Below are positions 1 through 64,000 of a stretch of 64,000 nt of DNA, piece by piece. Both the position numbers and the translations under genes were made by a program. The stretch's first letter is position 1, and every line of letters begins with the position of its first letter. The DNA is from Capsaspora owczarzaki ATCC 30864 (taxonomy: Eukaryota > Opisthokonta > Filasterea): the NCBI RefSeq assembly GCF_000151315.2, contig NW_011887292.1:2271181-2335180 (forward strand), in the 5' to 3' direction. The notes beneath the pieces were generated by a model. The model was not told the origin of the DNA, searched no databases, and saw nothing but the letters and a program-made list of their open reading frames with translations.

Positions 1-8
1 GTCGTATT

Positions 9-3000
9 ATGCTGCCTGTGCGGCTGTTGTCCGACACTCCCACGTTGAACTGGTACCCGTTGTGCCGCGCTACTCCGAAAGATATTGTAAAGGGTGAGAT
101 TGAGCTGGAAATCAGCATCAACCCGCCAATCGACACTTTCGAACAGTCCTCGCTTCATGCGGAGCTGTTTGAGATGTGCCGCTACAAGGGCCTGAATGTC
201 ATGGTGCTCTGCCACGACTTGAGTGACCATGCTCGGAGCAACACGAGCACGCTAGATGGTCGGGTCTTTACGCCATCCTTGTCACCACGCTCTCAGAATG
301 CGATAACGCGAGCGGTGTTTGAAATACCCGGACCGGCCGAAACCATCGAGCTTGCGGTGCCCGACGTCCTCATTGATGTTGGAGGGGCACGAACAGCGGG
401 GCGAGTGTTTCTGACCAACTTTCGGCTTGTGCTCGTGAGCGAGCGAGATGCGGCGGCCGCTGCGCAATTGTCGTCTCAGGCAACTGGCCCCTCACGACAG
501 CCAGCCGGTAATACAAGCACCAACCCACCCACTTCGAGTGCCAGCGACGCAGCAGGACCCCCATTCACTGCTGCTTCGACTGGAGACCTTCTTGGTGTCG
601 GCCGCTCGCCAAGTCTCCGCCAGTCACCATCGATCGGCTCGCTCGCAGCGCGCCAGTACTACTCACAGGGACCATCTGGCTTGCAGCTTTTGTCTGCCGG
701 TGTTCTGGCTCTTGAAGGCGGCGATTTCTCAATGTCCATTCCATTTGGCGTCATCACGGAGGTGTCCAAGGGAAATCCAGAGCAGGTGCGACGACAGCAG
801 ACAGCCGGCACCGTCGACGGATTCAAGATTGATGCCAAATCGCTAACGATTCGGTGTTCCGATTTCCGCAACATTCGCATCATTTGCCATTCGGACGCGT
901 CCATCCTGAACTTTAACGCGCTGAAACGACGCCTGCAGCACCATCACGCGAACGCTGCCGATCATCCTGTTGCCTACGATTTCGTCAAGGCCTATCCTAC
1001 CCTGACACGCGGCTGGATGTACCGTCCTTCGACCGATTCCGTTTCTGCCAGGTCGGCCACCTTGCAACAGCAGCCTTCTGCTGGCGCCACCCCATCACCC
1101 CAGTCCGCAGATCCCGCCTCGACGAGCGCCGCTGCTCCGAGTGCTGATGCAGGCGGCACCGCCCAAGCTCCCTCCAATGCCGATGGAGAGTCATCCAAGC
1201 TCATGTATTCGTTGAGCATTAACGACCTTGATCTCGTCGGTAGCGAGCCGGATCTCGTTTTCCAGAGCCCCACTCCTTCACCTCATCCGTCGCAGCAAGC
1301 GGACGCCCTCGTTCCTTTGCCCGCCATTTCTGAGCGTCGCAAAGCTCAGCTGATACTCGACATGCCGAACGCTGCCCTGCCGCCTCAAACGCTCAATGCT
1401 GCGACTCGACCCCAGCTCTCCCTGGTGCAGCAGCCAGCGACTTCGGCATCGCCCGCTCCAAGACAGGAAATCTGGCCAGAACCCATCGCGCAAGCCGTCA
1501 TCCCGGCACGTGTGCAGTCGCCCCCGTCTGGCGAGACGCCAGGGAGTCGCACGCCAGTCGAGTTTACTCCGTTCGTGCCCGTGCGGTCGTTTGACATGAG
1601 CTCTGAGATGCGACGACAGGGCGTCCTGCCCGACAAGTGGAAGCTGTCCACGATCAATGACCTCTACAAGCTCTGCTCGTCGTACCCCGACGAGTTCTTT
1701 GTGCCCGCAGAGATTGATGACGACATTTTGATTGAATCCGCTGCGTTCCGATCCCGCGGACGCCTGCCGGTGCTGACCTGGTACAACGCCCGCAAGGGCA
1801 ACGTTATTGTCCGGTCTGCGCAGCCGCTGGTTGGCGCCACCAACAAATACTCGACTGCAGACGAGCGTCTCATTGAAACGATCCGATGCCTCGGGTCCCC
1901 TCAAAAGCATCTCGTCATCTTTGATGCGCGCTCAATCATGGCCGCCGGCGGCAACAAGCTCAAAGGAAAGGGCACCGAAGACACGGCTGGTCGGTACACC
2001 AACTGCAAAATCCTCTTTCTCGACATTGGCAACATTCACGCAATGCGGGACAGCTTTGATGCCCTCGCTGCCATGTGCGAGAGCGCCCCAGATGCCAGCT
2101 GGCTTTCCGCACTCGAGTCGACGCAGTGGCTATCGCACCTGCGTTCGTTGCTTTCCGCCGCTGTGACAATTTCGCGCTACGTCGACGACCGTGGCATGTC
2201 TGTTCTTGTCCATTGCTCGGATGGCTGGGATCGCACTGCACAGCTCACGACGCTGGCGCAATTGCTTCTGGATCCCTTTTACCGAACCTTCCTCGGCTTT
2301 CCAGTGCTGATCATGAAGGATTGGCTTGCGTTTGGCCACAAATTCCGCGAGCGTCTCGGCACGCATGATTCTCCGAACGAACGCAGCCCGATCTTTTTGC
2401 AGTTTCTCGACTGCGTTTGGCAGATTCAGCAGCAGTTTCCGAGCGCCTTTGAGTTCAGTGGCGAGTATCTACGTCGCATTGCCGAGCACCACAACTCAAA
2501 GTGGTTTGGCACGTTCTTGCACAGCACCGACAAGGACCGTCGGCTGAATCAGGCCGCGACTTCAACCGTGTCCATTTGGGCCTATCTCGATGCATCTCGC
2601 ACCGAGCTCCGCAATCCCCACTACGAGTGCACCAATCAGGTTAACTTAAGAAGACGAGCGCAAACTCTGAAAAAACAATTCGAAAAAAACAAAGAACAAA
2701 AAGGAAGAAGAAACACAACGCTTCATTCGACGCATGCTCACTCATTCGTTGTCTTTCATGCAGGTGTTGTGCCCGAAAACGAGCGTCAAATCTTTGCGTT
2801 TATGGAGCCAGTACTTTTTGCGCTTTGACGAGCTGTCTCGCCTCGCAAAAGATGTACCAGAGGACGACGACGTGGTACGTGTTTGATCATGTTCGATTGT
2901 ACATGGATGCGCAACAATCCTTCGATTTGAGTCGTTTTGAAGGGCGCAGCTGACCAATCTCCAATGGTTTAACACGTTCAGACCGACAGCGGTTCCATCA

Positions 3001-3450
3001 TTCCAGGCCAAGGGACGACATCTCAAGTCGGGCCCAGCGCGACGCCGACTGTGGTTATGTGGGTGCCAGATCACCGAGTCAAAGCATGCCACGATTGTCA
3101 GCTTCGTTTTTCGCAACTCCGGCGCAAACACCACTGCCGGTAGGTTGCCTTTTGGAGCACAATACGTTTCGGTTTCGGATGTTGCTTGGTAGAATCTCAC
3201 TGTGGCTCCATCTGATTTTTTTGCCCCCCCCCCGCCTCCACCTTTCAAAACGCACAGTGGATGCGGTCAAATATTCTGCAGCGAATGCGTCAAACAGAAG
3301 CTTCATCTTCCACAGCTGGGCTACACTGCAGAAGAGAAAGTTTGCGAGACTTGTTTTGCCAAGTACAACCCTCAACCGAACGTCGTGGCACCCTCGCAAC
3401 CCGTCCCAAAGTCACTTGAGGTGCGCCCGACGCATCTTTTCGACACGTAA
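9..3450 (+). CDS. Myotubularin-family phosphoinositide 3-phosphatase with FYVE finger (5' end outside window)
   Basis: Four exons: ..2639, 2764-2874, 2982-3139 and 3258-3450, with consistent phases; 1,030 residues from the first visible ATG. The frame is open to the window edge and the first ~35 residues look like the last strands of a C2 domain, so the true start is probably upstream. Next come a PH-GRAM domain (about residues 95-320) split by a Ser/Ala-rich insert, a long Ser/Pro-rich linker, and the phosphatase domain (about 520-900). The catalytic loop HCSDGWDRT has Cys and Arg of CX5R intact, so activity is expected. The last two exons encode a FYVE zinc finger with RKHHCRGCG and paired Cys. 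The family removes the 3-phosphate of PI3P and PI(3,5)P2 on endosomes, and FYVE binds PI3P. It resembles MTMR3/MTMR4, which lack a C2 domain. Confidence 0.93.
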
Positions 3451-3620
3451 TGATTGTAGTACTAAGAAACACCAAAGCAAACAACATGATTGATAAAGTG
3501 CGAATTGGTTGTTCGATGATCACACAATGAAGGGTTTATTATTTCGTGGTTCCGAATCGCTACTCTTTGTTCACAAGGTGGGCCAGAAAATGAAGTACTG
3601 TGAAACTCCTTTCCGCGCTT

Positions 3621-5269
3621 TCACTCGGGGTGCACGGCGGGATAGGAGCGCGAGCCAAAGATCGTGCTTCCAACCCGGATGTTGGTGCTGCCCATAGAAA
3701 TCTACATCATCAGAATAAGGGGGCCCCGGTCAGCACGCAGCAAAAAAATCACCTCCTAAACCCACGAATCAACAAGGACTCACGGCATGCTCAAAGTCGT
3801 CCGACATTCCAAAGCTGAGTTCCAGGTCTGCCGCACGCAGCGACAAGCTTTCTGCTGTCTGCTGCCGAATCTCGTTGAGAAGCTGTTGTTCAGCAAGGAG
3901 TGGGGGGGGGGGAGAGAGAGTCAGCGCACAGAAGCGACACGATAAACAATCAACAACAGCAGTCTTGCTGGCTGAAAACCTTGCTCAAGTCCGCCCAAAA
4001 CGTACCAAAAAGTCTGGATTGGGAGAAGCTTCCGAGCACTGACGGCCTGGTTGCCCAATGGTCATCAGTCCGCACAAGCGTAAATGCGGGCACTCGTTCA
4101 CAATGTGTCGAGCCACAGCAATAGCTTCCGCCGCGTTCGATCCGCTTTTGCCTGTGTGTAACCGCGGCCGCCAATGAGCACAATGACACTATCGGGGTGG
4201 CGGGGGGGGGGGGTCACCGTGTCAACCAACAAACAGCTCAAGAAGTTGGTAACGCACTGGTTTCACCGCTGGTGTTGACTTGTACAAACACCCGCAACGG
4301 AGAATCGCGAGTCTGCTTGGCACAGGCCTTCTCCAGTGCAGTGGCAAGTTTAACGCTGTCGACTGTCTCGACGACAAAGAGATTTGGAATTGCTGTGCCA
4401 GTGCAACGAGTGGATCAGCGCTGCTGCATGGACAACCCAAAAACAAACAGCAAACCGCCCGCGCATACGTACCTGCGACATGGGATGCCTTGTTCGACTG
4501 CAAGTGACCAATAAAGTGCCACTGGATATCGCGTGGCAGCTGCCACACAAACAATCACGAGCCAGCGAATGAGACAAGCACCAAACTTCGAACGCCGATT
4601 TTTTCACAATGTGCATGGTTGATCGGCATCATCCATGATGACAAGCGACATACCCCGGACGCTTTTGCAACCAGCTCTTGAACCTGAAATGAATGATTTT
4701 GCACAAAAACCAAAACGCAGAATGCAGGCGCGAATTGAGAAAAACCAATTTCAAAAGCAGTTCTATGCCGACCCGCAGCCAATAGCTCAACAAACAGCAA
4801 ACATTACAAAAATACGCACATAGTTTTCACCAAAGTGACGCTGACCCGCACCATACGCGGCCTGGAGCAGCGCGTTCGGCTTGGTTTTGGAGACGGCGAC
4901 CAGCCTGACTGCATCCGCCTCGCCGGCCACACGACCGTGCTCATCCGAAGCAGAAGTAGAAACAGAAGCAGACGAGGCCGCCTTCTCGGCGCGCTTGGCG
5001 ACTGCAGCACTCATGCGGCCACGCACGGCCTCGAGCGCAGCGACGACGGCGTTCAGCTCGGACTCGGTCGGCTGCTCCTGCGGCGCTGTACTACTGTCGC
5101 TCATTGCTTGGCGGCGGTTCTTGTAAGGCTTGTGAGTCACTGGTTGCGATGGCGAGGATGGGCTTGTTGATGAAGAGTAGCAGTAGCCGACAGTTGCAAC
5201 GAGGCTGTTGAATCGTGGTGACGATGGACTTGAGGAGAGTAGACCGCGCGATCGCAGCAGCAGCAGCAT
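3621..5269 (-). CDS. PLPBP: Pyridoxal-phosphate homeostasis protein (PLPBP/YggS family)
   Basis: Seven exons on the minus strand: 5269-4820, 4683-4654, 4539-4473, 4392-4267, 4151-4006, 3882-3784 and 3701-3621. All phases agree. The first ATG (5269) gives 332 aa with an Arg/Ser-rich, mitochondrial-like N terminus. An internal ATG at 5104 gives 277 aa, the usual family length, so either or both may be used. Family landmarks in order are VAVSKTKP (the PLP-binding Lys), HFGENY, WHFIGHLQSNK, FVVETVDS, GLMTIG and GMSDDFEHA...GSTNIRVGSTIFG. The protein is a single-domain alanine-racemase-like barrel that binds and buffers PLP and has no known enzymatic reaction. Introns 4 and 5 contain 10-12 nt homopolymer C runs on the coding strand. 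Confidence 0.95.
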
Positions 5270-5648
5270 GAGGACTGATCTGGATAAGATTCTGTACTGT
5301 ATGATAGATGGAAGGAGTATCCCAGATGATACCCGTCATTCAGTGTCATCAAAGTGCACGTACAACACTGAAATGACAGCAGCAGCAGCAATCCAATAGA
5401 ACAGGCATTGTTTGATCTCCTTCGCTCCCTCAGTGGTGAATGCTGGTCCAGTGCTGATGTCGTGCAAACGTGTGTGGATTGTTCATTGTACAAAAAATCC
5501 ATCTGTCATTCCTATTTTGGCTCGCTCAGTCTCAGTTTTTTTTTGTTTCCCTCCTGCTTTGTTTTCTTGTTGTCTTGGCGTTGTTGTCAAAGTGGGGTGT
5601 TTTTTTTTTCCCTTTACTTTGACTTGAACCAACCACACAACAAACACA
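5270..5648. promoter_or_regulatory. Divergent intergenic region (PLPBP / mitochondrial protein)
   Basis: The 379 bases between the two divergent start codons must hold both 5' UTRs and promoters. Only pyrimidine-rich stretches just before the plus-strand ATG are visible; no clear TATA box was seen. Confidence 0.4.
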
Positions 5649-6659
5649 ATGCAACGCCTGCTGCCAGTCACTGGGTGGTCTGCAACACGCGCTGCGTCCT
5701 TGCTGAGCGCTTGCTCGACCATTGCGCTGCGTCGCCGCGCTGCCAACCCGGCAATGTCGTTCAGCACTGCTGCCCAGGCACCGGCCAACAAGCAATCGTC
5801 GGGCCAGTGGACACGCGTGGGCACTGCCGTGGCTGTCATGCTGGGCATTGCGACGCTGCTGCAAGGGACCAAGGCGCAGGACCGACTGGCGCTGCTCGAG
5901 CAGTGGGCGGAGGATCAGCTCCGCTCAGTGGTGTGCACGCTCGGGTTGTACCAAGCGCAGCTTGGAAAGCGACCCGTGCTGCTGCCTGTGATTGAGCACC
6001 TGGAACGCGAGCGCGAGGCTCAGCGCAAGGCGACGATTGTGGGCAAGCTGCCGTCCGACCCCGAGCACATGGAAGCCATCTTCCGCGCGCACTCACCAAC
6101 CCTAACGCGGATTCACGAGTATCTGGCCGAAACAGAGCAGTCTCACGAAGCACCGATCGTCCGGCGGCTGCGGGACGTGCTTCAACGACAAGAACAGCAA
6201 CAACTGAGCTCTTCTTCTGCTGCTGGGTCGAGCTCGTCGTCGTCGTCGTCGTCGTCATGGTGGTCTTCTTCCAGCTCACACTCAAAACAGCAGCAAGCAC
6301 AAGGCCAGCACGACGACCCGGCCATCCCGCTGTCGGTCGTCCTCGCTGGGCTGCGTCAGGTTGTTGCCGAGCTCGAAACCGAGGCACTCGACCTCGCTCT
6401 CCCGCTCAGACTCTGGCCACAAGCGCCGAGCAGCTTGCAAAACCCCGATTTGTGGAAGGACTACATGACAGAGATGGAGCGCAAGGCCGATCTACTCACC
6501 AACCGCAGCATTGGCGAGGCACGGCTGTCGATCGACTTCCAGTACGACAAGCAGCCTGCAGTAGCTCCTCACGCGCCCACCTCCGCCGCATCCTCCAGCG
6601 CAACTGCAGTAGATGCTGAATCATCCAAGCCCTCATCATCTGGCACGCTTGTTGCTTAA
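5649..6659 (+). CDS. Unrecognised protein, probable mitochondrial membrane protein
   Basis: Intronless frame of 336 aa. The first ~40 residues are rich in Arg, Ala and Ser with no acidic residues, like a mitochondrial presequence. One predicted membrane segment follows (about residues 57-74, VGTAVAVMLGIATLLQG). The rest is charged and mostly helical, interrupted by a Ser run (about residues 190-218, TCG/TCT codons) followed by a Gln/His patch, and ends in a Ser/Ala-rich tail. I do not recognise a family. The arrangement (presequence, one membrane span, soluble helical domain) would fit an inner-membrane protein facing the matrix or intermembrane space, but that is inference. Its start lies 379 bp from the divergent PLPBP start. 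An AATAAA overlaps the stop codon. Confidence 0.75.
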   Translation: MQRLLPVTGWSATRAASLLSACSTIALRRRAANPAMSFSTAAQAPANKQSSGQWTRVGTAVAVMLGIATLLQGTKAQDRLALLEQWAEDQLRSVVCTLGLYQAQLGKRPVLLPVIEHLEREREAQRKATIVGKLPSDPEHMEAIFRAHSPTLTRIHEYLAETEQSHEAPIVRRLRDVLQRQEQQQLSSSSAAGSSSSSSSSSSWWSSSSSHSKQQQAQGQHDDPAIPLSVVLAGLRQVVAELETEALDLALPLRLWPQAPSSLQNPDLWKDYMTEMERKADLLTNRSIGEARLSIDFQYDKQPAVAPHAPTSAASSSATAVDAESSKPSSSGTLVA

Positions 6660-7020
6660 TAAAAATACTCCCCTAGTAATGTAGAGTGCTCCATTCGATC
6701 CATTAGACAACCACAGAAAAAGAACTATTTACTGAGACAGTGATACTTGACAGGGGGCCCACAAACAACAGAATAAAGCCGATGCAACCCGCCAAAAAAC
6801 ATAAAAACCCCAAAAGAAGGACCCTCCTACTAAGCCCAATACCAGCAGAGCGAAGCGAAAGCAACCTTCTCGAGTCACGTCTTGCGTTGGAGAGCAATCA
6901 CAAGAACGAAACGCACATACACACACACACACACACATCACGCACAAATACGCATGCTAGATAAAATGACCATGGAAATTGAAGCCTCGATGGTTGCCAA
7001 AACGACCGGGAATGTCAGAT
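6660..7020. other. Convergent 3' intergenic region
   Basis: No gene seen. Contains a short CA repeat near 6918-6940. It separates the 3' ends of the mitochondrial-protein gene (+) and the ADAM-like gene (-). Confidence 0.5.
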
Positions 7021-10000
7021 TTACGGCAATGGCTTGCGAGGAGCAGCGGCACCAGTGGGCTTGAAGGGTGGAGGCGTTGGCTTGGGGGCACCAGGCACAG
7101 GCTTGCTTGGAGTAGAAGAAGCACCAGCAGGTCCGGGCCCTTTGGGGCCGACGGGCTTGAGAGGGGCTGCTTTGAACGGCTGGGGAGCGGCGGGATTGGT
7201 CGGAGCTGGGCGTGTGGTGGGTGGTTTGGGCGGCGCAGCAGGTTTGGCCTGCGACACGGGCTCGAGGTAGTTGGATGGAACAACACCCGTACGATTGGTC
7301 GTCGAGTTCTTGCAATGGTACCACCCATCCTCGCCCTTCTTGGAAACAATCACCACGTCGCCGACAGACAGGGCCAGTTCGTCACCCTGCTGAGGGGTGT
7401 AATCGTACACGGCGCGGTACTTTTCGACAGCGCTGGAACTGGCGTTCTGAACGGGGGCAGGAGGGGCGGGCTTGCGAAGCTGCGAGGTAGCCATTGGAAC
7501 GGCGGGCTCTTTGACCGCTTTGGGCGACGGTTTGGTCGGGGCCGAGAGGACTTCCAACGATGCACTGGAGCCGCCGGTCTTGGCTGAGCGGCGATTGCTG
7601 GAAGGCGCGTGGAAGGAAGGAATGATGCTCAAGCCTTTGCGACGGCGGTACAGCACTGCTGCCACAATCACAAGGAGGAGCACGACAAGGACAGCGACAG
7701 CGACGCCAATGGCGACAGCCGAGCTCGAGCTTGAGCTGGAATCACCATCCGGGTTGCCATCAATCGGCGCAGCGGATGAGCAAGGAATGGTGCACGATGT
7801 AGTGCTGGCCGGTTTGGAGCCAGAGCAGGACGCGTCGGGAGCAGTCGAGCCGTCGCTGCCAACGCACTTGACCAAACGTGTGAGCGTGCCGGATGCGGTG
7901 GAAGGGCAGCGCGGCGCAACACATGCGCCATACGCAAAGGTACTCCAAGAGTACGTCATCGTGCTTGCCTGGCACGTATACACGGTGGTCGATCCTGCCT
8001 GGAGTTGGCAGGTAGAGTAGGGCGCCACGCCGCATGTTGTGCCTGCAGGCAGGTAGTTTTCATCGAGACTCGACACGCTTGTAGCATCAGTGCACGTGGT
8101 GGATCCGTCAAACCTGCATCTGTAGAGACAGGGGTTGGTGCTGCTGACTCCGCCTGCCGGGCATGGTTTCACGTTGCTGTATTTGCTGCACCCGCTCTTA
8201 TAGCACGTGCCTTCGACACAAACGCCAGTAGCCGCCACGCCATCCATGACGGAGCAAACCGTGGTAGGCGGACTGAATTTGCACGCGCTGCAGCACGTGC
8301 CGGTGGCGCATTGTGAGCCAGAAGTCAACTTGCAGTTTTTGCAGCACGAGCTGGACACGTCGCACTCTTCACTCGGCTCGACAACGCCGTTGCCGCACGT
8401 GGGGGAATACGGCGTCCAGCACGAGGGCACGCTGGTTGAAGCCAGGGTGGATTGGATTTCAGTGCACATTTCGGCCTTGTTCTGGGCAGTGTAGAACTGG
8501 TACTCGCCGAGATACTTGCCATCGCCATAGTCCATGATGCCGCCAAAGCCAAATGTGTGCTGGGCGCCAAAGTTGTGGCCAGTCTCGTGTGCGTGAGTAA
8601 TCCAAAACTGGGACGAGTCGGACGACACGCCCGTGTTCGAAGTAGACGAGCACAGGGTTCCGACATACGCCAGCCCAACCGTGCCGGAAGGCGGGAAGCA
8701 ATTGGTAAAGAGATGCCAGAGACCGTACGGCTCGGAGGCAGGCCGAGTTTGGCGCCACGAAGTGAAATCCGTCAGAACCTTGTTGATGTCGTTGGTGCAG
8801 GTCCGTTGACCAGGAGTGCTTGGCTTCTGGTTCCAGGCGGTCGAATCAAGCGAGCTCTTGAGGACAACCAACCCCAGCTTGAGGAACACACCCACTTGCG
8901 TGTTGTAGACCACGTTGGTCGTGGCCATCGTCTCGGCAATCTTGGTCTTGACGGCGGATGCAGAACCGCCCCAATCGAGATAGAGACCATAGTCGACCGC
9001 GACGCTTTGCGTGAGGGTGGACAGCTGTGTGTTCGAGTTGGTGAAGCAGTCTGCCCACTTGGACACGGTACGGCGGGAATCCTCCACGTTGTCAATGCGC
9101 ACCGATCGAGGCAAGGTGCTTTCGCCGACTTGGCGCCTGTTTGTGGCGCCGTCACGGAACCTGGCTGCCGTGGAGGTCACTTCCAGCACATCCGCGCCAT
9201 GGAAGAGAACGAGGCCTGTGGCAGCGGCAGCCTCGCGAAGGGACCGACGATGCTCGTCCGAGGGCATGGCGGCTTCGTGGCGCACGGCGGGTTCGATCGT
9301 GTAGTGGCCTGCGGGATCAAAAACGACCATGTAAAAGCTGTTTTCGTCGTCATGGAGCACGACTGCCGCATGGAAACCCTCCACGGTTTCACCAGCATAC
9401 GCGCGCATTGTGTGTGGCAGGCGCTCAATGATCTCGGGCTCGCCGGTCTCGGGGTGTGCGCCGTGCACTTGAACGTACGTGTCTTCCGCAAACAGACCCA
9501 CGAGGAGGGAGGCCTTGACCTCAATGTGCTTGCCGCCAGCGACGTACACATCAATGTTAATGTCCAGCGGGAACTTGCGATGCGGCGCCAGCTCAGAGAT
9601 GGCGGTTGTGTTGTCCATGGCGGCCTGGCGACGGTTGCGGAGGATGGCGTCCTGGAGCGACTCTGCCACCGCCCACGGGCTCGTGACGCTGCCGTCCTTC
9701 TGGTTCAAGGTGGTCACCTTGGCGCCGACGACGGGGTACAGGCGACTCACGGTGGTCGACGGCATCGCGTCTAGCGCAAGCAAGCGGAGAACAAGAAAAC
9801 AAAAACAAAACCAAAAACAAAAAAAAAGGGTTAGTCTGGTCATTGTCATTGGTGATCACCCCACCAGCCACACACCCTCAAGCTTAGTCACATTCGACAA
9901 CAACAACAACAACAACAACAACATCAGCAGACGAACGAACGAAACGAAAGAACGAACGAAACAAAGTGAATCAATCAATAAAAAAAAAAAAAAACCAAAA

Positions 10001-10424
10001 GTCGCTTGAAATGGCAAACTGCAAAAAAAAAGTCCCATCCAAAAAACCCGCAAAAAGCACTTGGAAAGCGGAGGAGTGACAGGCAGTGAATGAAGAAGGA
10101 GAACAAGTCAGGAGAGGAATGGATGGGGGGGGGGATTAAGGATTAAGGGATGGGGAAGCGAAGGAAGGCAACTAAGAGGAGGAGGAGAGGGGGAACTTGC
10201 GGTTGCTTGGGAAAAGACTCGTTGGGCTTTGTGGCGGTTGATTCATCATCATCGCCCTTCCCTCTCGCTTCTCATCAACAGCCAACAGCGCGACGAGAGG
10301 ACTCTGGAGAATGATGAGAGGAAGCATGAGGGCTACCTTCGTCGAGCGGTGCGGGAACGCCGCTGACCACGGCGGCAGTGAAGGCCAAGACCGAGAGCAG
10401 CAAGCCCAAACCACAGATTCGCAT
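7021..10424 (-). CDS. Transmembrane ADAM-like (M12B) metalloprotease with disintegrin-like, TSP1-like and cytoplasmic SH3 domains
   Basis: Two exons: 10424-10337 encodes a clean signal peptide (MRICGLGLLLSVLAFTAAVVSG) and 9770-7021 the rest, joined in phase 1; 945 aa. A start at 9849 would be intron read-through, because a CTAAC and a T-rich tract precede the acceptor at 9771. A pro-domain of ~200 residues is followed by the protease. HETGHNFGAQH (about residues 424-434) fits the metzincin zinc motif HExxHxxGxxH, with a Met-turn GGIMDYGD just after. Then come a Cys-rich disintegrin-like region beginning CGNGVVEPSEECD, a TSP1-like segment, a Ser run, one membrane span (about 710-735) and RRRK. 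The tail has an SH3 domain (about 814-868: AVYDY, DELALSVGD, DGWYHC, GVVPSNYL) flanked by Pro-rich motifs. It should be a surface sheddase. Confidence 0.92.
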
Positions 10425-10632
10425 GTTCTGGGAAAGACAGATAAAGAAAAGAAAAAAAAAAAAAAAAAAAAAGAAGGAATGGAATCCCAATAGAATAAAT
10501 AAAAGTGGAAAGACGAAAGAGATGCAATGAAAATGGAGTTGATGTAGATGTTGTTGTTTGGCGAAATACTTGTACAAAAGGATCAAAACAAAAACCACTT
10601 GCATTTGGCTGCTGCTGCGATCGTCACTAGAT

Positions 10633-12077
10633 CTAGTACGCGCCAAGCACCCGCTGCACGTCGCACTCAAACACATCGCCAAAGTGCTTGAGTAATATTG
10701 GCAGCGTCTCTTCAGTGGAAACTGTCCAATCCACACCACCGCCACAGAAGTTGTAAGCGCTCAACTCTAGCATTCACATGCACACATAATACTGACTGGC
10801 TCTTCTCGTACCTTCACGCTGAACTTCGCGAGACAGTGATGTTACACTCTTGCCGACCAAGCCGCAGGGCACAATGTGAGAAAACCAGCGCAAATCCGTT
10901 TGGCAGTTCAGAGCAAAGCCATGCGAGGTCACTCGCCGCTCATGTAGCTGAATGCCTGTGGAATCCATCCAAACACACACAAACGGTATGAGTGATACTG
11001 CATCCAAGGGTTTGCCGCACAACGCATCTTGCTCTATCGATTGGCCCGCCGCGTCAAACTCACCGAGTGCGGCAATCTTGTTTTTGCCAACCCAGACTCC
11101 AGTGTCGGCTGTGAGCTCCGTCTTCACTCCGAAATCAGCGCACGTGCGCATGAGAACCACTTCGAGTCGCCGGACGTAATCCTTCACGCTGACCTGAGAG
11201 ATGAGCAGAATGCAACCAGTTGAGAACGCGCGCAACAACGACATCCTCGAAGCGTCGTTAGGGTCACGCCGAGTTCAAGGTGATTTTCTATGCTTTCATA
11301 CTCGATGGGAAAAGGCTGCGAGATTGAGTATTGGGTAGCCAACCAGCTGGCCTGGACCGTGAAATGTGATTTGACCTCCACGACTCGTCTGAGAAAACGT
11401 GCACACCTTCATCAGAGAACGTTTCACGCATAGCACAAGGCATATACGGACTCCCAGCTCGCCAACAAAAATAAGAAAGCAAGTTCCTACATAGACGTAT
11501 TCGGCTCCCAGTGCTGCTAGCCTGGCAGCCTGGTCTGCATCGTGCTGCATACGGCGTCCAAGCGTGTAGACCGGATTGTGCTCGAGCAGTAGTAAATCTC
11601 CTCCATTGGCCGTCACAGCGCCGGACGTTAGCTTCGTATTATTCTGTAGCATTTAGATGACGATTTGCAATCAAGCGCACGCATGAGAACAAAGTCAGAC
11701 CGAGGAATTGTCAAACCGATGGATGGATGGTGGTGTGGCCCCCCTCGTCATCAGAGCCAGTGCGATGGCCACTGGTCGTGCCTCGGCATCCGAAACACGA
11801 ATCTCAGATGTGATTCAGTTGAATGTGCCTATACCTGATTCGCCAGCTTCGAGCTCGATGCGGGCTCGCCGAGAGAGCTGGGGGCTGCGGCGGGCTGTGG
11901 CGGCAAGACCACCGTGTTGCGCCCGGCCAGAACGTCGCCCACAAAGCGCAGTTGCGTATCAATGCCCTCTGCATAGCCAACACGGCCGAGAATGCGTGCA
12001 GCAACGGTAGGCCGAGCCGCAAGGTGCGACGATGCTGCAGCTAACGCTCTCGTGGCGGCAGGTGCGTTCGCAAGCAT
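10633..12077 (-). CDS. LIPT2: Octanoyl-[acyl carrier protein]:protein octanoyltransferase (LipB/LIPT2)
   Basis: Six exons: 12077-11835, 11643-11491, 11388-11302, 11193-11064, 10955-10812 and 10721-10633. Phases agree throughout, giving 281 aa. The first ~35 residues are Ala/Arg-rich and fit a mitochondrial presequence. LipB landmarks in order are [47 protein letters not shown] with the catalytic-site Lys, and SHGFALNC...[12 protein letters not shown] with the catalytic Cys in PCG. The enzyme moves octanoyl from mitochondrial acyl carrier protein to lipoyl domains, the first step of lipoate synthesis. The extra length over the bacterial enzyme is mostly presequence. Confidence 0.94.
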
Positions 12078-12446
12078 GGATTTGAGAAATGGTCCAGATT
12101 TGGCAATCACTAATCAAGTAATAACAAAGACTGCACAAAAGCAGCAGAACAAGAACATGCTTGACGTAGCGATCGGACAAAAAAAAAAAAAAAAAAAAAA
12201 AAATGAGCCTTCAGTGGAAGTGAACGACAAAAAAAAAAAAGTAAATCCTTTCTTTACACGAGTAAAAAATATAACAACAACAACAACAGCCTGTGTGTGT
12301 GCAACAAAAACGACTCGTAACGAAGAGCCACCGAGTTGGTGGCGCCAACCAACACAATTAGCACAAACAATTGGCGCAGAAAACCGATAAACAGATGCCG
12401 AACAACAACAATCGAAACAGTCGGCCAAACCTCGGTCTCTTCCGCC
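12078..12446. other. Intergenic region between LIPT2 and ACSBG-like gene
   Basis: Both flanking genes are on the minus strand, so this holds the LIPT2 promoter and the 3' UTR of the upstream gene. Two poly-A tracts (about 12180-12203 and 12229-12240) and a CAA-repeat patch are visible. No gene seen. Confidence 0.4.
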
Positions 12447-15400
12447 TTAGTCGTACAGAGTATCAATGAGATCGCTGTACTTGACTTGAATGACGCGACG
12501 CTTCAGCTTGAGCGTCGGGCCCAGCTCGTTGCCGGGGATGGAAAAGTCGACGGGACAGAACGCCCAGCGCTTGATCGACGCTGCGTTCGAAATGGCGTGC
12601 TTGTTGACCTCCGCCATGCTAGCTTCCACAACATCGTTAAAGACCTTGTCTTTGACGAGCGCCGAGACGGTGCTAATGTCGGCTGGCGACCAAACCACCC
12701 CCCAAACAAACAAACAAACCCAGAAGAATTAAAGGTCAGCATCCTAAAACGCCAAAACAATCCATCAAAAAACCAGAAAACACAGAATTCTCCCCCCCCC
12801 GTGTTTACCTTTCACGCCAGCGTCAGCCAGCTGCAGCTTGCATTGCTCGGTCAGCTCATCCAGCGGCGCACCCTCCTCGTCAAACTCGCACTTGATGGTC
12901 AGAAGAACGACAAGATACTTGCGCTTGTCACCAACAATCATCGCTTGACTAATGTACGGCATTTGGGTCTTAATGAGGGACTCGATGGGGGTTGGAGCAA
13001 TGTTTTCACCACCAGCGGTAATGACCAGCTCCTTGATGCGGCCAGTGATGCGCAGGAAGCCTTCGGCGTCCAGTTTGCCAATGTCGCCAGTGTGCAAGAA
13101 GCCGTCTGCGTCAAAGTCCTTCTGCGAAGATTCCGCGTCGTGGAGGTAGCCGAGCATGACATTGCGACCGCGGACAACAATCTCGCCGTTGCCGTCGGCA
13201 TCGGGCTTGGCAATGCGCACTTCCACGCCGTCAGGCACGTAGCCACACGATCCCGAGCGGTACTTGTTTGGAATGGAAACGGTGAGCAGCGCCGTTGTTT
13301 CAGACATGCCGTACAGCTCGTACACTGGAATATCCAGACTCAAAAAGTAGTGCAGAGTGGACAGCGAAATGGGCGCCGCACCTGAAAAAGCAGCTCGGCA
13401 GCGGTCGAGACCGATGGCCTTTTTGACCTTGGCAAAGACCAGGCTCCTTGCCAACCACCAGCCAGACGGCTTGCCCTTGGTCTTGCCTTCCTGAATCGCC
13501 AAGTTCGCGGCCAGGCCTTTCTTCTTGGCCCACCCAGCGATGGACTTTTTCACGGCGCCGTTCGACGCGCCAACCATTTGCATCTTTTCGGCAATCTTCT
13601 CCCAGACGCGCGGGACGCCCAAGAAGGCCGTGGGACGGACCTCACGCAGGGTGTCACCAAGCGTGCCCTTCAGAGCATCCGGCTGCGCGAACGCCAGCGT
13701 GGAGCCCAGCACAGCTCCGGCCATAACATCAATCATCATTGCGGCAATGTGGCTGAGAGGCAAAAAGCTCAGCAGCACATCTGACTCGACGATTTTAAGC
13801 AGCTGCGAGACGACGTGCACGGTGAACAGAATGTTATCGTGCGTTGTCATGACTGCCTTGGGATTGCCGGTTGTGCCAGACGTGTACACGATGGCGCAAG
13901 GCTGCTCGGGTCTCAAGTTGGCAATCCGCTGCTGCAAGGGCTCCTCCAGCGCGGCGTCGTCACCTGTTGTGTCGGTCGCGTGAGCGGAGGAGAGGTGACG
14001 TTGGTAAGTCTGCCCGAAAAGGTTTCAAAAAAAAAAAAAAAGAAAAAAAGAAGAAGAAAAAGAAAGCTGACAAACAATCATCAACGAGGTTTTGTTACCG
14101 AGAGCCATGAAATCGTCCCAGGAGTAAATGTTTGGCTCGGAGACAGAAGGCTTGCCAATGTACTGGACAATATGTTTGAGATCGGGCAGACCTGCAAAAC
14201 GTCGTGACAGTGATGGTGGTCAGAAAACGTCCGACTCAAAAAGCATGTTGGGCAATTCAATTTGTCAAAAACGTACGAGCGCGGACTTCGAGAATCTTGC
14301 GCAACTGGACATTGTTCTCGACAATGACAATGCCGGCCTTGGCATGCTCCAGGACAAACTGGCAGGCGTCTGGGGTGTTGGTCGTGTAGATGCCAAAGCC
14401 GACGCCGCCAGCCATGATGGTGCCGTGGAACGCAATTAGCCACTCTGTTGCAGCCAAAAGAAAACCAACCCGCAAACTGGAATGTGAGTGACGCTTTGTG
14501 GGTTTCTCTCTGCAGCGTTGATGAGAGCTATTAACAAAATTGAGGGAGGAGGACTATTTCCTAAAAAGTGCGGCGGCAAAACCACAAACTGCGAAAATTG
14601 TGCTGCACGTGCAGGTACTGAAACAAGCGGTGGATTCGGGGGCGTCGAGAGGTGCGGATAGGAGTGTTTGCAGCAATCAGTGTCATGCCACACCACATGT
14701 GACGTTGGCAGCTTGATGCGAGAGGGGGTTGAGGGGTTGGCAAGTCGCATGAATAAGGCACTTCATGGTTACTGCTTGTTATCGCTCTGTGGGGTTTAGC
14801 TCGTTGCCTTTCAGCGTTTCCTCTTCGCACGCATGCAGTGATGTTGTTTACACATCAGATGTGTCATACAGTTGAACGGATTGGGGTTTTGGGCAAAGTT
14901 TTTTCGGGTGACCTCCTCCGAGAAGAAGCGATTTTCAAATCAAAGGAAAAGAAAAAAAAATCAAATAAAATCAAAAAAAAAAGACCACAACAACCAAACC
15001 AAGCCAAGCAAGTGTGGCCTCAAGCAACGCGCAGAGCCCTTCCGCCAAGCCAGGCGACATCGTAACGAAAGGATCATGACCGAGTCCCACGGAGGTGGAA
15101 GCCGTTCACTGGCAGCGTTGCAAAGGGGGCTCGAAATCACACCAAAATCATGAAAAGTAAAAAACAAAAAGAAAAAAAGGAAGAAACGGACATCTGGTCT
15201 CATCCGATGACCGATGACGAGCGAGGGGTCTGAAAGCAGTGCGTGGGGAGTGTGTGTGCACCGGTGGACTCTCAGGTGTCCCACAGAAATGGTCTGCGGT
15301 GCTCTTCCACAGCTCCGGACAATAAAAGAAAAAAAGAAAAAAAGGGTCGAAGCAAAGAAAAAACGAAAAAAATAAAAAGCACAACAAATTGTAGCTGTAA

Positions 15401-15865
15401 CCACAAAGGCATTACACAAGTCCACGACAGCGGAGGGATCAAAGAGAGCGAGAGAGCGAGAGAGCGAGAGAGCGAGAGAGCAATGAGTTGGGTGGGTGCA
15501 GATGGGACGAGGGGCGACGACGATGCTGTACCGGGAGAGTTAAACCCGAGGATGCCAACAGTGTCGAAGGGTTGGACGCCGAGCTTGAGCAGCGCCTTGC
15601 CAGCGCGGCGGCTCTGCTTCCAGTAATCGCCATAGGTGGTCTCGACCCAGACATTGTTGCGCTTGACGGTCAGCGCCGTGTGGTTGGGCAGGCGCTCGGC
15701 GGTGCGCTGGAAGCAGGCCGTGATCGTGTCCGGGCGCAGCGCAGCGTTGCCCGTCGAGCCCAGCACCAAGGGGCGAACGCCGTCCAAGGTCGAGCGGAAC
15801 ATCGGGCCGCGCGGCTGGACTGCTCCAGCGGCGGCAGGTGCTGCAGCAGACGAAGTGGACGCCAT
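12447..15865 (-). CDS. ACSBG: Long-chain/very-long-chain acyl-CoA synthetase, bubblegum type
   Basis: Five exons: 15865-15532, 14444-14277, 14191-14099, 13963-12809 and 12682-12447, all joined in phase 1; 661 aa. The ANL-superfamily AMP motif is YTSGTTGNPKAVM, followed by LPLSHIAAMMIDV, DALKGTLGDTLREVRPTAF, YGMSETTA and TGRIKELVITAGGEN. The DALKGTL...LGVPRVWEKI stretch and the HTGDIG/TGRIKELVITAGGEN context are those of ACSBG1/2 rather than ACSL. Reaction: fatty acid + ATP + CoA to acyl-CoA + AMP + PPi. No clear membrane span or signal is present. Introns 1 (1.09 kb) and 4 hold homopolymer runs and no other gene was seen in them. Confidence 0.94.
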
Positions 15866-17021
15866 CTTTGTAACGAAGACGAGAAAAAACAGAAAAAAAC
15901 AAACAAAAAATGGAGAGTGAGCGATTGAGCTTTTCGACTGTCGGCTTTTGTCAGTGCAACGAACAATCCATGGCACGAAGATTTGGGGGGCGGGGGGGGG
16001 GCGTGTTCTTCGAGCCCGACTTGGACTGCACACACAACAGCCGTTCGCCTCTTTCGAGAGTCCAGCCGATTGTGCATCGTTCCACTGATTTCCCACTGGT
16101 TTTGAGACCCCCGTCTGACAGTGCAAGCTCAAACGCAGTTTTTTGTTTTTGGTTGTTTTTGGAGGAATCGTTTGTGAACGTCGCAACTCAAAACCGCAGC
16201 GTCGTAGATACTCACAACCAGTCATTTTTTTCAAAAACAAGTTCTCAGTTCGAGTATTCTCATTGAAACGAGAAATCAGCGCAAGGAATGTCCGACCCGT
16301 GGTTTAAAGTAATGCGACACGCCTCCCCCTCTTCACCGCTCCAATCACCATCGCCACCAGACTGGGCTGGAGATCGATCCTGATGCTGCTGGAAAGGAAA
16401 GGAGGGGCTGCATGATCTGCCACTTCCTTGCCCTGCGCCGGCTTTAAAGGCAAACCATGGAAGAATCAAAGAAAAAAAAAAAAAGAAAAAAGAAAAAAAA
16501 AATGGAAAAACCACACGCGGCTCGCTGTGGCACTGCTTCGCTGCCTTCACAGCCGTTGCAGCCCCCGCACGGCGACCCCCGCACGCATGGATGTACGCCG
16601 ATGCTGCGTCTATTGCAGGGTCCGGTTGGGCCGTCCGCGATCCGCTGCGGTTCCTACAAGAAATTCCCGAACGACGCACATTTTGTTACCAATCGAAAAA
16701 AAACGAAAAAAAAACCAAGTTTCGAGCGAAGCAGGTTTAAGCTCAGATCACGAACGAAGGGCGGGGAAGGGGGGGGGGGCGACTGGAGAGAGCGGCAGAC
16801 ACTTGGCGTTAGCGTGGAGGAAGCGGAGGGTCGCGGCCAGGTTGGCGGAGGGGAAGGGAGCAGTTGGATTGGATCAGCAGCTGAAAGGGGGCGGAAGAAG
16901 ACGAAAAAAAGAGGGAACCGAACGGACGCCGAGCCAAAGCGCCATGATGGCATGGAATCAATCGGTTGGCGTCATTGCACACTCTGTTGCAGTTCGAGTC
17001 CGATGCAATCCGAAGAAAAAA

Positions 17022-17115
<94 letters not shown>

Positions 17116-17277
17116 AGAAGAAGAAGGAGGACGTTTTGATCTCACTTGACTGGATTCCTTCAACTTGTCCACTCGCAGGGCCAGCAGCAGTGGGGCGCAG
17201 CGTCCACTCCCGATCGCCAGGCTGCTCAAGCATGGGCTTCAACATCGTCGAACGCTGAACGCGGCGAGGCGAACGAA
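15866..17277. other. Long divergent intergenic region with poly-A runs and a GA microsatellite
   Basis: 1.4 kb between the ACSBG-like start (-) and the Ser/Ala-rich protein start (+). It holds several A-rich runs, a G run near 15988-15998 and a GA repeat at about 17023-17110. Open frames here are low-complexity read-through of the repeats. A pyrimidine tract ending in CAG near 17179 may be the acceptor of a 5' UTR intron of the plus-strand gene. Confidence 0.5.
17023..17110. repeat. GA microsatellite
   Basis: About 44 uninterrupted GA units in the presumed promoter or 5' UTR region of the downstream plus-strand gene. Confidence 0.95.
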
Positions 17278-18734
17278 ATGCACACCCTGCGTGGCCGCTC
17301 GAGCACAGTGTCCAGCGTTGCCGACGATGCAGATGAGGCGGACGTCGAGAGCTATCTGAACGGCGCGGGTCGCCCTTCGCATCCCTCCGACCGTCAGCTG
17401 ATCCCTGATGAGGACCCTCACAAAAAGCACGCAAAGGCCAAGCGTTATGGTGAGAATGGTCTCTCTGAGCGCTGTTCATGGGTGGATTTTGGTGTATTGG
17501 TTTTTGGGATTTTGGGGTTTTGACTTTTGACGTCCGTTCCTGGCTTTTCTCTCTGGCAGTGACGCACATTCCGCTCTGGCAGCGCTACGCCGTTGCCATC
17601 ACTGTCCTTGTTATTCTGCTTGCCTTGTTCGCTGGCATGGCGGCCTACAACTTTGCCTCGCACGAACGTACGGAAATGCTGGTTGTTTCGTTGTCGGTTG
17701 ACTGGTTGCACTTTTTTTACTCATCTATCTGACGCCTCGATGTTTGCTTTACGCTTGTCTGTGGATGCACCACTTCAAAATGATCAACAGGTCATGAAGT
17801 CGACAATTCTGCAGAGGAAGCTTCGTTGGCCACCGTTTCGCGATCGTCCGTCTCTGCCCTGTCTGCGTCAAGCGTTGAAGTAATGCTGGCCTCTGTAGCA
17901 ACCGCATCTGTGTCGCAGGTATCGCTCGCGAGTGCTGTTTCAGTATCCTCTGTCGCTGCCGTTGCCACTTCGATTGCGTCCGTTCTCGACGTTGCGTCGT
18001 CGGCTGCATCCGTGCTTGACGCTGCATCGTCGTCTGCTTCTGTGGCCTCTGCCGTCGACGTCGCATCATCGGCTTCTGTGGCCTCTGCTATTGATTTTGC
18101 ATCGTCGTCTGCTTCTGTCGCGTCTGCCATTGATGTCGCTTCGTCGGCGTCTGTGGCCTCCGCTGTCGAGTTTGCGTCGTCGGCTTCCGTGGCCTCAGTC
18201 GTAGATGCTGCATCGTCCTCAGCCTCTGCCGCCTCTGCCCTGGATATCGAGTCGTCCGCCTCTGTGGCGTCTGCCGAGTCGGCCTCTGTTGCATCTGCCG
18301 TTGATGCCGCATCGTCATCAGCTTCTGTTGCTGCTCTCACCTCGACCCCAGCGCCCACCGATCTCTCTTCCGCCACTCCCGAGGCCACCGATCTCTCGTC
18401 CGCCACTCCCGAGGCTACTGATCTCTCTTCCGCAACTCCCGAAGTCACTGACGTCTCTTCCGCAACGCCTGAAGTCACTGACGTCTCTTCCGCAACTCCT
18501 GAAGTCACCGATGTCTCGTCGGCCACTCCCGAGGTCTCATCCGCCACACCCGAAGTCACTGATGTCTCATCCGCTACTCCTGACGTTGTCTCTTCCGCTA
18601 CTCCTGACGCCGTCTCATCCGCCACACCCGAAGTCACTGATGTCTCATCCGCTACTCCCGACGCCGTCTCATCCGCTACTCCTGACGCCGTCTCATCCGC
18701 TACTCCTGAGGTCACCGCAGTTGCAAGCCCGTAA
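17278..18734 (+). CDS. Type II membrane protein with Ser/Ala/Thr-rich repetitive ectodomain
   Basis: Three exons: 17278-17449, 17560-17667 and 17791-18734, all joined in phase 1; 407 aa. The start is the first in-frame ATG; an upstream out-of-frame ATG at 17232 opens a 9-codon uORF. The N-terminal ~60 residues are polar and probably cytosolic. Exon 2 encodes the only membrane span (WQRYAVAITVLVILLALFAGM). The C-terminal ~315 residues are almost entirely Ser, Ala, Val, Thr, Asp and Pro: first SASVASA-type repeats, then a 10-residue unit resembling ATPEVTDVSS repeated about a dozen times. With no signal peptide and an anchor near the N terminus, the repeat domain should lie outside the cell and could be heavily O-glycosylated, like a mucin stalk. 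I recognise no family. Confidence 0.8.
18350..18720 (+). repeat. Coding minisatellite with a 30-nt unit
   Basis: Imperfect tandem units of about 30 nt (with shorter 15-21 nt variants) encode the ATPEVTDVSS-like repeats. Units near 18440-18520 are almost identical, which suggests recent slippage or unequal exchange. Confidence 0.85.
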
Positions 18735-19050
18735 TTTTTTGTTGTTTCTCAGCTAGTTATCCTGTTTGTGTGTCTTGTTTTCTCTCTGTGCAGCAGGTTT
18801 GTTGCTGGAGCAAGTTTTTGGTGATGTGTTTGAGTTTGAATATTTTTTGTGCGCGTGAGTGTTGTATTTTTATAAGCCCTCTTCTGATCGTTTTTTGACT
18901 GTTCTTTTTCAACTTCTCGCGTCATGTATTGCTAAAAAGTTATATTGGAATCGATGCGGACGGGCAAGGGGGGGGGGGTGACACAAGTCAATGAACGAGA
19001 AAGCCTTTTCAAAACAATCAACTCGAAGCTGCTTGAGATCGAAAGGTTCC
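18735..19050. other. Convergent 3' intergenic region
   Basis: T-rich 3' UTR sequence of the Ser/Ala-rich protein and the SEC14-GOLD gene. A 10-nt G run lies near 18969-18978. No gene seen. Confidence 0.4.
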
Positions 19051-21528
19051 CTAATCGTCGACTTCGGGCCTCGTAACTTCGATCAGATATCGCAGCTGCT
19101 TGCTGCGTGTCCAGCTGTAAGTGTTATCCCAGCGGAGCACATAGACACCTAGAAAACCAAATGGAAACAAAAGTGAGTCAAACACCAAACAAACAAAGCC
19201 CCCTTCCCCCCCCCCACAATCACGTCAGAGCTTGTCAAAACACCGTACCAGGCTCATCGCACACAACTTGCTCGCTCATCATGACCAGATGACTATCTGC
19301 TTGCGTAGTTTCAGTGATGACGTCCAGATCCTTGGGCACAGTGCCCTTGAAAAGCTGGTAGCGACGCGTCACGTTCGAGTCGTCGCTTGCCGCGGCAACA
19401 GCGTGGATGTCGGGTACACTGTTGTTTCCACGCTTCATGGTTTTGGGCTGTTGGTCTTCTGCGGCTTCTACTGTTGCGACTGCCTGAAGCGAGTGGGCAG
19501 CGATATCGGGAACACTGTGGGCTTCACGACGCAGCACCGGGGCCGGTTGTTGCTGTCGAACAGAGCTCTGACGGTGGATGCCGCGAGGGTGACGCTTGCC
19601 CGAGGAGCTCTCGACATAGTCGCCATTCTGGAGCACGGCATCGTCGTTTTGGAAGTACCAGATACCAAACTTGACATCAAAGTCCTTGGTCATGTACTCG
19701 ACGCTCAACACGCTGCCAGGCTGACGCACCAAGACGGCCACGTCGAACGTGGCAGCGCGGCCAACGGTGGTCGATTCGCCGCCGCTCTCGCCGACCGCGC
19801 TGTCGCTGAGCGCCGAGTCCAGGAAGAACGTTGCAGGAACCTCGCCACCAGGACGAATGAACTTTTTGCAAAACTCATCCTCGCCCGAGCAAGTGCACGT
19901 TCCACCCAAGAACCGGGGAAGCACAGCCGGGTCGATGTACTCGGACAGCACGCTGACGTAGTCACTTCCTGCACGGGGGGATGTTGAGGCAGCGTGGACA
20001 GGCGACACAGCGTGTTAGAATCGGTTGTTGCAAAAAAAAAAACCAACCAAAAAAAACCCCCGTGCCGACACGCACAGCCACTGCACAAACACACTTACCC
20101 AAAACACGGATCTTTTGACGGGTTGCCTCGTGCAGCAGCGGCTTGATGAGATTAAACATGACTGGGAAGATCATGGGCGCGTTAATGATAAAGCAGCGCT
20201 TGACCACCTCGGGGTAGTTTGCCTCGTAAATCTTGGCGACGGCGCGGAACAGGTCGAGTCCAGGGCCCCAGAGATGCTTGCGGTTGAGACCGGTCAAGTC
20301 CATGATGATGGTGAGCTCTTGCACCTTGCGTCCGATTTTGGCGGACTGCTCTGCGCACACCTGAAGCGTGCGCTCCATGTTGAAAATGCGGAACTGAACA
20401 ATGTCTGCCTTTCGCGCTGCTCGCAACAATCCTGCGCAAGCAAAAAGGAGATTAAAGTTAATGTTTCAAGGTCATTTGGCCATCCATCTCGGAACGGAAG
20501 CAAAAACACAGAGGTGTGAACGGCGATCGAACATGAAACCACACAACACCATCCACCACAACATCATCGAGATCATCAACATCATCAACAACATCATCAA
20601 CAACATCATCAACAACATCATCAACAACAACGCAGAGATGTTCGTACCGCGAGGGTCGGTCTGGCCGATGCGATCAACATAGACAATGCTGCCCTCGCGA
20701 TCATGGAAGTGCAGGCCGCCGGGGTAGTGAATGGTGAGCACCTAGCGACAACAAGGTCAGGGGCAAAACAGCAGAAACGTCATCTTGTGATGAGCAATCG
20801 GATGACGCGCGATCGTCCGTTCCATGAGAGCATGAAGTGTGAACGAAAGGAGGAGCGGCAGTGACCAAAAAATAAAATAAAAATCAAAACATGAAAATTG
20901 AAAACCCCAGCGACTCGAGACGAGCTGCGATGGATGGCATCAAGCGGACGGCATCAAGCGGACAAAAGGCGACGGATGGCGAAACAAGGAGAGAGAGAGA
21001 GAGAGAGTGTGTGTGTGTGTGTGTGAGCGTGCGTGTGAATGTGTGAGACGACAGAAAGTGAGAGAATAAGACAAGCCTAGCTGCCGCTATTCGATCCTGT
21101 CTCGCGACACGCACGGAGAGCGCGCCGCCGAGTCCCAGTGGAAAATGGACCATGATACACCCGCGTTGACGGCGAGATGCAGTCTGGCCAAGGTCCGCGA
21201 ACGTCGGCGGCGCAGGGGGGCGCGGTTCAAAGAGGAATGAGGCGCATTGTTCGCCATCTTGTGATACAAGCACGGGTGCACCCAGGAGGTTCGGGGAGGT
21301 GGGTGGGCCTTGCCTTCGGGGGAACAAAGTCTCCTTTCGCCAGTGGAAGTGGTCTTCGAGCATCTCAAAGGTGCGGTCGACGTTGAAGGCTCGAGCCCGC
21401 AGGAAGCGCAGCAAGTACGGGTCGTCCAGCCACTCTTGATGCGGCAGCTCGGTGGTCATGGTGCGCAGCTGGGTGAGTGCATCCTGTTGCTTGGCCGTCA
21501 AGTGACCAACATGTCCTGCAGTGCTCAT
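19051..21528 (-). CDS. SEC14L: SEC14-like phospholipid-transfer protein with CRAL-TRIO and GOLD domains
   Basis: Well-placed exons are 20741-20648, 20431-20099, 19968-19249 and 19160-19051 (phases agree). A first exon starts at 21528, but its 3' boundary is unclear. Exon 1 gives the CRAL-TRIO N-terminal helices (LTAKQQDALTQLR, YLLRFLRARAFNVDRTFEML, HFHWRKE). The lipid-binding domain follows (VYVDRIGQTDPRG, IIMDLTGLNRKHLW, NYPEVVKRCFIINAP, FLGGTCTC). The C-terminal GOLD domain ends in GVYVLRWDNTYSW...LRYLIEV and carries an insert of about 100 polar residues. The order and sequence match animal SEC14L proteins, which move or present phospholipids at Golgi/endosomal membranes. The link between exon 1 and the 20741 exon needs a phase-0 donor; GTGCGT near 21116 and GTATCA near 21263 are candidates, or a small exon was missed. 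Confidence 0.88.
20560..20632. repeat. ATC/AAC tandem repeat in a SEC14L intron
   Basis: Imperfect repeats of a 9-12 nt unit (ATCATCAAC and variants) within the intron 20432-20647. Confidence 0.85.
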
Positions 21529-22073
21529 GAGTTTCGAGGAAGCTGAATGAACGAAAACGCGAAAAAAAAAAAAAAAAAAAAAAAAACGAAAAAAAAAAAA
21601 AAAAAAAAAAAAACAAGGACTGGGTTTTTAAAAAAAGTTCAACCAAAACAAAAACAAGCGAAAAAAACAAACAAAACAGAACAATCCCAAACCAATCGCT
21701 GAAACGAATTGTTGGTTTGCAACTCTAATGCTCTGGCGTGTGGAATCAGAAGAGAAGTATATGCAACATTTAGAACACCAAATAAACATGACACTCACAT
21801 TCAAAAGGGATGCGGGCTGCACTCGACGCCAGCGTTTCGCTGCAACTGCAATCACAAACGAACATCAAAACAAGTACCGACACGCTACACAGCACTTTAC
21901 AGCACAAGTGCACACAAAGCAGGGAGGCGGGGGGGGGGGAATTCTCGGGAGTGCATGGACTGTTGCTTTGCTCTAAGCATACTGTTGAATCGACGCCAAA
22001 AGAAAGTTTGTTAGCTCGCTTGCAATGTTCAGTCACATCTCATCTCTTGCAACGACCCCCTCCCGCTTGTCGC
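21529..22073. other. Intergenic region between SEC14L start and ZIP stop
   Basis: Two long poly-A runs (about 21561-21586 and 21591-21613) lie directly upstream of the SEC14L start codon on its strand, reading as poly-T. A 9-nt G run lies near 21930. No gene seen. Confidence 0.45.
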
Positions 22074-24151
22074 TCATCTTACGTATGCCATGCCCATCAT
22101 AAAGCCCCAGCCGGCAAGAAGAGCAGCAACCTTGACCCAGAAGAAGATTTCGCTGCCTCCGCGGTTGGTTGCCACGTATGTCAGCTCAAGCGGGATGATC
22201 TCAATCAAGCAAATGTAAAAGAGCGCTCCGGCAGCAATGCTCAAGAAGATGCCTTCGGTGAGCTCCTTCGTCTCGGTCTCAACGCCCTCTTGCGCTCCCA
22301 TGCCAATTCCAACACCAATGGGCGCGACCAGGGCGTATGCGATAATGATCAGCGACGCTCGCAGCGTAGACGCGTTCGCGTAAGTCAGACGTGCGCCCAA
22401 TCTAGGTGAGCAAGCAACAGTATAGGAGAGGTGAATGCATTGTAAGCACCACACAAACCACACACACACACACACACACACTGAACAGAACGTCCGCCGT
22501 GACTCACGCCAGTGCCTCGACAATCTTGTGCATAATCATTGCCACAACAATGGTCGCAAATCCGGTAGAGCTGGACTCAGCGCCAATGCCCAAGCCCTCA
22601 AAGAGCGAGTGGACGGACAGAGCGATGGCAAAGATGGACGCGGATGCCAACTGCGAAAAGGGGAAATCGAGGTCAACTCGGGCAAACATTTTTCGAAAGA
22701 ATAAATCGACAAATTCCCCCGCGGTTTCACGACTTACGCTGTGCGAGACTGCTGACGGCTGATCGGAGACATCACTGACCGGTTTCTTGGATTGCTCGGG
22801 CACGGTGACAACAGCAGAGGCGGGGGCGACTTCCGGACCGCATTTGCCAGTCATGCCACAGTTGCACGTTCCCGCGGCACAGTCGGCACAGTCAGCGTCA
22901 CAATGGCAGCCGTCGTCAATGTCCTGCTCACGAGGATCATTGGAGGACGTAGCGAGCAACTGCGAACGGGTAGTGACGGGAGACAGCGTCGAGAGTTGCA
23001 GGTCGTGATTGGAAGTGGAGCTCTCGGGCAGGATCGAGTGCGAGTGACCTCCGAACGAATGGAGAATCCGACGATCGATGATGATGAGCAGAATCAAGCT
23101 CGCGGCGCACAGCAAGCCCGAGAACGGATAGTCGGCATTGACGTCGTCGTCCTGGGAGACAAAGTAGCTCTCAAAACCTTCGCTGCCATGAGCCAGCAAG
23201 TGGAAGGCAACTCCGAGCACCACACCGCCGGCCAAGCAGTTCAAAAAGCTGACGACCTGCGCAGCTCGGCGCGAAATGAACTCGGACCGATTGGCAACCT
23301 CACCACGTGCTGCAGCGCGACGCTTGGAAATCCAAAGCACCAGCCTGCAGGGTTGGAAGAAAAAACGGACGAAAAGTAAGATGTTGGTGAGATTTCGAGT
23401 TGCAATTGAAGTGTGTGATATTCACCACCCCGCCCCCGGGTTTGATCCCGCGCATGCCTCCGATAGATACACGTGGCAGGCGTTTTGGGGGAATTCTTTC
23501 AGAAGGCAACGATAACACGCTTCGGACTCCTGCTGATAAGATTCAAGCCAAGACAGAAAAACCAAAAAATATCGTACACCCATTTTCGGAAGGTGAGGGG
23601 TGATCGCGTCGAGCTCTTTCCCCCCCGTCGCCCGCGCATGCGTTGGCGTTTTGAACAAGGATTTTTGTTGCAAGCATGTCAAGGCGTTTGTACGCACAGG
23701 TTGCCGGAATCGTGGCCGCCACACGCGCCCAGCGTTGCGCTCATGTTGGATTGTTTTTATTGGTTGGGATTTGTTGCGTTTTTTTAAACTCTTTTTCTCA
23801 TATCGTTGGCATTCCCTTTCCTCCCCAGCAGCCGCTCAGCTGCTCGCTCGACTCCTGCACGTGTTCGGCTACCGAGTTTCCCCACCTATGGGTGAAACTG
23901 GGAGAGCCTGACGGCGCAAGGATTGGGGGGGGGTAAAAGGAAGAAGGTATCGTTGGAATTGCGGTTGCACGAATCCCCGGTCCACTTTCTTACATGGGAA
24001 TGAAACCGAAAAACGCGGAGCCCGCGAAAATCGCAACCAGACAGGCAATCTTGGTGGTACGGAGCTCGTCCTCGTCGGCATGACCGTCGTCGCCGTGATC
24101 CTCGCCACCGTGCCGACGCACGACCGCATTCACGAGCTGCTCGGGAGACAT
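22074..24151 (-). CDS. ZIP-family (SLC39, subfamily II) zinc/metal transporter
   Basis: Four exons: 24151-23994, 23344-22738, 22650-22508 and 22401-22074; phases agree and the protein is 411 aa. Eight membrane spans are expected. Span 4 has SVHSLFEGLGIG and span 5 has MHKIVEALALG, the metal-path motifs of the ZIP1/2/3 group. The extracellular N terminus has a His/Asp cluster (GGEDHGDDGHADED). The large loop between spans 3 and 4 has HSHS and a Cys-dense stretch with eight Cys (about 22838-22920) where family members usually have His repeats. ZIP proteins bring Zn2+ or Fe2+ into the cytosol. The upstream 535 bp is shared with the divergent START-domain gene. Confidence 0.94.
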
Positions 24152-24687
24152 GTGAATTCGAAAAAAATGTTCAACGAACAAAAACACAAACAAAGACTGT
24201 TCCCACAAAATTTACTTTTGTCACGGCAGACCGCCAGAGAAGAGTGTGCAAATACGGCAGGCAACTGTTGGTCGAACGACGACAAGAAACATGGTTAGCG
24301 ACAGAGAGACAAGGGGGATGGCTCGAGCAAACAAACGCCAAGGCGAATGAAAGCCAAATGATGACCGAAATGTCAAACCCTCGCTCCACGCCCTTTGCCC
24401 TTAAACGCCCAAGCAGGTGTTGCGCACTCGAGCCGTTTGCGGGAGGGAATCACAGCGCACGAAACTCACCCCAAAAGCAGGAAAAGCACAAAGGCACAAT
24501 GAAGCAGCAGTTGCAACCGCCGACGGTTGGCACTGCAAGATTTCCATTTCCATTCGAGCCTTGCACCACAGCACACACGGCTGGCCTCTCCATATTTTGC
24601 CATGCAACTACCAGCGTTGATGAAAATAGCCATTGCAGCTTTCAAACCATAGGGCACTCTTAATTTTTCAGTTTCACTCCTATCATC
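24152..24687. promoter_or_regulatory. Divergent intergenic region (ZIP / START protein)
   Basis: 536 bases between the two start codons, presumably holding both promoters. No distinctive motif or gene was recognised. Confidence 0.35.
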
Positions 24688-27403
24688 ATGACTTTGAGCA
24701 GCGCCGCGGCAGGGCTGGCTGCTGTCGAGTCCAGTCGCTGGCTGCCCGTCCGCGGCTGGATGCTTCTTGCCATCTTCATTGGCTTGTAAGCTTTGAAACA
24801 AAATCGCACTCTCTGCTTTTGTGCCACGGTTCTCGTTCGCCTTTGGTCGGACTTTGGTGGCTCTATTCGTTGTCAGAGTGAGAGAGTGTGGGTAATGCGA
24901 AAAGTGTGGGGTGAGTTGGAACAGAGTTGCGCCACGATTCCCGCCTCTCCCTTCGTTGCCTCCGTCCCCGCAAATGCTGCGCAGCCACCAAACCTCGTTT
25001 TCATGTTGTTCGCCTGGCTCGAGACGCGCTCTTTCTGGCTCGTGGAGCTGGTTGCTGAGCACTTTGTTGTTTTTCAATGCACTGTGCAAGGAAACTGGCT
25101 GCTTGGCGCTGGTTGGCTGAATTCAACTGCGCACCACTTAAAGTTGAAAAGGACGAAAAAAAAGAAAGGTTTCTGCGCTCGTCGTTGCTCACCACCTCGG
25201 TCGCATCGACCATACAGCGACGTAGTATAGTAGTGTGGAAGGACGCACATCAAGAGCGGGGGAGAGAGACCTTGCAGCTAATCAACCAAACACAAAAACC
25301 AAAAAAACCGCCATCACGCCACACAACCAATCCATCCACCCGACTCATCTGCCACACAAACACACAAACGCACACACACACACACACTGCGTAGTCGGTT
25401 CGGGACGAGCACTCAAAAACCGCCACTCGGTGAAATTTCGTGTCAACTCCTGGACGCGGGTGACACTGGTCGCAAAACCGTCACTTTGATGCGAACTGAG
25501 AATGGCTGAACTGAAACTCAACTGTGCTTGCTCTGGTAGACCCGCCATGATGCCCTCGGCCTCGCAGGAGCTCTTCGAACTCAGACTCCTTGTGCTGTAT
25601 GCTATCGGGTTGGTGATTGTCGGAACGCACGCGGCAGCAACGTGCGTCATTACCGCGCTCAACAAGCCTCGCCCAGTGGAGGCTCAGCTGCTGAGACTGA
25701 TCGACGTGCTCAAAGCCCAGAACAAGCAGCTGCACTTTGATGCACCCGCTGGGTCCACCTCGCTCTTCCCACAAGCCGCAAAACCCATTCCCGCAATGCT
25801 GGAACACGCATCAAGTACGGCTGTTGCCGCCCCAGGCTCGCCCTCTCTCAGGGTGGCAGCACAAAATGCGAGCCGCGGGTCAGTCGCGGTGCCTTCTTCA
25901 GCCACCATCAAGGATTTGCGCTTGTTTGGCAGTGATTGGCGCGACTATCTCGTTGGCCCATCGGTCTCCAACCCGGCGGACGAATCCGCTGCAGCTCTGC
26001 AACAGCCGTCCATTTCTGAGAAGCCTCGACAGGATGGGGCACCTCAAATCGCGGATAGTGATAGTGCGTCCACCTCGTCTGTCGACGCCGATCCCCTCTC
26101 AACCGACGAGCACAACAGCAGCGGGGGCGAGACAGACACCATCACCGTTTCGCCACAAACTGCGTCGCGCCGGCGTAGGTCTGCTTTCCGGCAGCCCGAC
26201 CTTGGACTTAATCAACACGTTCAACAGCAGCAACCAATGCAGCAACAACAACCAACCACACAACAACAGCAGCAACAACAACTCGCCTCTTCATCCCAAA
26301 CAGGTGCTCGCCGTGCAACGAACAGCACACGCACAGGTCGATCATCAACGACTTTGACAGCACCAGAAGCAGGAAAAGTCGCAAACAATACGGATGACAA
26401 CATCCGAGCATTATTGGCAACCATTCCTGTGTCGCAAGTACACAGCGCCGATCCGAGTCGACCCTTCCGTTCCCTCGAGTTTGCCGAGCAGGTCAAGCTC
26501 GACGCCATGTGTGCCGGAAACTATACGCGTGCCACCGAGGATATCTCGCACGACCGAGAGTGGAAGCTGGTGCACACAGAAGGAGTGATGAATGTCTACC
26601 GCAAGGAAATTGTCGACGGCGAACGCATTCTCGATCTCCTCAAGGCCTATCACACTGTGGAAGGCGTTGCTGCAGGAGAAGTTGCGCGGAACTTTTGGTC
26701 GTTCGATTCGCGGCTGGAATGGGAAGGTAAGCGTCGTTTTAAACTTGCAATCAAATGGGACCGTTATGATTCGGGCATGACAACTCACTTGCTTCTGAAT
26801 ATCCAGCTACTGTCGATAGCGCTCATGCCCTCGCCATTCCCGACGACACTACGATCGTCATTCATAGCGTTTTCAAGCGCGTGTGGCCAGCAACACAACG
26901 AGAAACGGTGATTGTTGACCACATCCGACCCATCAGCGCGGCTCTCGCCTCTGAATCGCCTGCGCATGCTGGTCCCGGCTGGATGGTTGTGTGTGTTTCC
27001 ACGGATCATCCGAAAGCACCTGTACGAGCCGTTGTCATTATGTGGCAGTGCAATGCTTGTTTTGGTTTTTTGGTTGTCGTATTTGTGCTCATTCTCCTCG
27101 TTCCTCCGGTGTTGCTGACATTTGCAGATTGTACCGAACGGACTGGTGCGTGCAACCTGCAACATCACCATGACGTGCCGGACGCGCATCAAACCCGGCA
27201 CGCCGATGACAGGGCCCATTCCGCGGTCGTGCATTGCGACCGACATTGTTTACATGGCGAATGTTGATCCTGGCGGTTATGTGCCGTCTTCTCTCACCCG
27301 CGCCGTCTCCAAGCGCGAGTATCCCAAGTTCCTTCATGCGTTCGAGCGCTACTGCCAAACCAAAATTCAGAATGCGCCGACTGTCGATGCGCGCTTGCTT
27401 TGA
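24688..27403 (+). CDS. Membrane-anchored CERT-like START-domain lipid transfer protein
   Basis: Four exons: 24688-24785, 25540-26726, 26807-27021 and 27128-27403; phases agree and the protein is 591 aa. Two hydrophobic stretches near the N terminus (WMLLAIFIGL and LLVLYAIGLVIVGTHAAATC) could form a hairpin or two spans. A ~250-residue disordered linker follows, with a Gln-rich patch (CAG/CAA codons near 26225-26282). The C-terminal ~225 residues are a START domain: DREWKLVHTEGVMNVYRKE, FKRVWPATQRE, and VYMANVDPGGYVPSSLTRAV followed by KREYPKFL. These match the ceramide-transfer protein CERT/STARD11 more than other START proteins. Unlike CERT there is no PH domain and no obvious FFAT motif. 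I infer ceramide or related lipid transfer from a membrane-tethered base. Confidence 0.9.
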
Positions 27404-28047
27404 AGCGATGCCATCTTTGAGATAGCAACGCACTTGTTTAGACTCAGATTTCAGTTAGGATTTGTATTTGTTACAAGACTAGCAAGCCTTCCCTTTGGTG
27501 TGGTGTGTAAAAATTGGCTGCAATACACAAACGGATTTACCTATTCGTTCTGAATGCTGGTCCGACGAAGCAAATCACCCACAGTGAAAAATGACGAGTG
27601 TGCGTAGCCGATCGATCAGATCCTGAGATTGGACGAGCACGCATTCAGCACACAGTGTGCGTCAAAATATGCGTGTTGGAATGATGATTTTTTTTTTCGG
27701 AGAATGACGACGATGGGCTTGGTTCTGGTGTGTTGTGCCCCTGCTTCGTCACTTGTCTGGCGTTTTGGTCGCTCTGCGCATATTTCAGACTCTTTTTCTT
27801 TTTGAGTTTCGTTGGATGTCTCTTGAGTGGAGCTCAGTGGAGTGACACTGCGAAAATGTGTGATTTTTTTTTAATTTTTTTGGTTTCGCCATGTGATGGT
27901 CGTTCCCCATGCGCGCTCACTTCTGTGGATGTGATCACACCCTTTGTAATTGATCATTCACTTTGTTGTACTTTTTAAATCCCAAACTTGAACAGTACCT
28001 TGCCACTCTTCATTGTTCATTCAACCCTAACCTATCCCTATTTCAAA
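27404..28047. other. Intergenic region
   Basis: 644 bases between two plus-strand genes, mostly T-rich. No gene, RNA or repeat of note seen. Confidence 0.4.
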
Positions 28048-29519
28048 ATGGTCAAGTGTGCTGCCTTCGGCGTGGCCATCGTTTTCGCGGTCGCCTTTGC
28101 GGTTCTCGCTGCCGGCTTTGCTAGCCCCGTCTGGGTTGCGCGCAAGATCAACAACGACTACTCTGTCGGTCTCATCTCCCTCTGCATCAACGACGACTGC
28201 GGCCGCTACGACACCCTGAGCGATGTGAGTTGTTGACCGCAGCAGGCGGGTTGCCTTTTTTTTTTTCTTTTTTTTTTTGTGTGTGTGTTAAGTGGTGTTG
28301 ATCTATTCGCTTTTTCCACTCTCTTCCCTTGCCTCCCCCCCCCACCTTTTCGTCCTCCCTCATCACGCCCTGTGCGAGTTATGCGCGCGCGTGTGTGTTT
28401 GTGTGTTTGATGCCAGGCGCCGGCAAACTCGCTCTTTTTTTCATCTTGGGATGGTGACGTCGGTTTCGCTTTTTTTTCAAAAAAGAATGTTCGTCACATT
28501 GTGAAAAAAAAAATCCATCACAATGATACCGCATGTGGTTTTTGCAAAGTGTGAGAGAGAGTGAGAGAGGAAGAGAGAGAGAGAGAGAGAGAGAGTGTGT
28601 GTGTGTGAGAGAGAGTGTGTGTGTATGTGTGTATGTGTGTGCTGCACGCGAGAGAGTTGCTCTTGACTGTGAAGCGAGGCTCAACGTGGCTCCCAAGAAA
28701 AAAAAAGAAAAAAAAAAAAGTACCGTTCAAAATATGCATTTTTTTTTTTGTCTTTTACAAACTGCTGTTCGTGATGGATGAGCAAGAAACTATTGTCACC
28801 GTGCTCGTTGACTTGTTTGTGCGGCCGTGGAGGCAGGCAGGGAGAGGAGCAAAAAAAAAAAAAAGTGAATGAAAGTAAAAAATTCAAAAAATCAGAAAAA
28901 CCAAAGAGTTCTCAAAAAGGCAACTACCAATTGAACCACGCTCTTCTCTTTGCGCTCAATTGCTGGAATTGGGTGCTGAAGGGTGAGATGAAGAGATGTG
29001 ATTGCGGAAAGCGAGAGAGACGTGACTGCCGAAAGAGCCATCGCGCGTGCGAGCGAGAAACGAGAAACGCGCATTATTGTCGCAATTGCACCTTTTGCAC
29101 CTTTTGGTCTCACTTTTTTTCGACTTTGAATCCTCCAGATGCAAGATGCTACCAACGACTACGTCGTCGCCGCCGCCTTCCTGATTGGTATTGCCGTCAT
29201 TGCAGTCGGTTTCTGCGTGCTTATCTCGCTGGTTGCCATCTTCAGCCCTCGCGCGATTGTCGCCTGCTATCCTCTTGCCACCCTCGCCATCATCCTGACT
29301 GTCATTGGCCTGCTGCTCGTCCCGGCCGGTCTCAAGGACAACGCCGCCATCCTGTTCACTTGCGTCTCTCCCGGTGACACTTACGAGCTGCCCGATACCT
29401 GCGAGGCGACCACTGGCCTGATTCTCACCGCCGTTGGTCTTGGCCTGCTGCTGATTGCCGAGATGGTTCTCGGTTGCCTTGATAAGAAGCACATCCGCGA
29501 GGACGGCATGTACGCGTAA
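28048..29519 (+). CDS. Claudin/PMP22-like tetraspan membrane protein
   Basis: Two exons: 28048-28224 and 29139-29519 (phase 0); 185 aa. Four hydrophobic spans at about residues 5-26, 70-94, 103-122 and 148-170. The first extracellular loop carries Trp29, Gly41-Leu42, Cys46 and Cys51, matching the W...GL..C...C signature of the claudin/PMP22/EMP superfamily. The second loop has two more Cys (TCVSPG...DTCEATTG). The short C terminus ends DGMYA, not a classical PDZ ligand. In animals this fold builds cell junctions or regulates channels; in a unicellular relative the role is unknown. The 914-nt intron holds GA/GT microsatellites and homopolymer runs. Confidence 0.82.
28551..28640. repeat. GA/GT compound microsatellite in the claudin-like intron
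   Basis: Alternating GA-rich and GT-rich dinucleotide runs within the single intron. Confidence 0.9.
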
Positions 29520-31059
29520 AACGTGTATTGCTGTTGTTTGTCGTTTGCGCCCTCAGTTGTCAGTGTTGTCGGCAGCCGCGTTGCTGTTGTTGCACGCATT
29601 CAGCCGGTTGGTGCTTTTCAGTTTGTGACAAAATCATTAAAATGGTATTTCTTGGTTTGTCTTCAGTGTTTGGCTGCCATGAGTGGGGGAAAATTTAAAA
29701 TCCAGGCCTGCACACTCTTCGCAGAAAGCTGTGCTGCGCTGTATTGTTGAGAAACGACCTGGGTCCTTTTTGCTCCGTTGACACTCCGCAGTTCAGTTGG
29801 CACCCTTGTTGATGAAGCTTTTCTTTCATTACCAAAGATTTGTTGGGATTTTTCGCGTTCGAGGCGAATCGTTCAAACACACCGACACCACCACCAACAA
29901 CAACAACAACAACAACAAGAACAAAAAAAAAAAGCTCCGACAAGACCGCCTCGCCCTCTCAACCTTCCACCACTACGACAACCACCACCACCTCCCTCCT
30001 TTTTCGTCCACTTCACAGAGCGACCTGCCCACAGCACAGCACAGCATCCTCCGGTTTGGGCTTGTTTGCGAGTGGAGCATTTTTGCAGAAAGCCCCGATC
30101 ACGAATTGAGCACAACAAAAACCCCCATTACTAATTTGGCGATTGCTACTCTTTTGTGCTTTTTTCTTTTGCCCTGTGATCATTTTTGCGCAATGCCGAG
30201 GTCAGATCTCGTCTCCGAACAACCCATCGCTCATCAACAAGATTTACGCGTCATCCCCTCTTGCTCTTCCAACCATGTACCAAACTTACTTGTGTACCAC
30301 CAGAGCTGCCGTGAAGCTCGGTGGGGGGGGGGCCGGTGGGTGAGGGAAGGGGGGAAAGGGTGAAAAAAAAAAAAAAAAAAGCGACAAATCGCAATTCGCC
30401 AAGATTCTGATGCTTGTGACTTCATTCTGAGGTGACTCCGTGTCGCAACGCGTGCATCGACCACGCGTGCCAGGGCTGCGAGCAAGTGTTGCTTGTTCTT
30501 GCATTTAGTTGCTGCGCACTGGTTGGCGTCTGTGCTGGTTTGTGGTCGGGGTGTTTTTTTTTTTTTTTTTTTTTTTTGGTGTTTTTTTGATTTCAGTTGT
30601 CGGTGTTTTTTTTTTCGTTGGTTTCCTTCCTTCGTTTGCTTCTCACTCTTTCGCTCTTCCCGTGTCGTCCACCGACGCGCGAGCACCTTAAAATTAACAT
30701 TCAAGTACGTTTTACAACGCACGCTAAACCACGAGTGTGTTGTTGAGTGCAAACACGAAAACACCCCAAAAACACAACGCCGAAAAAAACCCCACTCCAA
30801 AACAACAACAAACAAGAACCTCAAGCAACCACAAGAACCACCACCACGACGCAACAACCACCACAACACTTGCCAAGCCACTCGGCTCACAACAAGAATG
30901 CGTTCGGCGCTTGACATTGGCAATACTTGAGGGACGAGTCCGAGTGGAAACGACTACCCGTTTTGGTTCCATTTTCGCCGAAAAAGCCAAACCTTGTTGT
31001 CATCGAAGGCAAGGAGCGGGCGTGATTTTAGGTCGATCTGACTATATTGTCGCATCGTC
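29520..31059. other. Long intergenic region rich in CAA/CCA and homopolymers
   Basis: 1.5 kb between two plus-strand genes. It holds CAA/CCA-rich patches (29880-30020, 30760-30890), a G run (30321-30329), poly-A (30364-30380) and poly-T (30553-30577). Open frames here have no recognisable domain and I do not call a gene. Confidence 0.45.
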
Positions 31060-34000
31060 ATGGTTGGATGCAGTTTTCGCAACAAGATGAGAACCGGCAC
31101 GTTCTTTAGCTCTGTTGCTCTTCTGCTCTTCTGTGTGGCAATGCACGCACAGCGGTCGGAAGCAATCAACGCCTGTCATTCTGATGGCACGAGTGATGCC
31201 TGCGAGTGCTCCGAAACGCATGTCTTTTGCGCACTTTCAGGAATGGGAATCACGGCTATCCCCGGCGGAATCCCGACCAACACGACACAGTTGTAAGGAC
31301 ATCAAAACGAAATCGCAATCTTGAAGAATTCGCTAACTGGCCCGACCATCATTGAAGCGATCTTTACTTCACCGACATAACCAGCATTCCCGCAGGTACA
31401 TTTGCCAATCTTACCGCGCTAGAATCACTGTAAGCAAGAGATATACAAGATCAAGCCAAATCCGAAGTGGATCACTGCTCACATTGTCACCAGAAGCTTG
31501 GTCAGCGGCCAAATCACCAGCGTCTCTCCGAATGCTTTCGCGGGACTCGTTGCTCTCACTGAACTGTAAGTAAAAGGTCATTTCTTGAATGGAGCAAGAA
31601 CCAGAGGCTCACCGTACATTTCCAGAAACTTGCGGCGCAACCCACTTTCCGCCGTTCCCACGAGTGCATTCACAGGCCTCACTGCCCTGCAACGGCTGTA
31701 AGCAGTGAATCTGTTTGTGAAAAATTGGAATATTGCGCACATCTCACCCACCAACCCACCCACCAGTAACTTGGACCACAACGAAATAACCACGCTATCT
31801 GCAAACGCTTTCCCGCATCTACCGGCTCTGACTTCTCTGTAAGATTGCAATCAAACGACGATCGAGATACTTTTGGCTCACACACCACAACTGCTAGTTC
31901 CCTGACCGACAATCAGCTCACCACCATTCCCGAAAATGCATTCGCTGGGCTTGGAGCACTGACGAATCTGTAAGCAAGTCTCCTCGCTTCACGTGACAAG
32001 CAATTCAAGCCACACTTTTGTCCCTCACATTACTTGAGCACCAGAGACCTGACCGAAAATCAGCTCACCACCATTCCCGAAAATGCATTCGCTGGACTTG
32101 GAGCACTGACGAATCTGTAAGCAAGTCTCCTCGCTTCACGTAACAAGCGGATATGCCCTCACGTCATCATTAGTCAACTACCATCCAACAAAATTGTCAG
32201 CATGGCTGCAATTTCATTCACAGGACTGGCTGGGCTGACAACGCTGTACGAATGGATCTCGCCTTGCGAAGCAACACTATGCATTGGCTCACTCGTCACA
32301 CTGCGAACAGAATCATGAACAACAACCTGGTCACCACCATTCCCGAGAACGCACTACCTGGGCTTGCAGCGCTTGAAGTCTTGTACGCAACAGGTCATGT
32401 CCTGATTGGACCAGGAACTGTGAGCTCACGCCCTGTACCTATTCTAGAGATTTGAGGTACAATTCCATCACCAGCGTGAGCGGGAACGCGTTCGCAGGGC
32501 TACTGAGCCTACGGAGCCTGTAAGCAACGCTCGCTGACTGGACTACAGAACCAGCAGTAGCTACTCACTTACTTCACGTGCACCAGGTTATTTTTTGAAA
32601 ACCAGATTAGAGACATTTCCGCAAATGCATTTGCAGGGTTGACTGCACTGACTCTATTGTAAGCAAGCGATACAACATACATATGTCAGAACGAAAGCAA
32701 CTACCTAACTCTGCCATGCAATATAGGCACCTAAACAACAACCAAAATACCCGCCTTCCGGAATATGTGTTCAGCAATTTAACCGCACTGCACACGTTGT
32801 AAGCGTGCTCTGACGCGGGTTTAAGGGTCAGACGTATTGTATGTTAAATCTCTTCCTATTTCTAGGACTTTGGAAAACAACCTGCTCACGAGCATTTCAG
32901 CAAACGCATTCTCTGGACTTTCGGCGCTGACTTGGCTGTAAGCACGCGGACTTGTATTGAAGGAACCTCGCTTTGGTCTCACGCTGCTCGCGGGAACTAG
33001 TCATCTGGCATACAACCGGCTCACGAGCATTTCTGCAAATGCATTTTCTGGGCTTTCGGCGCTGAGTTCGCTGTAAGCACGCGGGCTCCTATTGAATGAA
33101 GCAGATTTGGACTCACAGAACACGCGGTAACTAGTTATCTGAACAACAATCCTTGCACCGCGATTGCCGCCGAGGCGTTCAACGGGCTCACGTCACTGAA
33201 ATCCCTGTAAACAAGCGGCATCCAGTGATAGGATGAAGAACGTTCACTCACTTGCTGCACTGTCATGAAGAACGCTGGTCGCAAACCAGCTGACCAGCAT
33301 TTCTGCAAATGCTTTTGTAGGACTGAATGCGCTCACGTATCTGTAAGGGAACTACAGGAGTTTTGCTTGCTAAATAGCAAAGCGGTCAGTTTACTCCCAT
33401 CATGTACGCAACAGATACCTTCAAAACAACCGAATCGTTAGCTTTTCTGCAGACGCGTTCACCGGGCTACCCGTGCTGATATATCTGTACGCAGTATGAC
33501 TATGCAAGGACATCGTGCGAACGATTAGCTCACGAGCGGCTTGTATCAGATCCGTGAACAACAACCAAATCTCCACAATCCCGACGAATGCGCTCGCTCG
33601 GCTGACAACGCTGATGCAACTGTAGGCGAGCGACATGATTGGAAGCCAAATGAGAACATTGACTCACTTTGGTGCTATTCCCAGAGACATCTATTCCAAC
33701 CCAATCACCAGTATTCCTTCAAATGCATTCACAGGGCTGACAAAACTAGTTTTCTTGTACGCAACCTTTGATTTACTCGTCACTGAAACAAACCGAAGCG
33801 CTGACTCAAAGCTTCTCTAGACGTCTGGACACCAATCAGATCACCAGCATTTCCGCAAATGCATTCACCGAGCTTAGTGCATTACGCGGCTTGTAAGTAC
33901 ACAGCGTGATTTGAGAGGGCAGGAATGAGATTGGCTGAAGTGCCACACGATCGCTAGGTGGCTGCACTCAAACCGGATCACCACCCTGTCCGCAAATGCA

Positions 34001-35338
34001 TTCATTGGCCTGACCGCGCTGACCAACTTGTAAGCAAGCAATGTTACAAGCTGACTCGCCATTGTTTCTCATTTTTTGCAATCTCCAGACCTTTGAATGA
34101 CAACCCATTGACAACCACGCCCCCTGGTTTGTTCAAGGGGTTGCCAAATAGCCTGTTCTTGTCGTACAGTTCCAATTCATATGGCCTGCCGCTGACACCG
34201 AACGACTTTACTTTTGCTGGGAATACCATTGCTCCTCCCAGCATGTATGGCACCGCTTCTACGCCTTACCGTAAGATTCTGTGACATCTTGTTGTGCATT
34301 GATTCGCACTTGCACATCGCGCTAACTGCCTTGCGGCGTCGAGCCATTTTCTTTTGGACCGATTGGTTTTTAGAGTGTGATACGACTTGTGCAACCTGCT
34401 ATGCCGCTGGGTCAAGTGCGTGCTGCGGAACCAATTGCCTGACTTGCAATTCCTCCAACGTGTGCATTCAGTGCTACGACGGGTTTGAACCGATGGATGG
34501 CTACTGCCTCGCCACCGCCGCAACCAATGCTTCGACTTCTGTTGCTTCATTTGCATCCGCAGCGTCCACGGCTTCTGCTTCCATTGCATCTCTGGTTTCG
34601 GCCACATCTGCACTGTCCGCTTCTGCAGCATCCACCGCTTCTGCCTCCGCTGCGTCGGCAGCCTCCAACGCTCCTCGCGACACAGGCAATGGCAGCGCCT
34701 CGTTGCCGATGATTATTGGTATCATTGTCGGCTTGTTGGTTCTCGTGTTGGTTTTGGCCATGTTTGTTGCCCTTCGTCGCCGGCACGCTTCTCAGACCCT
34801 CGCAACCTCCGCCAGCGCCGCCAAACTGGCCAAATCAACTTCCGAGCTGGGTCCAGCCTATGAGAGTATCCACGCGGCTTCTTCTTCGCATGTGGCAAAC
34901 CCCACTTATGAAGCCATTTCCACGAACAGCACCCAACCCCTTTACGAGGCAGTCGGCTCGAGTCCTCGGGCTCCTGCGGGCTCGCCAGAGCTTGTCTACG
35001 CCGAAGCGTCCGCCGTGACCTCCGTAACCCGCTCCAATGCGAATGCGTCGGCCAACACAGCATACTCGGCGCTGGCCCATTCTGGGCCTCCGGTCGAATC
35101 AGCAACGTATGCTTCTGCGACTTCGACATCTCATCCTGCGGGCACGAACGAGGTTGCGCTCGCTTCCGTCCACTATGCTGATGCGTCGGGAAGCGCCGTC
35201 GAGTACGCCAACCCTGCTTTGCCTGCCCCATCCACAATTCGGGCGGCGGGCACCACTGCAGCTACCGCCTACTCGGAGATTGCGTCTCTGCCAACCCAAT
35301 CGACCATTGGCAACGCTTACGAGTCAATCGAGCTCTAA
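31060..35338 (+). CDS. Leucine-rich-repeat transmembrane receptor, one repeat per exon, tyrosine-rich tail
   Basis: Twenty-three exons. Exon 1 ends at 31292; exons 2-21 are twenty 72-nt exons (first 31358-31429, last 33958-34029); exon 22 is 34089-34270 and exon 23 is 34374-35338. From the ATG at 31087 the protein is 930 aa (an in-frame ATG at 31060 adds nine). There is a signal peptide, an LRR N-cap with CECSE...FC, then 21-22 LRRs of 24 residues of the type LxxNxITSISANAFTGLTAL. A Cys-rich cap (CDTTCATCYAAGSSACC) and a Ser/Ala stalk precede one membrane span (MIIGIIVGLLVLVLVLAMF) and RRRH. The ~180-residue tail has no kinase but ten Tyr, six in YxxI/V/L context. It should be a surface receptor signalling through phosphotyrosine adaptors. 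Confidence 0.93.
31895..32188 (+). repeat. Recent tandem duplication of one LRR exon plus intron
   Basis: Exons 6 and 7, with the start of their downstream introns, are nearly identical at an offset of 147 nt. Donors lie at 31970 and 32117, each followed by the same ~30 intron bases with one change. Other neighbouring LRR exons are far more diverged. Confidence 0.85.
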
Positions 35339-35680
35339 AACGGTCTTCGTACATTGCAACCCGCCTTGTCTTTGTCTCCATTCTGCCCTTCGTTGGCCCC
35401 CTGCTTCTTTCTCATGATTGCTATAGCGTGAATCAATGTCATTGAAAAACGACTTAGAATGCAACTCAGTGCAGTGATTGCTTTGAGGTACCCATTTTCA
35501 CAGCTTGTTCGGTGTCGAAAACAGTCTGATCTACCAACAATTTTTGACGTTGACGTTTGTTGACGCTGCAGCTTTGCTCCTTTTTGTACTCGCAGTCTGA
35601 CGTCGATAATCACTGAGCTGAGTGAATGAACGAGAGCTCAGTCGTTTGTCCTTGGTTTGAACCAACTTTTTTGTTCAGCA
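35339..35680. other. Intergenic region
   Basis: 342 bases between two plus-strand genes; no recognisable element. Confidence 0.35.
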
Positions 35681-35806
35681 ATGCCGCAATCGGAACGTAA
35701 GTCCCTCTGTCTGACTTTCTTTGACCGTCGATAGCATCATCTTGTTCAAATCGTGCTCAGCCTTCCAAGCTTCAAAGCAGACGATCATCATGTCGCCAGT
35801 TGGACG

Positions 35807-37624
35807 ATGACGACGGGCGACGGGAAATCTGCCCATGCAGCAGTTCACGCTCCTCACTCGAGCAGCGCTAGCCACCACGTCGAGCCTTCAACTCATCACG
35901 AGCAGCCTCAACAACATCACCAGAGCCAGCACGAGCAACACCAGCTGCGCCCGCATCCGCACGAGTCACAAGAAAGGCACCATGAGAAGGCAGAGACCAT
36001 GGAGCAAGACCAACGCAAAGAAAAAGCGCACGTACACAAACGCAACGCCGATACGCTCGCTGCAAGTGACGAGGCGCTTGAGCGTGCCGCGAAAATCATC
36101 GAGGCCAGTGGCGGTGCCGAAGACCGTCGTATCACACGCGCCCAGGCGGCCAAGGCGCTGCGCAGTGGAACGACGCCGGATGCGCCTACTGCGCAAATGG
36201 GGACGCGGACCTCAGCTTCCTCCACCGCCTCCATGCGCGCGTCCAAGCCCAAAGCTGCGACAAAGACGAAACCGGGCGCACACAAAGATGAACGGGCACC
36301 CAAGCGCACAGAGAAAGGCAAAAAGGCACCCAAGAAGGCGAGCAAGACGGGGGCGAAAACAAAGAAGAACGCCGACGCCGCCCAGCAAGCCGTGTCCGAA
36401 GACAAAGCCGAGGAACGCGAGGAGCATGATGACAGCGGTGATGCTTCAACGCCTGTGGTCTTGCAGGGATCGGTGGAAAAGGAGCGCTCTCACGATGATG
36501 CCGAGATCGGCGCCAAGACCGACAGTGCTACAGCAGGAAGCTCGACCCCTTTGCTCACCGACTCTGACCCTTCAACTTTGGATCCAGCAACCATGGACAC
36601 TACTCACGCCTTGGAATCCGTGAGCGCGAGCGGTGGCCATGATCGAACTTCCACCGCAACCGAGGCGGCAGCGTCCACGAGTGCTGACAACACCACCAAG
36701 AAGGACGAGCTCGATGTGCACAACAGAAACGCCGTCCAAGCCATGACCATGAATCAGCACCAGCACAGCGCGATGCGTACCAGTGAAGAGGCACCTAAGG
36801 CTCGCAACCTGGAGCATGGGCGGATTTTCTTCTTCTACCGCCCAAAGGTGATGCTGTCGGAGGCGCAGGGCATGGACGACGTCCAGCGCTTCCACATTTT
36901 ACTCTGCCCCGAGACTGGATCTCTGGCCACCGCCGCAACGGCTGACATGAGTACTCACAAGACCGTCAAGCGCGTCATCAACGTGGGTCGCAAGCACCTG
37001 CCCAACATTGGCAAGCACGAGACAGTGTGGGCATTTGTGAGCAAAGCGTCCGTTGAGCTGTCCGAGGTAGAAGCGGTGCTCGAGAAGGAGCAGTACTCCA
37101 CCAAAACAATAGGCGAGCGCACTGTCGAAGGCGAGCGTCCGGCAGGCGAGGGTGTGTACGCGTTGGTCGACGTTCACGGCCACTCGCATCTCGTGTACAG
37201 TTTGCAACTGCCGCGCGACCTCGGTGATGTTCAGCATTCCTTCAACATTGGAGAAGAAGGGTCCTTCCTCATGCAGGTGCGCAACCCCTTCTTCCAACCC
37301 ACGGACGCTGCTCTCGAGCGAGCGGGCAGTCAACGCTTGGGCCTGAGCGACGAGGACAAAGTCGCCTATCCTCAGCAGCTCATCGACAAGTTTGAAGGCA
37401 AACGCTGGGCTCCCGTCCGCGACACTCGTATGCTGGACTTTGACAATGTCGAGCTCTTGTTGATTGGCGCGCACGAAGATGTCGCTGCTTCGTTGGGTGC
37501 ACACGGGCAAGCCATTGTCGATGCCTCCAAAGTTCGCGTGAATCCTCGCCAAGTCCTGCAAGAGCTAGGACTCCAGCCTCGCGAGCACCCCATCGCACCT
37601 GTGCTTACCGGCGATTGGAAGTGA
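35807..37624 (+). CDS. Conserved nuclear-looking protein: disordered Lys/Ala-rich N half, globular C-terminal domain
   Basis: The frame from the first in-frame ATG (35807) gives 605 aa. A short 5' exon at 35681-35696 ending in GTAAGT could splice to about 35778 in frame, adding ~15 residues, so the start is unsure. The N-terminal half has a His/Gln-rich patch, then RRITRAQAAKAL and a histone-H1-like Lys/Ala/Thr-rich block (about residues 130-200), then acidic Ser/Thr-rich sequence. The last ~280 residues form a compact domain beginning GRIFFFYRPKVMLSEAQ and continuing through DDVQRFHILLCPE, GEGVYALVDVHG and HLVYSLQLPRDLG. I recall similar domains in uncharacterised fungal proteins but cannot name the family. 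Basic tracts suggest nuclear localisation or DNA binding (inference). An AATAAA lies at 37638. Confidence 0.8.
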   Translation: MTTGDGKSAHAAVHAPHSSSASHHVEPSTHHEQPQQHHQSQHEQHQLRPHPHESQERHHEKAETMEQDQRKEKAHVHKRNADTLAASDEALERAAKIIEASGGAEDRRITRAQAAKALRSGTTPDAPTAQMGTRTSASSTASMRASKPKAATKTKPGAHKDERAPKRTEKGKKAPKKASKTGAKTKKNADAAQQAVSEDKAEEREEHDDSGDASTPVVLQGSVEKERSHDDAEIGAKTDSATAGSSTPLLTDSDPSTLDPATMDTTHALESVSASGGHDRTSTATEAAASTSADNTTKKDELDVHNRNAVQAMTMNQHQHSAMRTSEEAPKARNLEHGRIFFFYRPKVMLSEAQGMDDVQRFHILLCPETGSLATAATADMSTHKTVKRVINVGRKHLPNIGKHETVWAFVSKASVELSEVEAVLEKEQYSTKTIGERTVEGERPAGEGVYALVDVHGHSHLVYSLQLPRDLGDVQHSFNIGEEGSFLMQVRNPFFQPTDAALERAGSQRLGLSDEDKVAYPQQLIDKFEGKRWAPVRDTRMLDFDNVELLLIGAHEDVAASLGAHGQAIVDASKVRVNPRQVLQELGLQPREHPIAPVLTGDWK

Positions 37625-41300
<3,676 letters not shown>

Positions 41301-41508
41301 TCAAATCTGAAACAAATGAAACAAAGACTAGCACAAGTTAAAGTACAAGTAGTTCCGTTGGTGCACATTTTTTTTCGTGATCTTAATGCTTTGATGTCCC
41401 ACAAACGAGAATCGTCGAGAGCAAAGTCGGATCAAATCTTGGCTGATTCAAAGTTATCTACAGTTGCAGCAATTCAGTGCAGGACAGTCTCACTTTGCAA
41501 TTGATGAA
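41301..41508. promoter_or_regulatory. Short divergent promoter region (ENTPD / UBXN6)
   Basis: Only 208 bases separate the two start codons, so the two genes probably share or abut promoters. Confidence 0.4.
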
Positions 41509-43322
41509 ATGAAAAAGTTCATTGCCAATATCAAGTTCATTGGCTCTGGCAAGGGGCATTCGATGCTGGACAATGGCAAGAAGCCGGATGCCAAGCCAGC
41601 CGCAGCCGCTGCTCCTGTTCGCCAGCCGCCAAAGGAGCAATCTGCTGCAGCAAAGGCGAGTGTGATGGTGTGATAGAGGCCCGGGGTCTGGGTTTGGAGG
41701 ACGGGACTGGGTTGATGATGACGCTGCGGCAAAGCAACCCGCGCAAAGCCATCTTGACTGACTTCATGAACTTGCTGATCGCTTTTGCTGTTTTGCTGTT
41801 TGGCCTTGTTGGCAGGCTGCCATGGAGCGCGTTGCTGCAGCTCAAGCGAGAAACCAGCCTGCAAAGCCGACGCCCAAGATGAGCATGATGCAGTCTGCGA
41901 TGGCCAGCGAGCCACAGCCAGCCGCCAAAGCGTCATCAACGTCGAGCAGCTCTAGCAGCAGCAGCAGCAGTAGTAGTAGTGTGCCGTTGGTGCAGGAGGA
42001 GCGGTCGGAATCGGCGTAGTAGTAGTGTGCCGTTGGTGCAGGAGGAGCGGTCGGAATCGGCGTCCGCAGAGCCGTTCTTGTCCATTGGCGGTGGATCCGA
42101 GCAGCTCAAGTACAATTGCTCCCTCTGCTCTGCCGTCCACACTGCGGATGCGATTCAGTCGCATACCCTGGAGTGCCTCGAGCAATTTACAGAGGGCGAG
42201 GAGGCACCTGTGCTTCGCGCCGTCTTCCGGTTGTTCCGGCTCAACGGGTACCAGCCCTTCCCACACATTCAAGCACACCGCGCTGCTGCTGGGGCGTCGT
42301 CCACACCATCTGCAGGTGCTGGTGCTGCTGCGTCCGTGGACGCGTCCGCCGCCGCCGCTGCAACATCTGCAGCCCGACTCCAAACATGCTCGCAAACCTT
42401 GCTGCAATGCTTGGACAACATCCTCCACAACCCCAGCGAGCCAAAGTTCCGTCGGATGCGCAAGGGCAACAAGGCGTTAAGCGAAAAGGTGCTGTCTCTC
42501 TCTGGCGCCAGTGAGTTTCTGGTCGCGTGCGGGTTTCAGGAGGTCGTGGAGGTTGCCGTCGTGCCAACGGATGGCGCGCCCAGCACAGCCGCCCCCGAGC
42601 CGTTGTTTGTGTTTGCAGCAACGGCTTCCCTGGAGCTGCTGCAGTGCGCCCGGGACTGCCTCGCCGACGGGCCGCCCAAGCCTCCACGCCCGACGGTTGA
42701 GCGCAACGTCAAGCTCTTCCCTGTTGGAGCATCGGCCACCTTTGTTTCCAACAAGTTTGACTTGCCAGCAGCCTTCTACGAGCTTTCTGCCACAGAACTC
42801 AAGGAGCAGCAGCAAACGCGCACGCGAGAGCTCGAGCTGCAATCCATGTTGCGCACCAAAGCGATGCGCGCGGCCGACCTGCAGGCAAATCGCCGTCAGT
42901 ACCGGTTTGTGTGCGTGCGATGCCGGTTTATGGATGGCCTGGTTGTGCAAATGATGTTTGAGACGTGGGAGTCTCTTGCCGATGTGTACAACGCCCTCCG
43001 TCGCCTTTTCAAACCCGAGTGCGCCGAGCTCGCAGGAGTGATGCAACTCGCGCTGCCTGCCACAACGCTTGCTGCACTACGTGCGCGTTCGCCGCGTCCG
43101 CAAGCGGCAGGTGCATCGAGTAACTCGGCACCTCCTGCTCCTGGGGACGGCCTTTTGGAATCTGGCGAGTTGGCAGACAGCTCGGATGTGATCCTGTCCA
43201 ACACTGCACTAGTGCCAGCTGCGCTCGTGAACGCCGTGTTCCCAAGTGGTGCTCTTGGTGACACGACCAATTCCTTGTTGCTGTTTTCTGACGCCGTGTT
43301 GCAAATGATTGATGTGAATTAG
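41509..43322 (+). CDS. UBXN6: UBXN6-like p97/VCP cofactor (PUB and UBX domains), reading frame interrupted by a 46-bp duplication
   Basis: Two exons, 41509-41661 and 41816-43322. The start MKKFIANIKF matches animal UBXN6. Following are a Ser-rich stretch, a Cys/His pair segment (YNCSLCSAV...HTLECL), a PUB domain (about 42195-42570: VLRAVFRLFRLNGY, CLDNILHNPSEPKFRRMR, FLVACGFQEV), a conserved FELPxxFxxLTAEE-like stretch (FDLPAAFYELSATELKEQQ), RTKAMR, and a C-terminal UBX domain (VRCRFMDGLVVQMMFE, ending LVPAALVNAVF). UBXN6 binds p97/VCP through PUB and acts in endolysosomal sorting and ERAD. The upstream frame stops at 42017 because bases 41971-42016 are repeated exactly at 42017-42062; the downstream frame is shifted by one. 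Confidence 0.9.
41971..42062 (+). repeat. Exact 46-bp tandem duplication inside UBXN6 coding sequence
   Basis: Copy 1 is 41971-42016 and copy 2 is 42017-42062, identical over 46 bases. 46 is not a multiple of three, so the frame shifts. Confidence 0.97.
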
Positions 43323-43508
43323 CGTTTGTAATACAGTACAGTTACTTTTTGGACTGTGTCGACGCCGCATCTCTCCTTCCTTTGTACAGTAGCATTTGAC
43401 AGATAGAGTTTGCATCAATGTACTTGTGCTTTGTACTTTCTGTATGTTATGGGTTTTGACCACTCTTCATTCAATTCTTGCTCTTTGTGTGACTGAGCAT
43501 ACCCCAGA

Positions 43509-44233
43509 ATGGCCTATTCCGTGATGCGTGCAGCCGAGCTTGCGGCCTTGCTTCGCGCTCCCAAGCTCGCAGGCGAACCTACACCCAAGTGAGCCTTCGA
43601 CTCAGTGTTCGGCCGCGGGAGTTGCGTGGGGGTTGCCCCACGGATGCGAGAGACTGACCTTGGTTTCGCTTCTGTTTCGCCTCCGTTGAACAGGTTTGTT
43701 GTCATCGATGTTCGCGACCACGACTTTCAGGTGCGGATTTTCAACTTGTTGAATTTGAATGCAAGCAACCGACTCTTCTGTGTGATGGCGGTCATCGGGG
43801 GAGTGCAGCTCACTATTATTATTGTTCAACCCGACATCGTTGGTCCGTGTTGGTATTGGTAGGGTGGCAACATTGCAGGCTGTGTCAATGTGCCGTCCGC
43901 GACCATCAGCAAGGCCATCGACGAGCTGGTGGAGCAGTATGGTCAGCACGACATGGTCATCTTTCACTGCATGTACAGGTAACATTTTAGTATTTCAATT
44001 GTGTTTGTTTCGTTTTGTTTCGTTCTTGGTCTGAGATGCTCAACTTGCTCGAGTATATTCGCAGTCAACAACGGGGACCCTCCTGCGCAAAGTATTTCGC
44101 AAGGAACCTGGATGCTCGGAAGCACCTGGCACAAGTGTACTGCCTCGAGGGAGGCTTTCGTAGCTGGGCGCAGCAGTTTGGCCGGGATTCGAGTTTGACA
44201 GCCAACTTTGATCCTGATGCTGCTTTTGATTGA
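43509..44233 (+). CDS. Small CDC25/ACR2-type rhodanese-fold phosphatase or arsenate reductase
   Basis: Four exons: 43509-43588, 43694-43730, 43863-43978 and 44065-44233; phases agree and the protein is 133 aa. FVVIDVRDHDFQ and GGNIAGCVNVPS are the CDC25/rhodanese core. The catalytic loop is HCMYSQQRGPSCAKYF, with Cys and Arg of CX5R intact, followed by CLEGGFRSW. The protein is a lone catalytic domain without the long regulatory N terminus of animal CDC25. In size and loop (HCxxSQxRGP) it resembles plant Arath;CDC25/ACR2 and small yeast homologues. It could be a protein phosphatase or an arsenate reductase; sequence alone does not decide. Its stop lies 108 bp from that of the convergent amine oxidase. 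Confidence 0.92.
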
Positions 44234-44341
44234 TTGATGGATGGATGGATGCACAAGGCAAGCTTGCAAATGATAATCTGAAATCCAAAAAAACAAAAAC
44301 AACGACGCGACACACCACACAAAACGAGAACGAACAATTTT

Positions 44342-47300
44342 TTAGAGCCGTGATGCAGGCGTGGTCGCTTGTTCGCGTGCCAAGGCCGCCAGAGCCTGGT
44401 CGGCAGCCGTCACACCAGTCTCCATAGCGTGCTGAATGCAGGCAGTGGCATCAAGAGCAGCGCCTTCGCCGGCAAAGAAAACGCGGTCACCAATCGGTCG
44501 CGCAATCGCCTGCCGGCCGCTGCGATCGCCACCGACAGTGCTGCAGCTGTAAGCGCCGCGCACGAAAGGGTGGTCTAGCCAATGGTACACTTCTGCACCG
44601 GTCGCGTAGGTCGTGGCAGGATTGGGCAGAGTGGGTGTGCTATAGCACGGTAACAAACCCCAAATAAATCCAAAAACATTACACACAAAGCAAAAAAGGA
44701 GGAGGTGAGCAAAACAGAAACCAGCGTCGCGTTGACAACAACCACACCGCAAAAAAAACAAAAAAAACCTGACCGAAGAACCGCATCCAACTGGCGCAAA
44801 AACTCGACCACAATCTCGTCGGGAGACATGAGGTACAGACGAGTAGCAATCGATCCGGACGCAAAGCCAGTGATGACAACCTGCTCGTCGTTGGCGGCAG
44901 GCGCAGCGGAAGGAACATTCATCCACACTTGCTGGATGAACATGCCTGGTGCAAAGAGGACGCCAATGTCTTGCGTCCAGAATCGGCGCGAGAAGCGAAT
45001 CATCACTTTGGTCGCAGAGTTCATGGAAACCTGCTGCAGAGCCAGCTGCTTCGCTGGCGGCAGTGCAGGCACAAATTCGACATCCTCGTCGTGGAGAACG
45101 GTGAGCGGAACGGTGACAATGACGTGCGAGGCAACGAGTTCATCGCCGTGTTGATCAATGATCCGGAAACGATCGGGAGCCTCGTGCACAACCACCTTCG
45201 CCTGGCAGTTGAGACGCACTGTTGCGCCTTGTGCATGGCCGACAAGAGAATCCACAAGTTGCTGATTGGTCGCGGTGAGCCTGACAAGGTCCAAGGAACA
45301 AGGGGGGGGGGACAAGATCATTGAGTACATTTGTCTGTCACTCGCTTTGCTTTTTTACTGATCAAACACCAAGCGAATATACTTACCGGTAGTTTGCGCG
45401 GCCATGCGGCCAATGAGCATCCTCGCGCGCCGTCTCCACCGCGCCATGCGTGTTCCAGAGCGCACCCGCCGTTTGCGTGCTGATCGCATCGAGAATTTGC
45501 GCTGTTTGAACGGTTGCGTTGAACTTGAGAGCAATCGCCCGCAGAGAGAGCTTGGACCATTCGCCCACCTCCTCCGCCCAGCGGGTGCGCTCCTCCGCCG
45601 AAAGCTTCTTGTAGGCCAGAGAGTCCGGAAGATCGAGGATGGCGGCCTTTTCGCCAAGCGCGGCAACGTGGTCCAAGATGCGGCCCGCTGCGACATAGTG
45701 GGGATTGCTCTCGTCGTCGAACGGACGGAGCTCACCATCCAGCGCAACCTTGATGCCAGCAAAGGCCGGTTGGTCGGGCTCGTAGTGCCACAGCTGGTCG
45801 AATTGCCACTTTTCAGCCTTCATCAAGTTGAAGAAGCGACAGCTTTGGTCGCCGTGGCAAAACTCGCCGCCGACCGAGACTGGACGGTCTACCAGGGTGT
45901 TAGTCGAGCGCAGTCGACCACCCAGACGATCGCCCGCTTCAAGAATGGTGACTCGCGGAGGGGTAGAGCCGACGAAGGGCACACGGGTGACTGGCTCGGT
46001 GCCGGTTTCGCCAACGCGACGCCCAAGCAGCGCAGCAGCAGCGCACAGGCCAGCAGCACCTCCACCAAGAATGACTACGTGCGGAGGCTGAGGCTGCTTG
46101 CTGCGGAGCTGCGACGGAGCGGCAGATGCAAGTCTGCTCGCATTGCCCGTGGCTTCGCTCAGGGAGGGCGTCAGTTCACACTGGTACGTCTCCTGCAAGA
46201 GCTGGAACCACTCAAATGGAAGGCCGAATGAGGCGGCCAAATCAAACGCGACCTGTTCGCGGTGCGTCGCTCCACAGACGGCGGCAAGGAATTGGCGCAG
46301 AATCGAGGTATTCAGACGTGTGGCAGTCTCGACCAAGGCACCCTCATTGCTTCGCACAGGGAAGGGCAGGGAGGCGCCACCCTGAGGGGCACGAGGCATG
46401 GCCGGGCCGGACGGCGAGAGCGACAAAAACTGGGCACGGCCACTCTGGAAGCGTGGAAAGCTCGCGGGCAGCCCCCAAGCGGGGTGCTTGACAAAGGCAA
46501 AGCCCAGGGCAGCAAGACAGCTCTCGTTCACGCGTGACGATGCGTCGGCAGCGATGGCAGCGAGGATGGCCTTGGGTCGGCTGTGACCGCTGGCAATAGC
46601 GTAAAGGCGAATTGTCTGTCATGTAGCAAATGAATTTCACGACGCGAAACATGGGGGGTACCGCGCACACGTGAGTGATTGATCGCTTGCCCTACACGAC
46701 ATCCACAACGAAAGGCATGCATGCGCGGTGGAGGATTGCTTGTTCTTCTTTTTCTTTTTTTACCTTTGTGGCAGCGGCAACCAGCTGAATGGCAATGCAG
46801 CGATCCTGCTCATGTTCTGGAACAGACAGGAAGGAAATCCATGCCATGTTGCAGATCGGGTAGTACTCAAACACAATGGACGCACGCAGCAGGAGGCGAT
46901 GCACGTCGTCAAAGTTGACGTCGGGGGCGGGCAGCGCACCAGAGCAGGCCGGAAGAGCAGCAGCCTGCGGACTGTTCGGCTGGAGACCCGCGCATGGGAA
47001 TCCGTTTGAACATCCAGACAGTGGCGACAGAATCGGTGCAGGAGCGGCGGCAGGTTTTTCCTGCGACGATCCGAGCGGGACGCAGAATCGCCCCGTGGCA
47101 GTCAAGGCGCCGTGCAACACCTGCAGACCAGAAGCGGTGGAGGAGGACTCGTAGGAGCTTTGCACAGTAATCCTCCGTGCATCCGTCGGGAGCGCTGTTG
47201 CGGGTTGCTGCTGCTGGGTTTGGGCATGATTCGCAACAGCGGCACCGCATCGGTAGAGCGGGTCGAGCAGCAGCGATCGGAGGGCAGATTGCTCCTCTTG

Positions 47301-47796
47301 CAGCCGATTGACTAAGAAGCGCGAGGAGAAGATGTTCACAACAGCAACAACAAGAACAAGAACAACGTGAGCGCGAGGTTTTGCACCGCTGCGTTTGAGT
47401 GCGAAAAACAGAAGCGACGTCATGGCCGTCTCAAAACACAGCGCACGCGGATCTGGACGCAACAACAGGCAGAACAATAGAGCAACAACAAAAAGCAAGA
47501 GCAAACTAAATGGGGGAAATGCCCGCACCGAAGGCAGTGGTCTGCGTTGCAAAGGCGTGGACGAGCGGCGAGGGCGGCGGAGGAGTAGTGGCGCGAGAAG
47601 TCGCTGCCGCTCGTTCAGTTGGAGCAGCGGCAGTGGCACTGCGTGGGGCAGGAGCGGCGCCGCTGCGCACACGGAGGAGATCGTGCGGATGTGGAATGAA
47701 TGCTGCGAGCTGAGGGAGCTCGGTGGCGACGCGGGTGAGCAAGCCACGCGCAGCGTCCGTGCTCAGCACTGCACAATCAACAATCGCACACTGCAT
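44342..47796 (-). CDS. FAD-dependent amine oxidase (MAO/LSD1/polyamine-oxidase superfamily) with helical N-terminal region
   Basis: Best model has six exons: 47796-47529, 47452-47387, 47311-46764, 46615-45387, 45280-44774 and 44639-44342; phases agree and the protein is 971 aa. The Rossmann motif is VVILGGGAAGLCAAAAL, followed by VTILEAGDRLGGRL. The substrate domain contains VIVTVPLTVL, and the FAD C-terminal motif is GDRVFFAGEG. The first ~450 residues are helical and Ala/Leu-rich, perhaps an alpha-solenoid, with a Pro/Ala-rich segment; I see no SWIRM or Tower domain. Starting instead at 47423 would put a hydrophobic stretch in frame, but that stretch looks like a 75-nt intron (47386-47312) and its removal keeps frame. 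Substrate unknown: polyamine, monoamine or methyl-lysine are all possible. Confidence 0.87.
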
Positions 47797-48246
47797 TGGA
47801 TAGTGGATGGAGAACAAGAAGTGACCTCGACAAGACTCGCCAGTTTAGTGCTGGAAATTGAATGGAAAAATGGAAATTCTCAGCATTTTAGAGAGAGGCT
47901 TTGAACCAAAAGGCGAACGGGTTGTGTGAAGAAGGTGGCATTGGAAGGGTTTGGCGTTGTTCGAGATCAATCGCCTCTTCTCCAGCTGTTCACCGCAATC
48001 TAGCAAAAAACTCTACGGGATCTAAAACAGCAATCCGAGACAAGTAGCCCTTGTCGGAGTCTCTGCTATTGTACTGTTCTGCACTGTCAATCCGATTCAC
48101 TGGATCGAAGATCTAACGGCTCATGCTGACGAAATCCCGAGGTGTGTAGCTGTTTGTTACTATTTTGTTTTCTTGTTCACTCCCCCTCTATTTCTCTGTC
48201 TTTACCACTTCTTTTCCTCAGCCGAGCAGCAGAGCGAGCTTGAGAG
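47797..48246. promoter_or_regulatory. Divergent intergenic region (amine oxidase / STRIP)
   Basis: 450 bases between the two start codons, with no further gene or repeat seen. Confidence 0.35.
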
Positions 48247-51200
48247 ATGGGCGACCAGGACGATCAGGCACCACCACCGTCGTTGTCGGTTGCCGCTGCC
48301 GCCGCCGCCGCTGCTGCTGCTGGCCCACGTCGGTTCTTTGCCGAGACTGGCCAGATTGGCGAGAAGCCCCCGCCGGGCTCCAAGAAGGAGGAGCGCGCAC
48401 CGACTGGCGAGGCGAGTTGAACTATTGGCTTTTTTTTTTTTTTTTTTTTTTTTTTGATTTCGCTGGCTTTTTTACCATTGTCTCTCTCTCTTCTCGGTTG
48501 CCTTCCTACCCCCACAACCCCCACCGCGCGTCTGGGCAAAAGCACTCTGCATTTGCGACAATCGCACGTCGTTGCGCAGTGCTCATGGCGTGGTCTTGCC
48601 CCTCTGCTTCTTTTGACCTTAATCCAAACAAACAACAAAGCAACCGTCTTTTTTATTTGAAAATTCATTCGTTTCAGTTTGTTTGACTTTGCATTGACTA
48701 CCAATTCAAAGCCAGTTGTCTGTTTCCCCACTCCTGCCAACTCACCTCTGCAAAATGCACCTTGGATGTCAACAGGAAGGCCCGCCCAAGGCAACGGAAG
48801 ACGGCGCGATCGACTCGTTCTCGGTTCTCAAGTGAGTGCGCTGCTTTACTCGACTCGACTGTTGCAACAATGCTTGTTGGCTGCTTTGGTCCACTTTTTT
48901 GCGTGCGTCTCACATTTTGGTACCACCCAACATTTTTTTTTTTGTTTTTTCAGACTCGCGGTCTTGGCCAAGAAGGGCGAACTCGCTGCGCGCGATCTCG
49001 AGCAAGAGCCTCCGTTCCTGTTTGAATATGCAGACACGGATTCGTTCGAGCACGAGCTGTGCGAATTCTTCTCGTATGCCGAAAACAAGGAAATTGCAGC
49101 AGGCAAGGAGGTGTTTGAGCGAGACTTTGGCACCAGCTGGCTGTCGGCGTCGGAAAAGAAGCGCGAGTCGTTCATTTTTGGCTGCCTCGACCGCTGCGAG
49201 GTTGCCTCGCTCCCTGCACGTCTGACTGCACTCCGGCAGCTTGCGTACATTGCGCAAGGTGTGTTTGGAGAGTGCGCTCACGATCCTGCTCGCCAAATGA
49301 AGGCGATTCGCGACAACACTCTCCTGTTGTACAAGTGTGACGCGCTTCCCTTGCTCCTACTCTTGCTGAGAAAGGCGCTTGTGGCTGCTCCTGAGCCCTC
49401 CAATGGCACTGAAGCCAATGCCGTCCCGCAAGCAGCCCCAACAAGCGCTCATCACGCCGGCGACGCATCTGCCACCACCCAACCTCGCCAGGGTACACAC
49501 TCACACAACGCGCCTCCACCTCCCCATGCCTTCCTCGTGACCAATGTCACAACCGGAGCGGTTGCCGGACCAACCCCCGCGACCTTTCAGCAACAGCAAC
49601 AACAGCAACAACAACAACAACAGGCCGGCGGGCTTCCCGCGTCGCGCGCAACACTGGAACACAACCGCGAGCTGCGCTTGATTGCCGGTCTTCTGTATTT
49701 TATTGTTGAGGTGATCCGGCGGGTGGGCACTGACAAGCAGCGCGTGCATCTCGTCACCGAGCTGCTCACGCCGTTCAGCATGCCGTCAGACTCGCAAGCA
49801 CATGCCGGCGACAACGCGTCTCGTCCGCAACCCGTGGGCGGACAGTCGCCGCATCTGGGCGTTGGTGGTGAACACGATTTCGGCAACCACGATTACACGC
49901 AACTTCCTCCTGGAGTGGGTGTTCCTGGCTCTGCATCAGCCTCGTCGCCTGCCGCCGCGTCCGGCTCGCCAAAGCCTGCAGCCCATTCGTATACGATGGT
50001 CACATTGCTCTTCAATTGCATTTCGCAGTTTGGGGAGGACGAGCACACGGAGCACTTGCCCATCCGCAAAGTGTTGCTGCTTCTCTGGAAGCTCGTCCTC
50101 GTTTGCTATGGCGACAGCACCGCTGTTGCCGAGCGAACTCGGCAAGGTCGCCTCAAAGCCGGCCTCCCGCTCGAAAAGCCCGATCGACGGGTCAAGGCTC
50201 GCAAGCTCGATCTGGAGGCGTTCGTCATCAACAGCAACGAAAAGTACTATGGCTACCACGGCCACTCGAACACTCCGAGTGGTGCCGTTTCTCGCTTCTC
50301 AAACGAGGCCGACGAGGAGCTCGATTATTCTCTCGTCGACGCCATGTCTGCTGCCAGCCGCGGCGACGGCGACGACGTTTCCCTTGCCAGCGTCTCAAGT
50401 ACAGACAGCGTCGCCAGCACGGCCAGTGTGAGCACCATTCCAGCTGCGACCCCCTTCGGCAGCGCGGGGTACGACGCCAACTTTTGGCGCTCGCACACCC
50501 CGGACATTCCGCCACCCATCAACGAGGGCCTGTATGTGCTTCGCCAGCACTTGTACGAGTCGCTGGCGGAACACCAAATTGCCATGGAGGCCAAGCCGTA
50601 CGCCGTGTTTCTCCACAAGATTGAGAAGGAGCGCGCGCGACAGCAGCATCTACACGACCTGGAGCTGGACGTCGACAGCGCTCTGGCATTCAGCCGCAGC
50701 AATAGCAGCGGCGACGCGAACGGCGAAGGCGTCGTGAGTGACATGGACGTCGGGGATGAAAATGTGCAGGACGTCGTGAGCGAGGAAGACCAACGCATTG
50801 CGCGCGAGCTTCTGGGCCACCCAGCGGCTTCCCAGTTCTTGTCCGCAGCCCTCAACACGAGCGACCGTCCATCTCCTTCCCCCGCAGCCGAGTTTTCATC
50901 ATCATCGTCGGGATCGCCGCTGCCAGCGGCAGCCGCCACCCCACCCAAGTTGCCCGACCGCGTTCCAACCACGCACGTCGTGCCACCTGCTCCCAACGCT
51001 GCTTTCGCCCCCAAGCCCACTCAGCGCCAGACACCCCTGCAACATCTCGGCAGCGTCGACGACCTGTACAGCGCGTTGCTGCCCAACATGGGTCGCTACG
51101 TGGTTGTCCTGCTCAAGATTTTGCTTGCCTCCGCCCCTGCCGCGAAGGGATACAAGGGTGCTATTAATCTGATGGGTGAAATTTTGCACGGTAAGGAGCG

Positions 51201-52784
51201 CTGAGCTGAGCCTGTGTGTGTGTTTGTGTGTGGCTTGTTTCGTTGATTTTTTTTTTGGGGGGTGTGTGTTCTTGGTTTGACGAGCGTAGATAACCAGAGC
51301 GAAAAGTCCATGATCGAATCCATGTACACAACATTGGATCTGGATCGCCACAAGGAAGTCATTGTGAAGGCAGTGACTGGACTGTTGTTGCTATTGCTCA
51401 AGCAATTCCGTGCCAATCGTACGTTCTGGTTTTTTTTTTCCGTTTCTGCTCGAAATGTTAATTCGTCCGTCTGTCTCAATGGTTTTCTCTCGTTGTGCTT
51501 GATTCTGTGTTCTAGACGTCTACCAATTCGAGCACCTGAGCCAACTTCTGGTCGATGCCAAGTGCATTCTGCTCGTGCTGAAGATCTTAAACCAGAACAT
51601 TACCGAGTTCATTATTGCCAAGACTGATATTCCTTGCGCCGAGTGAGTTTGCCAACAGCCTTGTATTCGACCGTAGTCTGCCACCCTGAGTACTTGTCGC
51701 TCTGTACTCAATGCTATGAGGTTGTACACTTCAGATTCACCACTTTCACAAACCGTACCGTCTCCTCTTCAGTGGATGAAACTACGGCGCTGAACAAGTC
51801 GCTCGAGGAGTATCGTAAGTGGTCGACTCACGCGAATTGCAGTAGTACTGCTCGTACTGTTCCACTCCCTCATTCTGACACTCGATTCATTTGCTGAAAA
51901 TGCCCACAGAGACGCATTTGCTGTCGATGGCTGCGACCAATCCTTATTATTCGTGGCGCAACTTTTTCTCGACCGTGAATCTTCTTCGCATCCTGCAAAA
52001 GCTGACCAAGCTCAAACCCGCGCGGCTGACGGTTCTTGTTCATTACAAGGCTCCTGTATGTCGTTTGCGTTTATGTATTTGCAGCTGAACAGTTCCTCAC
52101 CTTAGTTGCGACTTGTTTCATTTCAGAATATTCTCAAGCGGCTGCTCAAAATTAACAGCGACCTGCTGCAACTGTACGTCCTCAAGCTGTTCAAGGCCCA
52201 ATCCCGCTTGCTGGGACGCAAGTGGCGCCAAAGTGAGTGAATTTGAGAACGCAACGTTCTTGTTTAAAGTGCGGAATGAATTCTAACAACTTTTTTTTAT
52301 TTGTGTGTTTGTTTTCCGTTCAGGCAATATGAAAATCATTTCTGCCATCTATCATAAAGTTCGGCACTTCCTGAACGACGACTGGGCCTACGCTGGTGAC
52401 GACACTTTTGAAAGCGGTGTTCAGCCTGTAAGCGCAACGCTTTGAGCGGTGGATTGTGCCCATCTGGCTGTTCAACAAGCCTTCATCGCTTACTTTGTAA
52501 ATCGCTGCAATGTACAGGTGGACGAAAACACTCTGCGCGAGAATGTTGATCTCTACAATCGGCGACACTTCCGGTTCCGTCTGCCCGATCGCGGCGCCAT
52601 TCGCGACGTGGACATGTTCCCAGAGAACGACGAGGAGAGCAGCGACTTGTACGTGCTCGAAGACCTCGCCCTGATGGATGACTCGACGGACATTGTGACG
52701 GCCCTCTCGCAAGTTGTGGAATTGGACCCTGCGTTCACCGAAAACTATGAAGAGTGGCTTGAGCGTGAAGTGTACAGCTGCTGA
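48247..52784 (+). CDS. STRIP1: STRIP1/2 (FAM40/Far11) core subunit of the STRIPAK complex
   Basis: Ten exons: 48247-48411, 48776-48831, 48954-51190, 51290-51418, 51516-51642, 51735-51814, 51910-52055, 52127-52232, 52324-52427 and 52518-52784; 1,138 aa. Intron 1 uses a GC donor (GAG/GCGAGT); the only nearby GT would break phase. N-terminal domain: FEYADTDSFEHEL, YIAQGVFGEC, IRKVLLLLWK. C-terminal domain: LYSALLPNMGRYVVVLLKIL, LDLDRHKEVIVKAV, YYSWRNFFSTVNLLRIL, LYVLKLFKAQSRLLGRKWR, AIYHKVRHFLNDDWAY, YEEWLEREVYS. These match human STRIP1/2 closely. STRIP scaffolds the PP2A-striatin-GCK kinase complex controlling Hippo signalling and the cytoskeleton. The linker is long, Ser/Pro-rich and has a polyGln run (49589-49622). 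Confidence 0.96.
49589..49622 (+). repeat. CAA/CAG repeat encoding polyglutamine in STRIP
   Basis: Eleven consecutive glutamine codons, mixed CAG and CAA. Confidence 0.95.
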
Positions 52785-53054
52785 GCGTTTCAGTCCGTCT
52801 CCTTCACACACACACACACACACGCACACACACACACACACACCGCCTTCCATCGTCTTGAGCTTTGCTTTTTTTCTTCGTGCTTTTGCTCCACATTACC
52901 AGATCAAGTTGCTTTGTTTTTGTTTTGTTTTTCGTTTTGATTCGTAAAAGTGTAACTTTTGCCCTGTATGCATGAATGGCGAATCGTATATTTTCCCCTC
53001 TTCTATTACATTATTCTTTTTGTCATGTTCATTCTATTTTATTCCATACTTGAA
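52785..53054. other. Intergenic region with CA microsatellite
   Basis: 270 bases between STRIP and the lectin gene (same strand). CA repeat at 52806-52842; otherwise T-rich. Confidence 0.6.
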
Positions 53055-54852
53055 ATGCCGCTTCGCATGTCGTCGTCGTGGCTCGCAACGCTAGCGGTCG
53101 CCGCCCTTGCGCTGACCGTCGCACACGCCCAGGAGCCCGCTCGCCAGTTCACCCTGTCCCGCCCCTACCTCGGTACGGCCTCTCCCTTTGGTTTGTTGCT
53201 CTTTGCTAGAGCGTCCCACTCCCACAGTCCACCGGGATGGGCGACGGGTTGGATGAGAGATCTCGCGTTCTCGTGATTTTCCGCGCCATTTTCTCCTGCT
53301 TTTACCGCCTCTTTGCTCCAGTCGACTCGACTTGTGTGTGTGTGTGTGTAAAGTCGTTCTCATGGGCACGTACGCCCCCCCCCCTCCTCCTCTCTCTCGC
53401 TCTTCTTTCGCTGCGATCGTGGCTGATTCGTGTGATCTTACTCTCTCTCTCTCCTTCAACCTTCAACATCAGGCGCTGGCATGGAAATCCCGTACTGGGA
53501 GTTTGGCGGACACTCGGTCGTCTCGGACGAGTACATTCGACTCACGCCGGATCGTCAGAGCAAGCAAGGTTACCTGTGGTCGCGCTTGGTAACGTTTGGA
53601 TCATTCACAGTTTCACAGTTTCACAACTGCACTCTGGTAACTGACGCCCCCCCCCCCGCTTCGCTTGCTGATGTAGCCCGTCCTGTTCGACCATTGGGAC
53701 TTGATTGTCGAGTTCAAGGTGCATGGCTCTGGCCGCAAGCTGTTCGGCGATGGTATGGCGTTCTGGTACGCCAAGCAGCCCATGACTCCTGGTCCCGTCT
53801 TTGGCAGCGTCGACTTTTTCTCTGGCCTGGGTCTGTTCTTTGACACGTACAGCAACCACAACGGCCACCACCATGTAATTCAGTCTTTGATGCAAAACAA
53901 GCACACAAATTCCACGGTCCACGGGCGAGTAACTGGTTGTTTTCTCACTCGAAAAAATCGTTGATGTGTTTGGCCGCGCAGCACGCTCACCCGTACATTT
54001 CGGCCATGATTGGCGATGGCACTCTTCACTACGACCATGACGCCGATGGCACCCTGACCGAGCTTGCCGGTTGCGAGGCTCAGTTCCGCAACAAGCCGTA
54101 CCCGACGCGGTTCCGTGTCACCTACCTGAACAATGTTCTTCAGGTTTGTGTCGCTTCATTTCGGCATTGTGGACACTGCCCATCTTGGTGGTGGGTCTAT
54201 GTTGCTCACGCTCACTGTTTTTCGCGTCCCTCCATTTTCAGGTCTTCCACGATATCGACAACGAGCGCAGCTGGAAGGAGTGCTTCACCAAGTCTGGTGT
54301 TCATTTGCCTTCTGGCTATCACCTCGGCTTCTCCGCCGCAACTGGCGATGTCGCTGGTAACGTGATTTGCTCTCTGGCGTCGCAGCCGGCGTTTCTATGC
54401 TTTTGCTTCTGTTCGTTTTGTTCGGCCAAGCTCATCATTGTCACCCCACCAATAGATGCACACGACGTTATCACCGCTCAACTCACTCAGCTGCACGGTC
54501 AACCCAAGCAGCCGCAGCGTCCTTTGCAGGAGACTCGTGAATTGCGGCAAACCGAGGTGCCATTCGTCGCTGAGGCACCACTCAAGCGCGGTAAGGATAT
54601 TTGCGGCCTGCAGAGACCATTACACATGCGCACGAGTGACTTATTCTGTCTTTTTTTTCTTCCTCTTTCCTCCGACATCTTCGATTCTTGACAGAGCGAG
54701 TGAATGACGATCATGGCGATACCATTGGCAGCACTCTTGGAAGCATCGCTCTCATCTTTTTGGGCTCGTTGGCCGTCATCGCTTTGATTGTGGGCGGCAT
54801 TGTGTTTTACCGCTCCAAGCAGGAGCAACATAAGGCCAAGAGACTATACTAA
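53055..54852 (+). CDS. LMAN2: L-type lectin cargo receptor (VIP36/LMAN2 type)
   Basis: Seven exons: 53055-53172, 53473-53588, 53677-53874, 53982-54143, 54242-54356, 54456-54590 and 54695-54852; phases agree and the protein is 333 aa. Signal peptide (cleaved near AHAQ), then a legume-lectin-like domain: YWEFGGHSVVSDEYIRLTPD, GDGMAFWYAKQP, FGSVDFFSGLGLFFDTYSNH, HPYISAMIGDG, FRNKPYPTRFRVTYLNN, and a late Cys pair. Then come a short stalk, one membrane span (SIALIFLGSLAVIALIVGGIVFY) and a short tail ending KRLY, close to the KRFY exit signal of VIP36. These receptors carry high-mannose glycoproteins between ER, intermediate compartment and Golgi in a Ca2+-dependent way. Confidence 0.96.
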
Positions 54853-55047
54853 GTCCCTATTCCCGTTCTTCGTCGTCGCTTGTTTGCAGTACTACAAGCG
54901 ACCAAATTTTTGAAGTGTTGTTGTTGTTGTTGATGTTTTCGAATTGGCAAGGGCAATTTGTTCAACGCGCATACATTTTATTTACAATCACATCAGGATG
55001 CACTTGTTAAGTTGCGGTTTTTGGTCTTCTATTAGAAGCTGTCATTA

Positions 55048-56657
55048 TTAACCAAGACGTGCATGCTTGGTTGGACGGCTGCTCTCGTCGTCATCGCTTG
55101 GCTTGCGACGCGCGGCGAGAGACGCAGCGAAACCTTCATCGGAATCTCTTTCTCGCAAGCGACTGAAAGCGCGATGAATTACCTGAGGCAAACAAACAAA
55201 CAAACACGGGGGGGGGGGCGCAGAACGGCATGAGCGAAGGAAGCGAAAACAAGCACCTCACAACGAAATCAAGGCCTTCTACCACTTACATCCGGTGTTA
55301 CCACCTCGCCAGACTCGGCGTACGGCCGCAATTCCTCAGTCAGGACCCGAGTCATGCGGTCCAGAATCACAGGACTCGCCTGGATCTGGGTACGAACGGC
55401 AGGTGGAAGTGTCTGGATGAGATTTTGGACCATTTGGCCCAGCGTATTGTCGTCCTCATCGTCGTCGTTCCCGTCATTGTCATCGTCATCAGTGCCCTCG
55501 GCGTCGAGGTCTTGCTCGGTCACATCTTCGTGCTCGCCGTCAGCAGTGAAATTGTCCAGTTCGGTCAGAACGAACGAAATCTTCTCAGCTGCGTACTTGT
55601 CCACGCAAGACGCGCAGCGACACAATCGCAGTCGCCACTCTGGCCGCATGAACAAGCAAAGCTTCAGTCCGACGCTGGTGGCGGGTGACGCGGGAAGGCC
55701 GCAGTCTGCCGTCTCCGGTTTGTCCGAGTTGGCGACTGCGGTGTCAGACGCACCTAGCAGGTACAATGATCGATAGCGAGTCAGGATTGTGTGGTTGTCT
55801 GCGCAGCCCGAGCACACAAACGCGGCAAACTGCGAGAGATCCGGCATGCCGCCGTGCTCGGCGGTGCGCTCGTCGATGCAGGCCTTGTGGTACCAATCTT
55901 GGCAAAGCGTGCACTGCACCATCATCATGTGCGTCGACTCTTCTTCTGCTCGGTCGCACCAGCAGTATCGGCCAAAGTAGTTGTGCTCGACATTGTAGGC
56001 ATTCTCAACATTGTCGCCATCCTTGACCGGGAAAAACTTGCACGTCCCCACGCCGCCGCCGGCCGCCTGGCGCTCATTCCCACAGTCGCAGCGAATGTCG
56101 CGCTTGCCATACAGGCTGAAGACCTGGTGCCCCTCGTGGCACACTGCGGCGCACGATTCGCAGATGGCGGCTGGCAGCACAGTTGGCTCGCTGCCTTCGG
56201 GCCCGGTCGTGCACGTCTTGCAGGCATAGATGGGTTGTGAGATGTAACCTGGTTCAAAGACGTTCCACGGCCAAGTAGAGGTGAGTGGTTGTCGGGACAA
56301 GGACGACGCAAGCATTTCGTCGTTGAAACAAATGAAAAATTTTGGCGGGAGATTTTGCTTTTGGCGCGTAAAATTATTTTTGCTGTGTTTCCCCGTCCTC
56401 CCTTCCCTCGCTTCCAGCAGCACAGAGCCACGTAGCAAAGCCTCAACTACGGGCTGTCCCTCATATCGTCACGTATCTCTTTTGGGACGCGACGAAACAA
56501 CCGCGAGCCCGTTGGTACCTTGCTTGTACGTGCAGACGCAGCTCGCCGAGTGGCGCAAGTCCTTTTTGATGCTGCGCTCTAGCTTGTCTGCATAAGCCTT
56601 GTCGACAACCACGATTTCGCCGTCAGCAGCGTTCGCAGAGGCAGGTTGATCGGCCAT
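55048..56657 (-). CDS. UBR7: UBR7-type protein with UBR box and PHD finger
   Basis: Three exons: 56657-56519, 56248-55290 and 55182-55048; phases agree and the protein is 410 aa. The UBR box contains YACKTCTTG, ICESCAAVCHEGHQVFSLYGKRDIRCDCGN, with its zinc Cys/His present. The PHD finger follows: YCWCDRAEE, MVQCTLCQDWYHKACI, FVCSGC. A downstream conserved CRCASCV segment (human CTCQDCM) and an Asp-rich patch (TDDDDNDGNDDDEDDN) precede GEVVTPDVIHRAF. UBR7 is a probable chromatin-linked E3 ubiquitin ligase for histone H2B; unlike UBR1/2 it has no RING. A 10-nt G run on the plus strand lies in intron 2 (55207-55216). Confidence 0.95.
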
Positions 56658-56975
56658 TCTTGGTGCGTTTGTGTAATTTTGTCAGAAACGACGACTGCCT
56701 TCAAGCCTCTTTTGGTTTCATTTTTTTCGTCGTTTCACACTATTCGAGTGGAAGTACTCACTCACGATAGCATTTGATAGGTTGTACAGCATCGAAGGGC
56801 TCGAGCGAGTCAAATCCTTCGACGACCTCGTTTGCCCGCCGGCCCGCTTGCAAAAGCTCGTCGACGTCGCCTTGAAGAATATACTGTACGCATGTATATT
56901 AACAATAACATTAACCTAAATTAACAGTAAGCAACACTTGGAGCAACCGAGCAGCAAAACCCGAGACAGCGGATT
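56658..56975. other. Intergenic region containing an unassigned exon-like segment
   Basis: 318 bases between UBR7 and the epimerase-glycosyltransferase gene, both on the minus strand. Minus-strand 56883-56766 is an open segment bounded by CAG and GTGAGT; see findings. Confidence 0.4.
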
Positions 56976-59489
56976 TCATTTATGCACAATGTACACCCCT
57001 CGAGGCGCCTGCTGGCGACGCATGAAGCGACTCGTAAGCGGATACCCCGTAAACACATGGTTTTCAAACCAACGGTGGATGACATAGTTGATAACAGCCA
57101 TGTTGCAGTTGGTCTCGGGTGGCGTTGCGTCGAGCTCGTCGCAAATACGTTGAAGCAGGGTTTCGACCAGGCTGCGATGCGCCCCAATGACGCCAGCATT
57201 GTATACTTGTGACAGGCTCATCACCGGGTGCACTTTGCCGCCTGGGTCGCCGCTTCCTTCGCCAAAGCACTTTGCCAAGCGCGGCTCCAGCCAGCCCATG
57301 GATTTCATGGTTGGAAACATGTCAATGTCCGAGCCGACCAGCAGGCGACGATCCTGCAGCGCCGACATCATCTCGAAAGGGTTGCGTAGAAAGTAGACGT
57401 CGCTGATGTCGGTCATCAGCACTCTCCGGACCTCGGCATGCTGCTTCAGGTAGGCGTTGTACACGTAAAACCGAGCGTCGTTGGTGGAGCGGTGATGGAG
57501 ATCCGACACGTGCACAAACGAGATTAGGTCGGACGTGTAACGCGCGACAAACTCTGCGCTCAACTGGTCGTGGAAGATCACGCCGCGCAGTCCCAGCTCG
57601 TGCATGGACTCGTACCAGCGCGCCATGTAAAAGTACATGTTGGGCGGAGTGCTTTCGCTTCGCTGAGGATCAACATCGCTGGTAAAGTAGCAAGTAAGAA
57701 CAAGGTCCACCGGGGTCGTCATCACTGTGTTGGGCGGCGGCGACGATTCTGGAACAGCTCGGTGCTGGGCGGCTGCTGCTTGACCGATGTCACCCTTGCT
57801 TGCCGCGCTCTGAAAGCTGTACGCACCAAGTGGAGCCCACTTGGCCTGGAAGCTTTGAACGCGATCCAGCCACCAGTTGAAAGTCTCTGCGAGGCCGACG
57901 TGCAGCTCAGTGGTGGGTTGCCAGCCAAGAAGCTGCGCGGCTCGATCGGTGCTGACGGGCGACAGGGCGGCGGCAGCGAGCTGCTCCCAGTCTGGTACTC
58001 GCTGACCGCGATGAAAGTTGTCGACATAGTCCAAGATTTCATCCACCCTGTGCAGCAGGCCTGATCCTGCATTGACAATGTCGCATGTGCTCCCGTACTG
58101 AATTGCAGCCATCACTGCAGCCGAGGCATCGTTGACATGCAGCAGCTCGACAAGTTGCCGACGGGCGGAATGCTTTGCTGTGCGCTCGAGCAGTGGCGTC
58201 AGGAAGGCGTGCGAGCCTTGCATCGGGCCGTACACTCGCGGTAGCCGCAGGGTGGTAACCATCAAACCATGGAGGTGGTGGTACGCGTACGCCATGCCCT
58301 CGGTCGTTTTCAAAAGCGCCGACTCGAGATCCTGGACTCGGTCCGTTGCATGCGTCTCCTGAACAAAGTCTTCTGGTGTCCAGCGGAAGGAGTGGTGCTG
58401 GGTGAGCTCAACGTCGTGTTCGTCTTTGGAGCTTCCGCTCGACGGGGATTGTGGAGCGTCGTCGTCGGCGACGTCGTCCGCGGCGAGCGGCTGACCCACA
58501 GGCATCGTTGCACGGTCGCCGTAAAGGCCGTAAGACGACAGCAGAATGATGCGAGGACGAAGCGCGCGCTCTTGGGACCTTGCCACGTCCAAAACGCTGC
58601 CAAATGCGCCGACGATTCCTCGGGTTAGAGTGAGATCTGGGACTGCAACCACGTCCAATAGCGGCATGGGCGAACCCGAGCCAAACGTATCCACCGCGAC
58701 GCGGTCTGGTTGAAGAAGCTTTTCGCGAGCCGCTGCCTCCTGCGCCCAATCGACGTGCGAATCGTTCAAGCGCTTGTTCACGTGGCTGAGCATGTCTACT
58801 CCGCCATTCTCACTGGAGCTCAACGACGCGGCAGCTTCTCGCCACATTGCTGCCGCTGGCTCGTCGCCGCTTGCAAATACGACGTGCGTGAATGGTCCCT
58901 GAAGCTCAAACAGCTGTGTCAAGAGCTGCCGATTGCTTGCATCTCCCTTCATGACCATGACTTGCTTTGCGCGCATCAATGCAACGCGGTCTGCGCGTAT
59001 CCGGGCATCCGCCGAGTTGTCCATCAGGTCGAGCACCACGACATTGGCGCGTGGCAATTCCGCTATTCGCAAGGCAATGTGCGATCCAACAAACCCAGCT
59101 CCGCCAATGACAAGGACGTTCAGATCGCTTTCAGCTGGCCACGCCGATGCGCGGGCGACGCTGAGGAAGCACGGATGGGACACCGTTGCTGCCCCGTCGT
59201 CCTCGAGCAGCAGCGGACCTTCGAGTCCCGGGGCGTCATCCGTCAGCAGAATCACAGGCAGTCGCCCCATGATGTCCGATGACACGAGCATGTCGTCGTC
59301 GCCACCGTCGTCGTTTTCTGGTCCCTTGGGAGCCGAGCCAAACTCGTTCCACACGGCCGCCATGTCACCGCTGCCCAGCCACCAGAGCACCAGCAAGCTC
59401 GTCAGGGCCAGGATGCACCATCCAATCGTCACGTAGACTGTGCCTGCGCCTGACGATCGGCTGCAGCACCGGAGTCGGCTTGGTGCCAT
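56976..59489 (-). CDS. Golgi-type fusion: SDR/NAD-epimerase-like domain plus nucleotide-sugar glycosyltransferase domain
   Basis: Intronless, 837 aa from the ATG at 59489, chosen because a typical type II anchor follows (VYVTIGWCILALTSLLVLWWL, about residues 18-38). After an acidic linker comes a Rossmann fold with VIGGAGFVGSHIALR, a split insert-rich core, LSSYGLYGD, LRLPRVYGP and LLHVNDASAAVMAAI, as in UDP-glucuronate/UDP-glucose 4-epimerases. The catalytic YxxxK position, by alignment to LRxxxVYGP spacing, reads ESALL, so Tyr and Lys appear lost. The last ~300 residues start near VDLVLTCYFTSDVDPQR and contain TDISDVYFLRNPF (DxD-like), DIDMFPT, and YNAGVIG, like GT-A transferases. I infer a Golgi glycan-modifying protein whose epimerase half may only bind a nucleotide sugar. 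Confidence 0.88.
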   Translation of the reverse strand: MAPSRLRCCSRSSGAGTVYVTIGWCILALTSLLVLWWLGSGDMAAVWNEFGSAPKGPENDDGGDDDMLVSSDIMGRLPVILLTDDAPGLEGPLLLEDDGAATVSHPCFLSVARASAWPAESDLNVLVIGGAGFVGSHIALRIAELPRANVVVLDLMDNSADARIRADRVALMRAKQVMVMKGDASNRQLLTQLFELQGPFTHVVFASGDEPAAAMWREAAASLSSSENGGVDMLSHVNKRLNDSHVDWAQEAAAREKLLQPDRVAVDTFGSGSPMPLLDVVAVPDLTLTRGIVGAFGSVLDVARSQERALRPRIILLSSYGLYGDRATMPVGQPLAADDVADDDAPQSPSSGSSKDEHDVELTQHHSFRWTPEDFVQETHATDRVQDLESALLKTTEGMAYAYHHLHGLMVTTLRLPRVYGPMQGSHAFLTPLLERTAKHSARRQLVELLHVNDASAAVMAAIQYGSTCDIVNAGSGLLHRVDEILDYVDNFHRGQRVPDWEQLAAAALSPVSTDRAAQLLGWQPTTELHVGLAETFNWWLDRVQSFQAKWAPLGAYSFQSAASKGDIGQAAAAQHRAVPESSPPPNTVMTTPVDLVLTCYFTSDVDPQRSESTPPNMYFYMARWYESMHELGLRGVIFHDQLSAEFVARYTSDLISFVHVSDLHHRSTNDARFYVYNAYLKQHAEVRRVLMTDISDVYFLRNPFEMMSALQDRRLLVGSDIDMFPTMKSMGWLEPRLAKCFGEGSGDPGGKVHPVMSLSQVYNAGVIGAHRSLVETLLQRICDELDATPPETNCNMAVINYVIHRWFENHVFTGYPLTSRFMRRQQAPRGVYIVHK

Positions 59490-59815
59490 TGAATACAGTA
59501 TCCGATGCTCTAATCTCAGCAACAACACAGACAAAGACAAGAAAAAGAAAAAGAGCAAAAAAATGTCGACTGTGCATTGCAATGTGTTGTACGGCGCGCG
59601 TGTAGCTTTGAGCTCGTCGGGATGCGTTTTTGGCGCGCAATGGAACTGAGACAAGTTGATTCAAGCAATGCGTCCTTCTCCTCCTACGCACAGCAGCCAA
59701 CCGACATTCATTCTCGTATCTGTATCTTGCATTTTTGTGGAGGTGTTTTGTCTCAGACTTTCTGCTCAGACTTGCTCTGCTCAGACCTCTTTCCCCCCCC
59801 CCCCACTTCTCGCGA
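59490..59815. promoter_or_regulatory. Divergent intergenic region (epimerase-GT fusion / XPO7)
   Basis: 326 bases between start codons; a 13-nt C run lies at about 59793-59805, just before the XPO7 ATG. Confidence 0.4.
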
Positions 59816-62800
59816 ATGGACGAGCAGCAGCTGAGCCAGCTGAGCGTCGTGTGCGAGCAGGCGGTCGTCCAGGGCTCGTCTGGCGCGCTCGCGCAGATCA
59901 ACGAGTTCTTTGCAACGGACGTGCTTTCCAAGTGCGAGCTCGTGCTCAGGTCGGACGGCAGCGGCGAGTACGGCCATGTCGTCGCTGCGACCGTCCTCCA
60001 TGACTACCTCCTCGAGCACGATGCCATTCTCTCCATCGACATCAAAATTGGCATCCGTAAGTCAACACACCACCGTTTCCAAACAAGAGACAGGGGTGCA
60101 AGCCGATCGAGCGACTCAGATCACCAAGCTCGGCGTCAACGTCGCACTTGACAAAAGGCCACAGTTGCTGAGACACCCTCTCCGATCGCAGTTTGGATCT
60201 GCATCTCATTGTGCTGATTGTGCTCATTGTGCTGATTGCTGATTGTGCTCATTGTGCTCATTGTGCTCATTGTGGTCATTGTGCTCATTGTGCTCATTGT
60301 GCTGGATGCCTGATTCTGCTGCTGATCCTGCCAGGTGGATTCTTGCTGTCGTTCTTGTCATCGCATCCCACGGCAACAATCGCGCAGCCGTACATTGTCA
60401 AGTGCTACTGCCTGATCACGCGAATCGGATGGTTTGAAATTGCAGCGGGACAACTGCAGCCTGCGTTTCAGAACGTGCTTGGCGATCTCGAGCCGTTGCT
60501 TGGAACAGAGCAGTACCACTCGCTCGGGCTGCAAATCCTGACAGACCTGGTCGTCTCAGTGAGCCAGCCACTGACCGGGTTTCAGAGACACAAGAAAGTC
60601 TTGTTTGACTTTCGAGACGTTGCGCTTCTTGGCATCTTTACGGCAGCTCTCGAAGAGCTGTCTCAATTCACACACAGGCCATTTGTGCCAGAATCTGACA
60701 CAGGTTTGTGGATTGGTTTATTTTGCTGTTGTTGTTGTTGTTGGTTTGTTTTGTTTCTGACGTTTTGGAGCGTTTTTTGGTTGGTCGCGGTTTGTCTCAC
60801 TCTTCACTGTGCACGCCTGGGTAGAACTCTGTTTGTTGCTGTTAGGCCTGGTTAAGGCGTGCCTGTCGTACGACTTTAACGGCACAGCGTTGGACGATGC
60901 GGCTGAGGACGAGCACGTTGCGCATGTACGAATTTCAAGGTGTTCAGGTGTTGCTGTTTGACTTGAATGCATGCCTTCTGACTCGCCTATGTGGTCAATT
61001 GGTTGGCAGCTACCAAACTCATGGAATGCCATTATTGCACAACCGGCGTTGGTCAACATGTTCTTTGGATTGTATAGCGGGTATCCACACCAAGTCACCA
61101 TCGCTGTCAGTTTTTGTTTATGATGATTCTCTGCTTTCTCAGCTTGCATGCGGTGCGAGGGCTGTTTTTTGGGGGTTCTTGATTTGATCTGAATTGCTCA
61201 AACTCTTCCTTGTCCATTCCAGGCAATGTCATGCATCTCCCTCCTTGTATCCTGCCGGTCGTCGTTGTTTTCCACTGCGGATGAGCGAATGGCATTTCTC
61301 GGCCGTGTCTTGGATGGCATCCGACACATTCTCTTCCATCAAGAGGAACTCGCAAATGTTGAAATTTACCAGCAGTTTTGTCGAATGCTCTTCTTGCTCA
61401 AGCGGAACCACCAGCTCGCCGACATTGCAGCTGTTGAGGCGTACCCAGATGTGATAGAAATGACGTGCAAGTTGACAGTGGCCAGTTTCCAAGACTGGAA
61501 GGTACGGGGGCGAATTTGGTTGTGCTTGCACACATGAATGGCCGACTTGTTCTGATTTTTTTTATGCTTTGCCTGTTCTGTTTTCAGTGGTCCAGCAACA
61601 GCGTTTTTCATCTTCTTAGTTTATGGCACCGGCTGGTTGGATCGATGAATTTTGCACGTCGGCCCCACAAGTTGGAGGAGTATGTGCCACAGGTTAGTTT
61701 TTCGCTGTTGGTTTCCCATTTCATCCAATCGCTGCGTGAAATGTATGAATGCAAAGCTCACCCCCTACGACATCGCCCCATCTCGGCAGATCGCAGACGC
61801 TTATATCGACGTCCATTTGAAGAACGAGTTCCTCATTTCTCAAAATGCCGACGAGCACCCGCTCGACTCGATGGAGAATTTGGTCGAGGAGCTGGACATG
61901 TTTGCTGCGCTGGGTCGATTCGACTATGATCGAACGCGCAGACTGCTCGAGCAGCATTTGATAAGCGTCATTGCGTCCTATTCGGGCTTGGTGAACTCCT
62001 TCCAACACGCCGCAGTCGGTCAGATTGGGCAGGAGGCGCTCAATGTGATTAATGGGGCTGTTGCATCTGCAATGCCGCCGCGCTTTCCGCCTCGCAAGAC
62101 TGCGGCGAATGTCAAGGGCGCTGGCTTCAAGTTGTCCGGCAGCGCTGGTGCGTCCGCGTCCAACGGTGCCGGCGGAATGTCCCAGAACGGTTTGGCACGG
62201 GGCCGGATTAGTCCATTCGATGTGCCCTTCTGCACCACGACATTTGCGGTTGAATCCATGGGTGCAGACTTCCAGCAGCAGCTGTACCTCGACGAGACTC
62301 GAATTGTCTGGCTCGTCATGATGATTGGCGCGCTGATCGGAGGGCGTCCGAAAATTACCAAGGTGACCGAGAGCACGGATGGGCACAATGGGGACTTGGC
62401 CTGCCTCGTCTTCCGTGTCCTTCAAATGGCCCACAACCGCACCTCCCTGGACACCACGGGGGCCGATCGGCTCGAGTGCGCCTTTTTATTCTTCTTCCGG
62501 AATGTGCGCAAGGTTTACTTGACCATGGAATTGGCGGCGTCCCAGTCTGCTTCAGCGCTCGTGGCCATCCCTCCAACTGTCGGTTCATCCACGCCGCGCT
62601 TGAATGAATTCTTTGAGCGCACAAAGCAGCACCTGAGCTTGGCCTCTGTGGAGAGCCTTCTCGATGTCATTCTCAACAACATTATCTTCAACATCCGCCG
62701 ATGGCCTGATTCCGACGATGTCATCCAGCGCACGATGGAGCTCTTCAAGGAGATGGCGCTGGCAATCAACACGAACGTTGTGTGCTCTCGAATCGAAGCG

Positions 62801-63960
62801 GTGCAGTATCTCGTCAATTCATCGCTCGGAGCGGCGTTCGAGTTTTTGCAGCCCATCGAGGCCAAGTTTCGACAAACCTTCTTTGAGGCCCTCATCCGCC
62901 TTGCCATGCTCAACACGGGGGGCTACGATGACGTTCGGCTTGAGCGATTCTTGTTGCACTTTGATCAGCTCTTCGATGACGTGATCAACAAGCTCCAAAC
63001 CGCTGGTGCTCTCCAGCAAGAGGAGCTGCGCCACCAAGTCGTTTGCCTTGCTCGGGATCTCACTGGCGTGGTGAGCGCCTTTTCGAAAAAGAGCCATTTC
63101 ATGCTGCTGTTTGAGTGGATGTAAGGTTTTTTTTTAGTTTTTTTTTAGGTTTTTTGGTTGGTTTGTCGCGCATGAACGAGGGGAATGGCATTCGGAACTG
63201 ACGTGGCTCTACCCTTGTATCATTTCAGTCAACCGGTCTATTTATCCGTGTTCAGTGCCGCACTTGAAGATAGCGACGACCCACAGTTGATCGTGCCCAT
63301 CTTGAAGCTTTTCGTGGAACTCTGCACCAACACTGGTCAACGGATTGTGTTTGACACAACGTCGCCGGGAGGAGTGCATCTATTTCGCGAAATGTCTCGC
63401 GTTTTGAGCCTCTGTGGTAAGAGCCTCGGGCGGGGACTCTGCTGATGCTTAATCTACCTAGATCGTTCCAATTGACTTTCCTGATTGGCTTGGATGTTGG
63501 ACTCTTGACACTGCGACAGCTCGCAAATTTGTGGGAGTGAATGCTTCTAACATAGATTCAAGTTACCTCTTCGAGTACAAGTAAGACTCACGCATCCATT
63601 TTTTTGTTTGCAAAGCTAACCATTGCTGCTCTCACTCTCGCATGTACTGCAAACGCACCAGGTACAAGAGCTGCATCCACTGCTTTGCGCTGATTCGTAA
63701 TGCTCTGGCGGCCAATTTCGTCAACCTCGGAGTCATGACCTTGTATCACGACGACTCGGTTGAGACAGCGCTTGTTTCCTTCCTCCAGCTGATGAGCTCC
63801 ATTCCAACCACGGACCTGGTCAGCATCCCGAAACTAACCAAAAACTTTTTCTCGGCGCTCGACTACTTCCTTCAAGACCTCACAAGCTACCTGTTTGTGA
63901 TGCCTGTCACGTTGTACATTTCCGTGCTCGGCTGCGTCGAAGAAGGCCTGAAACACATTG
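59816..63960 (+). CDS. XPO7: Exportin-7 (RanBP16), 5' part; continues past the window
   Basis: Ten exons visible: 59816-60056, 60335-60703, 60825-60925, 61010-61105, 61223-61501, 61588-61692, 61757-63120, 63229-63416, 63520-63580 and 63662-63960. Phases agree; the last ends at a GTCAGT donor in phase 1, so coding continues beyond 64000. About 1,034 residues are seen of the usual ~1,090. Stretches matching XPO7: LSKCELVL, RIGWFEIAAGQ, LPNSWNAII, IYQQFCRMLFLLKRNHQL, ALGRFDYDRTRRLLEQ, IVWLVMMIGALIGGR, FMLLFEWMQPVYLSV, FDTTSPGGVHLFREMSRVL. Exportin-7 is a HEAT-repeat karyopherin that exports (and imports some) proteins with Ran-GTP. A Pro/Gly/Ala-rich loop (about 62070-62200) is longer than in animals. 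Confidence 0.96.
60203..60308. repeat. Minisatellite of a 9-nt unit in XPO7 intron 1
   Basis: About twelve head-to-tail copies of ATTGTGCTC and close variants (ATTGTGCTG, ATTGTGGTC). Confidence 0.93.
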
Positions 63961-64000
63961 GTCAGTGTTCGGATTCATTGATAGATTTGCTGGTATGCAT

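What the first reader, a model, noticed from the sequence alone, without database searches (positions are those of the whole stretch)
7021..10424. ADAM-like protease carries its own SH3 domain in the cytoplasmic tail
In animals, ADAM tails are Pro-rich and recruit separate SH3 proteins. Here an apparently complete SH3 domain (about residues 814-868) and Pro-rich ligands on both sides sit in the same tail, after one membrane span. The protein could self-inhibit, dimerise through tails, or link shedding directly to tyrosine-kinase adaptors. The order M12B protease, disintegrin-like, TSP1-like, TM, SH3 is one I do not know from described ADAMs.
Basis: partly seen in the sequence, partly recalled or inferred. 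Interest (0 to 1): 0.75.

Follow-up and report, generated by a model that had tools for sequence, protein, structure and literature searches.

The report
Shared SH3 tail on surface enzymes
In a single-celled eukaryote that is probably a close relative of animals, an ADAM-like surface protease ends in its own SH3 signalling domain, and the same kind of membrane-plus-SH3 tail is found on unrelated surface enzymes in the same genome.

Summary
On the minus strand, two exons (10424-10337, 9770-7021) encode a 945-residue protein: signal peptide, M12B metalloprotease with an intact zinc motif, weak disintegrin-like and TSP1-like segments, one membrane span, then a complete SH3 domain in a Pro-rich tail. 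Protease, span and SH3 share one uninterrupted 944-codon frame, so the SH3 is not from a neighbouring gene.

It is not a one-off. The same genome (27.46 Mb; probably Capsaspora owczarzaki, inferred) carries a TM-SH3 tail on at least eight genes: three of five M12B proteases, both M60-type peptidases, one PLD-like protein, one Cu/Zn-SOD-repeat protein and, more distantly, one TSP1/LamG protein. Their SH3 domains cluster among the genome's SH3s, with one truncated SH3 exon inside the group.

The tail looks like a general anchor or routing handle on different ecto-enzymes, coupling them from inside to actin, endocytic or adaptor machinery. That mechanism is inferred. Closest known: yeast Fus1p, and animal ADAMs, whose tails recruit separate SH3 proteins. 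Occurrence in other eukaryotes could not be tested.

The parts
10337..10424 (-). Exon 1: start codon and signal peptide (about residues 1-22)
   Evidence: Translation MRICGLGLLLSVLAFTAAVVSG..., hydrophobic windows from residue 1
9771..10336 (-). Intron, GT...AG, with a long pyrimidine tract before the acceptor
   Evidence: not confirmed by RNA
7021..9770 (-). Exon 2: rest of the protein, one open frame to the stop codon
8548..9006 (-). M12B (reprolysin/ADAM) catalytic domain match
   Evidence: Pfam Reprolysin_5 E 5.9e-23, P0001 257-409
8557..8589 (-). Zinc-binding motif HETGHNFGAQH (HExxHxxGxxH)
8248..8376 (-). Disintegrin-like segment, partial
   Evidence: Pfam Disintegrin E 7.3e-5, 23.9 bits against cut-off 35.1; phmmer matches to venom metalloproteinase-disintegrins run to P0001 residue 509 or beyond
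7786..7908 (-). TSP1-like segment
   Evidence: Pfam TSP1_ADAMTS E 2.6e-4, 21.6 bits against cut-off 23.8; not listed for a longer segment; aligns with paralogue L057 through P0001 residue 662
7648..7719 (-). Single membrane span AVAIGVAVAVLVVLLLVIVAAVLY, after a Ser run and before RRRK (cytosolic side)
   Evidence: column-aligned with six paralogues
7453..7473 (-). Candidate class I SH3 ligand KPAPPAP between membrane span and SH3
   Evidence: not more than composition predicts
7255..7422 (-). SH3 domain
   Evidence: Pfam SH3_1 E 5.3e-15; model and Foldseek
7024..7254 (-). Pro-rich C-terminal tail (35% Pro), no confident structure predicted

Best explanation
The gene is a type I membrane ADAM-like metalloprotease whose tail is one copy of a TM-SH3 cassette (Ser-rich stalk, membrane span, Arg cluster, flexible linker, SH3, usually a Pro/Lys-rich end) that this genome carries on five kinds of ectodomain (M12B, M60, PLD, SOD repeats, TSP1/LamG). 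Shown: the architecture, its recurrence, invariance of the SH3 pocket residues in the seven close copies, and clustering of the SH3s. Inferred: the SH3 faces the cytosol and works as a handle that does not depend on the ectodomain; it binds Pro-rich partners, or the tails of sister proteins, and so places or clusters ecto-enzymes at actin-rich or endocytic sites, much as Fus1p works as a membrane SH3 in yeast. Here the ADAM carries the SH3 itself instead of recruiting SH3 adaptors as animal ADAM tails do.
For: One open frame holds protease, TM and SH3; Pfam. A search of the own genome with P0001 finds the TM-SH3 stretch at 34-46% identity next to four other ectodomains, and two M12B paralogues with an SH3 downstream in the same frame. 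Pfam of those frames: M12B + 14 TSP1 + LamG3 (two genes), PLDc_2, M60/IMPa (two genes), 10 Sod_Cu; L112, TSP1s + LamG3. Alignment of seven tails (two near-identical pairs among them): 21 invariant columns, 18 in the SH3, including both ALYDY-type Tyr, the RT-loop Asp-Glu, the Trp, the Pro and the last Tyr, and two Arg after the TM. SH3 tree: six cassette rows need 2 label changes against 5.8 in shuffles, 0 of 500 as low; holding them together gives a tree 17.3 lnL better than the free search, p-AU 0.742. The M60 pair differs at dN/dS 0.154 over the last 75 codons, which hold the SH3. Positive control: the same TM scan recovers PEX13.
Against: No binding partner, localisation or expression data. 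The SH3 tree has 59 columns and few supported forks; none of 200 bootstrap trees has the six rows as one side of a branch, because a truncated SH3 exon without a visible TM (C4:1065474) joins ADAM_A at 99/89. With it, the group has support 67/15, or 92/61 without L112. In the FastTree C12:980811, a frame without TM, also falls in. TM and Arg cluster alone could converge. L112 is distant, lacks several pocket residues, and only 1166 of its 2045 codons were read. dN/dS outside the SH3 is relaxed: 0.384 for the whole M60 tail, and 0.80 over ADAM_A codons 2019-2168 (13 changes). All evidence is from one genome.
Confidence: 0.53

Rival explanations
1. ADAM-specific self-regulation: the SH3 binds its own flanking Pro-rich ligands (in cis, or in trans between two tails) and this switches shedding off or pairs the proteases.
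For: A class I motif (KPAPPAP) ends about 12 residues before the SH3, and four motifs lie after it; PLD and M60 copies also have a motif in the linker.
Against: Motif counts exceed shuffles only in the PLD linker (p 0.028, one of 12 non-empty segments tested); ADAM_A/B and SOD linkers have none; M60 copies end at the SH3; the single-sequence model shows no confident structure outside the SH3, which says little either way. The tail occurs on non-proteases.
Confidence: 0.2
2. The tail is a signalling receptor module: substrate engagement by the ectodomain clusters SH3 tails and starts tyrosine-kinase or adaptor signalling.
For: L112 carries repeated YDPV-type tyrosines behind the SH3; animal ADAM tails bind SH3 adaptors and kinases (PMC4380453 abstract).
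Against: The window tail and the other six close copies show no such tyrosine repeats.
Confidence: 0.2
3. The SH3 is a remnant of gene fusion with no role; the tail matters only as membrane anchor.
For: L112 has lost several pocket residues; relaxed dN/dS in parts of the tail.
Against: Pocket residues are invariant in the seven close copies; dN/dS 0.154 over the M60 SH3 end.
Confidence: 0.05
4. Gene-model artefact: the SH3 belongs to another gene.
For: No transcript was available.
Against: One open frame without stop; TM followed by SH3 recurs in seven other frames.
Confidence: 0.02

Closest known systems
Animal ADAMs (ADAM8, 9, 10, 12, 15, 17, 19)
   Same: M12B protease, disintegrin-like part, one TM, tail with SH3 ligand motifs
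   Different: Animal tails bind separate SH3 proteins (PMC4380453 abstract) and probably adopt no stable structure (PMC4885070 passage). Here an SH3 domain is built in; ADAM_CR is not matched; a TSP1-like segment stands before the TM.
ADAMTS proteases
   Same: M12B with TSP1-type repeats, plain in the two C7 paralogues
   Different: ADAMTS have TSP1 motifs in place of TM and cytoplasmic parts and are secreted (PMC4885070 passage)
Yeast Fus1p and Sho1p
   Same: Membrane proteins with an SH3 domain; Fus1p can bind formins through its SH3 (PMC3817587 passages)
   Different: No enzyme ectodomain (recalled); Sho1 has four spans (recalled). Homology was not tested.
PEX13
   Same: Membrane span and SH3 in one protein; present in this genome
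   Different: Peroxisomal (recalled), carries the Peroxin-13_N domain, no secretory ectodomain (recalled)

Membership tests
ADAM (M12B, membrane type) | M12B catalytic domain with HExxHxxGxxH and Met-turn | tested here: met
ADAM (M12B, membrane type) | Disintegrin domain | tested here: inconclusive
   E 7.3e-5 but 23.9 bits against cut-off 35.1, profile positions 2-54 of 75
ADAM (M12B, membrane type) | ADAM_CR Cys-rich domain, called a hallmark in the abstract of PMC4885070 | tested here: not met
   No Pfam match for the whole protein at E 0.1 or for two segments of the Cys-rich part at E 5; 28 Cys lie in residues 461-700
ADAM (M12B, membrane type) | M12B prodomain | tested here: not met
   No Pfam match to residues 1-218 of P0001 at E 5, although both C7 paralogues align from residue 7 or 8 on
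ADAM (M12B, membrane type) | Single TM and cytoplasmic tail | tested here: met
   Hydropathy and RRRK
ADAMTS | TSP1 repeats | tested here: inconclusive
   One TSP1_ADAMTS match, 21.6 bits against cut-off 23.8; not listed
ADAMTS | Secreted, no TM | tested here: not met
   TM present
SH3 domain | Profile match above cut-off, fold, ligand-pocket residues | tested here: met
Fus1-like membrane SH3 protein | One TM with SH3 on the cytosolic side | tested here: met
   By sequence only: signal peptide, TM, Arg cluster, SH3
Fus1-like membrane SH3 protein | Common descent with Fus1p | not tested
   Fus1p sequence was not fetched; no fungal genome collection was offered

The most novel reading that the evidence does not exclude
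A lineage of unicellular relatives of animals evolved one exchangeable TM-SH3 tail and grafted it on proteases, phospholipase-like, SOD-repeat and matrix-type ectodomains. This makes a class of 'enzyme receptors' that are all governed by one cytosolic SH3 code. It would be a fused form of the ADAM tail/SH3-adaptor partnership that animals keep as separate proteins.
Probability: 0.35. Interest if true: 0.85.

Novelty: new variant of a known kind. Interest (0 to 1): 0.68.

Why it matters
ADAM tails and SH3 proteins are separate partners in animals. A protein that fuses them, in a probable close unicellular relative, allows a direct test of what the partnership does and whether it is older than animals. 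The wider point is that one kind of intracellular tail sits on unrelated surface enzymes: this is a natural experiment in domain grafting and gives a ready set of constructs (eight tails, five kinds of ectodomain) to find out what a membrane-borne SH3 is for.

Tried and rejected
Separate-gene artefact: rejected, since one frame holds all parts and seven further frames have TM then SH3. Excess of PxxP ligands: only one of 12 non-empty segments (PLD linker, p 0.028). Fold of the catalytic domain: the single-sequence model of P0001 residues 219-506 failed (mean pLDDT 36.9) and was not used. A Tks5/p47phox origin of the SH3: the best PDB matches are p47phox (sum of two stretches), then PSTPIP1, vinexin, sorbin; not resolved. 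Occurrence elsewhere: in viral contigs 87 stretches matched a pattern and none was a relative of alignment A1; prokaryote genomes were not scanned for it; no collection of other eukaryotes was offered. PADLOC search was beside the point: 0 families. One search read the loci of minus-strand hits on the wrong strand; one search read those again on the right one. Literature: eight searches listed no paper that I recognised as describing M12B-TM-SH3 or a TM-SH3 tail in Capsaspora; the lists were capped (20 of 653, 20 of 34, 15 of 2,006), I opened seven papers, and the library holds open-licence PMC papers only. The Capsaspora genome paper (recalled) was not read.

Full report
What was checked. The sequence bears this out. 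Exon 1 (10424-10337) and exon 2 (9770-7021) flank a 566-base GT-AG intron with a long pyrimidine tract and join in frame to 945 residues plus stop. Exon 2 lies in a 944-codon open frame. If the intron were retained, that frame also starts with an ATG followed by a hydrophobic stretch, so the protein would probably still be secretory; this is my reading of the sequence.

Domains. Pfam on the exon-2 protein P0001 gives Reprolysin_5 at 5.9e-23 and SH3_1 at 5.3e-15 over its whole length. The zinc motif HETGHNFGAQH (residue 424) and IMDY (441) are intact. The disintegrin and TSP1 parts are weak: E 7.3e-5 and 2.6e-4 when short segments are searched alone, both under Pfam's cut-offs, and the TSP1 match was not listed for a longer segment. 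No ADAM_CR match was seen. Against the PDB, venom metalloproteinases and ADAM22 match parts of residues 257-522 and many SH3 domains match 782-851 or nearby; 327 sequences matched, 60 shown. One span (about 714-737) is followed by RRRK, which with the signal peptide puts the SH3 in the cytosol (inference by the positive-inside rule). A single-sequence AlphaFold model of the tail gives 77-89 pLDDT over the SH3 blocks and 40-57 on the flanks. Foldseek finds SH3 structures, best POSH SH3-4, TM-score to target 0.85. Only the SH3 can be read from that model.

The genome. The window lies in a 27,456,641-base assembly of 29 contigs. Size and gene content fit Capsaspora owczarzaki; no call names it, so this is inference.

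Recurrence. A search of this genome with P0001 gave 40 matches from 50 scored candidates. Two frames on contig 7 match the protease part at 46 and 43% identity and carry an SH3 far downstream in the same frame. Four more places match the TM-SH3 part at 34-46% beside other ectodomains. Reading these frames and Pfam gives: L056 and L057, M12B + 14 TSP1 + LamG3 + TM + SH3; L058, PLD-like + TM + SH3; L059 and L060, M60/IMPa-type peptidase + TM + SH3; L061, 10 Sod_Cu + TM + SH3. With the window gene that is seven. The alignment of the seven tails (two near-identical pairs among them) has 21 invariant columns, 18 of them in the SH3: both ALYDY-type Tyr, the RT-loop Asp-Glu, the Trp, the Pro and the last Tyr are among them, and outside it one Ser and two Arg after the TM. 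That these SH3 residues line the ligand pocket is recalled knowledge.

How complete is the list. PF00018 gave 101 SH3 matches. DNA around or upstream was read in frame for 77 (30). Six more lie in loci. Twelve share a frame or locus with examined ones, though the stretch between SH3s was not always read. Six were not looked at. This found one further TM-SH3 gene, L112: TSP1 repeats (7 TSP1_ADAMTS matches), LamG3, TM, SH3, and a tail with repeated YDPV-type motifs; 1166 of its 2045 codons were read, neither end being reached. It also found PEX13 (Peroxin-13_N 4e-28), a positive control. Other hydrophobic stretches before an SH3 (L022/L027, L025/L032/L045, L040, L055, L070, L079, L080) look like T-rich introns or 5' regions and were set aside by eye, without a test. 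A TM in a separate exon would be missed, so eight is a lower bound if these judgements hold.

Share of each enzyme family. M12B: 3 of 5 genes carry the tail (in L062 and L063 the frames end in short tails without SH3). M60: 2 of 2. PLDc_2: 1 of 6 places. Sod_Cu: 1 of 4 places. For the PLD and SOD places without it I did not read the gene ends; no SH3 match is listed in those frames.

Common origin of the tails. The trees hold 77 SH3 rows of this genome; ADAM_B and M60_B (near copies), duplicates of cassette rows, L080 and three rows shorter than 38 residues were left out. In a FastTree the six cassette SH3s formed one group with C12:980811 (a frame without TM) and C4:1065474 (a truncated exon), support 0.757. 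In the careful tree they need 2 changes against 5.8 in shuffles, 0 of 500 as low, but 0% of 200 bootstrap trees have them as one side of a branch, because C4:1065474 joins ADAM_A at 99/89; group plus C4 has 67/15, and 92/61 without L112. Holding the six together gave a likelihood 17.3 units better than the free search, p-AU 0.742, so one clade is not rejected. C4:1065474 may be a ninth member with its TM in another exon, or a soluble relative; the 2,000 bases read do not tell. I conclude that a shared origin is likely, not proven.

Selection and exchange. The M60 pair differs at dN/dS 0.154 over the last 75 codons, which hold the SH3, and 0.384 over the whole tail. The ADAM_A/B tail shows 0.319 overall and 0.80 over codons 2019-2168 on 13 changes. 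That pair is diverged in its N-terminal third (amino-acid identity 49-71%), 93-100% codon-identical from about codon 1119 to 2318, and diverged again in the Pro-rich end, as gene conversion or segmental exchange would give.

Mechanism. Because the same kind of tail sits on five kinds of ectodomain, its role need not depend on shedding by an ADAM. The simplest account is a handle: the SH3 binds Pro-rich partners in the cytosol and places or clusters the ecto-enzymes. Fus1p of yeast is a precedent for a membrane SH3 protein that can bind formins (PMC3817587, passages). Animal ADAMs do the converse: their tails bind SH3 adaptors and kinases, typically linked to sorting and endocytosis (PMC4380453, abstract and outline; PMC4103893, listing and start of abstract only). 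Self-binding is possible in the window protein (KPAPPAP before the SH3, four motifs after it), but motif counts do not exceed shuffles there, ADAM_A/B and SOD lack a canonical linker motif, and the M60 copies end at the SH3.

Novelty. A review says that ADAM tails are 40-250 residues and probably adopt no stable structure (PMC4885070, passages). A study of domain combinations that includes Capsaspora (PMC3499355, passages) and a choanoflagellate gene-family study (PMC6040629, two passages) do not mention this architecture in what I saw. Eight searches, some with capped lists, showed no description of it; subscription papers and supplements were not searched. I file it as a new variant of a known kind: known parts, an order not seen in print so far, and an unexpected shared tail.

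Noticed in passing
L056 and L057 (contig 7, opposite strands, some 25-30 kb apart): Codons about 1119-2318 (TSP1s, LamG3, TM, SH3) are 93-100% codon-identical while both ends are diverged: probable gene conversion or segmental exchange.
   Followed up: partly
L057, frame 1367-8047 +: Zinc motif reads HEMGHNFNAQH, with Asn where HExxHxxGxxH has Gly, so this protease may have altered activity.
   Followed up: no
L062, frame 2836-4959 +: An ADAM without SH3 whose tail weakly resembles a ubiquitin-binding CUE domain (E 0.0038, 17.3 bits against cut-off 21.1).
   Followed up: partly
L112 (contig 2): TSP1/LamG membrane protein with a distant SH3 and a tail of repeated YDPV-like tyrosine motifs; SH3 pocket residues partly lost.
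   Followed up: partly
L113 / C4:1065474: A truncated SH3 exon groups with the ADAM_A cassette SH3 at 99/89; no TM was seen in its open frame.
   Followed up: partly
L059 and L060: The M60 ectodomains also match Pfam domains named after a bacterial immunomodulating metalloprotease, which may point to lateral gene transfer before the tail was added.
   Followed up: no
L061, frame 1349-8152 -: Ten Cu/Zn-SOD matches on one membrane protein with the SH3 tail; a run of N lies inside the frame.
   Followed up: partly
window 10777-11274 and 12768-14024, minus strand: Neighbours are a lipoyl ligase-like gene (LplA-B_cat) and an AMP-binding acyl-CoA synthetase-like gene; ordinary.
   Followed up: yes
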